Source of the DNA: Parvibaculum sp.
GTDB taxonomy: Bacteria > Pseudomonadota > Alphaproteobacteria > Parvibaculales > Parvibaculaceae
DNA: 56,555 bases
NCBI RefSeq assembly: GCF_030694575.1
Contig: NZ_JAUYUS010000013.1
Span: 1 to 56,555 of the forward strand
Direction: 5' to 3'
The notes below the pieces were generated by a model. The model was not told where the DNA came from. It searched no databases and saw only the letters and a list, made by a program, of their open reading frames with translations. The position numbers were made by a program, and so were the translations under genes. This document shows, one piece after another, positions 1 through 56,555 of this stretch. Within the stretch, counting starts at the first letter, position 1. Every line of letters starts with the position of its first letter.

Positions 1-52
1 GTGCGAGGTTTCATCCCAACAAGAACACCCCTTACGGCAACGGCGCCGCGAC

Positions 53-84
53 CGGGGCCCGCCCGGAAAAGGGCCGGGTCCCCG
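53..84 (+). other. GC-rich hairpin in the leader of the aldehyde dehydrogenase gene
   Basis: Two arms can form about 12 base pairs (CGGGG/CCCCG, CCCG/CGGG, CCC/GGG) with two single-base bulges on the 3' side and a GGAAAA loop. No T-tract follows, so it is not a standard intrinsic terminator. It could be a leader hairpin or the 3' end of a transcript that begins before the window. Bases 1-140 hold no gene I can support; the only other signal there is the GGAGGA ribosome binding site just before the start at 141. Confidence 0.35.
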
Positions 85-140
85 CCTCGCGGAAGACGGC
101 CCCGAGCCCGGCAAGGGACGGCATCACATGGAGGACGATC

Positions 141-1568
141 ATGAAAGAATATCTGAAATTCTACATCAACGGCCAGTGGGTGGACCCCGTCGAGAAGAAG
201 ACGCTGGAGGTCATCAACCCGGCCAATGAAGAGCCCTTCGCGCTCATCAGCATGGGTTCGGCCAAGGACGTGGACAAGGCGGTGGCCGCCGCGAAGGCCG
301 CCTTCCCGAAATTCTCCACGACGACCAAGCAGGAGCGCATCGAGCTTCTCCAGTCGATCATGGCGGTCTACCAGAAGCGCTATGCGGACATCGCCGCCGC
401 GATCACCGAGGAAATGGGCGCGCCGCAGAAGCTTGCCCAGCATGCGCAGGCGGCCATGGGCATCGCGCATCTCAACACCAACCTCGAAATCCTGAAGAAA
501 TACGAATTCGAGGAAGACAAGGGCCCGACGCGCATCGTGCGCGAGCCGATCGGCGTCTGCGCGTTCATCACGCCCTGGAACTGGCCGATCAACCAGATCG
601 CCTGCAAGGTGGCGCCCGCGCTCGCCGTCGGCTGCACCATGGTGCTGAAGCCTTCGGAGGTGGCGCCGATCAACGCCTATATCTTCGCCGAAGTGCTGCA
701 TGAAGCGGGCGTGCCGGCCGGTGTGTTCAACCTCGTCAATGGCGACGGGCCGGGCGTCGGCTCGCCGCTTTCGTCGCACCCCGATGTCGACATGGTGTCG
801 TTCACGGGCTCGACGCGGGCGGGCATCCTCGTCTCCAAGGCGGCGGCGGACACCGTGAAGCGCGTCGCGCTCGAACTCGGCGGCAAGTCGGCCAACATCG
901 TTCTGGAAGACGCCGACCTCAACAAGGCGGTGACGGGCTCGGTCTTCGGCATGATGTCGAACTCCGGCCAGAGCTGCAACGCGCCGTCGCGCATGCTGGT
1001 GCCCGCGTCCAAGCAGGACGAGGTCATCAAGATCGCGAAGGCGGCCGCCGAGGCCGTGAAGGCGGGCGACCCGAACGCGGAAGGCACGACCATCGGCCCC
1101 GTGGTTTCGGAAGTGCAGTTCAACAAGATCCAGGCGCTCATCCAGAAGGGCATCGAGGAAGGCGCGACGCTCGTCGCCGGCGGCCCGGGCCGCCCGGAAG
1201 GCGTCAACAAGGGCTATTACGTGCGCCCGACGATCTTCGCGAACGTCACCAACGACATGACCATCGCGCGCGAGGAAATCTTCGGGCCGGTGATGGCGAT
1301 CCTGCCCTACAAGAACGAGGAAGAGGCGATCCAGATCGCCAACGACACGGTCTACGGGCTTTCGGGCTATGTGCAGGGCGAACCGGCACATGCGAAGAAG
1401 GTGGCGTCGCGGATGCGCACGGGCAACGTGCACCTCAACCTCGCCGGGCCCGACCTCAACGCACCGTTCGGCGGCTACAAGCAGTCGGGCAACGGCCGCG
1501 AATGGGGCGAGTTCGGCTTCGAGGAGTTCCTCGAGGTGAAGGCTGTGCTGGGGTATAACGCGGCTTGA
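141..1568 (+). CDS. NAD(P)-dependent aldehyde dehydrogenase family protein
   Basis: A full-length ALDH-superfamily enzyme (475 residues) that should oxidise an aldehyde to the acid with NAD(P)+ in the cytoplasm. The catalytic set is visible: the PWNWP oxyanion motif with Asn147, the general base Glu245 in ELGGKS, and the nucleophile Cys279 in SGQSC. The C-terminal EIFGPV and the PFGGYKQSGNGRE segment are also family hallmarks. The ATG at 141 has a good GGAGGA site 4 bases upstream. The gene appears monocistronic, ending at a strong terminator about 50 bases downstream. The substrate cannot be read from the sequence; similar proteins are labelled only as aldehyde dehydrogenase family. Confidence 0.93.
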   Translation: MKEYLKFYINGQWVDPVEKKTLEVINPANEEPFALISMGSAKDVDKAVAAAKAAFPKFSTTTKQERIELLQSIMAVYQKRYADIAAAITEEMGAPQKLAQHAQAAMGIAHLNTNLEILKKYEFEEDKGPTRIVREPIGVCAFITPWNWPINQIACKVAPALAVGCTMVLKPSEVAPINAYIFAEVLHEAGVPAGVFNLVNGDGPGVGSPLSSHPDVDMVSFTGSTRAGILVSKAAADTVKRVALELGGKSANIVLEDADLNKAVTGSVFGMMSNSGQSCNAPSRMLVPASKQDEVIKIAKAAAEAVKAGDPNAEGTTIGPVVSEVQFNKIQALIQKGIEEGATLVAGGPGRPEGVNKGYYVRPTIFANVTNDMTIAREEIFGPVMAILPYKNEEEAIQIANDTVYGLSGYVQGEPAHAKKVASRMRTGNVHLNLAGPDLNAPFGGYKQSGNGREWGEFGFEEFLEVKAVLGYNAA

Positions 1569-1616
1569 TGGCTGGCGTTATGCGCTGACGATATTCCCGG
1601 GTTTGTCCGGGTACGG

Positions 1617-1650
1617 AAAAGCCGGTCTCGGAAGGGGCCGGCTTTTTTTT
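1617..1650 (+). terminator. Rho-independent terminator after the aldehyde dehydrogenase gene
   Basis: A GCCGGTC arm (1621-1627) pairs with GGCCGGC (1636-1642, one G-T wobble), flanked by AAAA on the left and eight T on the right. It ends the aldehyde dehydrogenase transcript. A very similar terminator lies at 2654-2683 on the far side of the next gene. Confidence 0.85.
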
Positions 1651-1890
1651 GTTTTGATGCGCCATAACTCTTCGACCGCGCTGAGCGGCGAATCTACTAG
1701 CAGCGAATCCGCGAATTCATCGAAAGAAACCAATTGAGGATGTGCAGAATCATATTAGGTTTTCAAACAGGTTTTGGGCACCCTCGACCTCTCACCGAGT
1801 CAAACGCCCTCAATTCGGAAAACTGACGCTCCTTTCTTTTTCATGGGCGCGGAGTAATCGGTGGGCTGCGTTCAGAAAAGGAAGTCGAGC
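1651..1890. other. AT-richer gene-free leader of the islet
   Basis: Between the first terminator and the ATG at 1891 the base composition drops well below that of the neighbouring genes. A 69-codon frame at 1742 has no ribosome binding site or recognisable content and is not called. The stretch probably holds the promoter of the downstream orphan gene, but I cannot assign -35 and -10 elements with confidence. Confidence 0.4.
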
Positions 1891-2625
1891 ATGTTCTCAC
1901 TTGCTATTCCTCTATCTGTGGAAGCAGTTAAAAGTATCAAGGCGTCGCTAACACGCTCAATGTCTGAAGTGAAGTCATCGCACCGTTGCGAGGCTATGGC
2001 TCGAGGGTTGGGTTTTAGGACGCATGCGTCTCTACGTGCTGGAGTGAAGAACGGTGTCTGCCCCCAAGCAATTGTCGATGGGGAAGCATTTGTTGCTTAT
2101 TTGCGAGAACGCCGATTTTCAGATGCTACGGCGCCGAGCTTCTATATCGCCTGCGCTCAAGTGGCAGTTAGCTTCGCACTCGAGAAAGAGCCGATGCTCT
2201 GTTGGCATGGTATTGGCTTTGGAGAGTATCAGCGCAGGAGCGATGGCTCTTTAGAAAATATGAACGAGCGTCATGAGCGGTTCTACGGAGATCGAGCCAA
2301 GCTTTGCAGTCCCCACTACGTGCAACAATTTCTTCGTGCGCTCGTGGTTTTGACGAATGTAGAACGGTGCAAGAATATTACGAGCGTCTATGGAAGTTAC
2401 AGGCTCAAGCATGTTGCGGAACGAGCGGTCAGCAACTACCCAACTGGTGAGAAGCTAGGACCCGATTACGTTTCAAACGGTGCATTCATTGCCGCTGCGA
2501 TCCACGTCGGATTCAAGTGGCGGACTTCGACAAAGCCGAATGGCGAATATTACCCAAACGTGGGATTCAATATGTCAACACGGTCTCTGCGGTACTTGGA
2601 GAGTGGGAGCGGGATGAGGCGATGA
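1891..2625 (+). CDS. hypothetical protein with a weak glyoxalase-like N-terminal motif, probably acquired
   Basis: This 244-residue protein is not one I recognise as a whole. Residues around 28-45 (SSHRCEAMARGLGFRTHASL) resemble the short helical module with 'S-H-x-x-A-x-x-x-A-x-x-L-G-F-x-x-x-x-x-L' spacing found at the N-terminus of some 'glyoxalase superfamily' proteins; this is a weak match. No signal peptide or membrane segment is seen. An in-frame GTG exists at 1861, but AAAAGGAAG at 1877-1884 is ideally spaced for the ATG at 1891. Codon use and base composition are clearly more AT-rich than in the neighbours, and the gene lies between two near-duplicate terminators, which points to horizontal acquisition as a self-contained unit. 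Confidence 0.6.
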   Translation: MFSLAIPLSVEAVKSIKASLTRSMSEVKSSHRCEAMARGLGFRTHASLRAGVKNGVCPQAIVDGEAFVAYLRERRFSDATAPSFYIACAQVAVSFALEKEPMLCWHGIGFGEYQRRSDGSLENMNERHERFYGDRAKLCSPHYVQQFLRALVVLTNVERCKNITSVYGSYRLKHVAERAVSNYPTGEKLGPDYVSNGAFIAAAIHVGFKWRTSTKPNGEYYPNVGFNMSTRSLRYLESGSGMRR

Positions 2626-2653
2626 AATTTGTTTGATCAAGTCGCCTAAGAAG

Positions 2654-2683
2654 AAGCCGGTCCTGAAAGGGACCGGCTTTTTT
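2654..2683 (+). terminator. Rho-independent terminator after the orphan gene
   Basis: A perfect 10-bp stem (AAGCCGGTCC 2654-2663, GGACCGGCTT 2670-2679) with a six-base loop is followed by a T run and GTTT. Stem, loop and tail closely resemble the terminator at 1617-1650. Confidence 0.9.
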
Positions 2684-2705
2684 GTTTGGAAGTTTCAAAA
2701 CCAAA

Positions 2706-3000
2706 CCGTCATTGCCGGGCTTGACCCGGCAATCCAGAAGGCGCGCAGCGCGCGCCGTCTCTCTTCACAAGAATTTCTTGCGCAGCGGGACGCCGCCTGC
2801 GGCGGCTACTGGATGCCCCGGGTTGCCCTTCGCATGGCTCAGGGCGTTCGGGTCTCGAAAAGGTCCACCGGACCTTTTCGTTTGCTTGCGCAAACCGCCC
2901 CTCACCCCGGGCATGACGAGTTTGGGGGAAGGGTGCGCGCTGTCTTGATTGCTGTGGCAAGAGGCGCTGCGAGTGGGTCCCGGCTTTCGCCGGGATGACA
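2706..3000. repeat. composite palindromic intergenic repeat
   Basis: This roughly 300-base non-coding stretch is built from several inverted repeats. It opens with ATTGCCGGG/CCCGGCAAT (2711-2733), has an 11-bp perfect hairpin CGAAAAGGTCC/GGACCTTTTCG around an ACC loop (2856-2880), and closes with TCCCGGC/GCCGGGA (2978-2995). The 'TCATTGCCGGGCTTGACCCG' and 'CCGGGATGACA' edges are typical of interspersed repeats scattered between genes in many alphaproteobacteria. Frames that run through it on both strands are repeat-derived, not genes. The rest of the gap to 3119 shows only the ribosome binding site of the next gene. Confidence 0.75.
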
Positions 3001-3119
3001 CTGAGGGGGAGGTGGGGTTTTTCGTGAAACCGCTGTCTTTCTTTCCTTACCTCCGACGTAATTGTCGCGCTGACCGGGGGGTGTGACGCTTCTTCTGAGA
3101 CAACAGGAGGAGCTTTTTC

Positions 3120-3419
3120 ATGCCGGGACGGTTGGTGGGGCTTGTGGCGGTCATTCTTGCCTTTGGGGCGCTGAGTTTCATGGCGTTGATGGAGGCGGGG
3201 TATCTCGGTGTTTTCCTCGGGCCGCTGCAGAGCTGGGCGGGGACGCAGGTGCTGGTCGATCTGGTGATCGTCTGTGTGCTGGCGATTATCTGGATGGCGC
3301 GCGACGCGAAGACGAGCGGGGTCAATCCCTGGCCGTTTGTGGCGGTGACGCTGGCGGCGGGGTCGTTCGGGATTTTGTTCTATCTCGTGGCGCGCGAAGT
3401 GAAGGCTCGGGCGGCGTGA
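3120..3419 (+). CDS. DUF2834 family small membrane protein
   Basis: A 99-residue protein with three predicted membrane segments (about residues 4-24, 38-60 and 72-92). The 'ARDAKTSGVNPWPFV' loop followed by 'T-L-A-A-G-S-F-G-x-L-F-Y-L' is the DUF2834 signature. The function of the family is unknown. The ATG at 3120 follows an AGGAGG site at a usual distance. The gene converges with the exported-protein gene on the other strand, with only four bases between stop codons and no obvious terminator. Confidence 0.8.
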   Translation: MPGRLVGLVAVILAFGALSFMALMEAGYLGVFLGPLQSWAGTQVLVDLVIVCVLAIIWMARDAKTSGVNPWPFVAVTLAAGSFGILFYLVAREVKARAA

Positions 3420-3423
3420 AGAC

Positions 3424-4083
3424 TCAGCGCAGCGTGGCGGGGTCGCAGGCCGCGACGAGGCCGCGTCCGTAGAAGGCGTCGCCGCCGCGGCCCTCGGCGG
3501 CGGCGCGCGATGCCATCAGCTCATGGGCGAGGCGGCATTGCGCGGCGGCGTCGGCGGCGAGGTCGGGCGGGAGCTGGTTCGATGCGACCGCATCGGCGAA
3601 GTCGATATAGCGAAGTGCGGTCGCCTTGAGCGCGCCGGAACCCGGATGGCCGGAAAACGCGCTCGCGGCAAGCGCCTGGCAGAGTTCGCCGTCCGCCGCG
3701 CAGACCCGGTCATAGGCGACCGCGTTCCAGTAGAGCGCCTCGCCCGTCTGGCGCATGGGCGGCAGCGTGCCCGCGCTGTAGGCCCTTGCGATGGCGCCGA
3801 AGACGAAGCCCGCGAACATCGGCTCGCTGTCGAGAAAGCGGTGGCCGAGTTCGAGGCCGGTGTCGAGATCCTCGAGGCCGGCGGTGCCGCCCGCCAGCGC
3901 CTTTTCCAGCCGGTTGAACCGATAGAGGTCGTTGACGCCGATGCGGCGGAACATCGCGTCCGAACGCGCGCCGATCACGCTGCCCGCCGCCTCGTCGATG
4001 AAGGTGGCCGAAGCGGGAGCGGACGCTGCGGCGAGCGCCCATGCACCGAGGATGGCAGCGGCGAGGAAAGGCAATCGGAGCAT
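3424..4083 (-). CDS. exported hypothetical protein
   Basis: A 219-residue protein with a clear Sec signal peptide (hydrophobic stretch about residues 4-22, AxA-type cleavage near residues 24-26). The mature part is alanine-rich and mostly helical. Three cysteines in the second half could form disulfides in the periplasm. I do not recognise a family. It starts 86 bases beyond the MFS gene on the same strand but has only a weak ribosome binding site, so co-transcription is possible but unproven. Confidence 0.6.
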   Translation of the reverse strand: MLRLPFLAAAILGAWALAAASAPASATFIDEAAGSVIGARSDAMFRRIGVNDLYRFNRLEKALAGGTAGLEDLDTGLELGHRFLDSEPMFAGFVFGAIARAYSAGTLPPMRQTGEALYWNAVAYDRVCAADGELCQALAASAFSGHPGSGALKATALRYIDFADAVASNQLPPDLAADAAAQCRLAHELMASRAAAEGRGGDAFYGRGLVAACDPATLR

Positions 4084-4169
4084 GACACGGTCTCGCGTGA
4101 GGCACCCGCCCGGAGCGGCGGCGCGGGCGATTATGAGCCGCGAAAGCTGAACAAAAGCTTGTCCGGGGC

Positions 4170-5492
4170 TCAGCCCTTGAGGCGGCGCTTGCGCGGTTCG
4201 TCGACGAAGACCATCAGGATGACGGCGCCGGTGAGGACGGCGATGGAGGTGACGAAGAGGGCGCTGAAGGAAAGATTGTGGGCGATGAGGCCGCCGAGGA
4301 GGGGGCCGGCCGCCTGCATCAGCGAGGTCGCCGTGTTGAGGACGGCGATGCGCATGGGGAGGTCGTCGCGGGCGCCGAATTCCACGATGATGTTCTGATT
4401 GCTGTTCTGGAAGCCGCCCTGGCCCGCGCCGAGGCCGGCGAAGACGAGGGCGAGGCCGAGGAGGTCGTGGGTGAAGAGGAGCGCGAGCGTCGACGCCGCC
4501 CAGAGGCCGACCGACGACATGAAGACGAGGCGGTTGCCGAAGCGGTCGGCGAGCGTGCCCCAGGCGAGATTCGCGCCCGTCTGCGCGAGCAGGAAGGCGG
4601 TGGAGAGCACCGCGAGATTGGTGCCGGAAAGGCCGATGCGCTCGCCCGAATAGAGAATGTAGAAGGGCACCGCCATGGTGCCGAGCGCGGCGAGGCCAGC
4701 GGCGAGGTAGAAGCGCGTCAGCGCCTTGTCGGCGCGGAGCATGGCCGGGATTTCACGGAGGCGGCCGCCGAGCGTGGCGCGGGCGCGGATGGTCGGCGGT
4801 TCGGGCTCGCGGACCAGCATCAGGAGCGAGAGGCCGATCGACGTCAGGATGAAGGCGACGAGGAAGGTCGTCGAATAGCCGTTGCCGAAGGCGTTGCCCT
4901 CGACGAGATATTTGCCGCCGAGATAGGAGACGCCCGCCGCCGTGAGGCCCGCCGTGAAATTGCGGAAGCCGGTGAGGCGGCCGCGGAGCCGCAGCGGGAT
5001 CACCTTCGCCATGAGGGTGTTGAAGATCACCGCCTGCATGCCGTTGAAGAGGCCGAAGAGGCAGAGGAAGGCGATGGCCGTTATCAGCGCGAGGTTGTCC
5101 GGCAGGAAGAAGCCGCCAAGCGCGAGGCCGAGGACGCCGGCGCGCATGCCCCAGCCGATCAGGAGGCCCATCGGGAGGACGCGCTTCCTGTGCTCGATCA
5201 GCGTGGCGCCGAAAATGGAGGAGGCCGACGCGCCGATCCATTGCGCGGCGAGCGCGAGGCCGACGGCGAATTCGGAGCCGGACAGCAGGAAGATATAGGC
5301 GGGGACGAAGGTCGGCGCGTTGACGAGGCGGAAGCCGGTCTGGCCGAGCAGGCCGTGGGCGAGGTTGGCGACGTAGTTGCGGGGGAGGTTCCGCTCGATC
5401 TCGGCCTCGTAGGCGATTTCGGCGTCGGCGGCGCGGCGCGCGAGCTCGTCTTCGGTCAGCCGGTCGTCGGTTGGGGGTGTCTCCCGGTCCAA
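4170..5492 (-). CDS. MFS transporter
   Basis: A 440-residue polytopic inner-membrane protein with about 12 hydrophobic segments after a charged cytosolic N-terminus of about 40 residues. The cytoplasmic loop with 'EHRKRVLP' and the central 'FNTLMAKVIPLRLRGRLTGFRN' segment fit the major facilitator superfamily. Substrate is unknown; the protein resembles general MFS exporters. No in-frame ATG lies near the conserved start, so a TTG at 5492, preceded by purine-rich AGGGACAAGG, is the likely initiator. A short palindromic repeat lies in the 237-base gap on its upstream side. Confidence 0.8.
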   Translation of the reverse strand: MDRETPPTDDRLTEDELARRAADAEIAYEAEIERNLPRNYVANLAHGLLGQTGFRLVNAPTFVPAYIFLLSGSEFAVGLALAAQWIGASASSIFGATLIEHRKRVLPMGLLIGWGMRAGVLGLALGGFFLPDNLALITAIAFLCLFGLFNGMQAVIFNTLMAKVIPLRLRGRLTGFRNFTAGLTAAGVSYLGGKYLVEGNAFGNGYSTTFLVAFILTSIGLSLLMLVREPEPPTIRARATLGGRLREIPAMLRADKALTRFYLAAGLAALGTMAVPFYILYSGERIGLSGTNLAVLSTAFLLAQTGANLAWGTLADRFGNRLVFMSSVGLWAASTLALLFTHDLLGLALVFAGLGAGQGGFQNSNQNIIVEFGARDDLPMRIAVLNTATSLMQAAGPLLGGLIAHNLSFSALFVTSIAVLTGAVILMVFVDEPRKRRLKG

Positions 5493-5655
5493 GCGCCTTG
5501 TCCCTGTTGTTATCTGACTGTTTGTCAGGCGTGGCGTCGGCGCCTTTATAGACTCGTTCGGCGGTTCGGGTCAGTGGGGATGTCGTCAAAGTTTCAAGGA
5601 GGGGTGTTCGGGGGTGAACCGGGCGCGCTTTCGGTTATGCGCCGAGATCCCTCGC

Positions 5656-5711
5656 TTACCCCTCCCCGAAAAATCCAGGATTTTTCGACCCTCCCACAGG
5701 GGGAGGGTGGG
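5656..5711. repeat. short intergenic repeat, copy A (with inner hairpin)
   Basis: The frame ACCCCTCCCC ... GACCCTCCC-ACAGG-GGGAGGGTGG encloses a perfect 10-bp hairpin, CGAAAAATCC/GGATTTTTCG (5667-5687). A second stem is CCCTCCC/GGGAGGG (5689-5707). The same frame with a different inner hairpin occurs at 19584-19638, and a shortened version at 21215-21237. It lies between the starts of the MFS gene and the end of rlmJ. Confidence 0.75.
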
Positions 5712-5729
5712 AAGGAAGGGCTGGAGGTT

Positions 5730-6569
5730 TTATTCCCGCAGCCATTCCTCGCGGGCGCGGGCGCCGGGGGCCTGGGCGAGGGTTTGGGCCAGCCAGTCCA
5801 TCAGGGAGCGGGCGGTGGATTTGTCGCCGGGGGCCTTTTCGGTGAGGGCGAAGGGCGGGTTGACGATGACGAGGCCGCAGCCGGTCATGCGCGTGGGATC
5901 GGCGGCCCTGATGTGGAGTTCGAGGCAGAGGGTTTTCGCCGGGCCCTCTCCGGCGAGGCGTTCGAGGAAGGCGCCGGAGACGGAGGGGTCCTTCACGGGA
6001 TACCAGATCATGAAGGTGCCGGTGGCGAAGCGCGATGCCGCCTCGTTGAGGGCGCCGACGAGGCGGTCGTATTCGTCGCGTTGCTCGAAGGGCGGGTCGA
6101 TCAGCACGATGCCGCGGCGCTCCTTCGGCGGGAGCATGGATTTGAGGGCGGTGTAGCCGTCGATCATGTGCGTCTTCACGCGGGCGTCGCGGCGGAAGCG
6201 GGCGGCGAGGGCGGCGGCGTCTTCCGGGTGGAGTTCGCAGAAGGCGAGGCGGTCCTGCGGGCGTGTGAGCTTCGCGGCGAGGGCGGGCGAGCCCGGATAG
6301 ATGCCGAGCGGCGAGGGCAGCGCGGCGAGGTAAGGCGCGAGGGCGGGATGGGGATCGGGCGCGGCGAGCACGCGGGCGATGCCTTCGCGGAACTCGCCGG
6401 TCTTCTGCGCCTCGATGCCGGTGAGGTCGGTTTCGCCGGTGCCGGCATGGGTGTCGAGCACGAAGAAGGGTTTGTCCTTCCGTTTCATGTAGTCGAGCAC
6501 GAGGGCGAAGACGGCGTGTTTCATCACATCGGCGAAATTGCCGGCGTGATAGGCGTGACGGTAGTTCAT
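5730..6569 (-). CDS. rlmJ: 23S rRNA (adenine(2030)-N6)-methyltransferase RlmJ
   Basis: A 279-residue cytoplasmic SAM-dependent methyltransferase that modifies A2030 of 23S rRNA. The N-terminal 'MNYRHAYHAGNFADVMKH' is diagnostic of RlmJ. The SAM-binding segment 'FVLDTHAGTGETDL' (about residues 36-50) and the catalytic 'IDPPFEQ' motif (about residues 157-163) are present. Length matches the family. Its ATG overlaps the stop of the upstream MgtC/DUF4010 gene (ATGA), so the three genes ppk2, MgtC/DUF4010 and rlmJ form one operon. Confidence 0.95.
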   Translation of the reverse strand: MNYRHAYHAGNFADVMKHAVFALVLDYMKRKDKPFFVLDTHAGTGETDLTGIEAQKTGEFREGIARVLAAPDPHPALAPYLAALPSPLGIYPGSPALAAKLTRPQDRLAFCELHPEDAAALAARFRRDARVKTHMIDGYTALKSMLPPKERRGIVLIDPPFEQRDEYDRLVGALNEAASRFATGTFMIWYPVKDPSVSGAFLERLAGEGPAKTLCLELHIRAADPTRMTGCGLVIVNPPFALTEKAPGDKSTARSLMDWLAQTLAQAPGARAREEWLRE

Positions 6570-7897
6570 AGGAGACCGAGCGTCAGGAGGATGGCAATGC
6601 CGCCGCCGGCGGCGAGGAGGAAGAGCGCGAGCGCGGGAACGAGCCCGGCGGCGCGGCCCGCGAAGACGATCATGTAGACGCCCTTCAGGATGTTGTTCGA
6701 CGCGGCGGCGATGAGGATGGCGGCGACGCTTGCCTGAAGCGCGCCGGAGGACTGGGCGACGGAAAGGACCAGCGGATCGACATCGGTGACGCCGGCAAGC
6801 GCGGCGAGGACGAAGAGGCTTTCCTCGCCGAATTCGACGCGCGCCCAGCCGACGGCGAGCGAGAGCGCGATGAAGAGCAGCGCGAAGACGAGGGCGGTCT
6901 GGATTTCGAGCGGGTTCGAGGGCGGCAGGCTGTCGCCCTTGCCGGCGGCGGCGCCTTCACGGCCGCGCCAGAGAAGGATGGCGGCCATGACGAGGCCGAG
7001 CGCGAAGAGGGCGACGAGCGGGAGCATGAGCGCAAGCGCGAGATCGCGGTTGAAGATCGCGACGACGACGAGGATGCGCAGGAACATGACGGCGGTGGTG
7101 AGGACCAGGGCCGCATGGATGCGCGCCTGCGGGCCGGCGGCGCGGGCCTGGCGCGAGAGGACGACCGTGGTGGCGGTGGAGGAATAGAGGCCGCCAAGCC
7201 CGGCGGAATAAAGGAGGCCGCGGCGCGGCGCGAGATAGCGCTGCACCAGATAGCTCGCATAGGAGAGGGAACTGACGACGACGACGGCGAGCCAGACCTG
7301 ATAGGGCGTGATTTCGGTGAGGTCCGTCATCGGCTCGTTCGGCACGAGGGGCAGGACGATGCCGATGACGATGAGAAATTTCGCCAGCGTGGCGAACTCG
7401 CTCGTGTCCAGGGTTTCGGCGAAGGCATGGAGCTTTTCGCGCGCGCCGGCGAGAAGCACGGCGGCGACGGCAATGGCGACGGACACCCAGAGAGGCTCCA
7501 CGAGCGCGAGGGGACCGAGAAGGAAGGCGACGAGATTGCCGACCGGTGCCACGATGCTGCCGTCGAGGCGGACGCCCGGCTCTGCCGGCATGCGCGGCTC
7601 GGCGCGCTGCTGCTCCAGCACCTGCCAGTACCAGATCGCGAGCCAGAGGCCGAGAATGGCGAGGCCGCCCAGGAAGAGAAGCGCGCTTTCGGGCGCGAGC
7701 GCATAAAGCAGCGCGCCGGTGAGCGCGAGCAGCGGGAAGGTGCGCACGCCGCCCGGCGGCTTCATGCGTTCGTCGCCGAAATATTCCTCGAAGGCGAGCC
7801 CGAGAAAGAAGGAAAGGCCGAGCAGCGCGAGAAGACGCTCCGGCGCGAGCAGCGCGTCGGGCAAGGCGGCAAAAAGCTCGTCGGCGGTTTCCGGCAT
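6566..7897 (-). CDS. MgtC/SapB-DUF4010 family membrane protein
   Basis: A 443-residue protein with about 12 hydrophobic helices. The N-terminal third, with 'LGLAFEEYFGDERMKPPGGVRTFPLLALTGALL', is the MgtC/SapB-like part and the C-terminal two thirds, with 'VVSSLSYASYLVQRYLAPRRGLLYSAGLGGLYSSTATT', is DUF4010. Function is unproven; relatives are annotated as membrane proteins possibly linked to ion homeostasis. The frame is open further upstream, but that part lies antisense-like within ppk2; the ATG at 7897, seven bases after the ppk2 stop, fits the family start. It overlaps rlmJ by four bases. Confidence 0.85.
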   Translation of the reverse strand: MPETADELFAALPDALLAPERLLALLGLSFFLGLAFEEYFGDERMKPPGGVRTFPLLALTGALLYALAPESALLFLGGLAILGLWLAIWYWQVLEQQRAEPRMPAEPGVRLDGSIVAPVGNLVAFLLGPLALVEPLWVSVAIAVAAVLLAGAREKLHAFAETLDTSEFATLAKFLIVIGIVLPLVPNEPMTDLTEITPYQVWLAVVVVSSLSYASYLVQRYLAPRRGLLYSAGLGGLYSSTATTVVLSRQARAAGPQARIHAALVLTTAVMFLRILVVVAIFNRDLALALMLPLVALFALGLVMAAILLWRGREGAAAGKGDSLPPSNPLEIQTALVFALLFIALSLAVGWARVEFGEESLFVLAALAGVTDVDPLVLSVAQSSGALQASVAAILIAAASNNILKGVYMIVFAGRAAGLVPALALFLLAAGGGIAILLTLGLL

Positions 7898-7904
7898 GTG
7901 CGTC

Positions 7905-8699
7905 TCAGGGTGCGAGAATATCCGCCTGAAGCAGGGCGGGCTCGAAGGGAATGACGACGCGGCTGTCCGGCGCGGGCTTTTCGGCGGGCTGGCCGCGATA
8001 GTCGACGCGGGCGAGCAGGTCGCGGATGAGATGAATGCGAGCGAGGCGCTTGTCGTCGGCGCGGACGACATTCCAGGGCGCGACGGAGGTGTGGGTGCGG
8101 AGAAGCATGGCGTCGCGGGCGCGGCTGTAGCCGGTCCAGTGTTTCACGGCGACGTTGTCGATGGGCGAAATCTTCCACTGTTTCAGCGGATCCGTGCGGC
8201 GGTCGGCGAGGCGCTTCTTCTGTTCGGGTTTCGAGATGTCGAGATAATATTTCAGGAGGACGGTTCCCGAGCCGACCAGCATGTCTTCGTATTGCGGCAC
8301 GGAGACCATGAAGCGCTCATATTGCTCGTCGTCGCAGAAGCCCATCACCCGCTCGACGCCGGCGCGGTTGTACCAGCTCCGGTTGAAGATCACGAGTTCG
8401 CGCGCGGCGGGAAGATGCGCAGTGAAGCGCTGGAAATACCATTCGCTCCGTTCGCGGTCGGAGGGCGTGCCCAGCGCGACGACGCGCGTCTCGCGGGGAC
8501 TGAGATGCTGGACGATGCGCTTGACGACGCCGTCCTTGCCGGCGGCGTCGCGGCCTTCGAGGATCACCAGCAGTTTGCGGTCGCGCGCGATGATGTCGCG
8601 CTGGAGTTTCACCAGTTCGACCTGAAGCTCGTAGAGCTCCTTCTTGTAGCGCTTGTCCGACAGCGCGGGCGGGTCTGCCGGTCTTTTGGTGCCGCTCAT
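7905..8699 (-). CDS. ppk2: polyphosphate kinase 2 (PPK2 family)
   Basis: A 264-residue cytoplasmic enzyme that transfers phosphate between polyphosphate and nucleotides. The Walker A motif GRDAAGKDG (residues 49-57), the 'FNRSWYNRAGVERVMGF' segment and the lid-type 'RRTDPLKQWKISPID' segment are diagnostic of one-domain PPK2. Length matches. An in-frame ATG 29 codons upstream exists, but that extension is not family-like, so 8699 is preferred. It is the first gene of a three-gene operon with a MgtC/DUF4010 membrane protein and rlmJ. Whether it makes ATP, GTP or polyphosphate cannot be told from these motifs. Confidence 0.93.
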   Translation of the reverse strand: MSGTKRPADPPALSDKRYKKELYELQVELVKLQRDIIARDRKLLVILEGRDAAGKDGVVKRIVQHLSPRETRVVALGTPSDRERSEWYFQRFTAHLPAARELVIFNRSWYNRAGVERVMGFCDDEQYERFMVSVPQYEDMLVGSGTVLLKYYLDISKPEQKKRLADRRTDPLKQWKISPIDNVAVKHWTGYSRARDAMLLRTHTSVAPWNVVRADDKRLARIHLIRDLLARVDYRGQPAEKPAPDSRVVIPFEPALLQADILAP

Positions 8700-8822
8700 C
8701 TGACTGTTTTCCGAAAGGGACGATCGAGGGAGCCTAGACCCACGCTCCCGGCCCCGGAAGACCCTGTGTCGCCGCAGGCGCGCCAAAGGGGCTTGATCCC
8801 GGCGCGGGGAGCGGCTAGTGAT

Positions 8823-8839
8823 ATGTTATAATATATCAT
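8823..8839. promoter_or_regulatory. candidate Zur box upstream of znuD
   Basis: ATGTTATAATATATCAT is a 17-base dyad with one mismatched symmetric pair, embedded in a GC-rich context. It closely matches the alphaproteobacterial zinc-uptake regulator operator (core GTTATAnTATAAC). It lies 20 bases upstream of the znuD start, where a bound repressor would block transcription when zinc is ample. Confidence 0.75.
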
Positions 8840-8858
8840 TTCAGTCAGGGGGCTCTTC

Positions 8859-10934
8859 ATGTCATACCGGTCTTTCCGTGCGCCGGCTTTCGTCCGGCGG
8901 GGCATTTTCATCGGCGTGTCGCTGAGCGCACTTTGCGCCGCGCTGCCGGCAGGCGCCGAAGAGGCGGCGGACGAGAAGGAAGCGGTGCAACTGGTGCCGC
9001 TCTTCGTGACGGCATCGCCGCTGGCCGCGCCGCTCGACGAACTCGCCGTGCCGGTGACGGTCGTGACGCAGGACGAGGTGCTGACGTCGTCCGCCTCGAC
9101 CATCGGCGCGCTGCTGAAGGACAAGCCCGGCATCACCGAAAGCTCTTTCGCGGCGGGCGCGAGCCGGCCGATCATTCGCGGCCTCGACAATACGCGCGTG
9201 CGCGTGCAGGAGAACGGCATCGGCGCGGGCGACGTGTCGGCGGTGAGCGAGGATCATGGCGTGCCGATCGATCCCCTGACGGCGAAGCGCGTGGAAGTGG
9301 TGCGCGGGCCGGCGACGCTGCGCTATGGCAGCGAGGCGATCGGCGGCGTGGTGAACGTGCTCAACGACCGCATTCCGACGATGCTGCCGGAAGGCGGCTT
9401 CGAGGGCGAGGCGTCGGTTTCCTACGACACGGTGAATGACGGGCGGCGCATCTATGGCGAGATGAATGCGGGCGAGGGGAATGTCGCTTTCCATCTCGAC
9501 AGTTTCGCGCGCAAGACGGACGACTACCGTATTCCGGGGCCGGTGGACCGGCAGGTGAATACGTGGACGGAGACATCCGGCATCGCGGGCGGCGCCTCCG
9601 TCATTATCGACGAGGATGCGGTCAGCGGCTATGCGGGCGCGGCGGTCAGCTATTACGACAGCAATTACGGCATCCCGGCGGGCGATCCGCTTGACCCGAT
9701 CCATATCGACATGCGGCAGACGAAAGTGCAGGCCGCGAGCGAACTCGAATTCAACGACGGGCCGTTCAGCAAGCTCGGGCTGACCGGCGGCTACAGCGAC
9801 TATTCGCATGGCGAGATCGATAGCGTGGGGGATACGGGCTCGCGCTTCGACAACAAGGAATGGGAAGCGCGGGGCGAGTTGTCGCATCGCGCGGTGGGAC
9901 CGCTCACGGGCGCCATCGGCATCCATGCGCGCGGGCGCAAGCTCGAAGCCGCAGGCGAGGGCGGCGAACTGATCGCGCCTTCGGATACGGACGCCATTGC
10001 CGGTTTCATTTTCGAGGAAATGCCGCTCGCGGGCGAGTGGCTGAAGCTGCAGGGATCGGGCCGGGCGGAACATGTGAACGTGACGGGCACCGCGCTCGAT
10101 ACGGTGAGTGCGCTCGAATTCGACAGCGAGCGGAGCTTCACGCCGCTCAGCTTCGCGGCGGGGCTCGTGGCGAATGCGGGCAATGGCTGGGTGTTCGGCT
10201 TCAACGCACAGCGCGTGGAGCGGGCGCCGGACGCGCTGGAGCTTTATTCCAAGGGACCGCACGAGGCGACGGAGACGTTCGAGATCGGCGATCCGACGCT
10301 CGGCAAGGAAACCGCGCGGACGCTGGAACTGACCGCGAAGCGCACAGGCGACGATTATTCGTTCGAGGCGGCGGTGTTCCATACCGAGTTCAGCGACTTC
10401 ATCTACAAGCAGCTGACAGGCATCACCTGCGACGACGATTTCGCTTCCTGCGGCGCCGGAACGGAGCTCGACCAGGTGCTGTTCACGCAGGAGGACGCGA
10501 CTTTCCGCGGGTTCGAAGCGGCGGGCCGCGTGACGCTCATGCGCTGGGGAACGGCGAAGGCCGGCCTCAGCGGACAATTCGACATGGTGCGCGCCGAACT
10601 CGACGCGGGCGGCAACGTGCCCCGCATTCCGCCGATGCGGGCGGGCGCGGGCGTCTTCTACGCGGATGAGCAATTGTCGGGCGAGTTCGGTTTCCTGCAT
10701 GCCTTCGAGCAGGACCGGCTGTCGGCGAACGAGACGGAGACGGGAAGCTATACGAACCTCAAGGGCGAGGTGCGCTACCTGATGCCGTCGGCCTCGGGGA
10801 GCACGTCGCTCGAGCTTGCGCTGGTGGGCGAGAACTTGCTCGACGAGGACATCCGCAACCATGTTTCGTTCAAGAAGAACGATGTGCTGCAGCCGGGACG
10901 CAATGTCCGGGTGGTGCTGACGGCACGCTTCTGA
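8859..10934 (+). CDS. znuD: ZnuD-like TonB-dependent receptor, probable zinc uptake
   Basis: A 691-residue outer-membrane receptor with a signal peptide (cleavage after PAGA, about residue 33), a plug domain (about residues 45-165) and a 22-strand-type barrel ending in the aromatic terminal residue Phe. The plug segment 'GDVSAVSEDHGVPIDPL' and the 'RVEVVRGPATLRYGSEAIGGVVNV' stretch are typical of the ZnuD group. The start has a CAGGGGG site. The Zur box directly upstream supports zinc as the substrate. Long histidine-rich extracellular loops of some ZnuD proteins are not obvious here. A TonB-box-like stretch 'LVPLFVTA' follows the signal peptide. Confidence 0.85.
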   Translation: MSYRSFRAPAFVRRGIFIGVSLSALCAALPAGAEEAADEKEAVQLVPLFVTASPLAAPLDELAVPVTVVTQDEVLTSSASTIGALLKDKPGITESSFAAGASRPIIRGLDNTRVRVQENGIGAGDVSAVSEDHGVPIDPLTAKRVEVVRGPATLRYGSEAIGGVVNVLNDRIPTMLPEGGFEGEASVSYDTVNDGRRIYGEMNAGEGNVAFHLDSFARKTDDYRIPGPVDRQVNTWTETSGIAGGASVIIDEDAVSGYAGAAVSYYDSNYGIPAGDPLDPIHIDMRQTKVQAASELEFNDGPFSKLGLTGGYSDYSHGEIDSVGDTGSRFDNKEWEARGELSHRAVGPLTGAIGIHARGRKLEAAGEGGELIAPSDTDAIAGFIFEEMPLAGEWLKLQGSGRAEHVNVTGTALDTVSALEFDSERSFTPLSFAAGLVANAGNGWVFGFNAQRVERAPDALELYSKGPHEATETFEIGDPTLGKETARTLELTAKRTGDDYSFEAAVFHTEFSDFIYKQLTGITCDDDFASCGAGTELDQVLFTQEDATFRGFEAAGRVTLMRWGTAKAGLSGQFDMVRAELDAGGNVPRIPPMRAGAGVFYADEQLSGEFGFLHAFEQDRLSANETETGSYTNLKGEVRYLMPSASGSTSLELALVGENLLDEDIRNHVSFKKNDVLQPGRNVRVVLTARF

Positions 10935-11018
10935 AGCGCCGGCGGCGCTCGCTTCGGCGGGCGCCGCGGCTTGCCACATGAGGGGCGGTGCGTTGCGCGT
11001 TTTTCCTGCTTAGCCTAC

Positions 11019-11699
11019 CTACAGGCCGATGAAGGGCTGGAGGGCGCGGGCGATCCAGCCGTCGAAGCGGGTCGGGCCTTCGGTGACGGCGAGGCAGATG
11101 CATTCTTCCTCCGTGCCGATCTGGAGGCTGTGCATCTCGGTGTCGTCGCTCTCCTCGACATCGCCGGCGGCGAAACGGCCATGTGGATCCTCGAAGCTGC
11201 CTTTCAGCACCAGCACGAGTTCGGTGCCGCTGTGGCCGTGCTTCGGGATTTTCACGCCGGGGCGGGCGCGGAGCATCCAGAGGCGCTGGTCGTTGGGGCC
11301 GCCGCGCCAGAGCTTCACCTTCTTCATGCCGGGGCCGAGGAAGCTCCAGTTCAGATCGTCGACGCCACGGCCGAGCCAGGCGCGCAAGGGCGGCGGAAGC
11401 GGGTCGGCGGATTTGCTTTCGACGCGAGGACGCGCGGCGATTTCCGCCTGCGCTTCATCGAGGAGGGCGAGCGTGCGCGCGAGCGCTTCGGGCGCCATGC
11501 GCTCCGGCGCGAGCGTGTCGAGGAGCGCGCCGCCGGCGGCTTCCGCCACGGCGAGGCGCGGCGCGGCATCGTCGAGAAAACTCAGGTGGCAAGCGACGAG
11601 CAGCGACTGGCCTTCGCTCAAGCTGCCAGCGGCGTAGGCCATCAGCCATTCCTCGCCGAGACGGTGGGTGACGGGGCCGTATGTAAAGGGGGCGCTCAT
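11019..11699 (-). CDS. chrR: ChrR-type cupin anti-sigma factor (atypical zinc site)
   Basis: A 226-residue cytoplasmic anti-sigma factor that should hold RpoE inactive until singlet oxygen or a related stress appears. Residues 1-85 form the anti-sigma domain (LMAYAAGSLSEGQSLLVACHL) and about 118-205 a cupin with candidate metal ligands His154, His156, Glu160 and His190. In the reference ChrR the first domain binds zinc through H-x25-H-x3-C-x2-C. Here His12 and His38 keep their spacing, but the two cysteine positions are Leu42 and Ala45; a cysteine sits instead at 37. The gene overlaps rpoE by four bases (ATGA). Confidence 0.9.
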   Translation of the reverse strand: MSAPFTYGPVTHRLGEEWLMAYAAGSLSEGQSLLVACHLSFLDDAAPRLAVAEAAGGALLDTLAPERMAPEALARTLALLDEAQAEIAARPRVESKSADPLPPPLRAWLGRGVDDLNWSFLGPGMKKVKLWRGGPNDQRLWMLRARPGVKIPKHGHSGTELVLVLKGSFEDPHGRFAAGDVEESDDTEMHSLQIGTEEECICLAVTEGPTRFDGWIARALQPFIGL

Positions 11700-12280
11700 T
11701 TCAGATCCTCCAGCGCCGGACGCAAACGCGCGAACGCCAGTCTCAAACGCGATTTCACTGTGCCGAGCGGTATTCCGAGCCGCTCGGCAATAGCGGAATG
11801 GGGCAGGCCTTCGAGGAAGGAAAGCTCGACGGCTTCGGCCTGATCGGGGGGCAGGCCGACAAGCGCCTCGCGGACGCGGAGGCCTATTTCGGCACCGGCC
11901 ATCTCCTCGTCGGCGGGACGGGGCGCCTCGGGAAGCAGCATCGGGTCAGAGGGATCGAAATCCGGACGGCGCTCGCGGCGCACCGTGTCGATGAAACGAT
12001 TGCGCGCGATGGTGAAGATCCAGGTGCCTGGGGAGGCCTTGGTTCCGTCGAACTGGGCCGCCTTGCGCCAGACGGTCAGCATCACCTCCTGCGCGAGATC
12101 CTCGGCAAGGCGCTCGTCGACGCGGAGGCGCCGCAGATAGGATTTCACCCTCGGCGCGTAATGGCCGAAGAGCCGCGCGAAGGCGGTGCGATCGGCATGA
12201 AGCGCGATGGCCGCGATCAGCCGTGCCATCTCTTCCGGGCTTCCCGCCGGCGCCTCTCCGGGCGCCTTGTCTTCATTCAT
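11696..12280 (-). CDS. rpoE: RpoE-like ECF (group 11) RNA polymerase sigma factor
   Basis: A 194-residue sigma factor with region 2 ('YAPRVKSYLRRLRVDERLAEDLAQEVMLTVWRKAAQFD' split across helices) and region 4 ('LPPDQAEAVELSFLEGLPHSAIAERLGIPLGTVKSRLRLAFARLR'). Pairing with a ChrR cupin anti-sigma factor marks the ECF11 group, known for the singlet oxygen response. An open frame extends 60 codons upstream, but the ATG at 12280 is preceded by GAGGAAG and fits the family length. A TGATCC-N18-TATCTG promoter about 90 bases upstream suggests autoregulation. Confidence 0.93.
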   Translation of the reverse strand: MNEDKAPGEAPAGSPEEMARLIAAIALHADRTAFARLFGHYAPRVKSYLRRLRVDERLAEDLAQEVMLTVWRKAAQFDGTKASPGTWIFTIARNRFIDTVRRERRPDFDPSDPMLLPEAPRPADEEMAGAEIGLRVREALVGLPPDQAEAVELSFLEGLPHSAIAERLGIPLGTVKSRLRLAFARLRPALEDLK

Positions 12281-12368
12281 CAGGCCCAGCTTCCTCAGGT
12301 TCGGCTGCCAGTCATGGCAGCCGGCTCGAGCCGGTCCGATCCGCAGTGCGTGTTTCGTGCGCATGATG

Positions 12369-12398
12369 CAGATACGGGGTCCGTCCCGCCATGGATCA
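12369..12398 (-). promoter_or_regulatory. candidate ECF11 (RpoE) promoter for rpoE-chrR
   Basis: On the minus strand TGATCC (12398-12393) is followed after exactly 18 bases by TATCTG (12374-12369). TGATCC with an 18-base spacer and a TA-starting -10 is the known ECF11 promoter pattern. The distance to the rpoE start is about 90 bases. The same hexamer and spacer occur on the other strand 80 bases away. Confidence 0.7.
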
Positions 12399-12477
12399 CC
12401 CACGGCGTAGCGCCTGCGGGAGAGTCTAGGGAAAAGCGGGCGGGCGCGATAGCAGGGCATGTGGACGCACGCGTTTG

Positions 12478-12507
12478 TGATCCGGCAGGGCGGCGGCCGC
12501 GTAGGGA
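12478..12507 (+). promoter_or_regulatory. candidate ECF11 (RpoE) promoter for the FAD oxidoreductase operon
   Basis: TGATCC (12478-12483), an 18-base spacer and TAGGGA (12502-12507) match the ECF11 pattern. The predicted start of transcription is about 30 bases before the ATG at 12547. Together with the divergent promoter it places both operons under the neighbouring sigma factor. Confidence 0.7.
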
Positions 12508-12546
12508 TGAGGACAATCCGCTCAGTCTTTCCGCCAGAGGAATTTC

Positions 12547-13959
12547 ATGTCTCCCTTCGACGACCGCGTTTTCCCATCCGATCCGGCGTCCGGAATGGAT
12601 GGTTCCGGCGGCCCCCGGCGGCTGCGCATCGCGGTGGCGGGCACGGGCATTTCCGGGCTTTCGGCGGCGTGGCTGCTGTCGTCGCGGCACGATGTGACGG
12701 TTTACGAGAAGGACGCGCGGCCGGGCGGGCATTCGAACACCGTGGTCGCGGAGTGCGCGGAGGGGCCGGTCGCGGTCGATACCGGCTTCATCGTCTACAA
12801 TGAACTCAACTATCCGAACCTGACGGCGCTGTTCAGACATCTCGGCGTCGAGACGATGGCGAGCGACATGTCGTTCGCGGCTTCGCTCGAAACGGGAACG
12901 GCGCGGCGTTTCGAATATTCGGGCTCGGGGCTGAACGGGATTTTCGCCGACCGGCGCAACATCGCGAGCCCGCGCATGTGGCGGATGATCGGCGACATCG
13001 TGAAGCTTTACCGCGCGGCGCCGGACCTCATCTCGATGACGGGGCTCGACGAGAAGCCGCTCGGGCAGTTTTTGCGCGAACAGGGCTATTCGGCGTCGCT
13101 GCGCGACGATCACCTGCTGCCGATGTGCGCGGCGATATGGTCGCTGCCGCTCGAAAGCGTGGAGCGGTTTCCGGCGCTGGCGTTTCTGCGCTTCTTCGAC
13201 AATCACGGATTGATGCGGCTGAAGGGCCGGCCGGCATGGCGGACGGTGAAGGGCGGCTCGCGCGAATATGTGGCGAAGCTGGCGGCGGCGCTCGACGGGC
13301 GGATCAGGTTCGGCACGGGCGTGACGCGGGTCGTGCGCGACGGCGAGGGCGCGACGGTGCATGACAGCCGGGGCGGCGTGGCGCGCTACGACCATGTGGT
13401 GATCGCGGCGCATAGCGACGAGGCGCTGGCGATGCTCGGCGATGCGGATGAGCGCGAGCGCAGGCTGCTGGGCGCGATGCCCTACCGGCACAATGTGGCG
13501 TGGCTGCATTCGGACGCGTCGTTCATGCCGGTGCAGAAGCGCGTCTGGGCGAGCTGGAATTATATGGGCGGCGGCGCGGGCGCGCCGGTCTGCGTCAGCT
13601 ACTGGATGAACAAGCTGCAGGCGCTGCCGACGGAGCGGCAGCTTTTCGTGACGCTCAACCCGTCGCACGAGCCGGCACCCGGGAGCGTGGTGACGCGGAT
13701 CGACTACGATCATCCGGTGTTCGACGCCGGCGCCTTCGCGGCGCAGAAACAGCTCTGGCAGATACAGGGGCGGCGGCGGACATGGTTTTGCGGCGCCTAT
13801 TTCGGTTCGGGTTTTCACGAGGACGGATTGCAGGCGGGGCTTGCGGTGGCGGAGGAACTGGGCGGCACGATGCGGCCCTGGACCGTCGCCGATCCGTCGG
13901 GCCGGATCAGCCTGCCGCCGCGGGCGGAGCGGAGCGCGAGAGAGGAGGCAGCCGCATGA
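12547..13959 (+). CDS. FAD/NAD(P)-dependent oxidoreductase, amine-oxidase-like (COG2907 type)
   Basis: A 470-residue flavoprotein. The dinucleotide-binding motif VAGTGISGLSAAWLL (about residues 30-44) and the following 'VTVYEKDARPGGHSNTV' are typical of the protoporphyrinogen-oxidase/amine-oxidase fold; a C-terminal 'WFCGAYFGSGFHEDGLQAGL' segment contacts FAD in the family. The substrate is unknown. In many alphaproteobacteria this gene lies with DUF1365 and a cyclopropane-fatty-acid-synthase-like gene in the RpoE-ChrR regulon, which suggests a role in lipid modification or protection under photo-oxidative stress. It overlaps the DUF1365 gene by four bases and follows a TGATCC promoter. Confidence 0.85.
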   Translation: MSPFDDRVFPSDPASGMDGSGGPRRLRIAVAGTGISGLSAAWLLSSRHDVTVYEKDARPGGHSNTVVAECAEGPVAVDTGFIVYNELNYPNLTALFRHLGVETMASDMSFAASLETGTARRFEYSGSGLNGIFADRRNIASPRMWRMIGDIVKLYRAAPDLISMTGLDEKPLGQFLREQGYSASLRDDHLLPMCAAIWSLPLESVERFPALAFLRFFDNHGLMRLKGRPAWRTVKGGSREYVAKLAAALDGRIRFGTGVTRVVRDGEGATVHDSRGGVARYDHVVIAAHSDEALAMLGDADERERRLLGAMPYRHNVAWLHSDASFMPVQKRVWASWNYMGGGAGAPVCVSYWMNKLQALPTERQLFVTLNPSHEPAPGSVVTRIDYDHPVFDAGAFAAQKQLWQIQGRRRTWFCGAYFGSGFHEDGLQAGLAVAEELGGTMRPWTVADPSGRISLPPRAERSAREEAAA

Positions 13960-14768
13960 CGGAGATGCCGCAATCGCGGCTTTATCCGGGGCGGGTGTTT
14001 CACCGGCGGCTGCGGCCGCGCGTGCACGAGCTGAGTTACCGCGTCTTCTACATGCTGCTCGACCTCGACGAACTGCCGGCGCTGCACCGGTGCTCGCTGC
14101 TTTTTTCCTATAACGGATCTTCGCTGTTCGGATTTCACGACAGCGATCACGGCGACGGATCGGGACGGCCCTTGCGGGGCTGGATCGAGGCGCAGCTTGC
14201 GCGGGCGGGGATCGATACCGGCGGAGGCCGCATCCTGGCGCTGACGTTTCCACGCGTGCTCGGCTATGTGTTCAATCCGCTGACGGTTTACTTCTGCCAG
14301 CGCGAGGATGGCACGCTTGCCGCGATGCTCTATGAGGTGAACAACACGTTCGGCGACCGGCACAGCTATCTGATTCCGGTCGCGGACGGTGGCGCGGAGG
14401 CGGTGACGCAGGAATGCGAGAAGGCGTTCTATGTGTCGCCGTTCATCCCGGTTGCTGGGCGCTATCGCTTCAAGCTGTTGCGGCCCGGCGCGCGCATGGC
14501 GCTCACCATCCGCGAGAGCGACGAGGCGGGGGCGCTTCTCACCGCATCCTTCGCGGGCGAGGCGCGGGCCTTTTCAGACGGCCAGCTTGCGCTGGCGTTC
14601 CTGCGGCATCCGCTGATGACGCTGAAGGTGGTGGGCGGCATTCATATCGAGGCGTTCAGGCTCTGGCTGAAGGGCATGCGCCCGGCGGCGCGGCCGGCGG
14701 CGCCCGCAAGCCCGGTGACGATCGTCCCGTTTCGGGACGAAGCGGCATTTTCGGGCCCCCGTGTGTAA
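13956..14768 (+). CDS. DUF1365 domain-containing protein
   Basis: A 270-residue protein with the DUF1365 hallmarks: N-terminal 'GRVFHRRLRPRVHELSYRVFYMLLDLDEL', central 'LTFPRVLGYVFNPLTVYFC' and 'LYEVNNTFGDRHSYLIP', and the 'CEKAFYVSPFIPV' segment. The biochemical role is unknown. The ATG at 13956 overlaps the preceding stop (ATGA) and has an AGAGGAGG site, so it is co-translated with the FAD oxidoreductase. Its place beside rpoE-chrR is the standard context of the family. No cyclopropane-fatty-acid-synthase gene follows here, unlike in many relatives. Confidence 0.88.
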   Translation: MTEMPQSRLYPGRVFHRRLRPRVHELSYRVFYMLLDLDELPALHRCSLLFSYNGSSLFGFHDSDHGDGSGRPLRGWIEAQLARAGIDTGGGRILALTFPRVLGYVFNPLTVYFCQREDGTLAAMLYEVNNTFGDRHSYLIPVADGGAEAVTQECEKAFYVSPFIPVAGRYRFKLLRPGARMALTIRESDEAGALLTASFAGEARAFSDGQLALAFLRHPLMTLKVVGGIHIEAFRLWLKGMRPAARPAAPASPVTIVPFRDEAAFSGPRV

Positions 14769-14853
14769 CGCAATCTTAGTTCCCCTCTCTCTATAAAAGC
14801 ACGAGTTTCCGCCAGAACCGCCTGCTTCCGCGCAGGCGAGCCGGAAGGTACGA

Positions 14854-17100
14854 GTGCCGATGAAGGACGAGGGCAAGGGCGAGGCGGCGGAGCCGCACGA
14901 CCCCGATGGCGAGGCCATGACGGCGGCGATGTCTCCGCAGGAGCGGATGCGCGCGTTCGCCGAGATGTTGCGCCTGCGCATGGCCGGCCATTTCGTTTCC
15001 GTGCGCTCGAAAGTGGTTTTCCTGCTGACGATGGTCGGCGCCATTCTCGTCATCCTGAGCGGCGCCTTCACACTTTACGATTTCAATCATGCGCTCCGGA
15101 CGCAGGTCGAGATTCGCGTTTCGGGCGCGGCCGACGTGCTGACGATCGCCGCGCGGCGGGCGAACAGTTTCGCCGAGATGGAGCCGGTGCTCGCGGCGAT
15201 GACGGGCGCCGCTTCCGTCAAGGACGTGGCGGTGGCGGGCGCGGACGGACGGGTCGTGACGACGTCGAATTCGGGCTGGCTCGGCAAGCGCGTGGATATG
15301 GCGGCGCTGGCGGGAGACGGCGCGGGCCATACCGTCGAGCTCGGCAGGCTCGAGCATCTTTCGGGATACGGAACATATCCCGGCGACTATGCGATCCGGC
15401 TCGAGCTTCCGCGTCTCGGGACAGAAGCCGTCGCCATCCTGCGGATGGATACGGATTATCTCGCCGGGCAACTCGCCATGCAGGCGTGGAACACGATGAT
15501 GTGGCTCACCATCACGGTGATCCTCGCGACCCTGACGATCTCGCTGCTGGTCCATCGCGTGATCGTGGCGCCCATCGAGGCGCTGCGGGATTATGCGGAG
15601 ACGGGCGGCGAAACGGAAGCGCTGCCGGCGGGGCCGGACGACGAGATCGGTATTGTGGCGCGCGCGCTTTCGGATTCGTTTCGCGCGAACCGGGATGTCG
15701 AGGCGCGGCTGACGAGCCTTGCCGCTACCGACGGGCTGACGGCGCTGGGTAACCGCACATTCTTCAAGTCGCGTCTCTCCGAGGAAATCTCGCGGGCCGA
15801 AAGGCATGGCGGCCTTGTCGGCGTGATGATCCTCAACCTCGACAATTTCAAGGACGTCAACGATACGCTGGGCCACGACGCGGGCGACCTCGTGCTGCGG
15901 CGGACGGCGGACATTCTGAAAGGATGCCGCCGCGGCGGCGATGTGGTGGCGCGTATCGGCGGCGACGAGTTCGGCGTCATCGTGACCGACATCAAGAGCG
16001 CGGACGATGCGCTGCAGCTTGCGAGCCGGCTGGTGCGCGCGGTGAGCGTGCCTTTCCGGCTCGGGACGCAGGAACTGACGCAAGGCGCCTGTGTCGGCCT
16101 GACGCTTTATCCGCAGGACGGACGCGACGCCGACGTGCTGGTGAAGAACGCCGACCTCGCGCTGTCGCGTTCGAAGCATGAGGGATCGGGCGCCTGCGTG
16201 CTTTACCGGCACGAACTGCATCTGCGCGCGATCGAACGCAACACGATCGAGCGCGACCTGCGCGTCGCGGTCGCGCGGAACCAGCTCACGCTTTTCTATC
16301 AGCCGAAGGTGGACATGGCGTCGGGCCGCGTCACCGGCGCGGAGGCGCTGATCCGCTGGCGGCACGAGGAGCGCGGTTTCATTTCGCCGGCGCAGTTCAT
16401 TCCGGTCGCGGAGCGAAGCGGGCTGATCGTGCCGCTGACGAAATGGGTGCTCGACGAGGCATGCCGGCAGAACCGCGAATGGCAGGAGCTGGGATTGCCG
16501 AAGATCGGCGTGGCGGTGAACGTCTCGGCGATCGACCTGAAGCGGACGGACCTGACCGACACGATCGCGAACACGCTGATCCGGCGCGGGCTTTCGCCGC
16601 AATATCTCGAGCTCGAAGTCACCGAGAGCATGGTGATGCAGGATGTCGACGTCGTGATCGGCACGCTGCGCCGGCTGCGCAGTCTCGGCATCGGCATCGG
16701 CATCGACGATTTCGGCACGGGTTATTCCTCGCTTGCCTACCTGAAACGCTTCCCGGTGAAGCGGCTGAAGATCGACCGTACTTTCGTCAACGACATCGCC
16801 GACGGGCGCGACGGGCATGTGATCCCGAAGGTCATCATCGATCTCGCCCATGCGCTTGGCGTGAGCGTGGTGGCGGAGGGCGTGGAGAATGCCGACCAGT
16901 ACGACATTCTGAACGAGCTGGGCTGCGACGAAGTGCAGGGCTATTTCGCCGGGCGGCCGATGCCGGCGGCGGAGTTCGAGGTCTTCCTGCGCAATTCGCC
17001 GGCGGGCCTGCGCGCGGGCGCGGCGCAGATCGAGGCCTCGGCCGAAAAACCTGTAGCGCGTCCGGCGGGGGGCGCGGCCTCGCGCGGCTCGGCGGCCTGA
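14854..17100 (+). CDS. membrane-bound GGDEF-EAL cyclic-di-GMP enzyme
   Basis: A 748-residue inner-membrane protein. Membrane helices at about 53-75 and 215-235 enclose a periplasmic domain of about 135 residues; a HAMP-like linker follows. The GGDEF domain has an intact GGDEF at 369-373 and an RxxD inhibitory site at 360-363. The EAL domain has EAL at 497-499, the VTES segment, DDFGTGYSS and AEGVE, all needed for phosphodiesterase activity. Both cyclase and phosphodiesterase could be active, so the net direction is unknown. A GTG at 14854, six bases after GGAAGG, is preferred over the ATG at 14860. It stands alone, with no partner gene that names its signal. Confidence 0.92.
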   Translation: MPMKDEGKGEAAEPHDPDGEAMTAAMSPQERMRAFAEMLRLRMAGHFVSVRSKVVFLLTMVGAILVILSGAFTLYDFNHALRTQVEIRVSGAADVLTIAARRANSFAEMEPVLAAMTGAASVKDVAVAGADGRVVTTSNSGWLGKRVDMAALAGDGAGHTVELGRLEHLSGYGTYPGDYAIRLELPRLGTEAVAILRMDTDYLAGQLAMQAWNTMMWLTITVILATLTISLLVHRVIVAPIEALRDYAETGGETEALPAGPDDEIGIVARALSDSFRANRDVEARLTSLAATDGLTALGNRTFFKSRLSEEISRAERHGGLVGVMILNLDNFKDVNDTLGHDAGDLVLRRTADILKGCRRGGDVVARIGGDEFGVIVTDIKSADDALQLASRLVRAVSVPFRLGTQELTQGACVGLTLYPQDGRDADVLVKNADLALSRSKHEGSGACVLYRHELHLRAIERNTIERDLRVAVARNQLTLFYQPKVDMASGRVTGAEALIRWRHEERGFISPAQFIPVAERSGLIVPLTKWVLDEACRQNREWQELGLPKIGVAVNVSAIDLKRTDLTDTIANTLIRRGLSPQYLELEVTESMVMQDVDVVIGTLRRLRSLGIGIGIDDFGTGYSSLAYLKRFPVKRLKIDRTFVNDIADGRDGHVIPKVIIDLAHALGVSVVAEGVENADQYDILNELGCDEVQGYFAGRPMPAAEFEVFLRNSPAGLRAGAAQIEASAEKPVARPAGGAASRGSAA

Positions 17101-17248
17101 TCCTTTCATTCCCGGCATCGCCGGATTGACGCAGCGTGCGCCTTGAGGTGCGCGTGGCGCTTTACGCGCCCACCGCGTGGGCTAAACTCCCGCCAGCAAA
17201 CATAATGAGCGAGGGCCGAGAGCCCGCGCCGATACCGGGAGACGCCAG

Positions 17249-18442
17249 ATGGATCTCGCTTACGGGCCCCAATACGAGGCCTTTCGCGCGGAGGTGCGCG
17301 ACTTCATCGCGAAGCACAAGGACAAGGCACCGAAACGCTTCGGCGTGTCGCGGCCTTCCGAGGAGTCGCTCGCGTGGCAGAGGCTGCTGCTGGAGCACGG
17401 GCTTACCGCGCGGACGGTGCCGAAGGAATATGGCGGCTATGGCGCCGAGCCCGACATTCTGAAGTCCCGCATCATCGCGGAGGAGTTCACCAAGGCGAGC
17501 CTGCCGATGGGGCTGGCGAGCCAGGGGATTTCGATGCTGGTCCCGACGCTGCTGGAGCTCGGCACCGAAGAGCAGAAGAAGAAGTGGATCGAGCCGACGC
17601 TCCGGGGCGACGTGATCTGGTGCCAGGGCTATTCGGAGCCGGGCTCGGGCTCGGACCTTGCCTCGCTGCAGACCAAGGCGACGGAAGACGGCGACGACTT
17701 CGTCATCAACGGGCAGAAGATATGGACCTCGACGGCGCATGCGGCGGACATGATCTTCTGTCTCGTGCGCACCGAGCCCGACAAGCCGAAGCATGAGGGG
17801 ATTTCCTACCTGATCTTCTCCATGAAGACGCCGGGCATCGAGGTGCGCCCGCTGAAGACGATGACGGGACATGCGGAATTCAACGAGGTGTTCTTCACCG
17901 ATGTGCGCGTGCCGCAGAAGGACATCGTGGCGGGACGCGGACAGGGCTGGTTCGTCGCGAATGCCACGCTGAAGCATGAGCGCGGGATGCTGGGAGATCC
18001 GAACCAGGCGGGGACGCGGCTGAAGGAGATCGTCGACCTCATGCATGAGGAGACGGTGGGCGGCCAGCGGCTGATCGACAATCCGCTTTACCGCGACCGG
18101 CTGGTGCAACTGCAAAGCCGGGTGCTGGCGATGCAGTTTCACGGGCTGAGGCTGCTGACGGCCTCCACGAAGAAGGAAGACCCCGGCATCGCGCGGCTGA
18201 TCGTGAAACTGCAGGGCTGCGAGATCAATCACCAGCTGGCGGCGCTCGCCATCGACGCGCTGGGCGAACTCGGCGTGCTTTACGAGGACAGTCCGCATTT
18301 GCGTGCGCGAGGGAGCTGGCAGCATCGCTACATGTTCGACCTCGGCCTCATCATCGGCGGCGGTACGGCGCAGATCCAGAAGAACATCATTTCGGAACGC
18401 GGCCTCGGTATGCCGCGCGAACCGAAACTCGTGAAAGCGTAA
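17249..18442 (+). CDS. acyl-CoA dehydrogenase, larger subunit of a probable heteromer
   Basis: A 397-residue acyl-CoA dehydrogenase with N-terminal helical, central beta ('WCQGYSEPGSGSDLASLQTKA') and C-terminal helical domains. These enzymes introduce the 2,3 double bond of an acyl-CoA with FAD. The C-terminal stretch reads 'IGGGTAQIQ' where medium-chain-type enzymes have the catalytic Glu in 'YEGTxQIQ'; here that position is Gly. The next gene, 11 bases downstream, encodes a second, shorter member of the family. Such pairs (for example pimeloyl-CoA dehydrogenase or the actinobacterial steroid enzymes) form mixed tetramers. The substrate could be a dicarboxylic, branched or ring-bearing acyl-CoA. 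Confidence 0.85.
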   Translation: MDLAYGPQYEAFRAEVRDFIAKHKDKAPKRFGVSRPSEESLAWQRLLLEHGLTARTVPKEYGGYGAEPDILKSRIIAEEFTKASLPMGLASQGISMLVPTLLELGTEEQKKKWIEPTLRGDVIWCQGYSEPGSGSDLASLQTKATEDGDDFVINGQKIWTSTAHAADMIFCLVRTEPDKPKHEGISYLIFSMKTPGIEVRPLKTMTGHAEFNEVFFTDVRVPQKDIVAGRGQGWFVANATLKHERGMLGDPNQAGTRLKEIVDLMHEETVGGQRLIDNPLYRDRLVQLQSRVLAMQFHGLRLLTASTKKEDPGIARLIVKLQGCEINHQLAALAIDALGELGVLYEDSPHLRARGSWQHRYMFDLGLIIGGGTAQIQKNIISERGLGMPREPKLVKA

Positions 18443-18453
18443 GGAGCGGACCC

Positions 18454-19548
18454 ATGGAATTCGGATTGTCGGAAGACCAGAAACTGCTCCAGGAAAGTGT
18501 CGGGCGGACGCTGGAACGGGTGTCGCCGCTGGACCGCGTGCGGAAGGCGGCGGAGACGCGCGAGGATTACGCGGCCGATGTGTGGGCGGCGCTGAGGGAT
18601 CTCGGCGTGCCGGGCATGATGGTGCCGGAGGATTTCGGCGGCATGGGCATGAAGCTGCTCGATGCGGTGCTGGTGGCGGAGATGCTGGGACGCCATGTGG
18701 CGCCGGTACCGTTCGTGGGCACGGCGGTGATGGCGCCCATCGCACTGACGGGTGCGGGAAGCGCGGCGCAGCAGGAAGCATGGCTGCCGAAGCTTGCGAG
18801 CGGCGAGGCGATTGCGGGCGTGGCGGTTTCCGAACGCGCGGCGGGTGCGCGGGACGGCGCGGGCGTGACGGCGGCGGCGGGCAAGCTCAACGGCAGCGCG
18901 CTGTTCGCGCTCGACGCGGCGGGTGCCGACATCCTGATCGTCGCGGACAAGGCGGGCGGGCTTCATCTCGTGAAGGGCGATGCGAAGGGGCTGACGAAAG
19001 TCGCGCTCACCAGCATCGATCTCACGCGGGGGCTGACCGAGCTGCAGTTCGATAATGTGGAGGCGGAAGCGCTGGCGTCGGGCGATGCGGCGGCGACGCT
19101 CGGCCGCATGATCGATGCAGGCCGCGTGATGCTGGCGGCGGACACGCTGGGCGCGGGCTGGGCGATGATCGACAAGGCGGTGGCCTATGCGGCGGAGCGC
19201 AAGCAGTTCGGCCGGGTCATCGGTTCGTTCCAGGCGGTGAAGCATATGTGCGCGGAGATGGCTTCCGAGCTTGAGCCGTGCCGTTCGCTCATCTGGTATG
19301 CCGGTCATGCCTTCGACGAGGTGCCCGCAGAGGCGAGCCTGATGGCGGCGCATGCGAAATCGCTGACGGCGGAGGTGGGGCGCTTCGTTGCCCGCACCGC
19401 GACGGAGGTGCATGGCGGCATGGGCTTCACCGATCTCGTGGGGCTCCACTACTGGTTCAAGCGGATCGGTCTCGACCGGCAGTTGCTGGGGAGCCCGGAA
19501 CGGGTGCGCGGCGAGGCGGCGAAGATGCAGGGCTGGGCGGCGGATTAA
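18454..19548 (+). CDS. acyl-CoA dehydrogenase, smaller subunit of a probable heteromer
   Basis: A 364-residue acyl-CoA dehydrogenase family protein with the N-terminal 'EFGLSEDQKLLQESV' and C-terminal 'ATEVHGGMGFTDLVGLHYWFKR' segments. It lacks the canonical FAD-contact stretch 'E-P-x-x-G-S-D' seen in the neighbouring protein, as expected for the second subunit of a heteromer. In related small subunits the HGGxGxTDE segment often carries an acidic residue after TD; here it is Leu. Start ATG at 18454 follows AAGGAG. A palindromic repeat begins just after the stop. Confidence 0.83.
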   Translation: MEFGLSEDQKLLQESVGRTLERVSPLDRVRKAAETREDYAADVWAALRDLGVPGMMVPEDFGGMGMKLLDAVLVAEMLGRHVAPVPFVGTAVMAPIALTGAGSAAQQEAWLPKLASGEAIAGVAVSERAAGARDGAGVTAAAGKLNGSALFALDAAGADILIVADKAGGLHLVKGDAKGLTKVALTSIDLTRGLTELQFDNVEAEALASGDAAATLGRMIDAGRVMLAADTLGAGWAMIDKAVAYAAERKQFGRVIGSFQAVKHMCAEMASELEPCRSLIWYAGHAFDEVPAEASLMAAHAKSLTAEVGRFVARTATEVHGGMGFTDLVGLHYWFKRIGLDRQLLGSPERVRGEAAKMQGWAAD

Positions 19549-19583
19549 AGCTCGAGAGATTGTGCGGGCGAGGTGAGTTCAGT

Positions 19584-19638
19584 AACCCCTCCCCAAACGG
19601 CTTGCAGCCGTTTGACCCTCCCGCAGGGGGAGGGTGGA
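19584..19638. repeat. short intergenic repeat, copy B (with a different inner hairpin)
   Basis: The outer frame ACCCCTCCCC ... GACCCTCCC-GCAGG-GGGAGGGTGG is the same as at 5656-5711. The enclosed perfect hairpin is AAACGGCT/AGCCGTTT (19595-19613), unrelated in sequence to that of copy A. It lies between the acyl-CoA dehydrogenase pair and the SemiSWEET gene. Confidence 0.75.
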
Positions 19639-19729
19639 GAAAGAGAAATGCCAAGGGATGGCCACCCTCTTGCCAACCGCCGGGGCCGGGCGTCATATGC
19701 GCGGCATTGGTTTCCCTTGCCGGTGCATC

Positions 19730-20020
19730 ATGGACAATCTCGGTTATCTCGCGGCGTTCCTCACGACGTTTGCCTTCATTCCGCAGGCGATAAAGACGAT
19801 CCGCACGCGCGACACGTCGGGGCTGTCGCTGGCCATGTATGCCTGCCTGACGGTCGGCATCTTTTTCTGGCTGCTGCACGGGATCAACAAGCAGGACTAT
19901 GCGCTGATCGGCGCGAACGGGGTGACGCTGCTGCTGGCGTTTCCGATTTTCCTCATCATTCTGACGAATGAGCGGGCGGCCCGGCGGGCGCTCAAGGGGA
20001 AGCTCGCGGCGGATAAATAG
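19730..20020 (+). CDS. SemiSWEET family sugar transporter (PQ-loop protein)
   Basis: A 96-residue inner-membrane protein with three helices (about residues 4-22, 36-54 and 61-80) and the PQ motif in 'FAFIPQAIKTIRTRDTSGLSL', the hallmark of the MtN3/saliva half-transporters. Such proteins dimerise to make one sugar-type pathway. The open frame extends upstream through the repeat, but family alignment places the start at the ATG at 19730; no strong ribosome binding site is visible. Its stop codon lies inside a perfect inverted repeat (20012-20037). Confidence 0.85.
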   Translation: MDNLGYLAAFLTTFAFIPQAIKTIRTRDTSGLSLAMYACLTVGIFFWLLHGINKQDYALIGANGVTLLLAFPIFLIILTNERAARRALKGKLAADK

Positions 20021-20037
20021 ACCAAGGTCTATTTATC
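20012..20037. promoter_or_regulatory. perfect 12-bp inverted repeat, candidate operator for the alcohol dehydrogenase gene
   Basis: GATAAATAGACC and GGTCTATTTATC face each other across two bases. The inner TAGACC..GGTCTA half-sites resemble operators of TetR-family regulators such as NemR, though the spacing differs. No T run follows, so a terminator is less likely. It lies 67 bases upstream of the alcohol dehydrogenase start and overlaps the SemiSWEET stop codon. No regulator gene is nearby. Confidence 0.6.
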
Positions 20038-20103
20038 GCTTGCACGGCGCGGCGCCGCCTGCTTGCATGTCGGCAATCAACAATTCCAAGGGAGGATACC
20101 CCC

Positions 20104-21198
20104 ATGCGCGCGGCCGTGTTCCGTCAGGGCGATCTCGTCGCCGATACCGTTCCCGATCCCGAACCCCAGGCGGGGCAGGTGCTGGTCAAGACGCTGGCCT
20201 GCGGGATTTGCGGCTCGGATCTGCATGCGTTTCATCACGCCGACAAGATGGTGGAGGCGGCGCAACGCTCCGGCTCGAGCTTCACGATGGACCTGACGAG
20301 GGACATCGTGTTCGGACATGAGTTCTGCGCGGAAGTGCTGGACCACGGGCCGGGGACGCAGAAGACGCTGAAGCCGGGGACGCGCGTCTGTTCCATGCCG
20401 CTCGCGATCACCATGAACGGGAGCTCGGCGAATGTGCAGCCGGTCGGCTATTCGAATTCGATGCCGGGCGGTTTCGCCGAGCGGATGGTGCTGAACGAGC
20501 TGATGCTGCTTGAAGTGCCGAACGGGCTGCCGACCGAGCAGGCGGCGCTGACGGAGCCGATGGCCGTCGGCTGGCACGCGGTCGAGAAGGCGAACACGAC
20601 GGCGGACGATATTCCGCTGGTGATCGGCTGCGGGCCGGTGGGGCTTGCGGTGATTGCCGCGCTCAAGATCAAGGGCATCCACCCGATCATCGCGGCGGAT
20701 TTCAGCCCGGCGCGGCGCAAGCTCGCCGAGCAGATGGGCGCCGATATCGTGCTCGACCCGAAGGTCGACGCGCCTTATGCGCGCTGGGCGAAGGAAGCGA
20801 CGCCGGAGGGCTACGACCCGACCAACATCATGACGCTGCTCGGCATGGGCCCGAAGCTGCGGCCGGGCGTCATTTTCGAATGCGTCGGTGTGCCCGGCGT
20901 CATCCAGCAGATTTTCGAGGGCGCGCCGAAGAATGCGCGGATCGTCGTGGTCGGCGTCTGCATGGAGCAGGATCGCATCGAGCCGTTCTTCGGCATCAAC
21001 AAGGAACTGAACGTGCAATTCGTGCTCGGCTATACGCCGGAGGAATTCGCGCTGACGCTGACGCATCTCGCCGAAGGGAAGATCGACGGCTCGCCGCTCG
21101 TCACGGGCAAGGTGGGCGTCGAGGGCGTGAAGGAGGCGTTCAGCGAGCTGGGCAATCCGGAGAAGCACGCGAAGATTCTCGTGGAGCCGTGGAGGTAA
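20104..21198 (+). CDS. zinc-binding medium-chain alcohol dehydrogenase
   Basis: A 364-residue NAD(P)-dependent dehydrogenase of the MDR superfamily. The catalytic-zinc motif CGICGSDLH (about residues 36-44) and FGHEF (about 76-80) are present, as is a Rossmann segment 'IPLVIGCGPVGLAVIAAL'. The four-cysteine structural zinc lobe of classical alcohol dehydrogenases is absent. The ATG at 20104 follows GGGAGG. The perfect inverted repeat upstream suggests control by a TetR-like repressor. Substrate is unknown. Confidence 0.88.
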   Translation: MRAAVFRQGDLVADTVPDPEPQAGQVLVKTLACGICGSDLHAFHHADKMVEAAQRSGSSFTMDLTRDIVFGHEFCAEVLDHGPGTQKTLKPGTRVCSMPLAITMNGSSANVQPVGYSNSMPGGFAERMVLNELMLLEVPNGLPTEQAALTEPMAVGWHAVEKANTTADDIPLVIGCGPVGLAVIAALKIKGIHPIIAADFSPARRKLAEQMGADIVLDPKVDAPYARWAKEATPEGYDPTNIMTLLGMGPKLRPGVIFECVGVPGVIQQIFEGAPKNARIVVVGVCMEQDRIEPFFGINKELNVQFVLGYTPEEFALTLTHLAEGKIDGSPLVTGKVGVEGVKEAFSELGNPEKHAKILVEPWR

Positions 21199-21214
21199 TA
21201 TCCACGCATCCTTT

Positions 21215-21237
21215 CACCCTCCTCCCGGGGGAGGGTG
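21215..21237. repeat. short intergenic repeat, copy C (no inner hairpin)
   Basis: CACCCTCC and GGAGGGTG pair across TCCCGGG just after the alcohol dehydrogenase stop. This corresponds to the right-hand stem of copies A and B. It lies between two convergent genes and might act as a bidirectional stem, though no T run follows. Confidence 0.6.
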
Positions 21238-21254
21238 GTAGATTTTTTTGGTGC

Positions 21255-21857
21255 TTAGGCGGGGGGCGCCGTTTCCGCGAGGGACGGGCGCTTCGAGAAG
21301 TCTTTCCACCAGCCGGCGAGTTCGGGGGCTTTGGATTGCCAGCCGAGCCCGGCATGGCGGAAGTCGAGATAGCCGAGGGCGGCGCCGATGGCGATGTTGC
21401 CCATGTCGACGGCGCCGTCGAAGGAGGTCACTTCGTCCTCCAGCACGGCGATGCTGCGCTCGATGGCGCGGCGCCAGCGGCCCATCCACATTTCGGAACG
21501 CTGTTCCTCCGGCCGGTTGCGCTCGAAGGTGAGCGAGACGGCGGCGTCCATGATGCCGTCGGCAAGCGCGTGGAGGCGCTGCACGCGCCAGCGTTCGACA
21601 TTCGCTGCGGGGATGAAGGAAGGGCCTTCCAGCGCCACGTCGAGATATTCGCAGATGAGCGGACTGTCGAAGAAGGACGTGCCGTCATTCATGACCAGCG
21701 CCGGGATCTTGCCGAGCGGGTTCGCGGCGTGGAGCGCGGCCGGGTCTTCCATCGCGGAAATCAATTCCTCGGTCACGCGGCCGAGCGCGTCCTTTTCGCG
21801 AATGAGGATGCGCACCTTGCGCGCGAAGGGCGAGGTCGGCGAGTGATAGAGCTTCAT
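21255..21857 (-). CDS. glutathione S-transferase family protein
   Basis: A 200-residue protein with an N-terminal thioredoxin-like domain ('MKLYHSPTSPFARKVRILI', then 'NPLGKIPALV' with the cis-proline and 'FDSPLICEYL') and a C-terminal helical domain. Ser in 'SPTSPFARK' is the likely glutathione-activating residue. It should conjugate or exchange glutathione with an unknown electrophile in the cytosol. It starts 13 bases after the surface-antigen-like lipoprotein gene on the same strand and may be its co-transcribed neighbour. Confidence 0.88.
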   Translation of the reverse strand: MKLYHSPTSPFARKVRILIREKDALGRVTEELISAMEDPAALHAANPLGKIPALVMNDGTSFFDSPLICEYLDVALEGPSFIPAANVERWRVQRLHALADGIMDAAVSLTFERNRPEEQRSEMWMGRWRRAIERSIAVLEDEVTSFDGAVDMGNIAIGAALGYLDFRHAGLGWQSKAPELAGWWKDFSKRPSLAETAPPA

Positions 21858-21870
21858 GAAAGGTCTTTCG

Positions 21871-22350
21871 CTAGAGACAGGCGATGCCGGAGGTGTGGCC
21901 GTTCATGCCGCGAAGCGTGCGCCACTCGACGAATTCGCGGCAGCGGCGGCCGCGCTCGTCGGTGAATTCGCGGGTGGGTGTGATCTTGCCGCTGGCCTTT
22001 TGGGAGGCGGTGAACCATGTCACCTGTTCGCGGAGCGGCACCGTCATCATTTTCGCGACGGCTTCGTTGCGGGCCTGGACGGGGAGGCCGGTGAGCGAGG
22101 GGCCCTCCGAACCGCCGACCATGTAGCCTGCGGCGACGCCGGCCGCGACCGCCCATTCCGTGCCGCCGCCGGTGCCGATCGCCATGCCGAGCATGGCGCC
22201 GCCGGCGGGACCGACGAGGCGGGTGCCGCGATCGTCGACCGGCGCATCGATCAAGCCTTGCGGCTGCCTCATGGTGACTTCGGGCTGCGGCAGGCTTTGT
22301 TGCGCGCAGGCGGCGAGAAGGACGACGGTTGCGAGCGCTATGCGGCGCAT
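21871..22350 (-). CDS. lipoprotein with glycine-zipper and surface-antigen-like C-terminus
   Basis: A 159-residue protein with a lipoprotein signal (VVLLAAC, lipid-modified Cys15). A Gly/Ala-rich stretch 'GPAGGAMLGMAIGTGGG' resembles a glycine zipper, and the C-terminal 'DERGRRCREFVEWRTLRG' matches the conserved end of 17-kDa surface antigen-type proteins. It is probably anchored in the outer membrane. It starts three bases after the YqjE-like gene, indicating one transcript with the two stress-type membrane proteins upstream. Confidence 0.75.
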   Translation of the reverse strand: MRRIALATVVLLAACAQQSLPQPEVTMRQPQGLIDAPVDDRGTRLVGPAGGAMLGMAIGTGGGTEWAVAAGVAAGYMVGGSEGPSLTGLPVQARNEAVAKMMTVPLREQVTWFTASQKASGKITPTREFTDERGRRCREFVEWRTLRGMNGHTSGIACL

Positions 22351-22353
22351 GGC

Positions 22354-22854
22354 TCAGTCCTTCCGCAGAAACGGCATGAGAAACCGGCGGAGCGCGGGGC
22401 TCAACGCCGCGAGAGCGCCGATCACGATGGTGATGAGGGGCAGGCTGCCGCTCCCCCCCTTTACGAGTCCGAGAAGGCCCATCGTCATGTCGTTCAGCGT
22501 GCGCTCGACCAGGTCGAAGTCGCGCTTCACCTCGGCGCGGGCTTCCGCGATGCTGCGGTTCGCGAGTTCGAGTTCGAGCTTGTCGGCGCGGCCGGGCGCC
22601 TTGGCGGCGAAGAGGAGCGCAATGAAGGCCAGCGCCACGAGCGCGCCGCCGGTGATGAGCGCGCCGAGCGGGTAGCCGTAGATTTCCGAGAGCGCGAGGA
22701 AGCCCGCGATCACCAGCATGATGAGGGCGAAGAGGGCGATGAAGACGGCGATGCCGACGAGGGAGAGGCGGCGCGCGAGGCGGCGGGCTTCAAGCTCCGC
22801 CCGGTAAAGCTCCGCCTCGGCGAGTTTGCGGACGTGTGGCGTGGGATCGATCAA
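22354..22854 (-). CDS. YqjE-like / holin superfamily III (Holin-X type) membrane protein
   Basis: A 166-residue protein with two adjacent membrane helices (about residues 30-55 and 68-90) between a charged N-terminus and a long charged helix, then a third hydrophobic stretch near the C-terminus. This matches the YqjE/Holin-X group, whose function is unknown. The order DUF883-like then Holin-X-like, nine bases apart, is the same as yqjD-yqjE in enterobacteria. Confidence 0.7.
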   Translation of the reverse strand: MIDPTPHVRKLAEAELYRAELEARRLARRLSLVGIAVFIALFALIMLVIAGFLALSEIYGYPLGALITGGALVALAFIALLFAAKAPGRADKLELELANRSIAEARAEVKRDFDLVERTLNDMTMGLLGLVKGGSGSLPLITIVIGALAALSPALRRFLMPFLRKD

Positions 22855-22863
22855 GTTGATCTC

Positions 22864-23136
22864 CTATCGCGTGAGCAGGCGGCCGATGAGGAAGCCGAGA
22901 CCGAAGGCGAGAAGCGCGCTCGGGACGGGATGGGCGTCGATCTGCTTCTGCACGTCGTCCAGCCCTTCCTGCATCCGTTCGCGGATCATTTCGGCGCTTG
23001 CGAGCCCTTCCTCCAGCGTTCCGGCCGCTCCTGCCGCCGCGGCGGCGGCCTGTGCTTCTTCCAGCGCCAGTTTCAACGCCTCGATCTGAGCCTGAAGCTC
23101 TTCGACTGAAGCGTCCTGAGATTTCTTTTCGGCCAT
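22864..23136 (-). CDS. DUF883/YqjD-like C-tail-anchored protein
   Basis: A 90-residue protein with a coiled-coil N-terminal part rich in Glu, Ala and Gln (residues 8-60) and one C-terminal membrane helix ending 'LLAFGLGFLIGRLLTR', the hallmark of the YqjD/ElaB group. E. coli relatives bind ribosomes and the inner membrane in stationary phase; a similar role here is inference. The ATG at 23136 has an AGGAGA site; the upstream in-frame start is not supported. Confidence 0.78.
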   Translation of the reverse strand: MAEKKSQDASVEELQAQIEALKLALEEAQAAAAAAGAAGTLEEGLASAEMIRERMQEGLDDVQKQIDAHPVPSALLAFGLGFLIGRLLTR

Positions 23137-23251
23137 TTCGGCGTCTCCTGGGCTATGCGGTTTGCAGATGTCCGGCAACCCGCCCCTTTGGATAAGCATA
23201 GCTCACGATGCGGGCCAGACAAGGCATGCCGAATCGACGCAGACGCCGGGA

Positions 23252-24700
23252 CTAGAGATAGGGGGAGGCGAGGCGGAAGGCGGCGTCGCGGAGGCGGACG
23301 GGGAGCGGGCGGGCGGCGATTTCCTGGTGGGTAAGGGGGTGCGCCGTCGAAATCTTCCGTTCGATCAGGCTGTCGAGCTCGCCCGCGAAGGTCGTGCCGT
23401 AGCATTCGAGGTTGAACTCGAAGTTGAGGCGGAGGCTGCGGTCGTCCCAGTTTGCGGAGCCGACCATCGCCCACATGCCGTCCACCGTCATCATTTTGGA
23501 ATGGTCGAAGGGGCCGTTGGTTTTCCAGATGCGGCAGCCGGCGCGGGCCAGCCCTTCGAGTTGCGGCATCGCCGCCCAGTCGCAGAAGGGCAGGTTGTTG
23601 GTCGCCGGCAGGACGATGTCGACGATGACACCGCGCATGGCGGCGAGCGAAATATTGGTGCGGAGCGTGGCATCGGGGATGAAGTAGGGCGTGACGATGC
23701 GGACGTTGTGGCGCGCTTCGGCGAGCGCGCCGAGCAGCGTCCAGCGGATCGGGTTGAGGCCCATGTCGGGACCGGCGGGAAGGCCGCGCGCCACGACATC
23801 GCCGGCCTGTTCGATTTCGGGAAACCAGTCCGGGCCTTCGAGGAGTTCGCCGGTCGTGAAGTTCCATTCATAGGCGAAGGTGTGCATGAGCTGCGCGACG
23901 ACCGGACCTTCGACACGAAAATGACAATCGTGGATGGGTTTGCGCGGGTCTTCCGCGATGACGTTGCCCTCGGCGATGTTCATGCCGCCGGTGAAGGCAT
24001 GGCGGCCGTCGACGACGAAGATTTTCTGGTGATTGCGCATGTTGAGGTATGGCATCCGCCAGGGCATGAACGAATGCAGGAAGCGGGCATAGTCGATGCC
24101 GCGCTCTTCCAGCAGCGGTATCAGGGAGGGGCGCGAATACCACGAGCCGACGCCGTCGATCAGCAAGCGGACCCGGACGCCGCGGTCCATCGCGCGGGAG
24201 AGTGCGTCGACGAAGAGGCGGCCGACGGGATCGTTGTTGAAGATGTAGGTAGAGATCGCGATCGAGCGTTCGGCGCGGTCGATGGCGGCGATCATGGCGG
24301 GGTAGGCTTCATCGCCGTTGAGGAGCACGCCGACGGCGTTGCCGGGCTCGAAACTCTCGGGAAGAATCTTCTGGCCGAAGCGGGCGAGGCCTTCCAGCTC
24401 GCGCAGCTTGACCACGCCTTCGGTGGCGCGCAGTTCCGAGCGGGCGGGAAGCGGCGAGATGAGCAGCATGTCGTGCTGCTGGCCGCGCAGCTCGCGGGCG
24501 CGGCGCTGGATGCGGTTGACGCCGAACAGGAGATAGATGATCCAGCCGGCAAAGGGCACGAGAACGACGAAGCCGACCCAGCCGGCGGCGGCGCGCTCGT
24601 CCGTCTTGGTCAGCATCACGTGAATGGCGGCTCCGGCCATGCCGCCGAATTGTATGACGGCGAGAAGAAACGGCCAGAAATCCCAAAATCCGGTTTCCAT
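23252..24700 (-). CDS. cls: cardiolipin synthase (phospholipase D family)
   Basis: A 482-residue inner-membrane enzyme that joins phosphatidyl groups to form cardiolipin. Two N-terminal membrane helices (about residues 8-30 and 38-60) precede two HKD motifs, 'HQKIFVVDGRHAFTGGMNI' and 'HSKMMTVDGMWAMVGSAN', each with the downstream Asn expected in phospholipase D-type active sites. The length matches bacterial Cls. The ATG at 24700 fits the family start. It lies 43 bases after the TonB-receptor gene on the same strand. Confidence 0.92.
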   Translation of the reverse strand: METGFWDFWPFLLAVIQFGGMAGAAIHVMLTKTDERAAAGWVGFVVLVPFAGWIIYLLFGVNRIQRRARELRGQQHDMLLISPLPARSELRATEGVVKLRELEGLARFGQKILPESFEPGNAVGVLLNGDEAYPAMIAAIDRAERSIAISTYIFNNDPVGRLFVDALSRAMDRGVRVRLLIDGVGSWYSRPSLIPLLEERGIDYARFLHSFMPWRMPYLNMRNHQKIFVVDGRHAFTGGMNIAEGNVIAEDPRKPIHDCHFRVEGPVVAQLMHTFAYEWNFTTGELLEGPDWFPEIEQAGDVVARGLPAGPDMGLNPIRWTLLGALAEARHNVRIVTPYFIPDATLRTNISLAAMRGVIVDIVLPATNNLPFCDWAAMPQLEGLARAGCRIWKTNGPFDHSKMMTVDGMWAMVGSANWDDRSLRLNFEFNLECYGTTFAGELDSLIERKISTAHPLTHQEIAARPLPVRLRDAAFRLASPYL

Positions 24701-24743
24701 CGGGCTCCAGAGTAACCTATGCGGGCGCGCCGGTCGCGCGCGA

Positions 24744-26834
24744 TCAGAAGCGCAAACTGGCGCCAAGTATCAGGGCGCGGTCCTCGCCGGGGAAGTAGCG
24801 TTCGGTGCCGGTGCCGAAATCCGAATAGTCGGCGCGATCGGCATAGCGGCGGTCGAGGATGTTGGTCAGTTTGCCGAACAATGTAACGGTTTCCGTGACG
24901 GCATAGTCGAGGCGGAGATTGAAGATGTCGTGGCCGTCATACTGGGCGGTATTGCCCGCGTTCATCCAGTATGAACCCATATGCACCCATTCGAGTTCGG
25001 CCCTTCCCAGGCCTTCGTTGAAGACATAACCGAGGCGGACATTCGCTATGGTGCGCGGCGCGGTGTCGACATCGTCGCCGTCGCGGATGACTTCAGTGGC
25101 GGTGACATTGTCGAAGGCATAGGTGTGACGCGCATAGGTGGCGGAGCCGGCGATGTCGAAGCCGTGGCCCAGCGGGGCGGCAAGCTCCAGCTCGATGCCG
25201 GCGTGGTTCGTCTTGCCGTCCGTGACGTTGAAGCCGCCAGCGTCGCGGAAATAATAGTTTCTCTTCTTCATGTAGAAGAGATTGGTTTCGTAGCTCACGC
25301 CCAGCCAGTCGCCGCGCGCGCCCACCTCGATGCTGTCGAGCTCTTCCGATTTCGCTTCGTCCGGCACCTGCAGGCGCTGCAGACGGTAAAGATCGGTCGT
25401 CTGGGGTGCGCGGGTGCCGCGCGCAACGTTCACATAGCCGGTGACATTGTCGTTGAATACATGCAGGAGGCCGATCTTCGGCGTGACGTCTCCGAATTCG
25501 TCGACGCGGCTCGGAATGCGCAGATAGCGCCCGAAGGTGCCGACCGGCGCGTGGTTGGTGTAGTCGTAGCGCGTATATTCGAAGCGGAGCCCCGCAGTGA
25601 AAACCGTCGCCGGAGCGAGGCGCCATTCGCTGTGGATATAGGGCGCGAGTACGAGAGCCTGCACGTCGTAGTCGTAGTGAAGTCCCTGGGGCGACAGGTT
25701 GGGCGGAAAGCCAGCCGTGGGGCCTTCCTGGAATTCGGTGAGCGAGCCGTCGGTATATTCGCTGTCGAAGCCGAAGATGATCCTGTGGCCGCCATCGAGA
25801 TCGGCGACGAGGCTCGACAGAAGGCCGCCGCTCCAGTGGCTGTTTTCCTCGACCGGCGTACCCGGCAGGAAATGCATGAGAAAGTTCATCTCGTTCTTGC
25901 GGGCGTAGGGCGTCAGCACCAGCATGAGATCGTCGGCGAGGTCTCGCTCGATACGAACCGCCGCGCGTACGGCCCATGCGTCGCGATAGGCTTCCGGGTT
26001 CGGGTTGGTCTTGTAGAGCGCGGGGTTCTTGTAGGCATCCGGCCCCTCGACGAAGCCGGCCGTTTCCTGATTGACGTTCACCGCCGTGAGCGTCGCCTGA
26101 AGGCGCGTTTCCGGCGTTTCGAAGTCGTAGCGCATCCGCGCCTTCTGCTGGTCGAGGCCGGAAGAGGCGCGGAAGCCGCCATCATGCAAAGTGGAGAAGC
26201 TGCCGCGGAAGCCATGTGTCGCGACACCTTCGCCGCGCAGCGTCGTGCTTGCTGTGCCGGTAATCTTGAAGAGATCGTGGGGGCCTGCCCAGGCGGACAA
26301 TTCGGCGTCGCCGTCGGGTGCGGGCGGGCGGCTCAGAAAATTGATGAGCCCGTGCTCGGCATTCGAGCCATAGCGCGCGCCGCCGGGACCGCGCACCACT
26401 TCGATGCCGCCCGAGATCTCCTCCATTGCCTCCATCAGCGCGTTCACATTGGCGAAGCCCGCCGCGCGCATCGGCACGCCGTCTTCCAGATAGAGAAAGG
26501 AACCCGCACCGGCGCCGCCCGACAGTACCGGCGAACGGATGGCGGTGAGATGTTCGGCACCGCTGCCCTGCTGGATGCCGACGCCGGGCAGGCGGTTCAG
26601 CGCTTCGGCGGGCTGGATGGGCGCGATGAAATCGACATCGTCGCCGGAGATTTTGGAAATGTTGCCGGTATGGGTCGCGCGGGACGTGCCGAGGCCGGTG
26701 GTGGTGACGGTGATCTGGTCGAGCGCCCAGACGCGGGAGGCCGGCTCTTCGGAGGGTTCCTGCGCGGTGGCGGGGCCGACCGCCGCCACGAAAGACATGG
26801 CCAGCAATCCAGCCGCGAACCGAAGATCAATCAC
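24744..26834 (-). CDS. TonB-dependent outer-membrane receptor
   Basis: A 696-residue receptor with a signal peptide ('AAVGPATAQ' cleavage), a TonB-box-like 'QITVTTTGLG', a plug domain with 'GGIEVVRGPGGARYGSNAEHGLINFLS', and a barrel ending in Phe. A GTG at 26834 behind GGGGAG is the best start because it completes the signal peptide. The substrate is not evident: no Fur, Zur or riboswitch signal was recognised in the 208-base divergent region shared with ctaG. The nearness of ctaG hints at copper but this is only a suggestion. Confidence 0.83.
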   Translation of the reverse strand: MIDLRFAAGLLAMSFVAAVGPATAQEPSEEPASRVWALDQITVTTTGLGTSRATHTGNISKISGDDVDFIAPIQPAEALNRLPGVGIQQGSGAEHLTAIRSPVLSGGAGAGSFLYLEDGVPMRAAGFANVNALMEAMEEISGGIEVVRGPGGARYGSNAEHGLINFLSRPPAPDGDAELSAWAGPHDLFKITGTASTTLRGEGVATHGFRGSFSTLHDGGFRASSGLDQQKARMRYDFETPETRLQATLTAVNVNQETAGFVEGPDAYKNPALYKTNPNPEAYRDAWAVRAAVRIERDLADDLMLVLTPYARKNEMNFLMHFLPGTPVEENSHWSGGLLSSLVADLDGGHRIIFGFDSEYTDGSLTEFQEGPTAGFPPNLSPQGLHYDYDVQALVLAPYIHSEWRLAPATVFTAGLRFEYTRYDYTNHAPVGTFGRYLRIPSRVDEFGDVTPKIGLLHVFNDNVTGYVNVARGTRAPQTTDLYRLQRLQVPDEAKSEELDSIEVGARGDWLGVSYETNLFYMKKRNYYFRDAGGFNVTDGKTNHAGIELELAAPLGHGFDIAGSATYARHTYAFDNVTATEVIRDGDDVDTAPRTIANVRLGYVFNEGLGRAELEWVHMGSYWMNAGNTAQYDGHDIFNLRLDYAVTETVTLFGKLTNILDRRYADRADYSDFGTGTERYFPGEDRALILGASLRF

Positions 26835-27042
26835 GCCAAACTCCCCTGGGGCCGGGCCCCTTTTGCTCCACCCGCACGGCACTGATCCGGCCGCTTGGCC
26901 CCATTGTTAACATGCCGGGCGGAGAGGTCGACTCCCTTGGTCCTGGCCCGGTTCGGGCGGCAAAACGTGGCAATCCGCCACGGACGGGTGCCGCCGGGGC
27001 AGCCTTGCCCCAACGGCCTACCCGGCCTAAAGTTCGCCCGTC

Positions 27043-27693
27043 ATGAAAATATTCGGTACTTCCATTCCGCCAGTGGCCCTGTCGGTGGCGATCCTCGCCG
27101 TTGCGACGACGGCCGTCGTCTATTCGCCGACGCTCTACCGCATGTTCTGCGAGGCGACCGGCTATGGCGGCACGGTGAGCGTGAACCGCTCGCTGAAAGC
27201 GGAAGACAATGCCATCGGCCCCGCCGTCAAGGTGCGGTTCGACGCCAATGTCTCGCCGGGGCTCGACTGGAACTTCCGGCCGGCGCAGCGCGAGGTGACG
27301 ACCCATATCGGCGTGCCGACGACGGTTTTCTATCATGCGACGAACAACAGCGACGAAACGCTGGTGGGGCGCGCGACATATAATGTGACGCCGGATACGG
27401 CGGGCTATTATTTCAACAAGACCGAGTGCTTCTGTTTCGTCGAGCAGAAGCTGGCGCCGGGCGAGAGCGCGGAAATGCCGATCGTCTTCTTCCTCGATCC
27501 CGAGATGATGGAAGACGCGGACGCGAAATACATCCGCACGATCACGCTCTCCTATACGTTCTTCAAGCAGGCTTCCGACGAGGAGGCGATTGCCGCCGCG
27601 CGGCCGCTGCGCGAGGGGTCGGAGGCGCAGACGAAGGCGCTTTCGAGCGCGGAAACGGCGGAATTCACCAATCGGGTCCCGCACCGCCAGTAA
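27043..27693 (+). CDS. ctaG: cytochrome c oxidase assembly protein CtaG/Cox11
   Basis: A 216-residue protein with one N-terminal membrane helix (about residues 9-28) and a periplasmic copper-binding domain. The 'YFNKTECFCFVEQ' segment carries the two copper ligands in CFC typical of Cox11, which delivers copper to CuB of heme-copper oxidases. Length and the 'KVRFDANVSPGLDWNFRP' motif also match. It is isolated here: no oxidase subunit gene or ctaB lies within the window, so it serves oxidases encoded elsewhere. Confidence 0.95.
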   Translation: MKIFGTSIPPVALSVAILAVATTAVVYSPTLYRMFCEATGYGGTVSVNRSLKAEDNAIGPAVKVRFDANVSPGLDWNFRPAQREVTTHIGVPTTVFYHATNNSDETLVGRATYNVTPDTAGYYFNKTECFCFVEQKLAPGESAEMPIVFFLDPEMMEDADAKYIRTITLSYTFFKQASDEEAIAAARPLREGSEAQTKALSSAETAEFTNRVPHRQ

Positions 27694-27773
27694 AGTAGTG
27701 AGATTCCGGGACTGGCCGCGGCCGGAACAATCCCTGTAGGCTTGCGTCGAACCGCAGCCAGAATGCAGGGCCC

Positions 27774-28517
27774 ATGTTTCCCATCTCCGACGACAATTCC
27801 GAACCCGGCACACCCATCGTCACATGGGCGATCATCGCGGCGTGCGTTGCCGTGTTTTTCTGGCAGTATTCGCTGCCGCCCGGCGCGGCGGAGCTTGCCG
27901 TCTATCAATTCGGGCTCATTCCGGGCGTGCTTTTCGGCACCACGGAGATGGCGGATGCGCCGGTGCCCGCCTGGGCGACGGTCATCACCTCGATGTTCAT
28001 GCATGGCGGGCTCGCGCATCTCGGCGGCAACATGCTCTATCTCTGGATATTCGGCGACAATATCGAGCTGGCGATGGGGCGGCTCCGCTTCATCGTGTTC
28101 TATGTCGTGTGCGGCATCGCGGCGGCGCTGACGCATGCGCTGATGGTGCCTGCGTCCACCGTGCCGCTGGTCGGCGCGAGCGGTGCGATCTCCGGCGTGC
28201 TCGGGGCCTATCTGCTGCTCTATCCGCGCGGGCGGGTGCGCGTTCTCTTCCTGCCGCTTCCGATCATCATCGTGCGAACATTTTATGTCCCCGCGATCGT
28301 CGTGCTCGGGCTCTGGTTCGTCATTCAGGTGGTGAGCGGGCTTGCCAGTCCGGTCGAGGAGGCGGGCGTCGCCTTCTGGGCGCATGTCGGCGGTTTCGTG
28401 GCGGGGATGGTGCTGGTGCCGCTTTTCAAGCGGCGCGACGTGCCGCTGTTTCACAAGGCGGCGCCGAAAGTGTTCGATGCGCGCACGGTGGACCGGCGCC
28501 GGGGGCCTTGGGGCTAA
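27774..28517 (+). CDS. rhomboid family intramembrane serine protease
   Basis: A 247-residue protein with about six membrane helices. The catalytic Ser136 lies in GASGAISG; His82 and Asn86 of 'HLGGN' and the second catalytic-type His of 'FWAHVGGF' (about residue 204) are present, so it should be active. It cleaves membrane-embedded substrates; none can be named. Its stop codon overlaps that of the convergent aldose epimerase gene by three bases. Confidence 0.92.
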   Translation: MFPISDDNSEPGTPIVTWAIIAACVAVFFWQYSLPPGAAELAVYQFGLIPGVLFGTTEMADAPVPAWATVITSMFMHGGLAHLGGNMLYLWIFGDNIELAMGRLRFIVFYVVCGIAAALTHALMVPASTVPLVGASGAISGVLGAYLLLYPRGRVRVLFLPLPIIIVRTFYVPAIVVLGLWFVIQVVSGLASPVEEAGVAFWAHVGGFVAGMVLVPLFKRRDVPLFHKAAPKVFDARTVDRRRGPWG

Positions 28518-29404
28518 GCATCCTCCACGAGGAAGCGGCAGAGGAGTTCCATCGTTTCGCCCGGGGCGAGGGTGCGCAGGCCGGTGACGCTTTCGCGCTC
28601 GGGGCGGTTCACGGCGTCGGGGGCGTGGCTGACGGGTTCGGCGCAGAAGAAGTCCTCGCCCGGCGGTGCATAGACGATGGCATGGGGTGCGCCTTCCGCC
28701 TCGATGCGGAGCGCGCGGGGGCGGTCCGCCCATGCGATGCGAAAGCGGCCGTCGCTTTCCGAGAAGCAGTGATCGACCTCCACATCCTTCATCTCGCGCC
28801 CGCCGTCGAAACGCCATTTCTCCGGCGTGGGGGCGAGGCCGGTCGGCACGCCGTCCGCACCGCTTTCCCAGACCTTGGGAAGCCGCGCCTGCAGGCGGGC
28901 GGTGGCCCGGCCGCCGAAGAAGGGATGGAGGCCGAGGCCGCCGGGCATCGGATCGGCGGAAAGGTTCTTCAGACGCATGAGGACAATGAGGCCTTGCGGT
29001 CCGAGCGCGAAATGCTGCTCGGCCTCGAAGCTCCACGGCCATGTCCAGCGGTTGTTCTCGGCATTGTGGGCGAAGCGGAGGCGCGCGGCGTTGCCGCCTG
29101 CTTCCAGCACCTCCCAGGGCGATTGCCAGCCGCGGCCATGGATCGCATGCGGCACGCAGATGACGTCGGGCGGCAGTTGCACCTCATGCGCGCCGAAGCG
29201 GAAGCGGCCATTGGTGATGCGGCCGGAAAAGGGAACCAGCGGATAACAGGCCATGTCGAGGGGGCCGGGCGCGGCGCAATCGCGCGGGAGGGGCCGCAGC
29301 AATTGCTGCACGCCGCCTTCATGGCGGCAGGAGAAGCGCGCGATGCAGCCGCCCGTTTCCGGCGCGATGACGGTTTCGAGACTGTCGTGGACGAGGGTCA
29401 GCAT
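28514..29404 (-). CDS. aldose 1-epimerase family protein
   Basis: A 296-residue cytoplasmic protein of the galactose mutarotase fold. Conserved parts include 'CYPLVPFSGRITNGRF', 'HAIHGRGWQSPW' with the catalytic-type His, 'MPGGLGLHPFF' and a Glu in the 'GEDFFCAEPVSHAPDA' segment. It probably interconverts sugar anomers. The ATG at 29404 has no strong ribosome binding site; a TTG at 29440 would extend it by 12 residues. Its promoter region runs against the guanidine operon's control region. Confidence 0.82.
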   Translation of the reverse strand: MLTLVHDSLETVIAPETGGCIARFSCRHEGGVQQLLRPLPRDCAAPGPLDMACYPLVPFSGRITNGRFRFGAHEVQLPPDVICVPHAIHGRGWQSPWEVLEAGGNAARLRFAHNAENNRWTWPWSFEAEQHFALGPQGLIVLMRLKNLSADPMPGGLGLHPFFGGRATARLQARLPKVWESGADGVPTGLAPTPEKWRFDGGREMKDVEVDHCFSESDGRFRIAWADRPRALRIEAEGAPHAIVYAPPGEDFFCAEPVSHAPDAVNRPERESVTGLRTLAPGETMELLCRFLVEDA

Positions 29405-29528
29405 GAAATTCGCATCCGATAGCGGCAGGTGCCCAAACAAAAGGCAGGCCGCGTTGCGGTCTGCTTATTTCCGAGCCTGCACTGCCTCGCCGCCGCCGCC
29501 AAGCCCCCGATTTGCCGCCGTTCGCTTC

Positions 29529-29543
29529 TGGCACGGGGCTTGC
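29529..29543 (+). promoter_or_regulatory. candidate sigma-54 (RpoN) promoter of the guanidine operon
   Basis: TGGCACGGGGCTTGC fits the -24/-12 consensus TGGCACG-N4-TTGC, with GG at 29530-29531 and GC at 29542-29543 at the required spacing. Transcription would start near 29555, a few bases before the riboswitch. Such promoters need an activator; NtrC would be logical for a nitrogen source. TGCC/GGCA half-sites near 29430-29447 could be part of an upstream activator site but are too weak to call. Confidence 0.75.
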
Positions 29544-29562
29544 GAAGCATGGATTGGCAGCG

Positions 29563-29677
29563 GCTAGGGTTCCGGCTTCGCGTTTGCGTTCGAGTTTTGC
29601 GAAGTGCTGGTCCGAGAGCCGCACCCTGTCCGGTGAACAGCGGGCAGGTACACGGCGGGATAAAAGCCCGGGAGACG
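29563..29677 (+). promoter_or_regulatory. guanidine-I (ykkC) riboswitch
   Basis: The conserved blocks occur in order: CTAGGGTTCCGG (29564-29575), GGTCCGAGAG (29609-29618), ACACGG (29650-29655) and GGGATAAAAGCCCGGGAGA (about 29657-29675). These are the sequence signature of the ykkC class that binds free guanidine. It is followed by a hairpin over the first gene's ribosome binding site. This class often controls exactly the transporter and carboxylase genes found downstream. Confidence 0.93.
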
Positions 29678-29721
29678 GATGTAATGCGGGGATTGGCATT
29701 GCAATACCGCCGTGACGCCGA

Positions 29722-29760
29722 TCCTCCGATTTTTGAAACGCGATCACCTGATCCGGAGGA
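29722..29760 (+). promoter_or_regulatory. hairpin that can mask the Shine-Dalgarno sequence of the substrate-binding protein gene
   Basis: TCCTCCG (29722-29728) pairs perfectly with CGGAGGA (29754-29760), which contains the ribosome binding site for the ATG at 29769. This gives an expression platform for translational control by the upstream riboswitch. No terminator stem followed by a T run is seen between riboswitch and gene. Confidence 0.6.
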
Positions 29761-29768
29761 CTGGCTAT

Positions 29769-30851
29769 ATGACTTCTTTCAAGCTCTCTTCACTCAGATT
29801 GTTTACGGCGGCTTTCGCCGCGCTGGCGCTCGTTCTCGTCTCCTTGTCTCCTGCCTACGCAGCGCCGAAAAAGGATTTCAAGGTCGGCTGGTCGATCTAT
29901 GTCGGCTGGATGCCCTGGGGCTACGCGCAGGATAACGGCATCGTCAAGAAGTGGGCCGACAAGTACGGCATCAATATCGAGCTGGTGCAGTTCAACGACT
30001 ACATCGAAGGCATCAACCAGTACACGGCCGGCGCCTATGACGGCATCATGTCGACCAACATGGACGCGCTCGCCATTCCGTCCGCCGGCGGCGTCGACTC
30101 GACCATCCTCATCATCTGCGACTATTCGAACGGCAACGACGTCATCATCCTGAAGGGCAAGGACAAGCTCGCGGACATCAAGGGGCAGAAGGTCAATCTG
30201 GTGGAGCTTTCCGTGTCGCATTACACGCTGGCGCGCGGGCTCGAATCCATCGGCATGAGCGAGAAGGACGTGACGGTGGTGAACACGTCGGATGCCGACA
30301 TGATCGCCGCATGGGGCACGAAGGACGTGACCGCGATGGTGACATGGAACCCGATGGCGGCGGAAATTCTCGCCGACAAGAGCGCATATAATGTCTTCGA
30401 CTCGACGAAGCTTCCCGGCGAAATCCAGGACTCGCTGGTCGTCAACACGCAGACGCTGAAGGACAATCCCGACTTCGCCAAGGCGATGACGGGCATCTGG
30501 TACGAGACGATGGCGCTGATGTCGGCCGGCGACGAGGCCGCCACCGCCGCCAAGACGGCGATGGGCACGGCGTCGGGCACCGATCTCGCGGGCTATGAAG
30601 CGCAGCTCGCGGCGACGGCAATGTTCTACACGCCGCAGGACTATATCTCGTTCACCGAAACGGAACTCGAAAAGACCACGCATTTCGTGAACAAGTTCCT
30701 GTTCGATCACGGGCTGCTGGGTCAGGACGCGACGTCGCCGGGCTATATCGGCATCGAGCTCGCGGACGGAACGATCGTCGGCGAAGCGGGCAATGTGCTG
30801 CTCCGCTACAACACCGAGTACGCGAAGCTTGCCGCCGAAGGCAAGCTCTAG
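29769..30851 (+). CDS. ABC transporter substrate-binding protein of the guanidine/urea-carboxylase operon
   Basis: A 360-residue periplasmic binding protein with a Sec signal peptide (cleavage after AYA, about residue 31). It belongs to the NitT/TauT-like group with an N-terminal 'KVGWSIYVGWMPWGYAQDNGIVKKWADKYGI', the form found in urea-carboxylase-linked transporters. The ATG at 29769 follows GGAGGA, itself covered by a hairpin. Because of the guanidine riboswitch the likely ligand is guanidine; binding of urea or another guanidino compound is an alternative. Confidence 0.88.
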   Translation: MTSFKLSSLRLFTAAFAALALVLVSLSPAYAAPKKDFKVGWSIYVGWMPWGYAQDNGIVKKWADKYGINIELVQFNDYIEGINQYTAGAYDGIMSTNMDALAIPSAGGVDSTILIICDYSNGNDVIILKGKDKLADIKGQKVNLVELSVSHYTLARGLESIGMSEKDVTVVNTSDADMIAAWGTKDVTAMVTWNPMAAEILADKSAYNVFDSTKLPGEIQDSLVVNTQTLKDNPDFAKAMTGIWYETMALMSAGDEAATAAKTAMGTASGTDLAGYEAQLAATAMFYTPQDYISFTETELEKTTHFVNKFLFDHGLLGQDATSPGYIGIELADGTIVGEAGNVLLRYNTEYAKLAAEGKL

Positions 30852-30880
30852 AGGCCGGCGGTCACGAGGTCAGTAACGCC

Positions 30881-31702
30881 ATGCGTAGATTCATCAACCG
30901 GCGGCCGGATGCCGTGACGCAGCTCGCGCTCATGCTCCTGCCGTTCGTAATCGTCGTCATCTGCTACATGGTCGCCTCCGAGGCGCGGCTGTCGGTCAAC
31001 CCGAACGACAAGCTGCTTCCCGGATGGTCGACCATCGCAGCGGCGGTCGAGCGCATGGCGTTTCTGCCCGACCCGCGAACGGGCAACTACCTGCTCTGGA
31101 GCGACACCGTGTCGAGCCTCACAAGGCTCGGCATCGGTGTCGCCATCGCCACGCTGATCGGCGGGGTCTTCGGCATCCTGCAGGGGCTCATTCCCTATTT
31201 CAGAGCCACCTTCAACGCCTTTACGGGCGTGCTGTCGATGATCCCGCCGCTCGCGGTGCTGCCAATTCTCTTCATCATCTTCGGGCTGGGCGAACTCGCG
31301 AAAGTGGTACTGGTGGTGGTGGGTATCGTGCCTTTCATCATCCGCGACCTTGCGCTCCGCACCGCCGAGATTCCACACGAGGAAATCATCAAGGCGCAGA
31401 CGCTCGGTGCTTCGACATGGCAGATCATCCTGCGGGTCGTCGTGCCGCAGATGCTGCCGCGCCTCATCGACGGCGTGCGGCTTTCGCTCGGCGCGGCCTG
31501 GCTCTTTCTCATCGCCGCCGAGGCCATCGCCTCCGACAGCGGGCTCGGCTACCGCATCTTCCTGATGCGCCGCTATCTCGCGATGGATGTCATCCTTCCT
31601 TATGTCGCGTGGATCACCATCCTTGCCTTCTCGCTCGATCTCGCGCTGCGGCTGTTCCAGCGGATCGCCTTCCGCTGGATGTATCGGGGGAACGGGCAAT
31701 GA
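30881..31702 (+). CDS. ABC transporter permease of the guanidine operon
   Basis: A 273-residue inner-membrane protein with about six helices. The cytoplasmic loop 'EIIKAQTLGASTWQIILRVVVPQMLPRLIDGVRLSLG' is the EAA motif that contacts the ATPase in binding-protein-dependent importers of the SsuC/TauC type. It overlaps the ATPase gene by four bases (ATGA) and follows the binding protein by 29 bases. Confidence 0.92.
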   Translation: MRRFINRRPDAVTQLALMLLPFVIVVICYMVASEARLSVNPNDKLLPGWSTIAAAVERMAFLPDPRTGNYLLWSDTVSSLTRLGIGVAIATLIGGVFGILQGLIPYFRATFNAFTGVLSMIPPLAVLPILFIIFGLGELAKVVLVVVGIVPFIIRDLALRTAEIPHEEIIKAQTLGASTWQIILRVVVPQMLPRLIDGVRLSLGAAWLFLIAAEAIASDSGLGYRIFLMRRYLAMDVILPYVAWITILAFSLDLALRLFQRIAFRWMYRGNGQ

Positions 31703-32472
31703 CGCGCGTGACGGTTGAAAACCTCTGGAAGTCCTATGGCGACCAGACCGTGCTCGAGAACGTCAGCTTCGAGACGGAGCCGGGCTCCTTCATTTCGCTG
31801 GTCGGGCCGTCGGGCTGCGGCAAGTCCACTTTCCTTCGCATGATGCTGGGCGACGAGGCGCCCTCCAAGGGCCGCATCCTGATCGACGGCGTTGCGCTCG
31901 AGGCGGAGCCGTCGCCGGACAGGGGCGTGGTGTTCCAGAAATATTCCGTCTTTCCGCATCTCACCGCCTTGCAGAACGTGATGCTCGGCCTTGAGTTCGC
32001 GGCGAGCCCCGTGGCGGCGCGGCTTTTCGGTCGCGCGCGGCGGCGTGCGCGGGCGGCGTCGCTCGACATGCTCAAATGCGTGGGGCTGGAGCAATCCGCG
32101 CACAAATACCCGTCCGAACTTTCAGGCGGCATGCAGCAGCGGCTCGCGATCGCACAGGCGCTCATCAAGAAGCCGAAGATATTGCTGCTCGACGAGCCCT
32201 TCGGCGCGCTGGACCCTGGTATCCGCGCGGAAGTTCACGAGATCATGCTGCGGCTCTGGCGGGACGAGGGCATGACCATCTTCATGGTGACGCACGATCT
32301 GTCCGAGGCCTTCAAGCTCGGCACGCGCGTCATCGCCTTCGACCGGCGGCGGACGCGGCCGGAAGAGCTGAAAGCCTATGGCGCGACCGTCACCTTCGAT
32401 CTCAAGGTCGACGGCAAGACGGTGCCGCCGCGGCCGGAAGCACCCGCCCCGCTCGCGGCGGCGGCGAAATGA
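31699..32472 (+). CDS. ABC transporter ATP-binding protein of the guanidine operon
   Basis: A 257-residue ATPase with Walker A GPSGCGKST (about residues 36-44), Q-loop 'VVFQKYSVFPHL', signature LSGGMQQRLAIAQAL, Walker B ILLLDEPFGALD and the switch 'VTHD'. It drives the importer. The ATG at 31699 overlaps the permease stop. The Pro/Ala-rich C-terminal tail of about 25 residues is unremarkable. Confidence 0.95.
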   Translation: MTRVTVENLWKSYGDQTVLENVSFETEPGSFISLVGPSGCGKSTFLRMMLGDEAPSKGRILIDGVALEAEPSPDRGVVFQKYSVFPHLTALQNVMLGLEFAASPVAARLFGRARRRARAASLDMLKCVGLEQSAHKYPSELSGGMQQRLAIAQALIKKPKILLLDEPFGALDPGIRAEVHEIMLRLWRDEGMTIFMVTHDLSEAFKLGTRVIAFDRRRTRPEELKAYGATVTFDLKVDGKTVPPRPEAPAPLAAAAK

Positions 32473-32527
32473 AAGCACGCGGGACGGCCCGCGGCGCTTG
32501 AACCACCTGCCTGGACGGCCAGGTTTA

Positions 32528-32549
32528 TGCCGGGAGCGCACTCCCGGCA
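32528..32549. other. perfect intergenic hairpin between the importer and enzyme genes
   Basis: TGCCGGGAG and CTCCCGGCA pair over a CGCA loop, 9 base pairs without mismatch, in the 95-base gap between the ATPase and the first DUF1989 gene. No T run follows. It could be an RNA-stabilising or processing element that sets the ratio of importer to enzyme mRNA. Confidence 0.5.
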
Positions 32550-32567
32550 CGCTAGAGGAGACGCGCG

Positions 32568-33407
32568 ATGGCAGAGGCATCATCCCGCACCGAAACCGCA
32601 AACCCCTATGCGGCGAACAAGGCGCGCTACGAAGCGCTCTACAGCGGCGCGAAAGCGAAGCGCCGCGATTTCAGCGAGGCGACCGGCAATCCCGCCATGC
32701 TCGACCCGGCGCTCGTTACCTTCCGGGAAACGGTGCCGGCGGGCTGGGGCTGGTCCGGGCTCGTGCGGCGCGGCGATACGATGCGCGTCGTCAACACGGG
32801 CGGAACGGCGGGCGTGTCGCTGCTGCTTTACAATGCCGACGACCCGACCGAGCGTTTCAACGCAGGCGACACGGTGAAAATCCAGTGGACGGCGCGGCTC
32901 TCGCGCGGCCGTGTGCTCTTCTCCGACATGGGGCGCGTGCTTGCCTCCATCACCGACGACAGTTTCGGCTTCAACGACGCGCTGGCCGGCGGCTCCACCG
33001 CCCGCACCAACGAAGCGAAATACGGCAACGCGGCTTTGCGCAACACGCGCGACAATTTCATTCTGCTTGCCGCGAAGCACGGGTTGAGCAAGCGCGACCT
33101 GCCGCCCTGCGTGACGCTGTTCGCACCGGTGGGTGTCGACGCATCCGGCACTCTCGCATGGCAGGGCAAGGGTGCGGCGGCGGGCGACTATGTCGATCTG
33201 CGCGCCGAACTCGATCTTCTCGTGTTCGTGTCGAACGCGCCCCATCCGCTCGCGCCCGGCGATTATGCGCCGAAGGATATCGAGCTGGTCGTGTGGTCCT
33301 CGCCGCCGCCCGGCCCGCAGGATTTCTGCCGGACGGCGACGGAGGAGGCGCAACGCGGCTTCGAGAACAACGAATATTACCTCGCGCAGGGGAGGAACGC
33401 CCGATGA
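32568..33407 (+). CDS. DUF1989 protein, urea carboxylase-associated protein 2; probable non-catalytic carboxyguanidine deiminase subunit
   Basis: A 279-residue DUF1989 protein. Proteins annotated UAAP1/UAAP2 are established as a two-subunit carboxyguanidine deiminase (CgdAB) in guanidine operons. Typical segments are 'GWGWSGLVRRGDTMRVVNTGGTAGVSLLLYNADD' and 'LRNTRDNFILLAAKHGLSKRDLPPCVTLF'. The positions that hold cysteine and histidine in its partner (33404-34039) are here 'GFNDALAGGST', 'RNTRDN' and 'SNAPHPL', so the metal site looks lost. The ATG has an AGAGGAG site. It overlaps the partner gene by four bases. Confidence 0.88.
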   Translation: MAEASSRTETANPYAANKARYEALYSGAKAKRRDFSEATGNPAMLDPALVTFRETVPAGWGWSGLVRRGDTMRVVNTGGTAGVSLLLYNADDPTERFNAGDTVKIQWTARLSRGRVLFSDMGRVLASITDDSFGFNDALAGGSTARTNEAKYGNAALRNTRDNFILLAAKHGLSKRDLPPCVTLFAPVGVDASGTLAWQGKGAAAGDYVDLRAELDLLVFVSNAPHPLAPGDYAPKDIELVVWSSPPPGPQDFCRTATEEAQRGFENNEYYLAQGRNAR

Positions 33408-34039
33408 CCCTCACGACATCGCCGCGCGATCCCGCCGCCGCCGTCTACGATTTCACCGTGCCCGCCAACAGGCCCTGGTCCCATGTCGTGAAGAAGGGGC
33501 AGGTGCTGCGCATCGTCGATCTCGACGGGCCGCAGGCTGTGGACACGCTTTTCTACAATGCGCACGACCCGGAGGAGCGCTATTGCGCGCAGGAGACCGT
33601 GCGCGCGCAAGGCTCGCCCTATCTCACCACGGGTTCGCGCCTCTTCACGAACGAGGGCAATGCGATGGCCGTCGTCGTCGCCGACACGGTGGGTGGCCAC
33701 GACACGTCGGCGGGTGCCTGTTCGTCGGAAGCGAATACGGTGCGCTTCGGCCACGAGACGAAATACATGCACAGCTGCCGCGACAATTTCGTGATGGCGC
33801 TCTCGCAACATGGCATGACGAAGCGCGATCTCGTGTCGAACATCAATTTTTTCATGAATGTGCCGGTGGAGCCGGACGGGACGCTCGCCATCGTCGATGG
33901 TGTGTCGAAGCCGGGCGACTATGTGGAGATAAAGGCGGAGATGGACATTCTCTGCGTCATCTCCAATTGCCCGCAGGTGAACAATCCCTGCAACGGCTTC
34001 AATCCCACACCGATCCGCACATTGATCTGGGACGCATGA
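33404..34039 (+). CDS. DUF1989 protein, urea carboxylase-associated protein 1; probable catalytic carboxyguanidine deiminase subunit
   Basis: A 211-residue DUF1989 protein that pairs with the preceding one to release ammonia from carboxyguanidine, giving allophanate. Candidate metal ligands lie in 'GGHDTSAGACS', 'YMHSCRDNF' and 'VISNCPQVNNPCNG'. The start overlaps the preceding stop (ATGA) with GGAGG upstream, so synthesis of the two subunits is likely coupled. I do not assign the A or B letter because the order of names is not evident from sequence. Confidence 0.9.
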   Translation: MTLTTSPRDPAAAVYDFTVPANRPWSHVVKKGQVLRIVDLDGPQAVDTLFYNAHDPEERYCAQETVRAQGSPYLTTGSRLFTNEGNAMAVVVADTVGGHDTSAGACSSEANTVRFGHETKYMHSCRDNFVMALSQHGMTKRDLVSNINFFMNVPVEPDGTLAIVDGVSKPGDYVEIKAEMDILCVISNCPQVNNPCNGFNPTPIRTLIWDA

Positions 34040-34118
34040 CGTCCCGTCCGCCCGCCGTTTCGCATCTGCCTTGGCGGGGATGCGGGGCCGGCGGGCTGGC
34101 ACCCCATTCGGAGGCCAG

Positions 34119-37100
34119 ATGTTCGCCAGGGTTCTGATCGCCAATCGCGGCGAGATTGCAGTTCGCGTCATCGAGACGCTGCGGCGCATGGGTATTTCGC
34201 CGGTCGCGATCTATTCCGAAGCCGATCGTTTTGCGCCGCATGTGCGCCTCGCCGACGAGGCGGTATGCGTCGGCCCGGCGCCGGTCGCGGAAAGCTATCT
34301 CGATGTCGATGCCATTCTCGATGCCGTGCGCGCCACGGGCGCCGAGGCCGTGCATCCGGGTTACGGGTTTCTGAGCGAGAACCCGGAATTCGCGAGCGCG
34401 CTGGCGCGCGAGGGCGTCGCCTTTATCGGGCCCCGGCCGGAACATATGCGCGCCTTCGCGCTGAAGCATACGGCGCGCGAACTGGCGGAGAAGAGCGGCG
34501 TGCCGCTGCTGCCGGGATCGGGCCTCATCGTCGATCTCGACGATGCGCTGACGCAGGCGAACGAGATCGGTTATCCGGTGATGCTGAAAAGCACGGCTGG
34601 GGGCGGCGGCATCGGTTTGCAGCTTTGCCATTCGGCGGCGGACATGCCGCGCCTCTACGACACGGTGCGGCGTCTCGCGCTGGCGAATTTCAAGGACAGC
34701 GGCCTCTTCATCGAGAAATATGTCGCCGCCGCGCGGCACATCGAGGTGCAGATTTTCGGCGATGGCGCGGGAAATGTCATCGCGCTCGGCGAACGCGATT
34801 GCTCGGCGCAGCGCCGCAACCAGAAGGTCATCGAGGAGACGCCGGCGCCGAACCTCACGGCGGAGAACCGCGCGGCGCTGCACGAAGCGGCGGTGCGGCT
34901 TGGCGAAAGCGTTTCCTATGCGTCGGCCGGAACGGTCGAGTTCATCTATGACGAGACGGAAAAGAAATTCTATTTCCTCGAAGTGAATACGCGGCTGCAG
35001 GTCGAACATCCCGTGACGGAAGAGGTGACGGGGCTCGATCTTGTCGAAATGATGGTGCGTCAGGCGGCCGGAGACATCGGCGATCTCGCGGCGTATCAGC
35101 GCGAGCCCGCGGGACATGCCATCGAGGTCCGGCTTTATGCGGAAGATCCCGGCCGCAATTTCCAGCCGTCGTCCGGTCTTCTCACCGAGGTTTCCTTTCC
35201 CGCTGATGCGCGCATCGACGGATGGATCGCCACGGGAACGGAGGTGACGCCGTTCTACGATCCGATGCTCGCCAAGATCATCGTGAAAGGCGGAACGCGC
35301 GCGGAGGCCGTTGCGAAGCTTGCCGGCGTGCTCGATGCGTCCCGCGTCTACGGCATCGAGACCAATCTCGACTATTTGCGGGTTCTCGCGCGGGCACCGG
35401 AATTTCTCGACGGCCGCATGCTCACTTCGACGCTCGCCGGGTACGATTATGAAAGCGCCGGCATCGACGTTCTCGCGCCCGGCGCACAGTCGAGCCTGCA
35501 GGATTATCCGGGCCGCGTGGGGCTGTGGAATGTCGGTGTGCCGCCGTCCGGGCCGATGGACCCGCTGTCGCACCGGCTGGCGAACCGCCTCGTCGGCAAT
35601 CCCCAGGATGCGGCAACGCTGGAAATGACGCTGAACGGGCCGACGCTGCGTTTTCGCGGCGACGCGACCATCGCGCTTGGCGGCGCGGAAATGAAGGCGA
35701 CGCTCGACGGCGCGGCCGTGCCGTTCTGGCAGGCGGTCGATGTGAAGCGCGGGCAGGTGCTGGCGCTCGGCGCGGTCGAGGGTGCGGGGCAGCGCGCCTA
35801 TCTCGCCGTGCGCCACGGTTTCGACGCGCCGGTCTATCTCGGCTCGCGCTCCGCCTTCACGCTGGGGCGGTTCGGCGGCCATGCACCGGGCGCGCTGAAG
35901 ACGGGCGATGTGCTGCGCGTCAATCGGGAGGGCGCAGTTGCGCCCGCGGCTTCGGGGCCGCTGCCTCTCTCCGCGCGGCCCGCGCTGACGCGCGAATGGG
36001 AAATCGCGGCGCTATACGGGCCGCATGGCGCGCCGGACTTCTTCCTCGACGAGGACATAGAGGCGCTGTTCGGCACGGCCTACGAGGTTCACTACAATTC
36101 AGCGCGCACGGGCGTGCGGCTGATGGGACCGAAGCCCGGCTGGGCGCGCAAGGATGGCGGCGAGGCGGGGCTTCACCCGTCGAACATTCACGACAACGCC
36201 TATGCCGTCGGCACGATCGACTTTACCGGCGACATGCCGATCATTCTCGGGCCGGACGGGCCGAGCCTTGGCGGCTTCGTCTGCCCGGCGACGCTCGCCA
36301 AGGCGGAGCTCTGGAAGCTCGGGCAGTTGAGGCCGGGCGACAAGGTGCGCTTCCGGAGGATCGGCGAGGACGAGGCGGCGGAACTGCGCCGGGCCGAGGA
36401 AGGCCGGATCGAGACGCTTCTGCGCCCCGCCGCGCCCGTCATCGCAGCCGCCCCGCATGAAGATGCGATCCTCGCGCGGCTCACCGACCTCGAAACGGAA
36501 GTCACCTATCGCCGCGCGGGCGACGATTATCTGTTGATCGAATACGGGCCCATCGTTCTCGACTTCGCATTGCGCTTCCGCGCCCACGCGATGATGACGG
36601 CGCTGGAGGCACGCGCGCTTGCCGGCATCCTCGAAATGACGCCGGGCATCCGCTCGCTGCAGATCCATTTCGATCCCGATATTCTTCCTGCACGGAAACT
36701 TCTCGCCCTGCTTGAGGAGATGGAGCGCGCGCTTCCCGCGAGCGCCGACATCGAAGTGCCGAGCCGCATCGTGCATCTGCCCTTGTCGTGGGACGACGAG
36801 GCGGCGCGGGAGGCGGTGCGCAAATACGGCACGCTGGTCCGGCCCGATGCGCCCTGGGTGCCGAGCAATATCGAATTCATCCGCCGGATCAACGGCCTCT
36901 CCCATATCGAGGATGTGCGCCGCATCGTCTATGACGCGGACTACATGGTGCTGGGTCTCGGCGATGTCTATCTCGGCGCGCCGGTCGCGACGCCGCTCGA
37001 TCCGCGTCATCGGCTCGTCACGACGAAATACAATCCCGCGCGGACATGGACGCCGGAAAACGCGGTCGGCATCGGCGGCGCCTATCTCTGCGTCTATGGC

Positions 37101-37739
37101 ATGGAGGGGCCGGGCGGCTACCAGCTTGTCGGCCGCACGGTGCAGATGTGGAACAGCTGGCGCCGGACGGAAAATTTCGGAAAGCCGTGGCTCTTGCGTT
37201 TCTTCGACCGCTTGCGCTTCTTCCCGGTCTCGGCGGAGGAGCTTCTCGATGCGCGGGAGGCGTTTCTGCACGGCGAGTATGAAGTGCGCATCGAGGAGGG
37301 GAGCTTCCGCCTCAGCGATTATTTCTCCTATCTCGACGAGAACGCCGCCGCCATCGCCGATTTCCGCGTGTCGCAGCGCCATGCCTTCGAGGAGGAGCGC
37401 CGCCGCTGGGAAGAGCAGGGCCTCGCGATGGCGTCGATGGAGCCCGAGGCAGAGACAATCGAGGAAATTTCCGAATTGCCGGAAGGCGGGCAGCTTGTGG
37501 AAGCGGGCGTTCCCGGCAATGTCTGGTCGATCGGCGTCGTGCCGGGCGACGAGGTTGCCGCCGACGATACGCTGGTGATCATGGAGTCGATGAAGATGGA
37601 AATCGAAGTGCGCGCGCCCTTCGCGGCGCGGGTGCATGAAGTGCATTGCGCGCCGGGCAAGATGGTTCAGGCGGGGCAGGCGCTTGTGACGCTGGTGCCG
37701 CTCGACGAGGTGCAACCGAGGCTGGAGGCTGTGTCGTGA
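34119..37739 (+). CDS. biotin-dependent guanidine carboxylase (usually annotated urea carboxylase)
   Basis: A 1206-residue multidomain enzyme. Residues 1-450 are a biotin carboxylase with 'MFARVLIANRGEIAVRV', the Gly-rich ATP loop 'STAGGGGIG' and 'FLEVNTRLQVEHPVTE'. About 460-750 and 770-1050 are the carboxyltransferase halves (AHS2/KipA-like, beginning 'VLAPGAQSSLQDYPGR', and AHS1/KipI-like). The C-terminus is a biotinyl domain with the biotin-accepting Lys in ESMKMEIE. It uses ATP and bicarbonate to carboxylate a small amide or amidine. The guanidine riboswitch and DUF1989 genes point to guanidine rather than urea. The ATG at 34119 has GGAGG and fits the domain start; an upstream in-frame start at 34071 is not family-like. 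Confidence 0.93.
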   Translation: MFARVLIANRGEIAVRVIETLRRMGISPVAIYSEADRFAPHVRLADEAVCVGPAPVAESYLDVDAILDAVRATGAEAVHPGYGFLSENPEFASALAREGVAFIGPRPEHMRAFALKHTARELAEKSGVPLLPGSGLIVDLDDALTQANEIGYPVMLKSTAGGGGIGLQLCHSAADMPRLYDTVRRLALANFKDSGLFIEKYVAAARHIEVQIFGDGAGNVIALGERDCSAQRRNQKVIEETPAPNLTAENRAALHEAAVRLGESVSYASAGTVEFIYDETEKKFYFLEVNTRLQVEHPVTEEVTGLDLVEMMVRQAAGDIGDLAAYQREPAGHAIEVRLYAEDPGRNFQPSSGLLTEVSFPADARIDGWIATGTEVTPFYDPMLAKIIVKGGTRAEAVAKLAGVLDASRVYGIETNLDYLRVLARAPEFLDGRMLTSTLAGYDYESAGIDVLAPGAQSSLQDYPGRVGLWNVGVPPSGPMDPLSHRLANRLVGNPQDAATLEMTLNGPTLRFRGDATIALGGAEMKATLDGAAVPFWQAVDVKRGQVLALGAVEGAGQRAYLAVRHGFDAPVYLGSRSAFTLGRFGGHAPGALKTGDVLRVNREGAVAPAASGPLPLSARPALTREWEIAALYGPHGAPDFFLDEDIEALFGTAYEVHYNSARTGVRLMGPKPGWARKDGGEAGLHPSNIHDNAYAVGTIDFTGDMPIILGPDGPSLGGFVCPATLAKAELWKLGQLRPGDKVRFRRIGEDEAAELRRAEEGRIETLLRPAAPVIAAAPHEDAILARLTDLETEVTYRRAGDDYLLIEYGPIVLDFALRFRAHAMMTALEARALAGILEMTPGIRSLQIHFDPDILPARKLLALLEEMERALPASADIEVPSRIVHLPLSWDDEAAREAVRKYGTLVRPDAPWVPSNIEFIRRINGLSHIEDVRRIVYDADYMVLGLGDVYLGAPVATPLDPRHRLVTTKYNPARTWTPENAVGIGGAYLCVYGMEGPGGYQLVGRTVQMWNSWRRTENFGKPWLLRFFDRLRFFPVSAEELLDAREAFLHGEYEVRIEEGSFRLSDYFSYLDENAAAIADFRVSQRHAFEEERRRWEEQGLAMASMEPEAETIEEISELPEGGQLVEAGVPGNVWSIGVVPGDEVAADDTLVIMESMKMEIEVRAPFAARVHEVHCAPGKMVQAGQALVTLVPLDEVQPRLEAVS

Positions 37740-39526
37740 AGGGTTTTTCTTTTTCTTTCGCCTCGCTGCGGGCGGCCTTCGCGGCCGGTGTCCGTGCGGA
37801 AGACGTTGCGGCGGAGGCGCTTTCGCGCGCCGATGCCTGTGGCGATCCCGCCGTCTGGATTTCGCGCGTGCCGCATGAGGATGCGATCGCGCGGGCAAAA
37901 TCGCTCGATGCCTTGCCGCGCGAGCAGCGGGCGCGCATGCCGCTGTTCGGCATTCCCTTTGCGGTGAAGGACAATATCGACCTTGCCGGATTGCCGACCA
38001 CGGCGGGCTGTCCCGCCTTCGCCTATGAGCCGAAGGAGAGCGCGCCCGTCGTCGCGCGGCTGATCGCGGCGGGCGCCGTCCCCATCGGCAAGACCAACCT
38101 CGACCAGTTCGCGACCGGGCTTGTCGGCACGCGCTCGCCGCATGGGAGCCCGCGCTCCGTCTTCAATGCCGATTATATTTCCGGCGGCTCTTCCTCCGGT
38201 TCCGCCGTCGCCGTGGCCGCGGGGCTTGTCGGCTTCGCGCTCGGCACCGACACGGCGGGATCGGGCCGCGTGCCCGCCGCCTTCAACAACATCGTCGGGT
38301 TGAAGCCGACGCGCGGCATGCTTTCCACGCGCGGCGTCGTGCCTGCCTGCCGGTCGCTCGATTGCGTCTCGATCTTCGCGCTGACGGCGGAGGATGCGCA
38401 GGCGGTGTTCGAGGAAGCGGCAATCTTCGACCCGCTGGACATTTATGCCCGCGCCCGGATGCCGGAAGTGCCGCCGCTGCCGGGCACTGGCTTCACTTTC
38501 GCGGTGCCGCGCGCGTCCGACCTGCAATTCTTCGGCGACGACGAGGCGGCGCGGTTGTTCGGCGAGGCGGCGGAGCGGCTGGAAGAACTGGGCGGGCGGG
38601 CGCGCCGGATCGATTTCTCGATGTTCGCGGAGGCGGCGGCGCTGCTCTACGAGGGCCCCTGGGTGGCGGAGCGGACGGCGGCGGTCGGCGCCTTCATCGA
38701 GGCGCATGAGAAGGATACCGATCCGACGGTCAGGGGCATCGTTCTCGGCGGAAAGTCCAGAAGCGCGGTCGAGGTCTTCGAGGCGATGTACAAGCTCGAA
38801 GCGCTGAAGCGCCGGGCGGCGGCGCTGTTCGCCGATATCGATGTTCTGGTGGTGCCGACCGCGCCCACGACCTACACGGTGGAACAGGTTGCGGCGGAGC
38901 CTTTGAAGCTCAACAGCCGTCTCGGCACCTATACGAATTTCATGAACTTGCTCGACATGGCGGGCATCGCCATTCCGGCGGGCATCGGTATCAAGGGATT
39001 GCCGTTCGGCATCACGCTTGCCGCGCCCGCCTTTTCCGAGACGAAGCTCGTCGCGCTCGCATCCGCCTTCGCGGCGGCGCAGGGGCTCGCGCCCGGCGCG
39101 CCGGGGCAGCGTTTCGAGGATGAAGGCTTCATCGAACTCGCGGTGGTCGGCGCGCATATGTTCGGCCTGCCGCTCAATCATGAACTGACCTCGCGCGGGG
39201 CCATGTTCGTCGAGCGGACGCGCACCATGCCGGGTTACCGTTTCTATGCGCTGGCGGACGGGCCGCCGTTCCGGCCGGGCCTCGTGCGCGTCGCGTCCGG
39301 CGGCGCCTCGATCGAGCTTGAAGTCTGGCGGCTGCCGCGCGCGGCCTTCGGAAGTTTCATCGCCGGCGTGCCGCAGCCCCTGTGCATCGGTACGCTCGAC
39401 CTTGCCAGCGGGCGCAAGGTGAAAGGTTTTCTCTGCGAGGAAAGCGGGCTCGAGGGCGCGGAAGAAATCACCGCGCTCGGCGGCTGGCGCGCCTATATGG
39501 CGCGGAAGATGGAGAAGGCGGGCTAG
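37736..39526 (+). CDS. atzF: allophanate hydrolase
   Basis: A 596-residue amidase-signature enzyme. The Ser-cisSer-Lys triad is visible as Lys in 'FAVKDNIDLAG', and the serines of 'SGGSSSGSAVAV' and 'GTDTAGSGRVPAA'. The C-terminal domain (from about residue 470) is the allophanate-hydrolase-specific domain that completes the breakdown to ammonia and CO2. The start is a GTG at 37736 overlapping the carboxylase stop (GTGA). Its stop overlaps that of the convergent gmhB in a CTAG. It ends the guanidine operon. Confidence 0.93.
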   Translation: MKGFSFSFASLRAAFAAGVRAEDVAAEALSRADACGDPAVWISRVPHEDAIARAKSLDALPREQRARMPLFGIPFAVKDNIDLAGLPTTAGCPAFAYEPKESAPVVARLIAAGAVPIGKTNLDQFATGLVGTRSPHGSPRSVFNADYISGGSSSGSAVAVAAGLVGFALGTDTAGSGRVPAAFNNIVGLKPTRGMLSTRGVVPACRSLDCVSIFALTAEDAQAVFEEAAIFDPLDIYARARMPEVPPLPGTGFTFAVPRASDLQFFGDDEAARLFGEAAERLEELGGRARRIDFSMFAEAAALLYEGPWVAERTAAVGAFIEAHEKDTDPTVRGIVLGGKSRSAVEVFEAMYKLEALKRRAAALFADIDVLVVPTAPTTYTVEQVAAEPLKLNSRLGTYTNFMNLLDMAGIAIPAGIGIKGLPFGITLAAPAFSETKLVALASAFAAAQGLAPGAPGQRFEDEGFIELAVVGAHMFGLPLNHELTSRGAMFVERTRTMPGYRFYALADGPPFRPGLVRVASGGASIELEVWRLPRAAFGSFIAGVPQPLCIGTLDLASGRKVKGFLCEESGLEGAEEITALGGWRAYMARKMEKAG

Positions 39527-40152
39527 AACGCCCGCTCGAGAAACAGGCGTGCCTCGAAAAGATCGGCGACGGCGGTGACCTCGAAGCCGGGCGCCGCAAG
39601 CGCCAGCGCCGCGTCGCGCTCCGCCATGCCATAACCCGTCAGCACAAGGACGGCGCCTTTGAGGCCCGCGCCTCTGGCGGCGGCGATGTCGCCCGTCCTG
39701 TCGCCGACGAGCCAGCTTCTTTTCAGGTCGAGGCCCATCAGCGCGCCGGCATGTTCGATCATGCGGCAGCCGGGCTTGCGCCAGCCAGCATGGCCGTTGC
39801 CATAGCCCGGCGTGAAATCGGGGTGGAAGGGGCAGGCGATGGTGAGGTCGAGCGCGACTCCCTGCGCCGCGAGCTGGCGGGTGATCTCGGCCTCGACATC
39901 GAGGAAGGCCGGCCATGAAATGAGGCCCCGGGCGATGCCGGACTGGTTGGTGACGCAGACGGTGCCGAGGTCCTTGTGCCGGCCCCAGGCGACAAGCTCT
40001 GCCGCGCCCGCTTCCAGCGCCACATCTTCCTTGTTTTTCAGGTAGTTGACCTCCTTGACCAGAACGCCGTCCCGGTCGAGAAAGAGGCCCGCCCGGCCTT
40101 GCCTGCGGGGCGGCGTCGCGGTCGAAAGCCAGATTTCGTCGGGAACGGGCAT
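39523..40152 (-). CDS. gmhB: HAD-IIIA phosphatase, probable D-glycero-D-manno-heptose-1,7-bisphosphate 7-phosphatase
   Basis: A 209-residue HAD phosphatase. Asp26 and Asp28 of 'FLDRDGVL', 'VTNQSGIARG', 'RKP' and 'VGDRTGDI' are the four HAD motifs in GmhB order. E. coli GmhB has a zinc loop C-x-H ... C-x-C before RKP; here the first part reads CPFHP and the CxC is replaced by GW, so the zinc site appears incomplete. The divergent neighbour hldE makes the same pathway's kinase/nucleotidyltransferase, supporting the assignment. An alternative is histidinol-phosphatase-like activity. Confidence 0.85.
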   Translation of the reverse strand: MPVPDEIWLSTATPPRRQGRAGLFLDRDGVLVKEVNYLKNKEDVALEAGAAELVAWGRHKDLGTVCVTNQSGIARGLISWPAFLDVEAEITRQLAAQGVALDLTIACPFHPDFTPGYGNGHAGWRKPGCRMIEHAGALMGLDLKRSWLVGDRTGDIAAARGAGLKGAVLVLTGYGMAERDAALALAAPGFEVTAVADLFEARLFLERAF

Positions 40153-40253
40153 GAGGCAGGGTCTCGAAGGGGGCGGAACATGTCGACGTTTTTACGCTAT
40201 CTTGAGCGCCGCTTCGCCATGATTGCGCCCGCGAGATCATCAGAGACCGTTTT

Positions 40254-41720
40254 ATGACCGAAAAAGCCCCGGATATTCAATCGCTTGTGGAAGGGCTGGG
40301 CCGTGCGCGGGTGGCGCTTGCGGGCGACGTCATGCTCGACCGCTTCGTCTACGGCCATGTCGAGCGCATTTCGCCCGAGGCGCCGATTCCCGTCCTCCGG
40401 GTCGATGACGAGCGGGTCATGCCGGGCGGCGCGGGCAATGTGGCGCGCAACCTCGCCGCCCTCGGGGCGGATGTCGCCTTCCTGTCTGCCGTCGGTGGCG
40501 ACGAGGCGGGGACGGAACTGAAGGCGGCGCTCGGCGCGGAAGCGGGCATCGAGGCCATGCTCACCGTCGTTCCCGGCCGCGCCACCACGGTCAAGACGCG
40601 CTTCGTCGCCATGAGCCAGCAGATCCTCCGCGCCGACCGGGAGACGACGCAGCCGCTCGACAAGGCTTCGGCGGAAGCGTTGCTCGCCGCCCTCACCGCC
40701 GCCCTGAAGGGCCGGCAGGTGCTGATCCTTTCCGACTACGGCAAGGGCGTGCTGACGCCCGGCTTCGCGCGCGGCGCCATCGCCGCCGCAAGGGCGGCCG
40801 GTATCCCCGTGATCGTCGATCCGAAGGGGCGCGACTATTCCCTTTACGCGGGCGCGAGCGTCGTCACGCCGAACCGCAAGGAACTCGGCGAGGCGAGCGG
40901 TGCCGCGGTCGATACGGATGAGGAGATCGTCGTCGCCGCGCGGGGGCTGATGGCCGCGCATGGCATCGGCGCCGTCGTCGTCACGCGGGCGCAGGCGGGC
41001 ATGAGCGTCGTCGCCGCGTCGGGCGAGGTCACGCATCTGAAGGCGGAGGCGCGCGAGGTGTTCGATGTGTCGGGCGCGGGCGATACGGTCGTCTCGACGC
41101 TCGCCGCCGCGCTTGCCGTGGGACTGCCGCTCGCGGAGGCGGCGAGCCTTGCGAACTCGGCGGCCGGCATCGTCGTCGGCAAGGTCGGCACCGCCGTGGT
41201 TCATCGCGACGAACTGGCGGCCAAATTGCGCGAGCGCGAATTCTCGGCACTCGAAGCAAAGGTGGCGGGCCTCAAGAGCGCGCAGGATATCGTCGCGGGC
41301 TGGCGCGCGCGCGGGCTCAGGGTCGGCTTCACCAATGGCTGCTTCGACCTGCTGCATCCCGGCCATGTCACGCTGCTCGAACGGTCGCGGGCGCTGTGCG
41401 ACCGTCTGGTGGTCGGTCTCAACAGCGATGCCTCCGTCACGCGGCTCAAGGGCGAGGGCCGCCCCGTGCAGCCCGACATCGCGCGCGCGACAGTGCTTGC
41501 GGCGCTTACCTCCGTCGATCTCGTTGTGATCTTCGAGGAGGATACGCCGTACGCGCTCATCCGGGCGCTCAGACCCGATCTTCTGGTGAAGGGCGGCGAC
41601 TACACGATCGACAGGATCGTCGGCGCGGATTTCGTGCTCGCCAATGGCGGCCGGGTGGAGATCGTCGATGTCGTGCCCGGCTTCAGCACCACCAACACGC
41701 TTGCGCGCCTGAAGGGTTGA
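40254..41720 (+). CDS. hldE: bifunctional heptose 7-phosphate kinase / heptose 1-phosphate adenylyltransferase HldE
   Basis: A 488-residue two-domain cytoplasmic enzyme of ADP-heptose synthesis for LPS inner core. Residues 1-320 are a ribokinase-type kinase ('[15 protein letters not shown]' and the catalytic '[14 protein letters not shown]'). Residues 350-488 are a nucleotidyltransferase with '[14 protein letters not shown]' (HxGH motif). Length matches HldE. It is divergent from gmhB with 101 bases between starts, and ten bases upstream of the CPBP protease gene. Confidence 0.96.
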
Positions 41721-41730
41721 GGGAAAACAT

Positions 41731-42564
41731 ATGCCGGGTTGGGGAGAGAAGCCGGCGCCGTCCGCCGAACCGGACGAAGCCGCTGACGCGACGCCGCTCG
41801 TGACCTTTCGTCCCGCGCATCGCTGGTGGGACATCGCCGCCGTGCCGCTGCTGGCCGTCGCGGCCACGTTGCTGCTCGGCGCCGCTGTCGCACTTGTTTA
41901 TGCCCTCCTGCACGGTCTTTCTTTCCCGGAACTTCGCGCGGCATTCGACCGCGTGAGGGATGCGACCTATGTCGTCTACGGAAGCCAGATCGTTCTCTAT
42001 TTCGCCCTCGCCGCTGCGATAGCGGCCCTGCTGGCGTTGCGCGGATACGGATTGAGAGAGACGCATTTTCAGCCGGTTCGCGGCCGCGTCGTCTTCGCGG
42101 CTCTCGTCATGGGTGTCGTGCTTGCCGTTCTCGCCATGCTTCTGCTTTCGGTGCTGCCGGAGGAGACGCAGCGCCAGATGATCGAGCAGAGCGATCTGCT
42201 GATGCCTGAAACGGTCGGCGAGGCGGCCCTGCTGCTCGTCATCGCCGTGCTGCTCGCGCCGCTGGTGGAAGAGCTTTATTTCCGGGGCATCGTGCTCAGG
42301 GTGCTTGGCGCCCGGCTTCCCTTTGCCGGCGCGGCGGCGTTCACGGCCGTTTTCTTCTCGCTGATGCACGGGCATCTTTTCACCATGCCGGATGTCGCCG
42401 GATGGGTGCTCAGCGGCGTCATCTTCGTTCTGGGAATGGTGCTGGCCTGGCTGACGCGGTGGAGCGGTTCGCTTCGCCCCGCCATCGCGATGCATGCGGC
42501 CTATAATTTCGTGCTCTTCATGCCGAGCATCGGCGCCATGCTTGCCGCCGGCGTTCAGACATAG
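41731..42564 (+). CDS. CPBP family intramembrane glutamic protease
   Basis: A 277-residue inner-membrane protein with about eight helices. The EExxxR motif (Glu180, Glu181, Arg185 in VEELYFRGIVLR), a 'FFSLMHGH' histidine motif and a later 'HAAYNFVLF' motif are the catalytic set of the CAAX/CPBP group. Substrate is unknown. It starts 10 bases after hldE and is likely co-transcribed. The 3' end overlaps the convergent gmhA by ten bases. Confidence 0.88.
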   Translation: MPGWGEKPAPSAEPDEAADATPLVTFRPAHRWWDIAAVPLLAVAATLLLGAAVALVYALLHGLSFPELRAAFDRVRDATYVVYGSQIVLYFALAAAIAALLALRGYGLRETHFQPVRGRVVFAALVMGVVLAVLAMLLLSVLPEETQRQMIEQSDLLMPETVGEAALLLVIAVLLAPLVEELYFRGIVLRVLGARLPFAGAAAFTAVFFSLMHGHLFTMPDVAGWVLSGVIFVLGMVLAWLTRWSGSLRPAIAMHAAYNFVLFMPSIGAMLAAGVQT

Positions 42565-43133
42565 CCGAGCTGCTGCTCCAGCGCGCCGCAGAGCATGTGG
42601 CCGAGCACGATGTGCATCTCCTGGATGCGGGCGGTCGTCTTCGACGGCACGCAGAGAATGTGATCGGCAAGACCTTCCATGAGGTTTGCATCCGCCCCCG
42701 CGAAGGCGGCGGTCACGAGCCCCTGGCGCCGCGCCGCTTCGAGCGCGAGAACGACGTTGCGGCTCTTGCCGGATGTCGAGATGCCGATGGCGAGATCGCC
42801 GCGCCGTCCCAGCGCCTCGACCTGGCGTTCGAAGACGTGCTCATAGCCCATGTCGTTCGCCGCCGCCGTCAGCACCGACGTATCGGTCGTGAGCGCGATG
42901 GCGGCGATGGCCGGCCGGTCCTTGATGAAGCGCACGGAAAGTTCGGCGGCGATGTGCTGCGCGTCCGCCGCGCTGCCGCCATTGCCGAAGAAGAGCAGCT
43001 TGCCGCCGCCCGCCACCGCTTCGGAGCAGGCCGCGACCAGACCGGCGAAGTCCTGTTCGAGCTTCTTCGCCGTCTCCTGCGCCACTTTCATGTGCTCGTC
43101 GAAAGCGGCGTGAAAAATATCGTGTGCACCCAA
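42555..43133 (-). CDS. gmhA: sedoheptulose 7-phosphate isomerase GmhA-type SIS protein
   Basis: A 192-residue SIS-domain enzyme converting sedoheptulose 7-phosphate to heptose 7-phosphate, the step before HldE. 'KLLFFGNGGSAADAQHIAAELSVRF', 'LTTDTSVLTAAANDMGYEHVFERQVEALG', 'GISTSGKSRNVVLAL' and the C-terminal 'IQEMHIVLGHMLCGALE' match GmhA. A TTG at 43133 with GAGGAAG five bases upstream is the best start; the ATG at 43091 would shorten it by 14 residues. With gmhB and hldE this gives the ADP-heptose route except for HldD, which is not in the window. Confidence 0.92.
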   Translation of the reverse strand: MGAHDIFHAAFDEHMKVAQETAKKLEQDFAGLVAACSEAVAGGGKLLFFGNGGSAADAQHIAAELSVRFIKDRPAIAAIALTTDTSVLTAAANDMGYEHVFERQVEALGRRGDLAIGISTSGKSRNVVLALEAARRQGLVTAAFAGADANLMEGLADHILCVPSKTTARIQEMHIVLGHMLCGALEQQLGYV

Positions 43134-43177
43134 GGGGACTTCCTCGCAGTTCCGGTTCGCTGTTCCGGTTTCTCTGT

Positions 43178-44335
43178 TTATAGGCTGCTGCGGGGTGCCG
43201 GGCCAGCGCTCTCGCCGAGCTCTTCCCGGAGCCGGACCAGCCGCATGATGTCGCGCAGCGCCACGATACCGTTGAGCCGGCCGCCGCTCACCACCATCAG
43301 GCGCGAATTTCCGCCCTCGCGCATGAGGCGCAATGCTTCCTCGGCGGTGGCGCCGGGTGCGATGGCGTTCAGGCGGGAGAGGGGGTGCATGGTATCGCGC
43401 ACCGAGCGCCGTTCCCATTCCGCGCGGTCGATGGCGCGGAGATCAGCCACCCCGATGCAGCCGACGAGAGTGCCGTTCTCCATCACCGGAAAGGTTTCGT
43501 GAAACGAGCCGTAGATATGCTCGTCCACCAGCCGCCGCAGCGAGATGTCGGCGGGAACCGTCAGCGGGTCGCGCGTCATCACCCGCGACACGGGCTCCGA
43601 TTGCAGGAGCTGCTGCATCTGCAATTGCGCATAAGAACCGCGCGAGGCCGAATAGAGGAAGAGGCCGATCAGGCCCCACCAGATGCCGGCGACGAGGTTG
43701 CCCGAAAAAAGGTTCATGACGCCGAGCGCGATGAGGACGAGGCCGAAACCCTGTCCGACCTTCGAGGCGCGTTGCGTCGCCGCGACGATGTCGCCGGAGC
43801 GGCCCCAGAGCCAGGCGCGGTAGACGCGGCCGCCATCGAGAGGAAAGGCGGGAACCATGTTGAAGATCGCGACGATCAGGTTGATGAGCGCGAGATAGCC
43901 CGCGACCGCCGCCGCCGTCGCGCCTGCCTCGGTCGCGGCCAGCGCGCTCGCCACCACATAGAAGAAGACCGCGAGCCCAAGGCTCGCGATCGGGCCCGCA
44001 ATCGCCATCAGCAGTTCCGAGCGCGGCGTCGGCGGTTCCTTCTCCATATGCGCGACACCACCGAAGATGAAGAGCGTGATGCCGCTGATCGGAATGTCGT
44101 AGCGCCGCGCCACCACCGAATGGGCCAACTCGTGCAGGACGATGGAAAGGAAGAGCCCGGCCGCACCGACAATGCCCATCGACCAGTAGGCGAGAGGCGT
44201 CAGGCCCGGCGAGTAGGCGGGAAAATATCCAGTCGCCAGTGTCCATGAGATCAGGAGGGCGATGAATATCCAGCTCACGTCGAGATTCACGTCGAATCCC
44301 ATCAGGCGGAAAAGTCGGATCTGGGCACCGAACAT
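43178..44335 (-). CDS. M50 site-2 protease family protein with two CBS domains
   Basis: A 385-residue membrane metalloprotease. The zinc site HELAH is at residues 68-72 and the second ligand motif is 'FNMVPAFPLDGGRVYRA' (about 155-171). Six membrane helices are followed by two CBS domains (about 250-370) that may sense adenine nucleotides. Such enzymes cleave membrane proteins during regulated intramembrane proteolysis. The ATG at 44335 follows AAGGAG. A triple Pho-box-like repeat lies 137 bases upstream. A few bases separate its end from the gmhA start region. Confidence 0.92.
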   Translation of the reverse strand: MFGAQIRLFRLMGFDVNLDVSWIFIALLISWTLATGYFPAYSPGLTPLAYWSMGIVGAAGLFLSIVLHELAHSVVARRYDIPISGITLFIFGGVAHMEKEPPTPRSELLMAIAGPIASLGLAVFFYVVASALAATEAGATAAAVAGYLALINLIVAIFNMVPAFPLDGGRVYRAWLWGRSGDIVAATQRASKVGQGFGLVLIALGVMNLFSGNLVAGIWWGLIGLFLYSASRGSYAQLQMQQLLQSEPVSRVMTRDPLTVPADISLRRLVDEHIYGSFHETFPVMENGTLVGCIGVADLRAIDRAEWERRSVRDTMHPLSRLNAIAPGATAEEALRLMREGGNSRLMVVSGGRLNGIVALRDIMRLVRLREELGESAGPAPRSSL

Positions 44336-44445
44336 GCTGAGGTCTCGCTCCTTGTGGGCTCCGGGCAGTCTATATGCATGCCGGGGTCCGTGTTTCGTGT
44401 TCCTGGCGGCAATTCCGCGCAGGGACGCCCGGTCGCTCGACGGGC

Positions 44446-44471
44446 AAAAGCCGGGCAAGGCGCCCGGCTTT
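44446..44471 (-). terminator. intrinsic terminator downstream of the DUF1800-DUF1501 genes
   Basis: AAAGCCGGGC (44447-44456) and GCCCGGCTTT (44462-44471) form a perfect 10-bp stem with a five-base loop; read on the minus strand it is followed by TTTT. It lies 43 bases after the DUF1501 stop. It abuts the Pho-box-like repeat. Confidence 0.7.
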
Positions 44472-44500
44472 ATGACAGTTCGGTGACAGTTCGATGACAG
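44472..44500 (-). promoter_or_regulatory. triple Pho-box-like direct repeat
   Basis: On the minus strand the half-sites CTGTCAT, CTGTCAC and CTGTCAT recur with exactly 11-base periodicity, each pair separated by CGAA. The PhoB consensus is two CTGTCAy half-sites four bases apart. Ten bases after the second half-site a weak -10 (TAAAGC, 44473-44468) follows. Transcription would run toward the M50 protease gene at 44335. A phosphate-starvation role is inference from the motif. Confidence 0.65.
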
Positions 44501-44513
44501 CCGGTGCCGAATT

Positions 44514-45701
44514 TCACGCGCGGATGAGATCGGGCAGGGGCTTTGCGGGTTGGCTATCGGGAAAGACGTCGCGTTCGAGCGCCTTCCGGTTCACCTTCAT
44601 ATGGTCGTGCAGCACCGCCTTGAACACCGAGCGAAGGTCGATCGAGGGATACAAGTCCCTGTTTTCATAGAGGTTCTTGTCGTCGAGCCCGCGCCAATCG
44701 TTCACCACGCGTCCGCCCTGCACGGCGCCGCCGAGCAGCAATGCCGTGCCGCCCGTGCCGTGATCCGTGCCGCCCGTGCCGTTCATCCGGACGGTCCGGC
44801 CGAATTCGCTCACCACAAGCACGGCCGTCCGGCGCCAGCGCTCCTCGCCAATTCCAACAGCCAAGCGCTCAAGCCCGCTATCCAGAACGGTAAACTGCCT
44901 GGCAAGCCGCCCGTTTTCGGCGCCCTGGCCTGCATGCGTATCCCAGCCGGACAGTTCAAGCGACACGACCCGTGGCCCGGCTTCGCCGCTCATCATCTCC
45001 GCTGCAATTCCGCAAGCCTGCTCGAACGAATTCTCGTTCCGGCCACCGGAAGCGGTTTGCCGGAAATTCCTGTCGCGGCTTTGCTGCCAGACTTTGCCAA
45101 GCAGAGGGTCCGTTGCATAAAGCCGGTCCATCAAGGCGAGGAAATTCTCGTCCGGTTCCTCCGTGACCGGCGGAATCCATGAGGAAACCGGTGCCTTGCC
45201 GCGAAGGAGAAGAGGCACAAGCGATCCGACCGCCAGCGCTCCGTTCCCTGGATTGGTGAAGGGCAGAGCCCTGTTCAGCCAGCCGCTCCGGCCCTTCGGT
45301 TCCGCGGTTCCGTTTGCAAGTACGTCCTGGGCGTCGAAATGCGATCGCTCCCGGTAGGGTGAGGCCGCGCCGATCACGGCAAGCATTTCGCCCTTCGCAT
45401 GACATTGGCCGCAGAAACCCAGCGCCGGATGCAGACCGAAAAAGCCATCGAGGTCGGTAATGCCCTTGTCTTGTCCAGGTGCGGCAAGCGCCAGTCCGCG
45501 CCTCGTTCCCGCGTAGTTCGGATCGCCATAGGGCACGACGGTGGCAAGCCCGTCCATGCCGCCCCTGAGATTGACGATGACGAGGGCGGGTCCCTCCGGC
45601 GCTTCCGCGGCGAAGGCGAATTTCGTTTCCGCGAGGGAGGCAAGGGCAGTGCCGCACGAAAGGGCCAGAAATTGCCGCCGTCCGATCTGTGCTTTCGCCA
45701 T
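44514..45701 (-). CDS. DUF1501 domain-containing secreted protein
   Basis: A 395-residue protein with a Tat-type leader (RRQFLAL at residues 8-14, cleavage after AFA). 'VIVNLRGGMDGLATVVPYGDPNY' and 'VLVVSEFGRTVRMNGTGGTDHGTGGTALLLGG' are DUF1501 hallmarks and recall the alkaline-phosphatase/sulfatase fold. The function is unknown. It starts five bases after the DUF1800 gene, a pairing conserved in many bacteria; the two products probably act together in the periplasm. Confidence 0.9.
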   Translation of the reverse strand: MAKAQIGRRQFLALSCGTALASLAETKFAFAAEAPEGPALVIVNLRGGMDGLATVVPYGDPNYAGTRRGLALAAPGQDKGITDLDGFFGLHPALGFCGQCHAKGEMLAVIGAASPYRERSHFDAQDVLANGTAEPKGRSGWLNRALPFTNPGNGALAVGSLVPLLLRGKAPVSSWIPPVTEEPDENFLALMDRLYATDPLLGKVWQQSRDRNFRQTASGGRNENSFEQACGIAAEMMSGEAGPRVVSLELSGWDTHAGQGAENGRLARQFTVLDSGLERLAVGIGEERWRRTAVLVVSEFGRTVRMNGTGGTDHGTGGTALLLGGAVQGGRVVNDWRGLDDKNLYENRDLYPSIDLRSVFKAVLHDHMKVNRKALERDVFPDSQPAKPLPDLIRA

Positions 45702-45705
45702 GCTT

Positions 45706-47112
45706 TTATCTCCGCTGGAAGAGAGGCGAGGCAATGAGTATCGCGGCGGCCTCCTGTCTGGTCGATGCGCGTTCGATAGCAAGGCGGTTGTCGCGGTCCA
45801 CGAGTGAGCCGAAATTTCGCTCCATGGCCGCGCGTGCATTGGTGCTGTCGCTGGTCTGCGCGGCGAGCGCTACGCCCCAATCCACTCTCCTTGAGAGCGA
45901 ACCGGGATCGCTCCAGTCCTGGGCGGTGTCGTACCAGCCTTGCGGTCCGGGCGGGCGAAGAAGGGGCTGGCCCATTGCCGCCTGATGCCGGGCCGCGAGC
46001 TTCGCGAGCTGAGGCGTCATTTCCATATCGAGTGCGCGGAGGGAAGACACCACCAGATCGCCCGGCTGTTTCAGCTTGGAAAAGAGCGAAGCGCGGGCCT
46101 CGTCGAGCGTGACAAGGGTGCGCGAGACCTCGCCGAGATCGCCTTGCGTTTCAAGCCAGCGGCGCTCCAGCTTGTCGACCGCAGACTCCGGCGGGTCGTC
46201 ATCGATAAAATGCCGGGCGAGTTTTGTTGCAATGTGGCGGGCGGTCGAGGGATGGCGCGCAAGGTCGCGCAGAATGTGTTCGGCGGTGGCTTCGCCCTTG
46301 TCGGGATAGGTCTTGCTGAGCAGGGTTGCGCCGCCGGGTTCGTGCCGGGCAGGCTGAAAGATGAAACGCCATGCCGTTTCCTCATCCTTGGGCTTGCCGC
46401 TGGTCCATCCGGTCAGTGCCGCGGCGAGTTCTATTACATCCTCCTGTGAATAGCCGCCGCCCACACCTAATGTATGGAGTTCCAGGATCTCACGCGCCAG
46501 GTTCTCGTTGAGGCCCAGCCCTCTCTTGAGGCCAACCTTGGAGTTCGGGCCGGTCGAGCGACCGCTGTCGAGATAGATCTGCATCGCCGGGTGGCGGCAT
46601 ACCGAGAGGAGCATCTCCTCGAAGGGGGCGGCAACGAATGGAGATATTGCCGTTCCTGCGAAGTAGGGGAGTGCGATTTTCGCAAGCCAGTTCTTGGGCT
46701 GGACCGAGAAATGATTGCTCCAGAACCGGATAAGCCTTTCGCGGAACGGATGCTGAGTTTCGACTGCCGTCGACAGGGTGTCGAGCGTCGCTTCGGAAAG
46801 GATGTCACGCAACCGGAGCAGAGACTGCTGGGAGGAAAGGCGCGCATTTTCGGCGTCAGGCCCGTCAGAAACCGAGCGCTCGTACTCCCGGAGACGGTAG
46901 TAAGTTTCGGCCTCCTGGCCGGCGCTCGGCGGCACCGCCGACGAGGGGACAGGAATCGAAGTCTCGATCTGGTCAGCCAGCCAGCCGCGAGGGTCGGCGC
47001 CCATTGCTTCCCGGTCGGCTGCATTCGTGCCCAGCCCGAACCGGACACTCGCAGTCAGACGTTCGATTTCCCTACTGTAAGTCACGGCTGCCCGTTCCGC
47101 CTTGCCGGCCAT
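45706..47112 (-). CDS. DUF1800 domain-containing protein
   Basis: A 468-residue protein with 'ASVRFGLGTNAADREAMGADPRGWLADQI', 'LRERLIRFWSNHFSVQ'-like and 'NENLAREILELHTLGVGGGYSQEDVIELAAALTGWT' segments that define DUF1800. The function is unknown. It has no clear signal peptide at the called start, although its partner DUF1501 is exported by a Tat-like leader. The ATG at 47112 lacks a strong ribosome binding site; a GTG nine codons later is possible. Confidence 0.88.
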   Translation of the reverse strand: MAGKAERAAVTYSREIERLTASVRFGLGTNAADREAMGADPRGWLADQIETSIPVPSSAVPPSAGQEAETYYRLREYERSVSDGPDAENARLSSQQSLLRLRDILSEATLDTLSTAVETQHPFRERLIRFWSNHFSVQPKNWLAKIALPYFAGTAISPFVAAPFEEMLLSVCRHPAMQIYLDSGRSTGPNSKVGLKRGLGLNENLAREILELHTLGVGGGYSQEDVIELAAALTGWTSGKPKDEETAWRFIFQPARHEPGGATLLSKTYPDKGEATAEHILRDLARHPSTARHIATKLARHFIDDDPPESAVDKLERRWLETQGDLGEVSRTLVTLDEARASLFSKLKQPGDLVVSSLRALDMEMTPQLAKLAARHQAAMGQPLLRPPGPQGWYDTAQDWSDPGSLSRRVDWGVALAAQTSDSTNARAAMERNFGSLVDRDNRLAIERASTRQEAAAILIASPLFQRR

Positions 47113-47228
47113 AAAGGCCTATTCGCTCCGCCGCAGGTTCGCGAAAACTAGCAGCACTTTCCGGCGGAAACGGGGCGGCAGGGGTGTGTCCGGTCAAATA
47201 TTTCCGGGCCGGAGGCAGGTGGTCCCCT

Positions 47229-48239
47229 CTAAACGACGCCGGCCTTGAGGAAATCATGAATATGAACAAGGCCCAAAGGTCTCTCGCTCTCGACGACGAA
47301 AAGGCTCGTGATCTTCTTCTCATTGAGGATTTTCACCGCCTCCGAGGCAAGCATGTCCGGGGCGACGGTCTTGGGCGAGCGATTCATGATGTCGCTCGCC
47401 GTCCGGTCGAGCAGGTTGCTGCCCGAATTGCGGCGGATGTCGCCATCGGTAATGACGCCTATGAGTTTGCCGTCCTTGTCCACGATGCCCGCGCAGCCGA
47501 GGCTCTTTTGCGACATGACGAGCAGCACCTCGGACATCCGGCTTTCGGGCGCGGTCAGGGGCAATTCGTCGCCGGTATGCATGACTTCCGAAACGTGGCG
47601 CAGCATGGCCCCAAGCTTGCCGCCGGGATGGAAGATGCTGAAGTCCTTGGCTGAAAAGCCTTTTTTCTCCAGAAGGGCGATCGCGAGGGCGTCGCCCAGC
47701 GCGAGCTGCATGGTGGTCGAGGTGGTCGGCGCGAGCTTGTTGGGGCACGCTTCCTCGGCACGCGGGAGAATGAGGGCGACGTCGGCTGCTGTCCCGAGTG
47801 CACTTTTCGCCTCCGAGGTCATGCCGATTAGTGGAATGGCAAACCGTTTTGCGTGCGAAATGATGCTGGAGAGTTCGGCGGTCTCGCCCGACCAGGACAG
47901 CGCCAGAATGACGTCGCCGTTGGCGATCATGCCGAGGTCGCCATGGCTTGCTTCGCCGGGGTGAACATATTGGGCAGGCGTTCCGGTCGAGGCCATCGTC
48001 GCGGCGATCTTGCGCGCGATATGGCCGGACTTGCCCATGCCGGTCACGATCACCCGGCCGGCGCTGCGGCCGAGTTCGTCCACGGCCCTGGTAAAGGGAC
48101 CGTCCAGCGACGCGGCGAGCTGCTTCAGTCCTTCGATTTCAAGCAAGAGCGTCCGCCTGGCGGAGGCGAGATGCGAGGTGCCGGCCTCGGTGGCCACGAC
48201 CCGGTCGGATCCGTCGTTTTCAATGCGGGGCAAGTACAT
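47229..48239 (-). CDS. kdsD: arabinose-5-phosphate isomerase, KpsF/GutQ family
   Basis: A 336-residue cytoplasmic enzyme that makes D-arabinose 5-phosphate, the first precursor of Kdo. A SIS domain ('VIVTGMGKSGHIARKIAATMASTGTPAQYVHPGEASHGDLG', 'ALSWSGETAEL') is followed by two CBS domains (about residues 210-330). It could serve LPS Kdo synthesis or a capsule. It starts the minus-strand side of the divergent region before the exopolysaccharide locus. Confidence 0.93.
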   Translation of the reverse strand: MYLPRIENDGSDRVVATEAGTSHLASARRTLLLEIEGLKQLAASLDGPFTRAVDELGRSAGRVIVTGMGKSGHIARKIAATMASTGTPAQYVHPGEASHGDLGMIANGDVILALSWSGETAELSSIISHAKRFAIPLIGMTSEAKSALGTAADVALILPRAEEACPNKLAPTTSTTMQLALGDALAIALLEKKGFSAKDFSIFHPGGKLGAMLRHVSEVMHTGDELPLTAPESRMSEVLLVMSQKSLGCAGIVDKDGKLIGVITDGDIRRNSGSNLLDRTASDIMNRSPKTVAPDMLASEAVKILNEKKITSLFVVESERPLGLVHIHDFLKAGVV

Positions 48240-48279
48240 CTCCCATGCGCGGCGTCGCGAAATCGCGCTGCATGCCGTC

Positions 48280-48313
48280 TTTATATATCGGTTGCGTTGC
48301 CACTTTATATATC
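48280..48313. repeat. paired CTTTATATATC direct repeats in the kdsD-phosphatase divergent region
   Basis: The 11-mer CTTTATATATC occurs at 48280-48290 and 48303-48313, a 23-base period or about two helical turns, in an otherwise GC-rich context. It lies about 40-75 bases upstream of kdsD and 160 bases upstream of the phosphatase gene. It may be an operator or hold promoter -10 elements for either gene. The rest of the gap (48240-48469) shows no other clear signal. Confidence 0.5.
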
Positions 48314-48469
48314 ACGGGGACGGGATGATGGCAGCAGGCGTGACTTAACTGCCGCAGTTGGGTATCTCAAAATCCATAACGGCGGTGCATATTCTTGTTT
48401 GTAGCGGTGAAATCTCTACTGTCTCCCGCAAGGGGGAAACAGACGGACCGGCAACGGGACCGGAAGAGG

Positions 48470-49279
48470 ATGCTTGTGTTTGGCGGATTGGTCAGCCGGT
48501 TGCGGGGCGCTCTTGGCGCCGGAAGTGTTCCTGCGCATGCGCCGGAAGACACGCGTCTTTACGCGATCGGCGATATCCACGGCCGGGACGACCTGCTGGC
48601 TCAGCTTCTCGATTTGATCGCGGCCGATGCGAAGGGCTGCGCTGCGAAGCGCAACATACTGATTTTCCTGGGCGATTATGTAGACCGCGGACTCCAGTCC
48701 TGTGAGGTGCTCGACCGGCTGACCGGCGATCTCATCCCCGGTTTCGAGCGGGTTTTTCTGAAGGGTAATCACGAACAGGCGCTGCTGCAGTTTCTGGGGG
48801 ACGCCGCTTTTGGCCGGACGTGGAAATATTACGGCGGTCTCGAGACGCTCCATTCCTATGGCATCAAAGAGCTGACTCTCTCCGACGATCCGAAGGACTT
48901 CGAACGAGCGCGCGAGCGTTTCAATGAGGTTCTGCCGAAGAGCCATCGGCGCTTCCTGGAAATGCTGCCGCTCTCGGTGGAGTTCGGAGACTATTTTTTC
49001 ACCCATGCGGGCGTCCGGCCGGGAATTGCACTGCACCGTCAGATCGAGGAAGACCTGCTCTGGATTCGCGACGACTTTCTTGAATCGGGTAGCTCCTTCG
49101 GCAAAGTCGTTGTGCATGGTCATACCCCCAAAGAAGAGGTTGTCTTTCGTTCTAATCGGATCGGTGTAGATACTGGGGCCTATATGACTGGGGTGTTAAC
49201 CGCGCTTGTGCTCGAGGGCTCTGCGCGACGCTTGGTACAGACGGGCGGCGGCAGCGTGCCCCTTGCCAGGGCGAGTTAG
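48470..49279 (+). CDS. PPP-family serine/threonine protein phosphatase (metallophosphoesterase)
   Basis: A 269-residue cytoplasmic phosphatase. The metal-binding motifs GDIHGRDD, GDYVDRG, GNHE and later 'THAGVRPG' and 'VHGHTPK' are complete. A frame of 25 further codons lies upstream with GTG/TTG starts; the ATG at 48470 preceded by GGAAGAGG is chosen with modest certainty. As the first gene of the exopolysaccharide cluster it may dephosphorylate the Wzc-like kinase or another regulator; no low-molecular-weight tyrosine phosphatase (Wzb) is seen. Confidence 0.85.
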   Translation: MLVFGGLVSRLRGALGAGSVPAHAPEDTRLYAIGDIHGRDDLLAQLLDLIAADAKGCAAKRNILIFLGDYVDRGLQSCEVLDRLTGDLIPGFERVFLKGNHEQALLQFLGDAAFGRTWKYYGGLETLHSYGIKELTLSDDPKDFERARERFNEVLPKSHRRFLEMLPLSVEFGDYFFTHAGVRPGIALHRQIEEDLLWIRDDFLESGSSFGKVVVHGHTPKEEVVFRSNRIGVDTGAYMTGVLTALVLEGSARRLVQTGGGSVPLARAS

Positions 49280-49463
49280 ACTGCAGCGAAGCCTGCGATC
49301 ATTTGCCTTTATTTGCACTCATTCTTGAACGGAAATAGCGGATATGGTCAAAGACTGCGCTCCGGCATTTTTTGCAGCGGGTGGAGCCGGTATTCGTTTT
49401 GTGTAAGGGCAACCGGCTTCGCCGCGATGCGGGACCATGTTGCGATCGTCCAAGGGGCTAATC

Positions 49464-50108
49464 ATGATGCAGTCGGCCGCAAGCTTTTTCCGTCTCGACA
49501 AACCCGGGAGCGCGATGCGCCGTCTCGGCGCCGCGCTCGCTGCCGTTCTCCTTTTCGGCTCGCTTGCCGCCTGCGATGGTCCCCGGACGAACGCTCCTTC
49601 TCCTGTCCAGCAGTCTTCTTCCGAGAGCATGCCGCTTCCGCCCGATGCCGACATCGATTACCGGCTCGGTTCCGGCGACAGGCTTCGTGTGATCGTATTC
49701 GGGGAAGGCGATCTTTCCGGCGAGTTCGATGTCAGCGGGTCCGGCAAGGTCGCCCTGCCGCTGATAGGCCAGGTTCATGCCGAAGGCCTGACGCTCAGCG
49801 ACTTCGAAAGCGCAGTCGAGGCCAAGTTGCAGGAAGGCTACCTGACAAGTCCCAAGGTAAGTGTCGAGGTCCTGAATTACAGGCCCTTCTATATCTATGG
49901 TGAAGTCGGAAACCCCGGTCAGTATCCCTATCGAAGCGGCATGACGGCGCTGAACGCCATCGCGGTGGCTGGCGGCTATACATACCGGGCCAATCAGGAC
50001 CGCCTTTACATTACGCGGGGCAAAGGGAACGAGGTCGAATACCCGGCCAGTCAGGCAGTCAAGGTGCTGCCGGGCGATGTGGTGCGGGTGCCCGAACGTT
50101 TCTTCTGA
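49464..50108 (+). CDS. short outer-membrane polysaccharide export (OPX, Wza-like) lipoprotein
   Basis: A 214-residue lipoprotein (lipobox LFGSLAAC) with a polysaccharide-export domain ('IDYRLGSGDRLRVIVFGEGDLSGEFDVSGSGKVALPLIGQV') and one SLBB-type domain ('FYIYGEVGNPGQYPYRSGMTALNAIAVAGGYT'). It is much shorter than E. coli Wza and lacks the C-terminal helix that spans the outer membrane. Starts at 49437, 49464, 49467 and 49515 are possible; 49464 has AAGGGG at a suitable distance, whereas 49515 gives the shortest signal peptide. It should form the periplasmic part of the export channel. Confidence 0.85.
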   Translation: MMQSAASFFRLDKPGSAMRRLGAALAAVLLFGSLAACDGPRTNAPSPVQQSSSESMPLPPDADIDYRLGSGDRLRVIVFGEGDLSGEFDVSGSGKVALPLIGQVHAEGLTLSDFESAVEAKLQEGYLTSPKVSVEVLNYRPFYIYGEVGNPGQYPYRSGMTALNAIAVAGGYTYRANQDRLYITRGKGNEVEYPASQAVKVLPGDVVRVPERFF

Positions 50109-50422
50109 CCGTGAATTTTTTGTGATGAGGAACGTGTGTCGACTTGAGACGTTTCCGTTAATGCAGGTCACACATAGGAAGAATCCGGATTCCAAAGAGA
50201 GGCATTTTCGCAACGGCCAATGAAAACTTAGGTCAAAAGCGACTGGTTTTCTTTCTGTTCCGGCTTCGCATATCGGACTCGCGTCATGCTTGTGGTAATG
50301 TTTTGTTAGTAAAAAGTGGCTGAGGACTTGTTTCGTCTTTTGCCGCTTCAACTTTAGTTTTGCGGACTGCGGGTGGCCCGGTATGCCGGGCGGGTCGTGC
50401 AGGGTCTGACAGGGGAGTAGCC
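50109..50422. other. AT-rich intergenic control region inside the polysaccharide locus
   Basis: This 314-base stretch has lower GC than its neighbours, includes a 12-base perfect palindrome GAATCCGGATTC (50181-50192), and several T-rich runs. No credible gene lies on either strand: the long minus-strand frame across it belongs to the shadow of the OPX gene. It likely holds a promoter for the secreted protein and the genes after it, but I cannot place -35 and -10 boxes. Confidence 0.5.
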
Positions 50423-50959
50423 ATGCTTAAGAATCTTTTTGCGGCGGCGTTGTTCGCGGTGGGGCTTGCGCTTGCGCCGGTCACTCTCGCCGTTGCACCA
50501 GCTGCAGCGCAGGGTACGGCATCGGTGGCTGACCTGCAGGCTGAGGTCGAAGCGCTGATCCTTCAATACGGCGAAGACGAAGCCGCGCTCGAGGCCGGAA
50601 TCGAAGCCTATATCACCGGCTCCGCCAATCCCGAACTCGCCACGCAGGCCGTCATCAACGCGCTGACGAATCCCATGAATCCCGAGGTTCGGCGGTTGCT
50701 GACCGAGAATGGCGGGATCAAGCTTGCCGTAGGTCGCGGCCTCGGTGCGGCGATCGCCGTCATCGCGCTGACCAATCCCGATCTCGCGGCCACGCTGCTC
50801 GCGATGGTGGAAGCCTCGGGCGATGCGACGCTGATCGCAGCCGTCGCCGAGGGGCAGGAGCTCAGAACGGCTGCCATCCTGCAGGGCAGCGGCGATACAG
50901 GTGAAGGCGTCCTTGAGGGCGAAGACTCGACGTCCGAGGCGCCGGCCAGCGCCAATTAA
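50423..50959 (+). CDS. secreted hypothetical protein of the polysaccharide locus
   Basis: A 178-residue protein with a clear signal peptide (cleavage after AAA, about residue 29). The mature part is helical and Ala-rich, with repeated 'NP' turns (NPELA, NPMNPEV, NPDLA), and ends in an acidic Ser/Glu/Gly-rich tail of about 25 residues. No cysteine, lipobox or membrane segment beyond the signal is seen. I know no family. The ATG at 50423 follows GGGGAG. Placed between the OPX protein and the barrel, it may be a periplasmic adaptor or secreted accessory protein. Confidence 0.75.
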   Translation: MLKNLFAAALFAVGLALAPVTLAVAPAAAQGTASVADLQAEVEALILQYGEDEAALEAGIEAYITGSANPELATQAVINALTNPMNPEVRRLLTENGGIKLAVGRGLGAAIAVIALTNPDLAATLLAMVEASGDATLIAAVAEGQELRTAAILQGSGDTGEGVLEGEDSTSEAPASAN

Positions 50960-51053
50960 ATAGAGGTTTTTCGGTGCTGCCGCTCGCCAGCGTTATGAAC
51001 GGTGGGCGGGACGGGGGTGCGGGATAGTGACTAGCTTTAGCGGGAGAATATCC

Positions 51054-52325
51054 ATGACACGTGGCGGAACACGCGTTGCATCCTTGACGGTGGGAATTTT
51101 ATTGGCTTCGGCACTCGGTGCGATGGCACAGGAGGCCGACACGGATTTGCGTGATGTGCGCGGTCAAAGTGTCATGGAGCGGGCACGGCCTGGCTACGAC
51201 GCAGCGGGCATTCGCGCCGGCGGCTTCATGGTTTATCCGAGCGCGTCGATCACCGGCGCTTACAACGACAACATCTACGCGACCCCGAACAACGAGACTG
51301 ATGATTTCATCACCACTCTCGCTGCGCGGGTGAACGTGAACTCAACCTGGAGCCGTCACGCGCTCAGCCTGCGCGGCGGTGTCTCCCAGGATATCTACGC
51401 CGACAACAGCGACGAAAACCGGTTCGACTGGGACGTCGGTGCTGGCGGGCAGATCGACATCACCTCCAGTACGGCGCTGTCGGGTTCTCTTGGTTATGCC
51501 GAGCTTCACGAAGATCGCGGCGATCCGAACTCCCCCGCGGCCGCTTCCGAGCCTGTCGAGTACAGCCTGTTCACGGCTGCGGCGGACTTGCGGCAGAAAT
51601 TCAACCGGGTCTCGGTGGGCATCGGCGGTGAATACCGCGAATACGATTATGACGATCTTACGTCGGTCGGCGGCGTCCCCATCGATCAGGATTTCCGTGA
51701 CCGTCAGGAATACTACGAGCGCGCGCGTGTCGGTTACGATGTCTCGCCGGACACGAACATCTATATCGAGGGGCAGCTCGACCAGCGCAAATACGACCAG
51801 CAGCCCCCGATTGTCGCTGTAAACCGCGATTCGGATGGCCGGCAGATCGTGGTCGGGTCGGATTTCCGCCTGACCAATCTCGCCCAGGGCGGTGTCTATA
51901 TCGGTTATCAGGAGCGCGAATACGACTCGGCAGCTTTCGGCGATACAGATGGCCTTGCCTATGGCGCCAACATCAACTGGTTCGTCACGCCGCTCACCAC
52001 CGTGGCGTTCAAGGCGGACAGCAGCGTTGAAGAAACATCGGTTCTGGGCGCATCGGGATATGACAGGCAACGCTTCGCGGTCGATGTCGACCACGAACTG
52101 CTCGTCAACCTCATCCTCCGGGGCGGTGCTTCCTACGAAAATGACGACTTCAATGACAGCACTCGCGAAGACGATATCATCGGTGCGAAGGCCGGTGTCG
52201 TCTACCTGCTCAACCGTAATCTCGATCTCGAGCTGGGGTACCGGTTCACCGACCGGGACTCCAACAACCCCGCTTTCGATTACACGCGGAATATGGTGGG
52301 CTTGACGCTTACGGGTAAGCTCTGA
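51054..52325 (+). CDS. outer-membrane beta-barrel protein (putative beta-barrel porin 2 type)
   Basis: A 423-residue protein with a signal peptide (cleavage after AMA, about residue 26) and many alternating amphipathic strands with girdle aromatics; it resembles the BBP2 barrel family found in polysaccharide loci. Segments such as 'FMVYPSASITGAYNDNIYAT' near the N-terminus and a C-terminal strand 'NMVGLTLTGKL' fit. The ATG at 51054 behind GGGA is preferred to the GTG at 51027. It could be the outer-membrane pore for the polymer, working with the short OPX protein. Confidence 0.8.
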   Translation: MTRGGTRVASLTVGILLASALGAMAQEADTDLRDVRGQSVMERARPGYDAAGIRAGGFMVYPSASITGAYNDNIYATPNNETDDFITTLAARVNVNSTWSRHALSLRGGVSQDIYADNSDENRFDWDVGAGGQIDITSSTALSGSLGYAELHEDRGDPNSPAAASEPVEYSLFTAAADLRQKFNRVSVGIGGEYREYDYDDLTSVGGVPIDQDFRDRQEYYERARVGYDVSPDTNIYIEGQLDQRKYDQQPPIVAVNRDSDGRQIVVGSDFRLTNLAQGGVYIGYQEREYDSAAFGDTDGLAYGANINWFVTPLTTVAFKADSSVEETSVLGASGYDRQRFAVDVDHELLVNLILRGGASYENDDFNDSTREDDIIGAKAGVVYLLNRNLDLELGYRFTDRDSNNPAFDYTRNMVGLTLTGKL

Positions 52326-52485
52326 CCATTTCAATGGGTCGAGTACGAAATTAGGGGCAGGCAGGGCAGAAGCCTTTGCCTGCCCTACTTCGTTTCCGGG
52401 GACGACAGCAATTCAGTGAACTGTGGCGATCCCCGCGGTTGTGTATAGTGCGCCACGTGAGGCACGCACGGATGGGATATCGACG

Positions 52486-54741
52486 ATGAATGCTCCGATA
52501 AAGGGTTCAACTTCTGCGCCGAAGGGGTCTCCCTATGGTTCGGTCGAGACGCCGGAGGAATCTTTTCTTGAACTCGACCTTCGTGCCATTTACCGGGCCA
52601 TGCGAAAGCGTTTGGGGGTAATCGTCGGAATTGCCTTCGGAGTAACCGCGCTCGTTATGGTGGTGGTTTTCCAGATGACGCCCCTCTATACGGGCGAGGC
52701 ATTGGTTCTGCTCGATCGCCAGAAGACCCAGGTCGTCGATATGAGGGCCGTCATGTCGGGGCTGTCGCCGGACTCCGCGGCCGTGGACAGCGAAGTCGAA
52801 ATACTTCGCTCACGCGCCTTGGCAGCTCGCGTCATCGAGAAGCTCAATCTCACCCAGGATCCGGAGTTCAACCCGGCGCTTCGGACGGAATCTGTCCTTC
52901 GCTGGATAGATCCGAGGGTCTGGATCAAGTTTGCCCTTGAAGATCCGGCTCCCCAGTCGGAAGAAATGCGGCAGCGGTCCGAACTCAACGCAGTCATCAG
53001 TGCCTTTCAGGCGCGTACATCGATCAGCCGGCGCGGTTTGACCTTTGTCATCATGATCGGGTTCGATTCCGCGAACCCGGAGAAGGCAGCCCTGATCGCA
53101 AATGCGATTGCCGATACTTACATCCTCGATCAGCTTGAGGCGAAGTTCGATGCCACCCGGCAGGCAAACGAATGGCTGTCACGCCGGCTCACGGAATTGC
53201 GCGAACAGGTACGCGATTCCGAAAGAGCTGTGGAAATCTATCGCTCGGAAAACGGGCTTGAATCTGCATCCGGCATGACGGTTAGCGAGCAGCAGCTTTC
53301 GGAACTGAACGCACAGCTTATTCTGGCGCGTGCCGATTTGGCGGAGGCCCGCGCGAAATACGCCCGAGCCCAGCAAATGAGGAGCACCGGCGGGAGCATC
53401 GAGAGCGTGACCGCTGTTCTTCAGTCCCAGACGATCTCACAGCTTCGCCAGAAGCAGGCCGAACTGGCCCGGGAGCTTGCCAACCTTTCTACAAAGTACG
53501 GCCCGCGCCACCCCGAAATCGTCAATGCGGAAGCGCAGCGCCGGGATATCGCGCTTCAGATCGACGCCGAAGTAGGCCGCATCATGGGGAGCATCCAGAA
53601 CGATGTTTCGGTGGCGGAGACACGTGTGGAAGCACTTGAGCACAGTCTTGCCGAGATAAGAGGTGAGACAGGTATTGGAGGGCAGGCCGAGGTGCAACTT
53701 CGGGAACTGGAGCGCGAGGCCTCTGCCAACCGCGCCGTTTATGAGAGCTTTCTGAACCGGTTCAAGGAAACCTCGCAGCAGGAAGACCTGCAGACTCCGG
53801 ATAGTCGCGTGATTTCGGCCGCCACCGTGCCGCTCGTTCCGTCCTATCCGAGGAAAGCCTTTATTGGCGCCGTCACCGCCGTGCTGGCCTTGATGCTGGG
53901 AGCGGGCATTGCACTTCTTCTGGAGCAGCTCGATAACGGCATTCAAACTGCTCGCGATGTCGAGCAGGAGCTCGGCTTGCCGCATCTTGTATCGCTTCCA
54001 ATGGCTCCTTCGGAAAAAGGAGCCGATGGGAAGGTAATGCCGCCGCAAGAGTATTTGCTGGCAAAGCCGCTTTCCGCGTTCTCGGAGTCATTGAGAAGCC
54101 TGCGTAGCGCCCTCCAGCTTTCGAATGTCGACAATCCTCCAAAAGTGATCCTGTTCACTTCCGCTCTGCCCAGCGAAGGCAAGACGACGACATCGGTAAG
54201 TTTTGCACGCGCGGCGGCTGCATCCGGCCTCAAGGTGGTTCTGGTCGATTGCGATCTGCGCCATCCATCTGTCCACAGGGTTTTCGGTATCGCGCGCCCC
54301 GAAGCGGGGTTGGTCGAACTGCTGGCGGAGCGCCTTGAGCTGGGTTCAGTTCTGATAAAAGATCCCAAGTCCGAGCTTGATGTCGTCCCGATTGCTTCCG
54401 GCACAGCAAATCCGCCGGACGTGCTTGGATCCGCGCAGATGAAGCTCTTCCTGAGCCGGCTGAAAGATGCCTACGATCTGGTCGTACTCGACAGTGCGCC
54501 AATCATGCCGGTTTCGGATTCCAGGGTTTTGTCCAAGCTTGCGGACGAGACGGTCTTCGTCGTTCGGTGGAACGAGACGCCACGCGACGCAGCCATCAGT
54601 GCGATCAAGGAATTGAGATTGTACGATGCCAGCATCGCAGGTGTCGTACTCTCGGTCGTGAATACCGCGAAGCAGGCGAAGTACGGCTACGGCGACGGCG
54701 GGTACTACTACGGGAAATACAGCCGGTACTATGTCAACTGA
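52486..54741 (+). CDS. Wzc-like polysaccharide co-polymerase and BY-kinase
   Basis: A 751-residue inner-membrane protein. An N-terminal Wzz domain (membrane helix about 44-63), a long periplasmic coiled coil (about 215-430), a second helix (about 458-478) and a cytosolic tyrosine-kinase domain follow in order. Walker A SALPSEGKTTT is at 559-569, Walker A' 'VVLVDCDLR' at 584-592 and Walker B in 'YDLVVLDSAP'. The C-terminus carries a tyrosine cluster (YGYGDGGYYYGKYSRYYV) for autophosphorylation. It controls chain length and export. The start at 52486 is preferred over a GTG at 52423. Its end overlaps the next gene by 11 bases. Confidence 0.92.
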   Translation: MNAPIKGSTSAPKGSPYGSVETPEESFLELDLRAIYRAMRKRLGVIVGIAFGVTALVMVVVFQMTPLYTGEALVLLDRQKTQVVDMRAVMSGLSPDSAAVDSEVEILRSRALAARVIEKLNLTQDPEFNPALRTESVLRWIDPRVWIKFALEDPAPQSEEMRQRSELNAVISAFQARTSISRRGLTFVIMIGFDSANPEKAALIANAIADTYILDQLEAKFDATRQANEWLSRRLTELREQVRDSERAVEIYRSENGLESASGMTVSEQQLSELNAQLILARADLAEARAKYARAQQMRSTGGSIESVTAVLQSQTISQLRQKQAELARELANLSTKYGPRHPEIVNAEAQRRDIALQIDAEVGRIMGSIQNDVSVAETRVEALEHSLAEIRGETGIGGQAEVQLRELEREASANRAVYESFLNRFKETSQQEDLQTPDSRVISAATVPLVPSYPRKAFIGAVTAVLALMLGAGIALLLEQLDNGIQTARDVEQELGLPHLVSLPMAPSEKGADGKVMPPQEYLLAKPLSAFSESLRSLRSALQLSNVDNPPKVILFTSALPSEGKTTTSVSFARAAAASGLKVVLVDCDLRHPSVHRVFGIARPEAGLVELLAERLELGSVLIKDPKSELDVVPIASGTANPPDVLGSAQMKLFLSRLKDAYDLVVLDSAPIMPVSDSRVLSKLADETVFVVRWNETPRDAAISAIKELRLYDASIAGVVLSVVNTAKQAKYGYGDGGYYYGKYSRYYVN

Positions 54742-55495
54742 CTATCGGCGCACCGGGCTGCATCAATGGCATGTCCGGGGCATATTGCTTTTGTGCTGTT
54801 TATTGGCCGTAGCGCTGCTGACGCTCACGTTTCCGCGCATGGTTTCATATGCGGCGATCGCACCTGCCGCAAAGGTCGCGGCAGCGCTTGATCTCGGGTT
54901 TCCCGTCGCTCGTGAGGATATCGTTGCGGCGGAAAACGCATATACAGAAGCGCTGGCCTGGTCGCCTCGTGACGCGCGAATTTTGTACGGCCATGCGCGC
55001 ATTGCCCGGCGGCTCGCGTATTACGCCGAAAGGCAGCCGGAGGGGGCCGGGCAGGCCTCCTTGGGGAGTGCTGATTTTTACCGGCAAAAGGCTATTCAAA
55101 GTCTGCGCGATGCGGCTGCGGCCGCCCCCGCCAACGGTACTGTGTGGGCACTGCTGGCTCGCACCGAGCTTGACCGGGGCGCCGTGCCTCGGGACGTCAC
55201 GGGACTGCTGAATGTCGCTCGGCTAACCGCCCCCAGCAGGGCGTCGGCGCTCCTGCTTCAGCATGGCATTTCCATGCGGCACTGGCGCGAGATACCTGAC
55301 GAAACAAGAAACCATGCGTTAGCCAATACTCATTTGCTATGGGCGAAACCCGATCTGAGGCCCGTACTTATCGAATCCTATCTCGCCGGCGGACTTGAGG
55401 CGCGCAGCGCGTTTCGCTCCGACATGAAACTGAGACCGGGCGGCCTCGAGCAGTTCGACAGGCAGTTGTCGACATCTCTGAGAAGGCGCAGGTAG
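54731..55495 (+). CDS. membrane-anchored helical-repeat protein of the polysaccharide locus
   Basis: A 254-residue protein with one N-terminal membrane helix (about residues 17-36) and a mostly helical periplasmic part that looks TPR-like ('AENAYTEALAWSPRDARILYGHARIARRLAYY', 'AAPANGTVWALLARTELDRG'). It overlaps the Wzc-like gene by 11 bases, so synthesis is probably coupled. TPR-type partners are common in polysaccharide export; the specific role is unknown. Confidence 0.7.
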   Translation: MSTDYRRTGLHQWHVRGILLLCCLLAVALLTLTFPRMVSYAAIAPAAKVAAALDLGFPVAREDIVAAENAYTEALAWSPRDARILYGHARIARRLAYYAERQPEGAGQASLGSADFYRQKAIQSLRDAAAAAPANGTVWALLARTELDRGAVPRDVTGLLNVARLTAPSRASALLLQHGISMRHWREIPDETRNHALANTHLLWAKPDLRPVLIESYLAGGLEARSAFRSDMKLRPGGLEQFDRQLSTSLRRRR

Positions 55496-55538
55496 CTTTC
55501 CTGGATGGCGGCGAGTGACGTGGCTATTTCGAATAACC

Positions 55539-56555
55539 CTATTCCGGGCCAGTACTTTTCTTCCGTGTCGGCCGGCTCGTATAGGCCGCACCGTCATTCT
55601 CCGGCCGTCCACGGACGGACTGGGCGACAGCCACTCCCATGATGAATGCATAGAAAATGGCGACTGCGGGAATCTGCAGACTGAAGTCGACGAGTGCATG
55701 CACGCCGACAAGGATGGTTGCCGCGACACCTAACGCCGGATAGGCGCGGCTGCGGCGGCGTCTTTGCACGCCTCCGAAACAGATCAAGGCAAGACCAAGA
55801 ACCGACAACGTGAGGGCTGCGGCGCCGGGGAGGCCAAGTTCGAGAGCATTCTCGAGGTATGTGTTATGCGCCTTCTGCCAAAGGGTGAAGATATCGGGGT
55901 CACCGCCTCTGTAAGCTTCGATCGCATCGCTATAGGTCCCATATCCGGTACCGACTAGAGGCGCCGTTTTTATGGCTTCGATCGTCGTTACAAAAATGGA
56001 CGACCGCAGATTATTCTCGATCGAAAGACCCTGACGATCGACCCGTTCCAGAAAATTTCCGCCGCCCAAAACGAGTGCTATGCCGACGGGCAGTAGAATG
56101 AGCAGGGGAATATATCGATAGGCCGCGCCTCGTTTTGCAGCCGACCGTGTCTGAAGAAACGCCAGTGCCGCTAGCGCGACGAGAGAGGCGGCGATGCCGC
56201 CCCGGGAAGTTGTGAGGAAAAGTGCAAGAGAAGCCGTCACGAAAGCGGCCGACACCCAACGCGCATGCAGGGTGACCATTTCAATGACCAATACAATTTT
56301 TTGACCGAAGGGCCGGCTTATCGTGAAGATATGCTGTACGCGGTCGAGAAAGACAGAAGCGCTGCATAGCAGGGCAAGGCCTGCAAATGTCGCGAAGGAG
56401 TTGCGGTTTACGAAAGTCGATGTAAGCGAGTCCGCTCGCCGGGTGAGAAAGTAGGTGGATATCCACGCCCCATCGATGAAAAAGCCGACAAGGCCGTACA
56501 GGCAGTAGGCGCCACCGATGGCAATCGCCGCGTAGCGGGCCAGACGCGCGCGGGC
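55539..56555 (-). CDS. O-antigen ligase / polymerase-type membrane protein (partial at window end)
   Basis: The frame stays open from the stop at 55539 to the window edge, giving 338 residues without the N-terminus. It has at least six hydrophobic segments, the 'STFVNRNSFATFAGLALL' motif typical of the family, and 'GTGYGTYSDAIEAYR ... WQKAHNTYLENALELGLPG' with the conserved His of the periplasmic loop. It may ligate O-antigen to lipid A or polymerise the exported polymer. The gene is read against the upstream genes of the locus. Internal TTG/ATG codons near 56291 are not the true start. Confidence 0.88.
   Translation of the reverse strand, partial: ARARLARYAAIAIGGAYCLYGLVGFFIDGAWISTYFLTRRADSLTSTFVNRNSFATFAGLALLCSASVFLDRVQHIFTISRPFGQKIVLVIEMVTLHARWVSAAFVTASLALFLTTSRGGIAASLVALAALAFLQTRSAAKRGAAYRYIPLLILLPVGIALVLGGGNFLERVDRQGLSIENNLRSSIFVTTIEAIKTAPLVGTGYGTYSDAIEAYRGGDPDIFTLWQKAHNTYLENALELGLPGAAALTLSVLGLALICFGGVQRRRRSRAYPALGVAATILVGVHALVDFSLQIPAVAIFYAFIMGVAVAQSVRGRPENDGAAYTSRPTRKKSTGPE

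Follow-up and report, generated by a model that had tools for sequence, protein, structure and literature searches.

Predicted two-signal control of a guanidine-assimilation operon in Parvibaculum by an NtrC/sigma-54 promoter and a guanidine-I riboswitch

The guanidine-assimilation operon of a Parvibaculum strain is proposed to be under two-signal control, where NtrC and sigma-54 would direct transcription and a guanidine-I riboswitch would act as an ON switch of translation, a reading to which we assign a probability of about 0.7. The window, which is the whole stretch of 56,555 nucleotides analyzed in this study, carries on its + strand, in order between positions 29430 and 29771, a dyad, a sigma-54 core, a guanidine-I aptamer, a structured linker, and the Shine-Dalgarno (SD) sequence and start codon (ATG) of the gene for a substrate-binding protein. 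The elements were computed from sequence, as were their conservation and the covariation between an SD-mimic and an anti-SD in the linker.

According to profile matches, the operon encodes ABC-type uptake, the UAAP1 and UAAP2 proteins, a guanidine/urea carboxylase, and an allophanate hydrolase, all on the + strand. The substrate-binding protein of a urea/guanidine-type ABC transporter (29769..30851; TIGR03427, 496 bits against a cut-off of 334) is followed by a permease (30881..31702), whose best matches were of the TauC/SaoP/SsuC type and all under their cut-offs, and an ATPase (31696..32472), which matched ABC ATPase families with none of the 25 listed matches exceeding its cut-off. Homologues of UAAP1 (32568..33407; TIGR03425, 280 bits against 206) and UAAP2 (33404..34039; TIGR03424, 335 bits against 285) come next, which we take to be the carboxyguanidine deiminase subunits. 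The carboxylase (34119..37739; TIGR02712, 1830 bits), named here for either guanidine or urea as the substrate, and the allophanate hydrolase (37724..39526; TIGR02713, 790 bits) complete the set. The order of the guanidine pathway is as given in the available portion of PMC12186494.

The guanidine-I (ykkC) riboswitch aptamer was found at 29553..29676 on the + strand as a match to the full Rfam model RF00442 (model positions 1-107), with a score of 81 bits against a gathering score of 63 and an E-value of 6.7e-13. It was the sole Rfam match above the gathering score in the window, and it supports the claim of a complete guanidine-I riboswitch made in an earlier note on this DNA. Genes for guanidine uptake and degradation adjoin the aptamer, as expected of a riboswitch of this class, and guanidine is the predicted ligand.

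A sigma-54 -24/-12 promoter of the form TGGCAC-N5-TTGC (TGGCACGGGGCTTGC, 29529..29543, + strand) matches the core at all 10 bases, where the earlier note had read a near-consensus element. The canonical distance from the -12 GC places the predicted transcription start (+1) at 29555 on the + strand, the third base of the aptamer match, which fits the start that the same note had expected near this position. The genome contains one match for rpoN (TIGR02395, 446 bits). It also contains nine exact matches to the core, compared with six for a reversed control pattern, so the core match by itself is weak evidence, and its significance comes from position and conservation. The same counts lend some weight to the view that the match is due to chance and that an unseen sigma-70 promoter drives the operon. 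However, the position of the promoter is conserved in relatives that have otherwise diverged in their upstream DNA, and a consensus scan of 28800-31200 identified no sigma-70-like promoter on either strand, leaving this view with hardly any probability.

Conservation was assessed as a core of at least 9/10 within 120 nt upstream of the aptamer, with windows further upstream as controls. In the alphaproteobacterial class sample, such a site was present at 25 of 29 aptamer loci, compared with one of 261 control windows. The phylum sample gave 39 of 55 distinct aptamers against five of 495 control windows, and the Parvibaculaceae gave 23 of 24 loci against two of 200. Three loci were common to two of these samples. 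The class sample left out four of 33 places, namely one at a contig start and three (L051, L052, and L108) that were below the cut-off and had no aptamer in the block search. The phylum sample left out three of 58 places, which were second copies in genomes G712, G654, and G753, and merged the repeats L068 with L093 and L086 with L066. Among the Parvibaculaceae, one of 25 loci (L017) was left out, as its contig ends near the aptamer.

The spacing of promoter and aptamer differed among taxa. In Alphaproteobacteria, 52 of the 54 sites scoring at least 8 lie 31-41 nt before the CTAGGG motif, which would place the +1 at the first bases of the aptamer, while all 34 such sites in other Proteobacteria lie 60-110 nt before it. 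A pattern scan of named genomes revealed at least 119 stretches with both promoter and aptamer, including representatives from Rhizobium, Mesorhizobium, Azospirillum, Devosia, Acinetobacter, Solimonas, and Magnetospirillum. Among the 122 matches listed, the gap between promoter and aptamer was 16-28 nt and most commonly 23 nt (46 matches), and 113 had an operon gene within 2.5 kb.

A published start site is available for one of these genera. In the accessible part of a Cappable-seq study of Magnetospirillum gryphiswaldense (PMC9549626), a minus-strand guanidine-I riboswitch spans 119,680-119,571, and transcription begins at 119,678, the third base of this element; this start was detected at 95% dissolved oxygen and is unlisted at 0%. 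The published start and the predicted start at 29555 are hence both at the third base of the riboswitch match. A genome of the Magnetospirillum genus (G783, locus L281), which is probably of the same strain, encodes on its minus strand a 110-nt aptamer behind a 10/10 site (TGGCACGGGCTTTGC), whose canonical +1 falls on the first base of the model, at a distance of two bases from the start in that study.

The promoter was missing at loci L015, L026, L037, L042, and L046, and at ten more in the phylum sample. At L015, from a Parvibaculum relative (G009), about 50 bp of the relatives' sequence is absent before the aptamer, including the sigma-54 promoter, which is either a true deletion or an assembly fault. 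At L026, L037, and L042, which belong to one genus, a TGCTGTAATTG[TC]ATACAGAGTTTGG block takes the place of the sigma-54 site directly upstream of the aptamer and is perhaps the site of another regulator.

Further upstream, a putative NtrC box (TGCCCAAACAAAAGGCA, 29430..29446, no strand assigned) is centered at about -117 from the predicted +1, and a similar block occurs in most of the aligned Parvibaculum relatives. The box overlaps a TTG-start reading of the divergent gene at 28514-29440 on the - strand, so the true start of that gene is probably further in; the gene itself had a weak aldose-1-epimerase match under the cut-off. The box consensus TGCNCAAANNNNRGGCA has three exact matches in the genome: at this operon, at the glnBA promoter, and on a short odd contig. 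At glnBA, a 9/10 sigma-54 site is also present, with its predicted +1 located 96 bp downstream of the box. The odd contig (G000:C71, locus L247) is 3.7 kb long and part of the same assembly as the window; its open reading frames looked unlike the rest by eye, and it may be a contaminant. With one mismatch allowed, the box also occurs twice at the start of the nifR3 (dusB) gene, which lies before ntrC with one open reading frame between them, and the second copy overlaps the called start codon. Genome-wide, the one-mismatch pattern was not enriched (26 occurrences versus 30 for the reversed control), and the argument therefore rests on the location of the matches. More broadly, a [TC]GC-N11-GC[AG] dyad was present at 71 of 88 promoters of such aptamer loci compared with 204 of 604 control windows. 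The classical TGCACC-N5-GGTGCA box (at least 9/12) was absent from the 300 nt that precede the aptamer of the window; an E. coli-type classical NtrC consensus was hence rejected for this promoter, and the dyad analysis took its place.

The box common to glnBA and nifR3-ntrC suggests NtrC as the activator. An NtrC gene was identified at 714 bits against a cut-off of 559, as the single match over the cut-off in the genome. Three more proteins cover most of the NtrC model under the cut-off, and they lend some weight to the alternative that the sigma-54 site is real while an enhancer-binding protein other than NtrC (an NtrX-like one or either of two more that the genome encodes) drives the operon in response to a signal other than nitrogen. 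This alternative appears unlikely, as it is countered by the shared box and by data from Burkholderia cenocepacia, where an ntrC mutant under nitrogen limitation showed a 6-fold decrease of the urea carboxylase BCAS0272, with BCAS0269 and BCAS0271 entered as 'na(m)' (PMC5491218, in its accessible part). The main text of that paper, as far as available, includes neither the word guanidine nor the word riboswitch. A survey of sigma-54 regulons predicted 102 COG3665 genes, 59% of which were annotated as urea carboxylase (PMC12316311); its available text includes no guanidine, and the word riboswitch only once, in a reference. Ntr control of such operons is, on these sources, partly reported already. 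For the Parvibaculum operon, the claim of the earlier note that nitrogen status sets transcription is well supported by comparison, through the sigma-54 site conserved at the aptamer, the presence of rpoN and NtrC genes, and the dyad common to glnBA and nifR3-ntrC, and NtrC remains the predicted activator.

Between the aptamer and the first gene, the linker on the + strand can form mutually exclusive pairings around the SD. The SD region (CGGAGGACTGGC, 29754..29765), in which the opening energy of GGAGG is 11.0 kcal/mol in the full leader, can be masked by an anti-SD (GCCGATCCTCCG, 29717..29728) that is able to pair with either the SD or an SD-mimic. The perfect 7-bp hairpin claimed over the first ribosome site proved exact, with TCCTCCG at 29722-29728 complementing CGGAGGA at 29754-29760, and in its extended form (29717-29728 with 29754-29765) the helix has 11 of 12 standard pairs, interrupted by a single A-C mismatch. 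The SD-mimic, or anti-anti-SD (GGGGATTGGC, 29688..29697), complements 29717-29726 with -14.1 kcal/mol as a hairpin. It is presented by a hairpin TGTAATGC/GCATTGCA (29680..29703), which is part of the minimum free energy (MFE) fold and has -9.5 kcal/mol alone. The loop of this hairpin is GGGGAUUG, which together with the neighboring GC can pair with GCCGAUCCUC of the anti-SD; because it can do so, the loop mimics the SD. Additionally, an aptamer competitor (CCGCCGTG, 29707..29714) is an 8-bp complement of the 3' core strand of the aptamer (CACGGCGG, 29651..29658), and the two are paired in the ligand-free MFE fold. That fold, composed of the 29651-29658/29707-29714 duplex, the hairpin at 29680-29703, and the anti-SD/SD helix, is the proposed OFF state. 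In the window, the energy of the competitor duplex was reached by none of 60 shuffles.

The trio of SD, anti-SD, and SD-mimic was searched for in 150 leader entries, 145 of them distinct after repeats between leader sets were counted once, with start codons called by script. For each anti-SD window, the weaker pairing of the two was taken as the score, and a leader passed if at most one of 30 shuffles reached it. Seventeen leaders with less than 30 nt between aptamer and SD window had no score, and five of the 24 Parvibaculaceae loci (L004, L005, L011, L014, and L021), where the called start codon was at least 140 nt away, were not included in the leader count. The trio passed in 61 of 128 distinct leaders, where about eight were expected, and the remaining 67 were not above shuffles. 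It was nearly universal in the Parvibaculaceae (18 of 19 leaders), and in the alphaproteobacterial set outside the named genomes it passed in 31 of 49 leaders and 11 of 27 genera. In the Rhizobium-type leaders, the loop, anti-SD, and SD were changed together (AAGGGAUUGGC; GCCGAUCCCUUU; AAAGGGG), and in leader L031 they read GGGUUGGC, GCCAACCCC, and GGGGUUGG.

Anchor motifs were carried by 59 of the 150 leader entries, and the SD-mimic:anti-SD helix was aligned in 15 distinct rows anchored on its constant half, including one misregistered row (L185) that was kept. In this alignment, 87% of the cells were paired, and neither this proportion nor the covariation score was reached by any of 500 shuffles. 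Five pairs were changed on both sides; 24 of 500 shuffles had at least as many, and most shuffles had more pair types than the observed helix. In slid registers, the paired cells dropped to 27-53%. An SD-mimic that covaries with the anti-SD makes a guanidine ON switch at the level of translation plausible.

The competitor helix had a narrower distribution. It beat at least 57 of 60 shuffles in ten of 65 trio-bearing entries, all from Parvibaculum, eight of which were among the 13 Parvibaculum entries outside the named-genome set. As a general rule, the competitor helix was hence unsupported among trio-bearing leaders outside Parvibaculum. By eye, the folds of other lineages include a possible pairing of the GGGAG end of the aptamer with a strand before the anti-SD. 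In Acinetobacter (e.g., L118, L121, L135, and L148), the sigma-54 site and the aptamer are present, and the aptamer ends only 11-14 nt before the SD window in 15 of the 19 leaders examined, so any switch there must work differently. Leaders of the alphaproteobacterial type were also observed on a contig labeled Anaerolineae (L218), where the promoter and aptamer start are identical to those of L047, and on one labeled Mycobacterium sp. KBS0706 (L164); both contigs are probably misbinned or mislabeled.

Equilibrium folding revealed a small effect of the aptamer on the SD. With the aptamer omitted, the opening energy of the SD in the window fell from 11.0 to 8.9 kcal/mol, which is still closed. 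The mean SD accessibility rose from 0.10 to 0.21 in the Parvibaculaceae (24 leaders), did not rise in other Alphaproteobacteria (0.26 to 0.25, 29 leaders), and rose slightly elsewhere (0.22 to 0.28, 33 leaders). As the SD is closed at equilibrium in both cases, we deduced the direction of the switch from substrate logic and the order of synthesis, and the small equilibrium effect indicates that the ON state probably depends on that order, since the SD-mimic and the anti-SD are made before the SD. The proposal of the earlier note that guanidine sets translation is supported by the SD-masking helix, the covarying SD-mimic, and a + strand scan that identified no terminator with a loop of 3-8 nt, and it remains a prediction, as the SD stays closed at equilibrium whether the aptamer is present or omitted.

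Control at termination would require the same sigma-54 promoter and a riboswitch acting on transcription, with the stem 29688-29697/29717-29726 followed by CGAUUUUUG as an intrinsic terminator. This would fit the usual mechanism of guanidine-I riboswitches, reviewed as transcriptional ON switches in the accessible part of PMC12186494, and UUUU occurs within 9 nt after the stem in 26 of the 59 anchored leaders (15 of 31 Rhizobium-type, 10 of 18 Parvibaculum-type, and one of 10 others). However, in the window a gap of 3 nt lies between the stem and the U run, and the loop has 19 nt. Among relatives, the run varies from six to two U, and the U's of the Rhizobium-type leaders also pair with the AAAAGGGG SD. 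A scan of 28800-31200, restricted to loops of 3-8 nt, identified no terminator-like site on the + strand and two on the - strand. An intrinsic terminator was negative within that loop range and yet kept as a rival, with a minor but appreciable chance of being correct. Translation is the more likely level of control than termination, and a mixed mechanism is possible.

Guanidine might also, from the same promoter and aptamer, expose or hide a Rho entry site or alter mRNA decay, with the effect on translation being secondary. Riboswitch coupling of translation with Rho termination is cited in the available text of PMC12508155, but the covariation observed here is specific to the SD and requires no Rho site, and we regard such an arrangement as improbable.

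For the preferred reading, a translational ON switch behind an NtrC/sigma-54 promoter, we infer the activator, the assignment of states, the kinetic order, and the AND behavior to be as follows. Under nitrogen limitation, phosphorylated NtrC bound at the box at about -117 would activate sigma-54 RNA polymerase at 29529-29543, and the transcript would start directly as the guanidine-I aptamer. Without guanidine, CCGCCGUG (29707-29714) would invade the aptamer core CACGGCGG (29651-29658), the resulting 29651-29658/29707-29714 hairpin would enclose and isolate the loop with the SD-mimic, and the anti-SD (29717-29728) would be left free to mask the SD. With guanidine, the aptamer would retain its core strand, and the SD-mimic would capture the anti-SD before the SD is transcribed, so that translation could start. 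As the promoter would respond to nitrogen starvation and the riboswitch would uncover the ribosome site, both signals are probably needed for expression, as in the AND gate proposed in the earlier note.

Beyond this operon, the odds seem somewhat better than even that, across Proteobacteria, NtrC/sigma-54 promoters generally drive transcription of the guanidine-I leaders of assimilation operons, with the start fused to the 5' end of the aptamer in Alphaproteobacteria and with translational control through a covarying SD-mimic in many lineages. If true, this would represent a widespread nitrogen-AND-substrate gate that has not been described as such before. It would explain how the costly ATP-dependent guanidine pathway is avoided unless nitrogen is short and guanidine present, and guanidine would join the Ntr-controlled nitrogen sources, which bears on the question of whether guanidine serves as a nutrient in nature. 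Both the fusion of promoter and aptamer and the SD-mimic platform lend themselves to direct testing, the layout is common to many relatives, and Parvibaculum, Rhizobium, and Magnetospirillum are genera with cultured members. In our searches of open-licence literature, no paper was found that joins guanidine-I, ykkC, or guanidine carboxylase to sigma-54, NtrC, or RpoN control.

The proposed system shares features with several known ones. As in other guanidine-I (RF00442) systems, a complete aptamer is upstream of guanidine uptake and degradation genes, but here a sigma-54 promoter abuts the aptamer, and the predicted expression platform is a translational SD decoy instead of the usual terminator. 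The guanidine carboxylase operons of Raoultella, Klebsiella, and Vreelandella likewise combine the pathway with a guanidine-I leader (PMC12186494 and PMC12508155, in their available parts); those operons have both guanidine-I and guanidine-II, while in the window guanidine-I alone was above the Rfam cut-off, and a term search of the two papers found neither NtrC nor a sigma factor. With NtrC/sigma-54 promoters such as those of glnBA, urease genes, and the B. cenocepacia BCAS0269-0272 region, it shares the -24/-12 element, the upstream dyad, and a nitrogen-source operon, and it differs in that the transcript would begin as a substrate-sensing riboswitch. Translational ON riboswitches with anti-anti-SD pairing are known, in which one anti-SD has the SD and the anti-anti-SD as mutually exclusive partners, as predicted here. 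The anti-anti-SD in the present case is an SD mimic in a hairpin loop, for which we know of no named precedent among guanidine-I riboswitches. Each part is known already, and it is the combination of Ntr control with the riboswitch that appears to be new.
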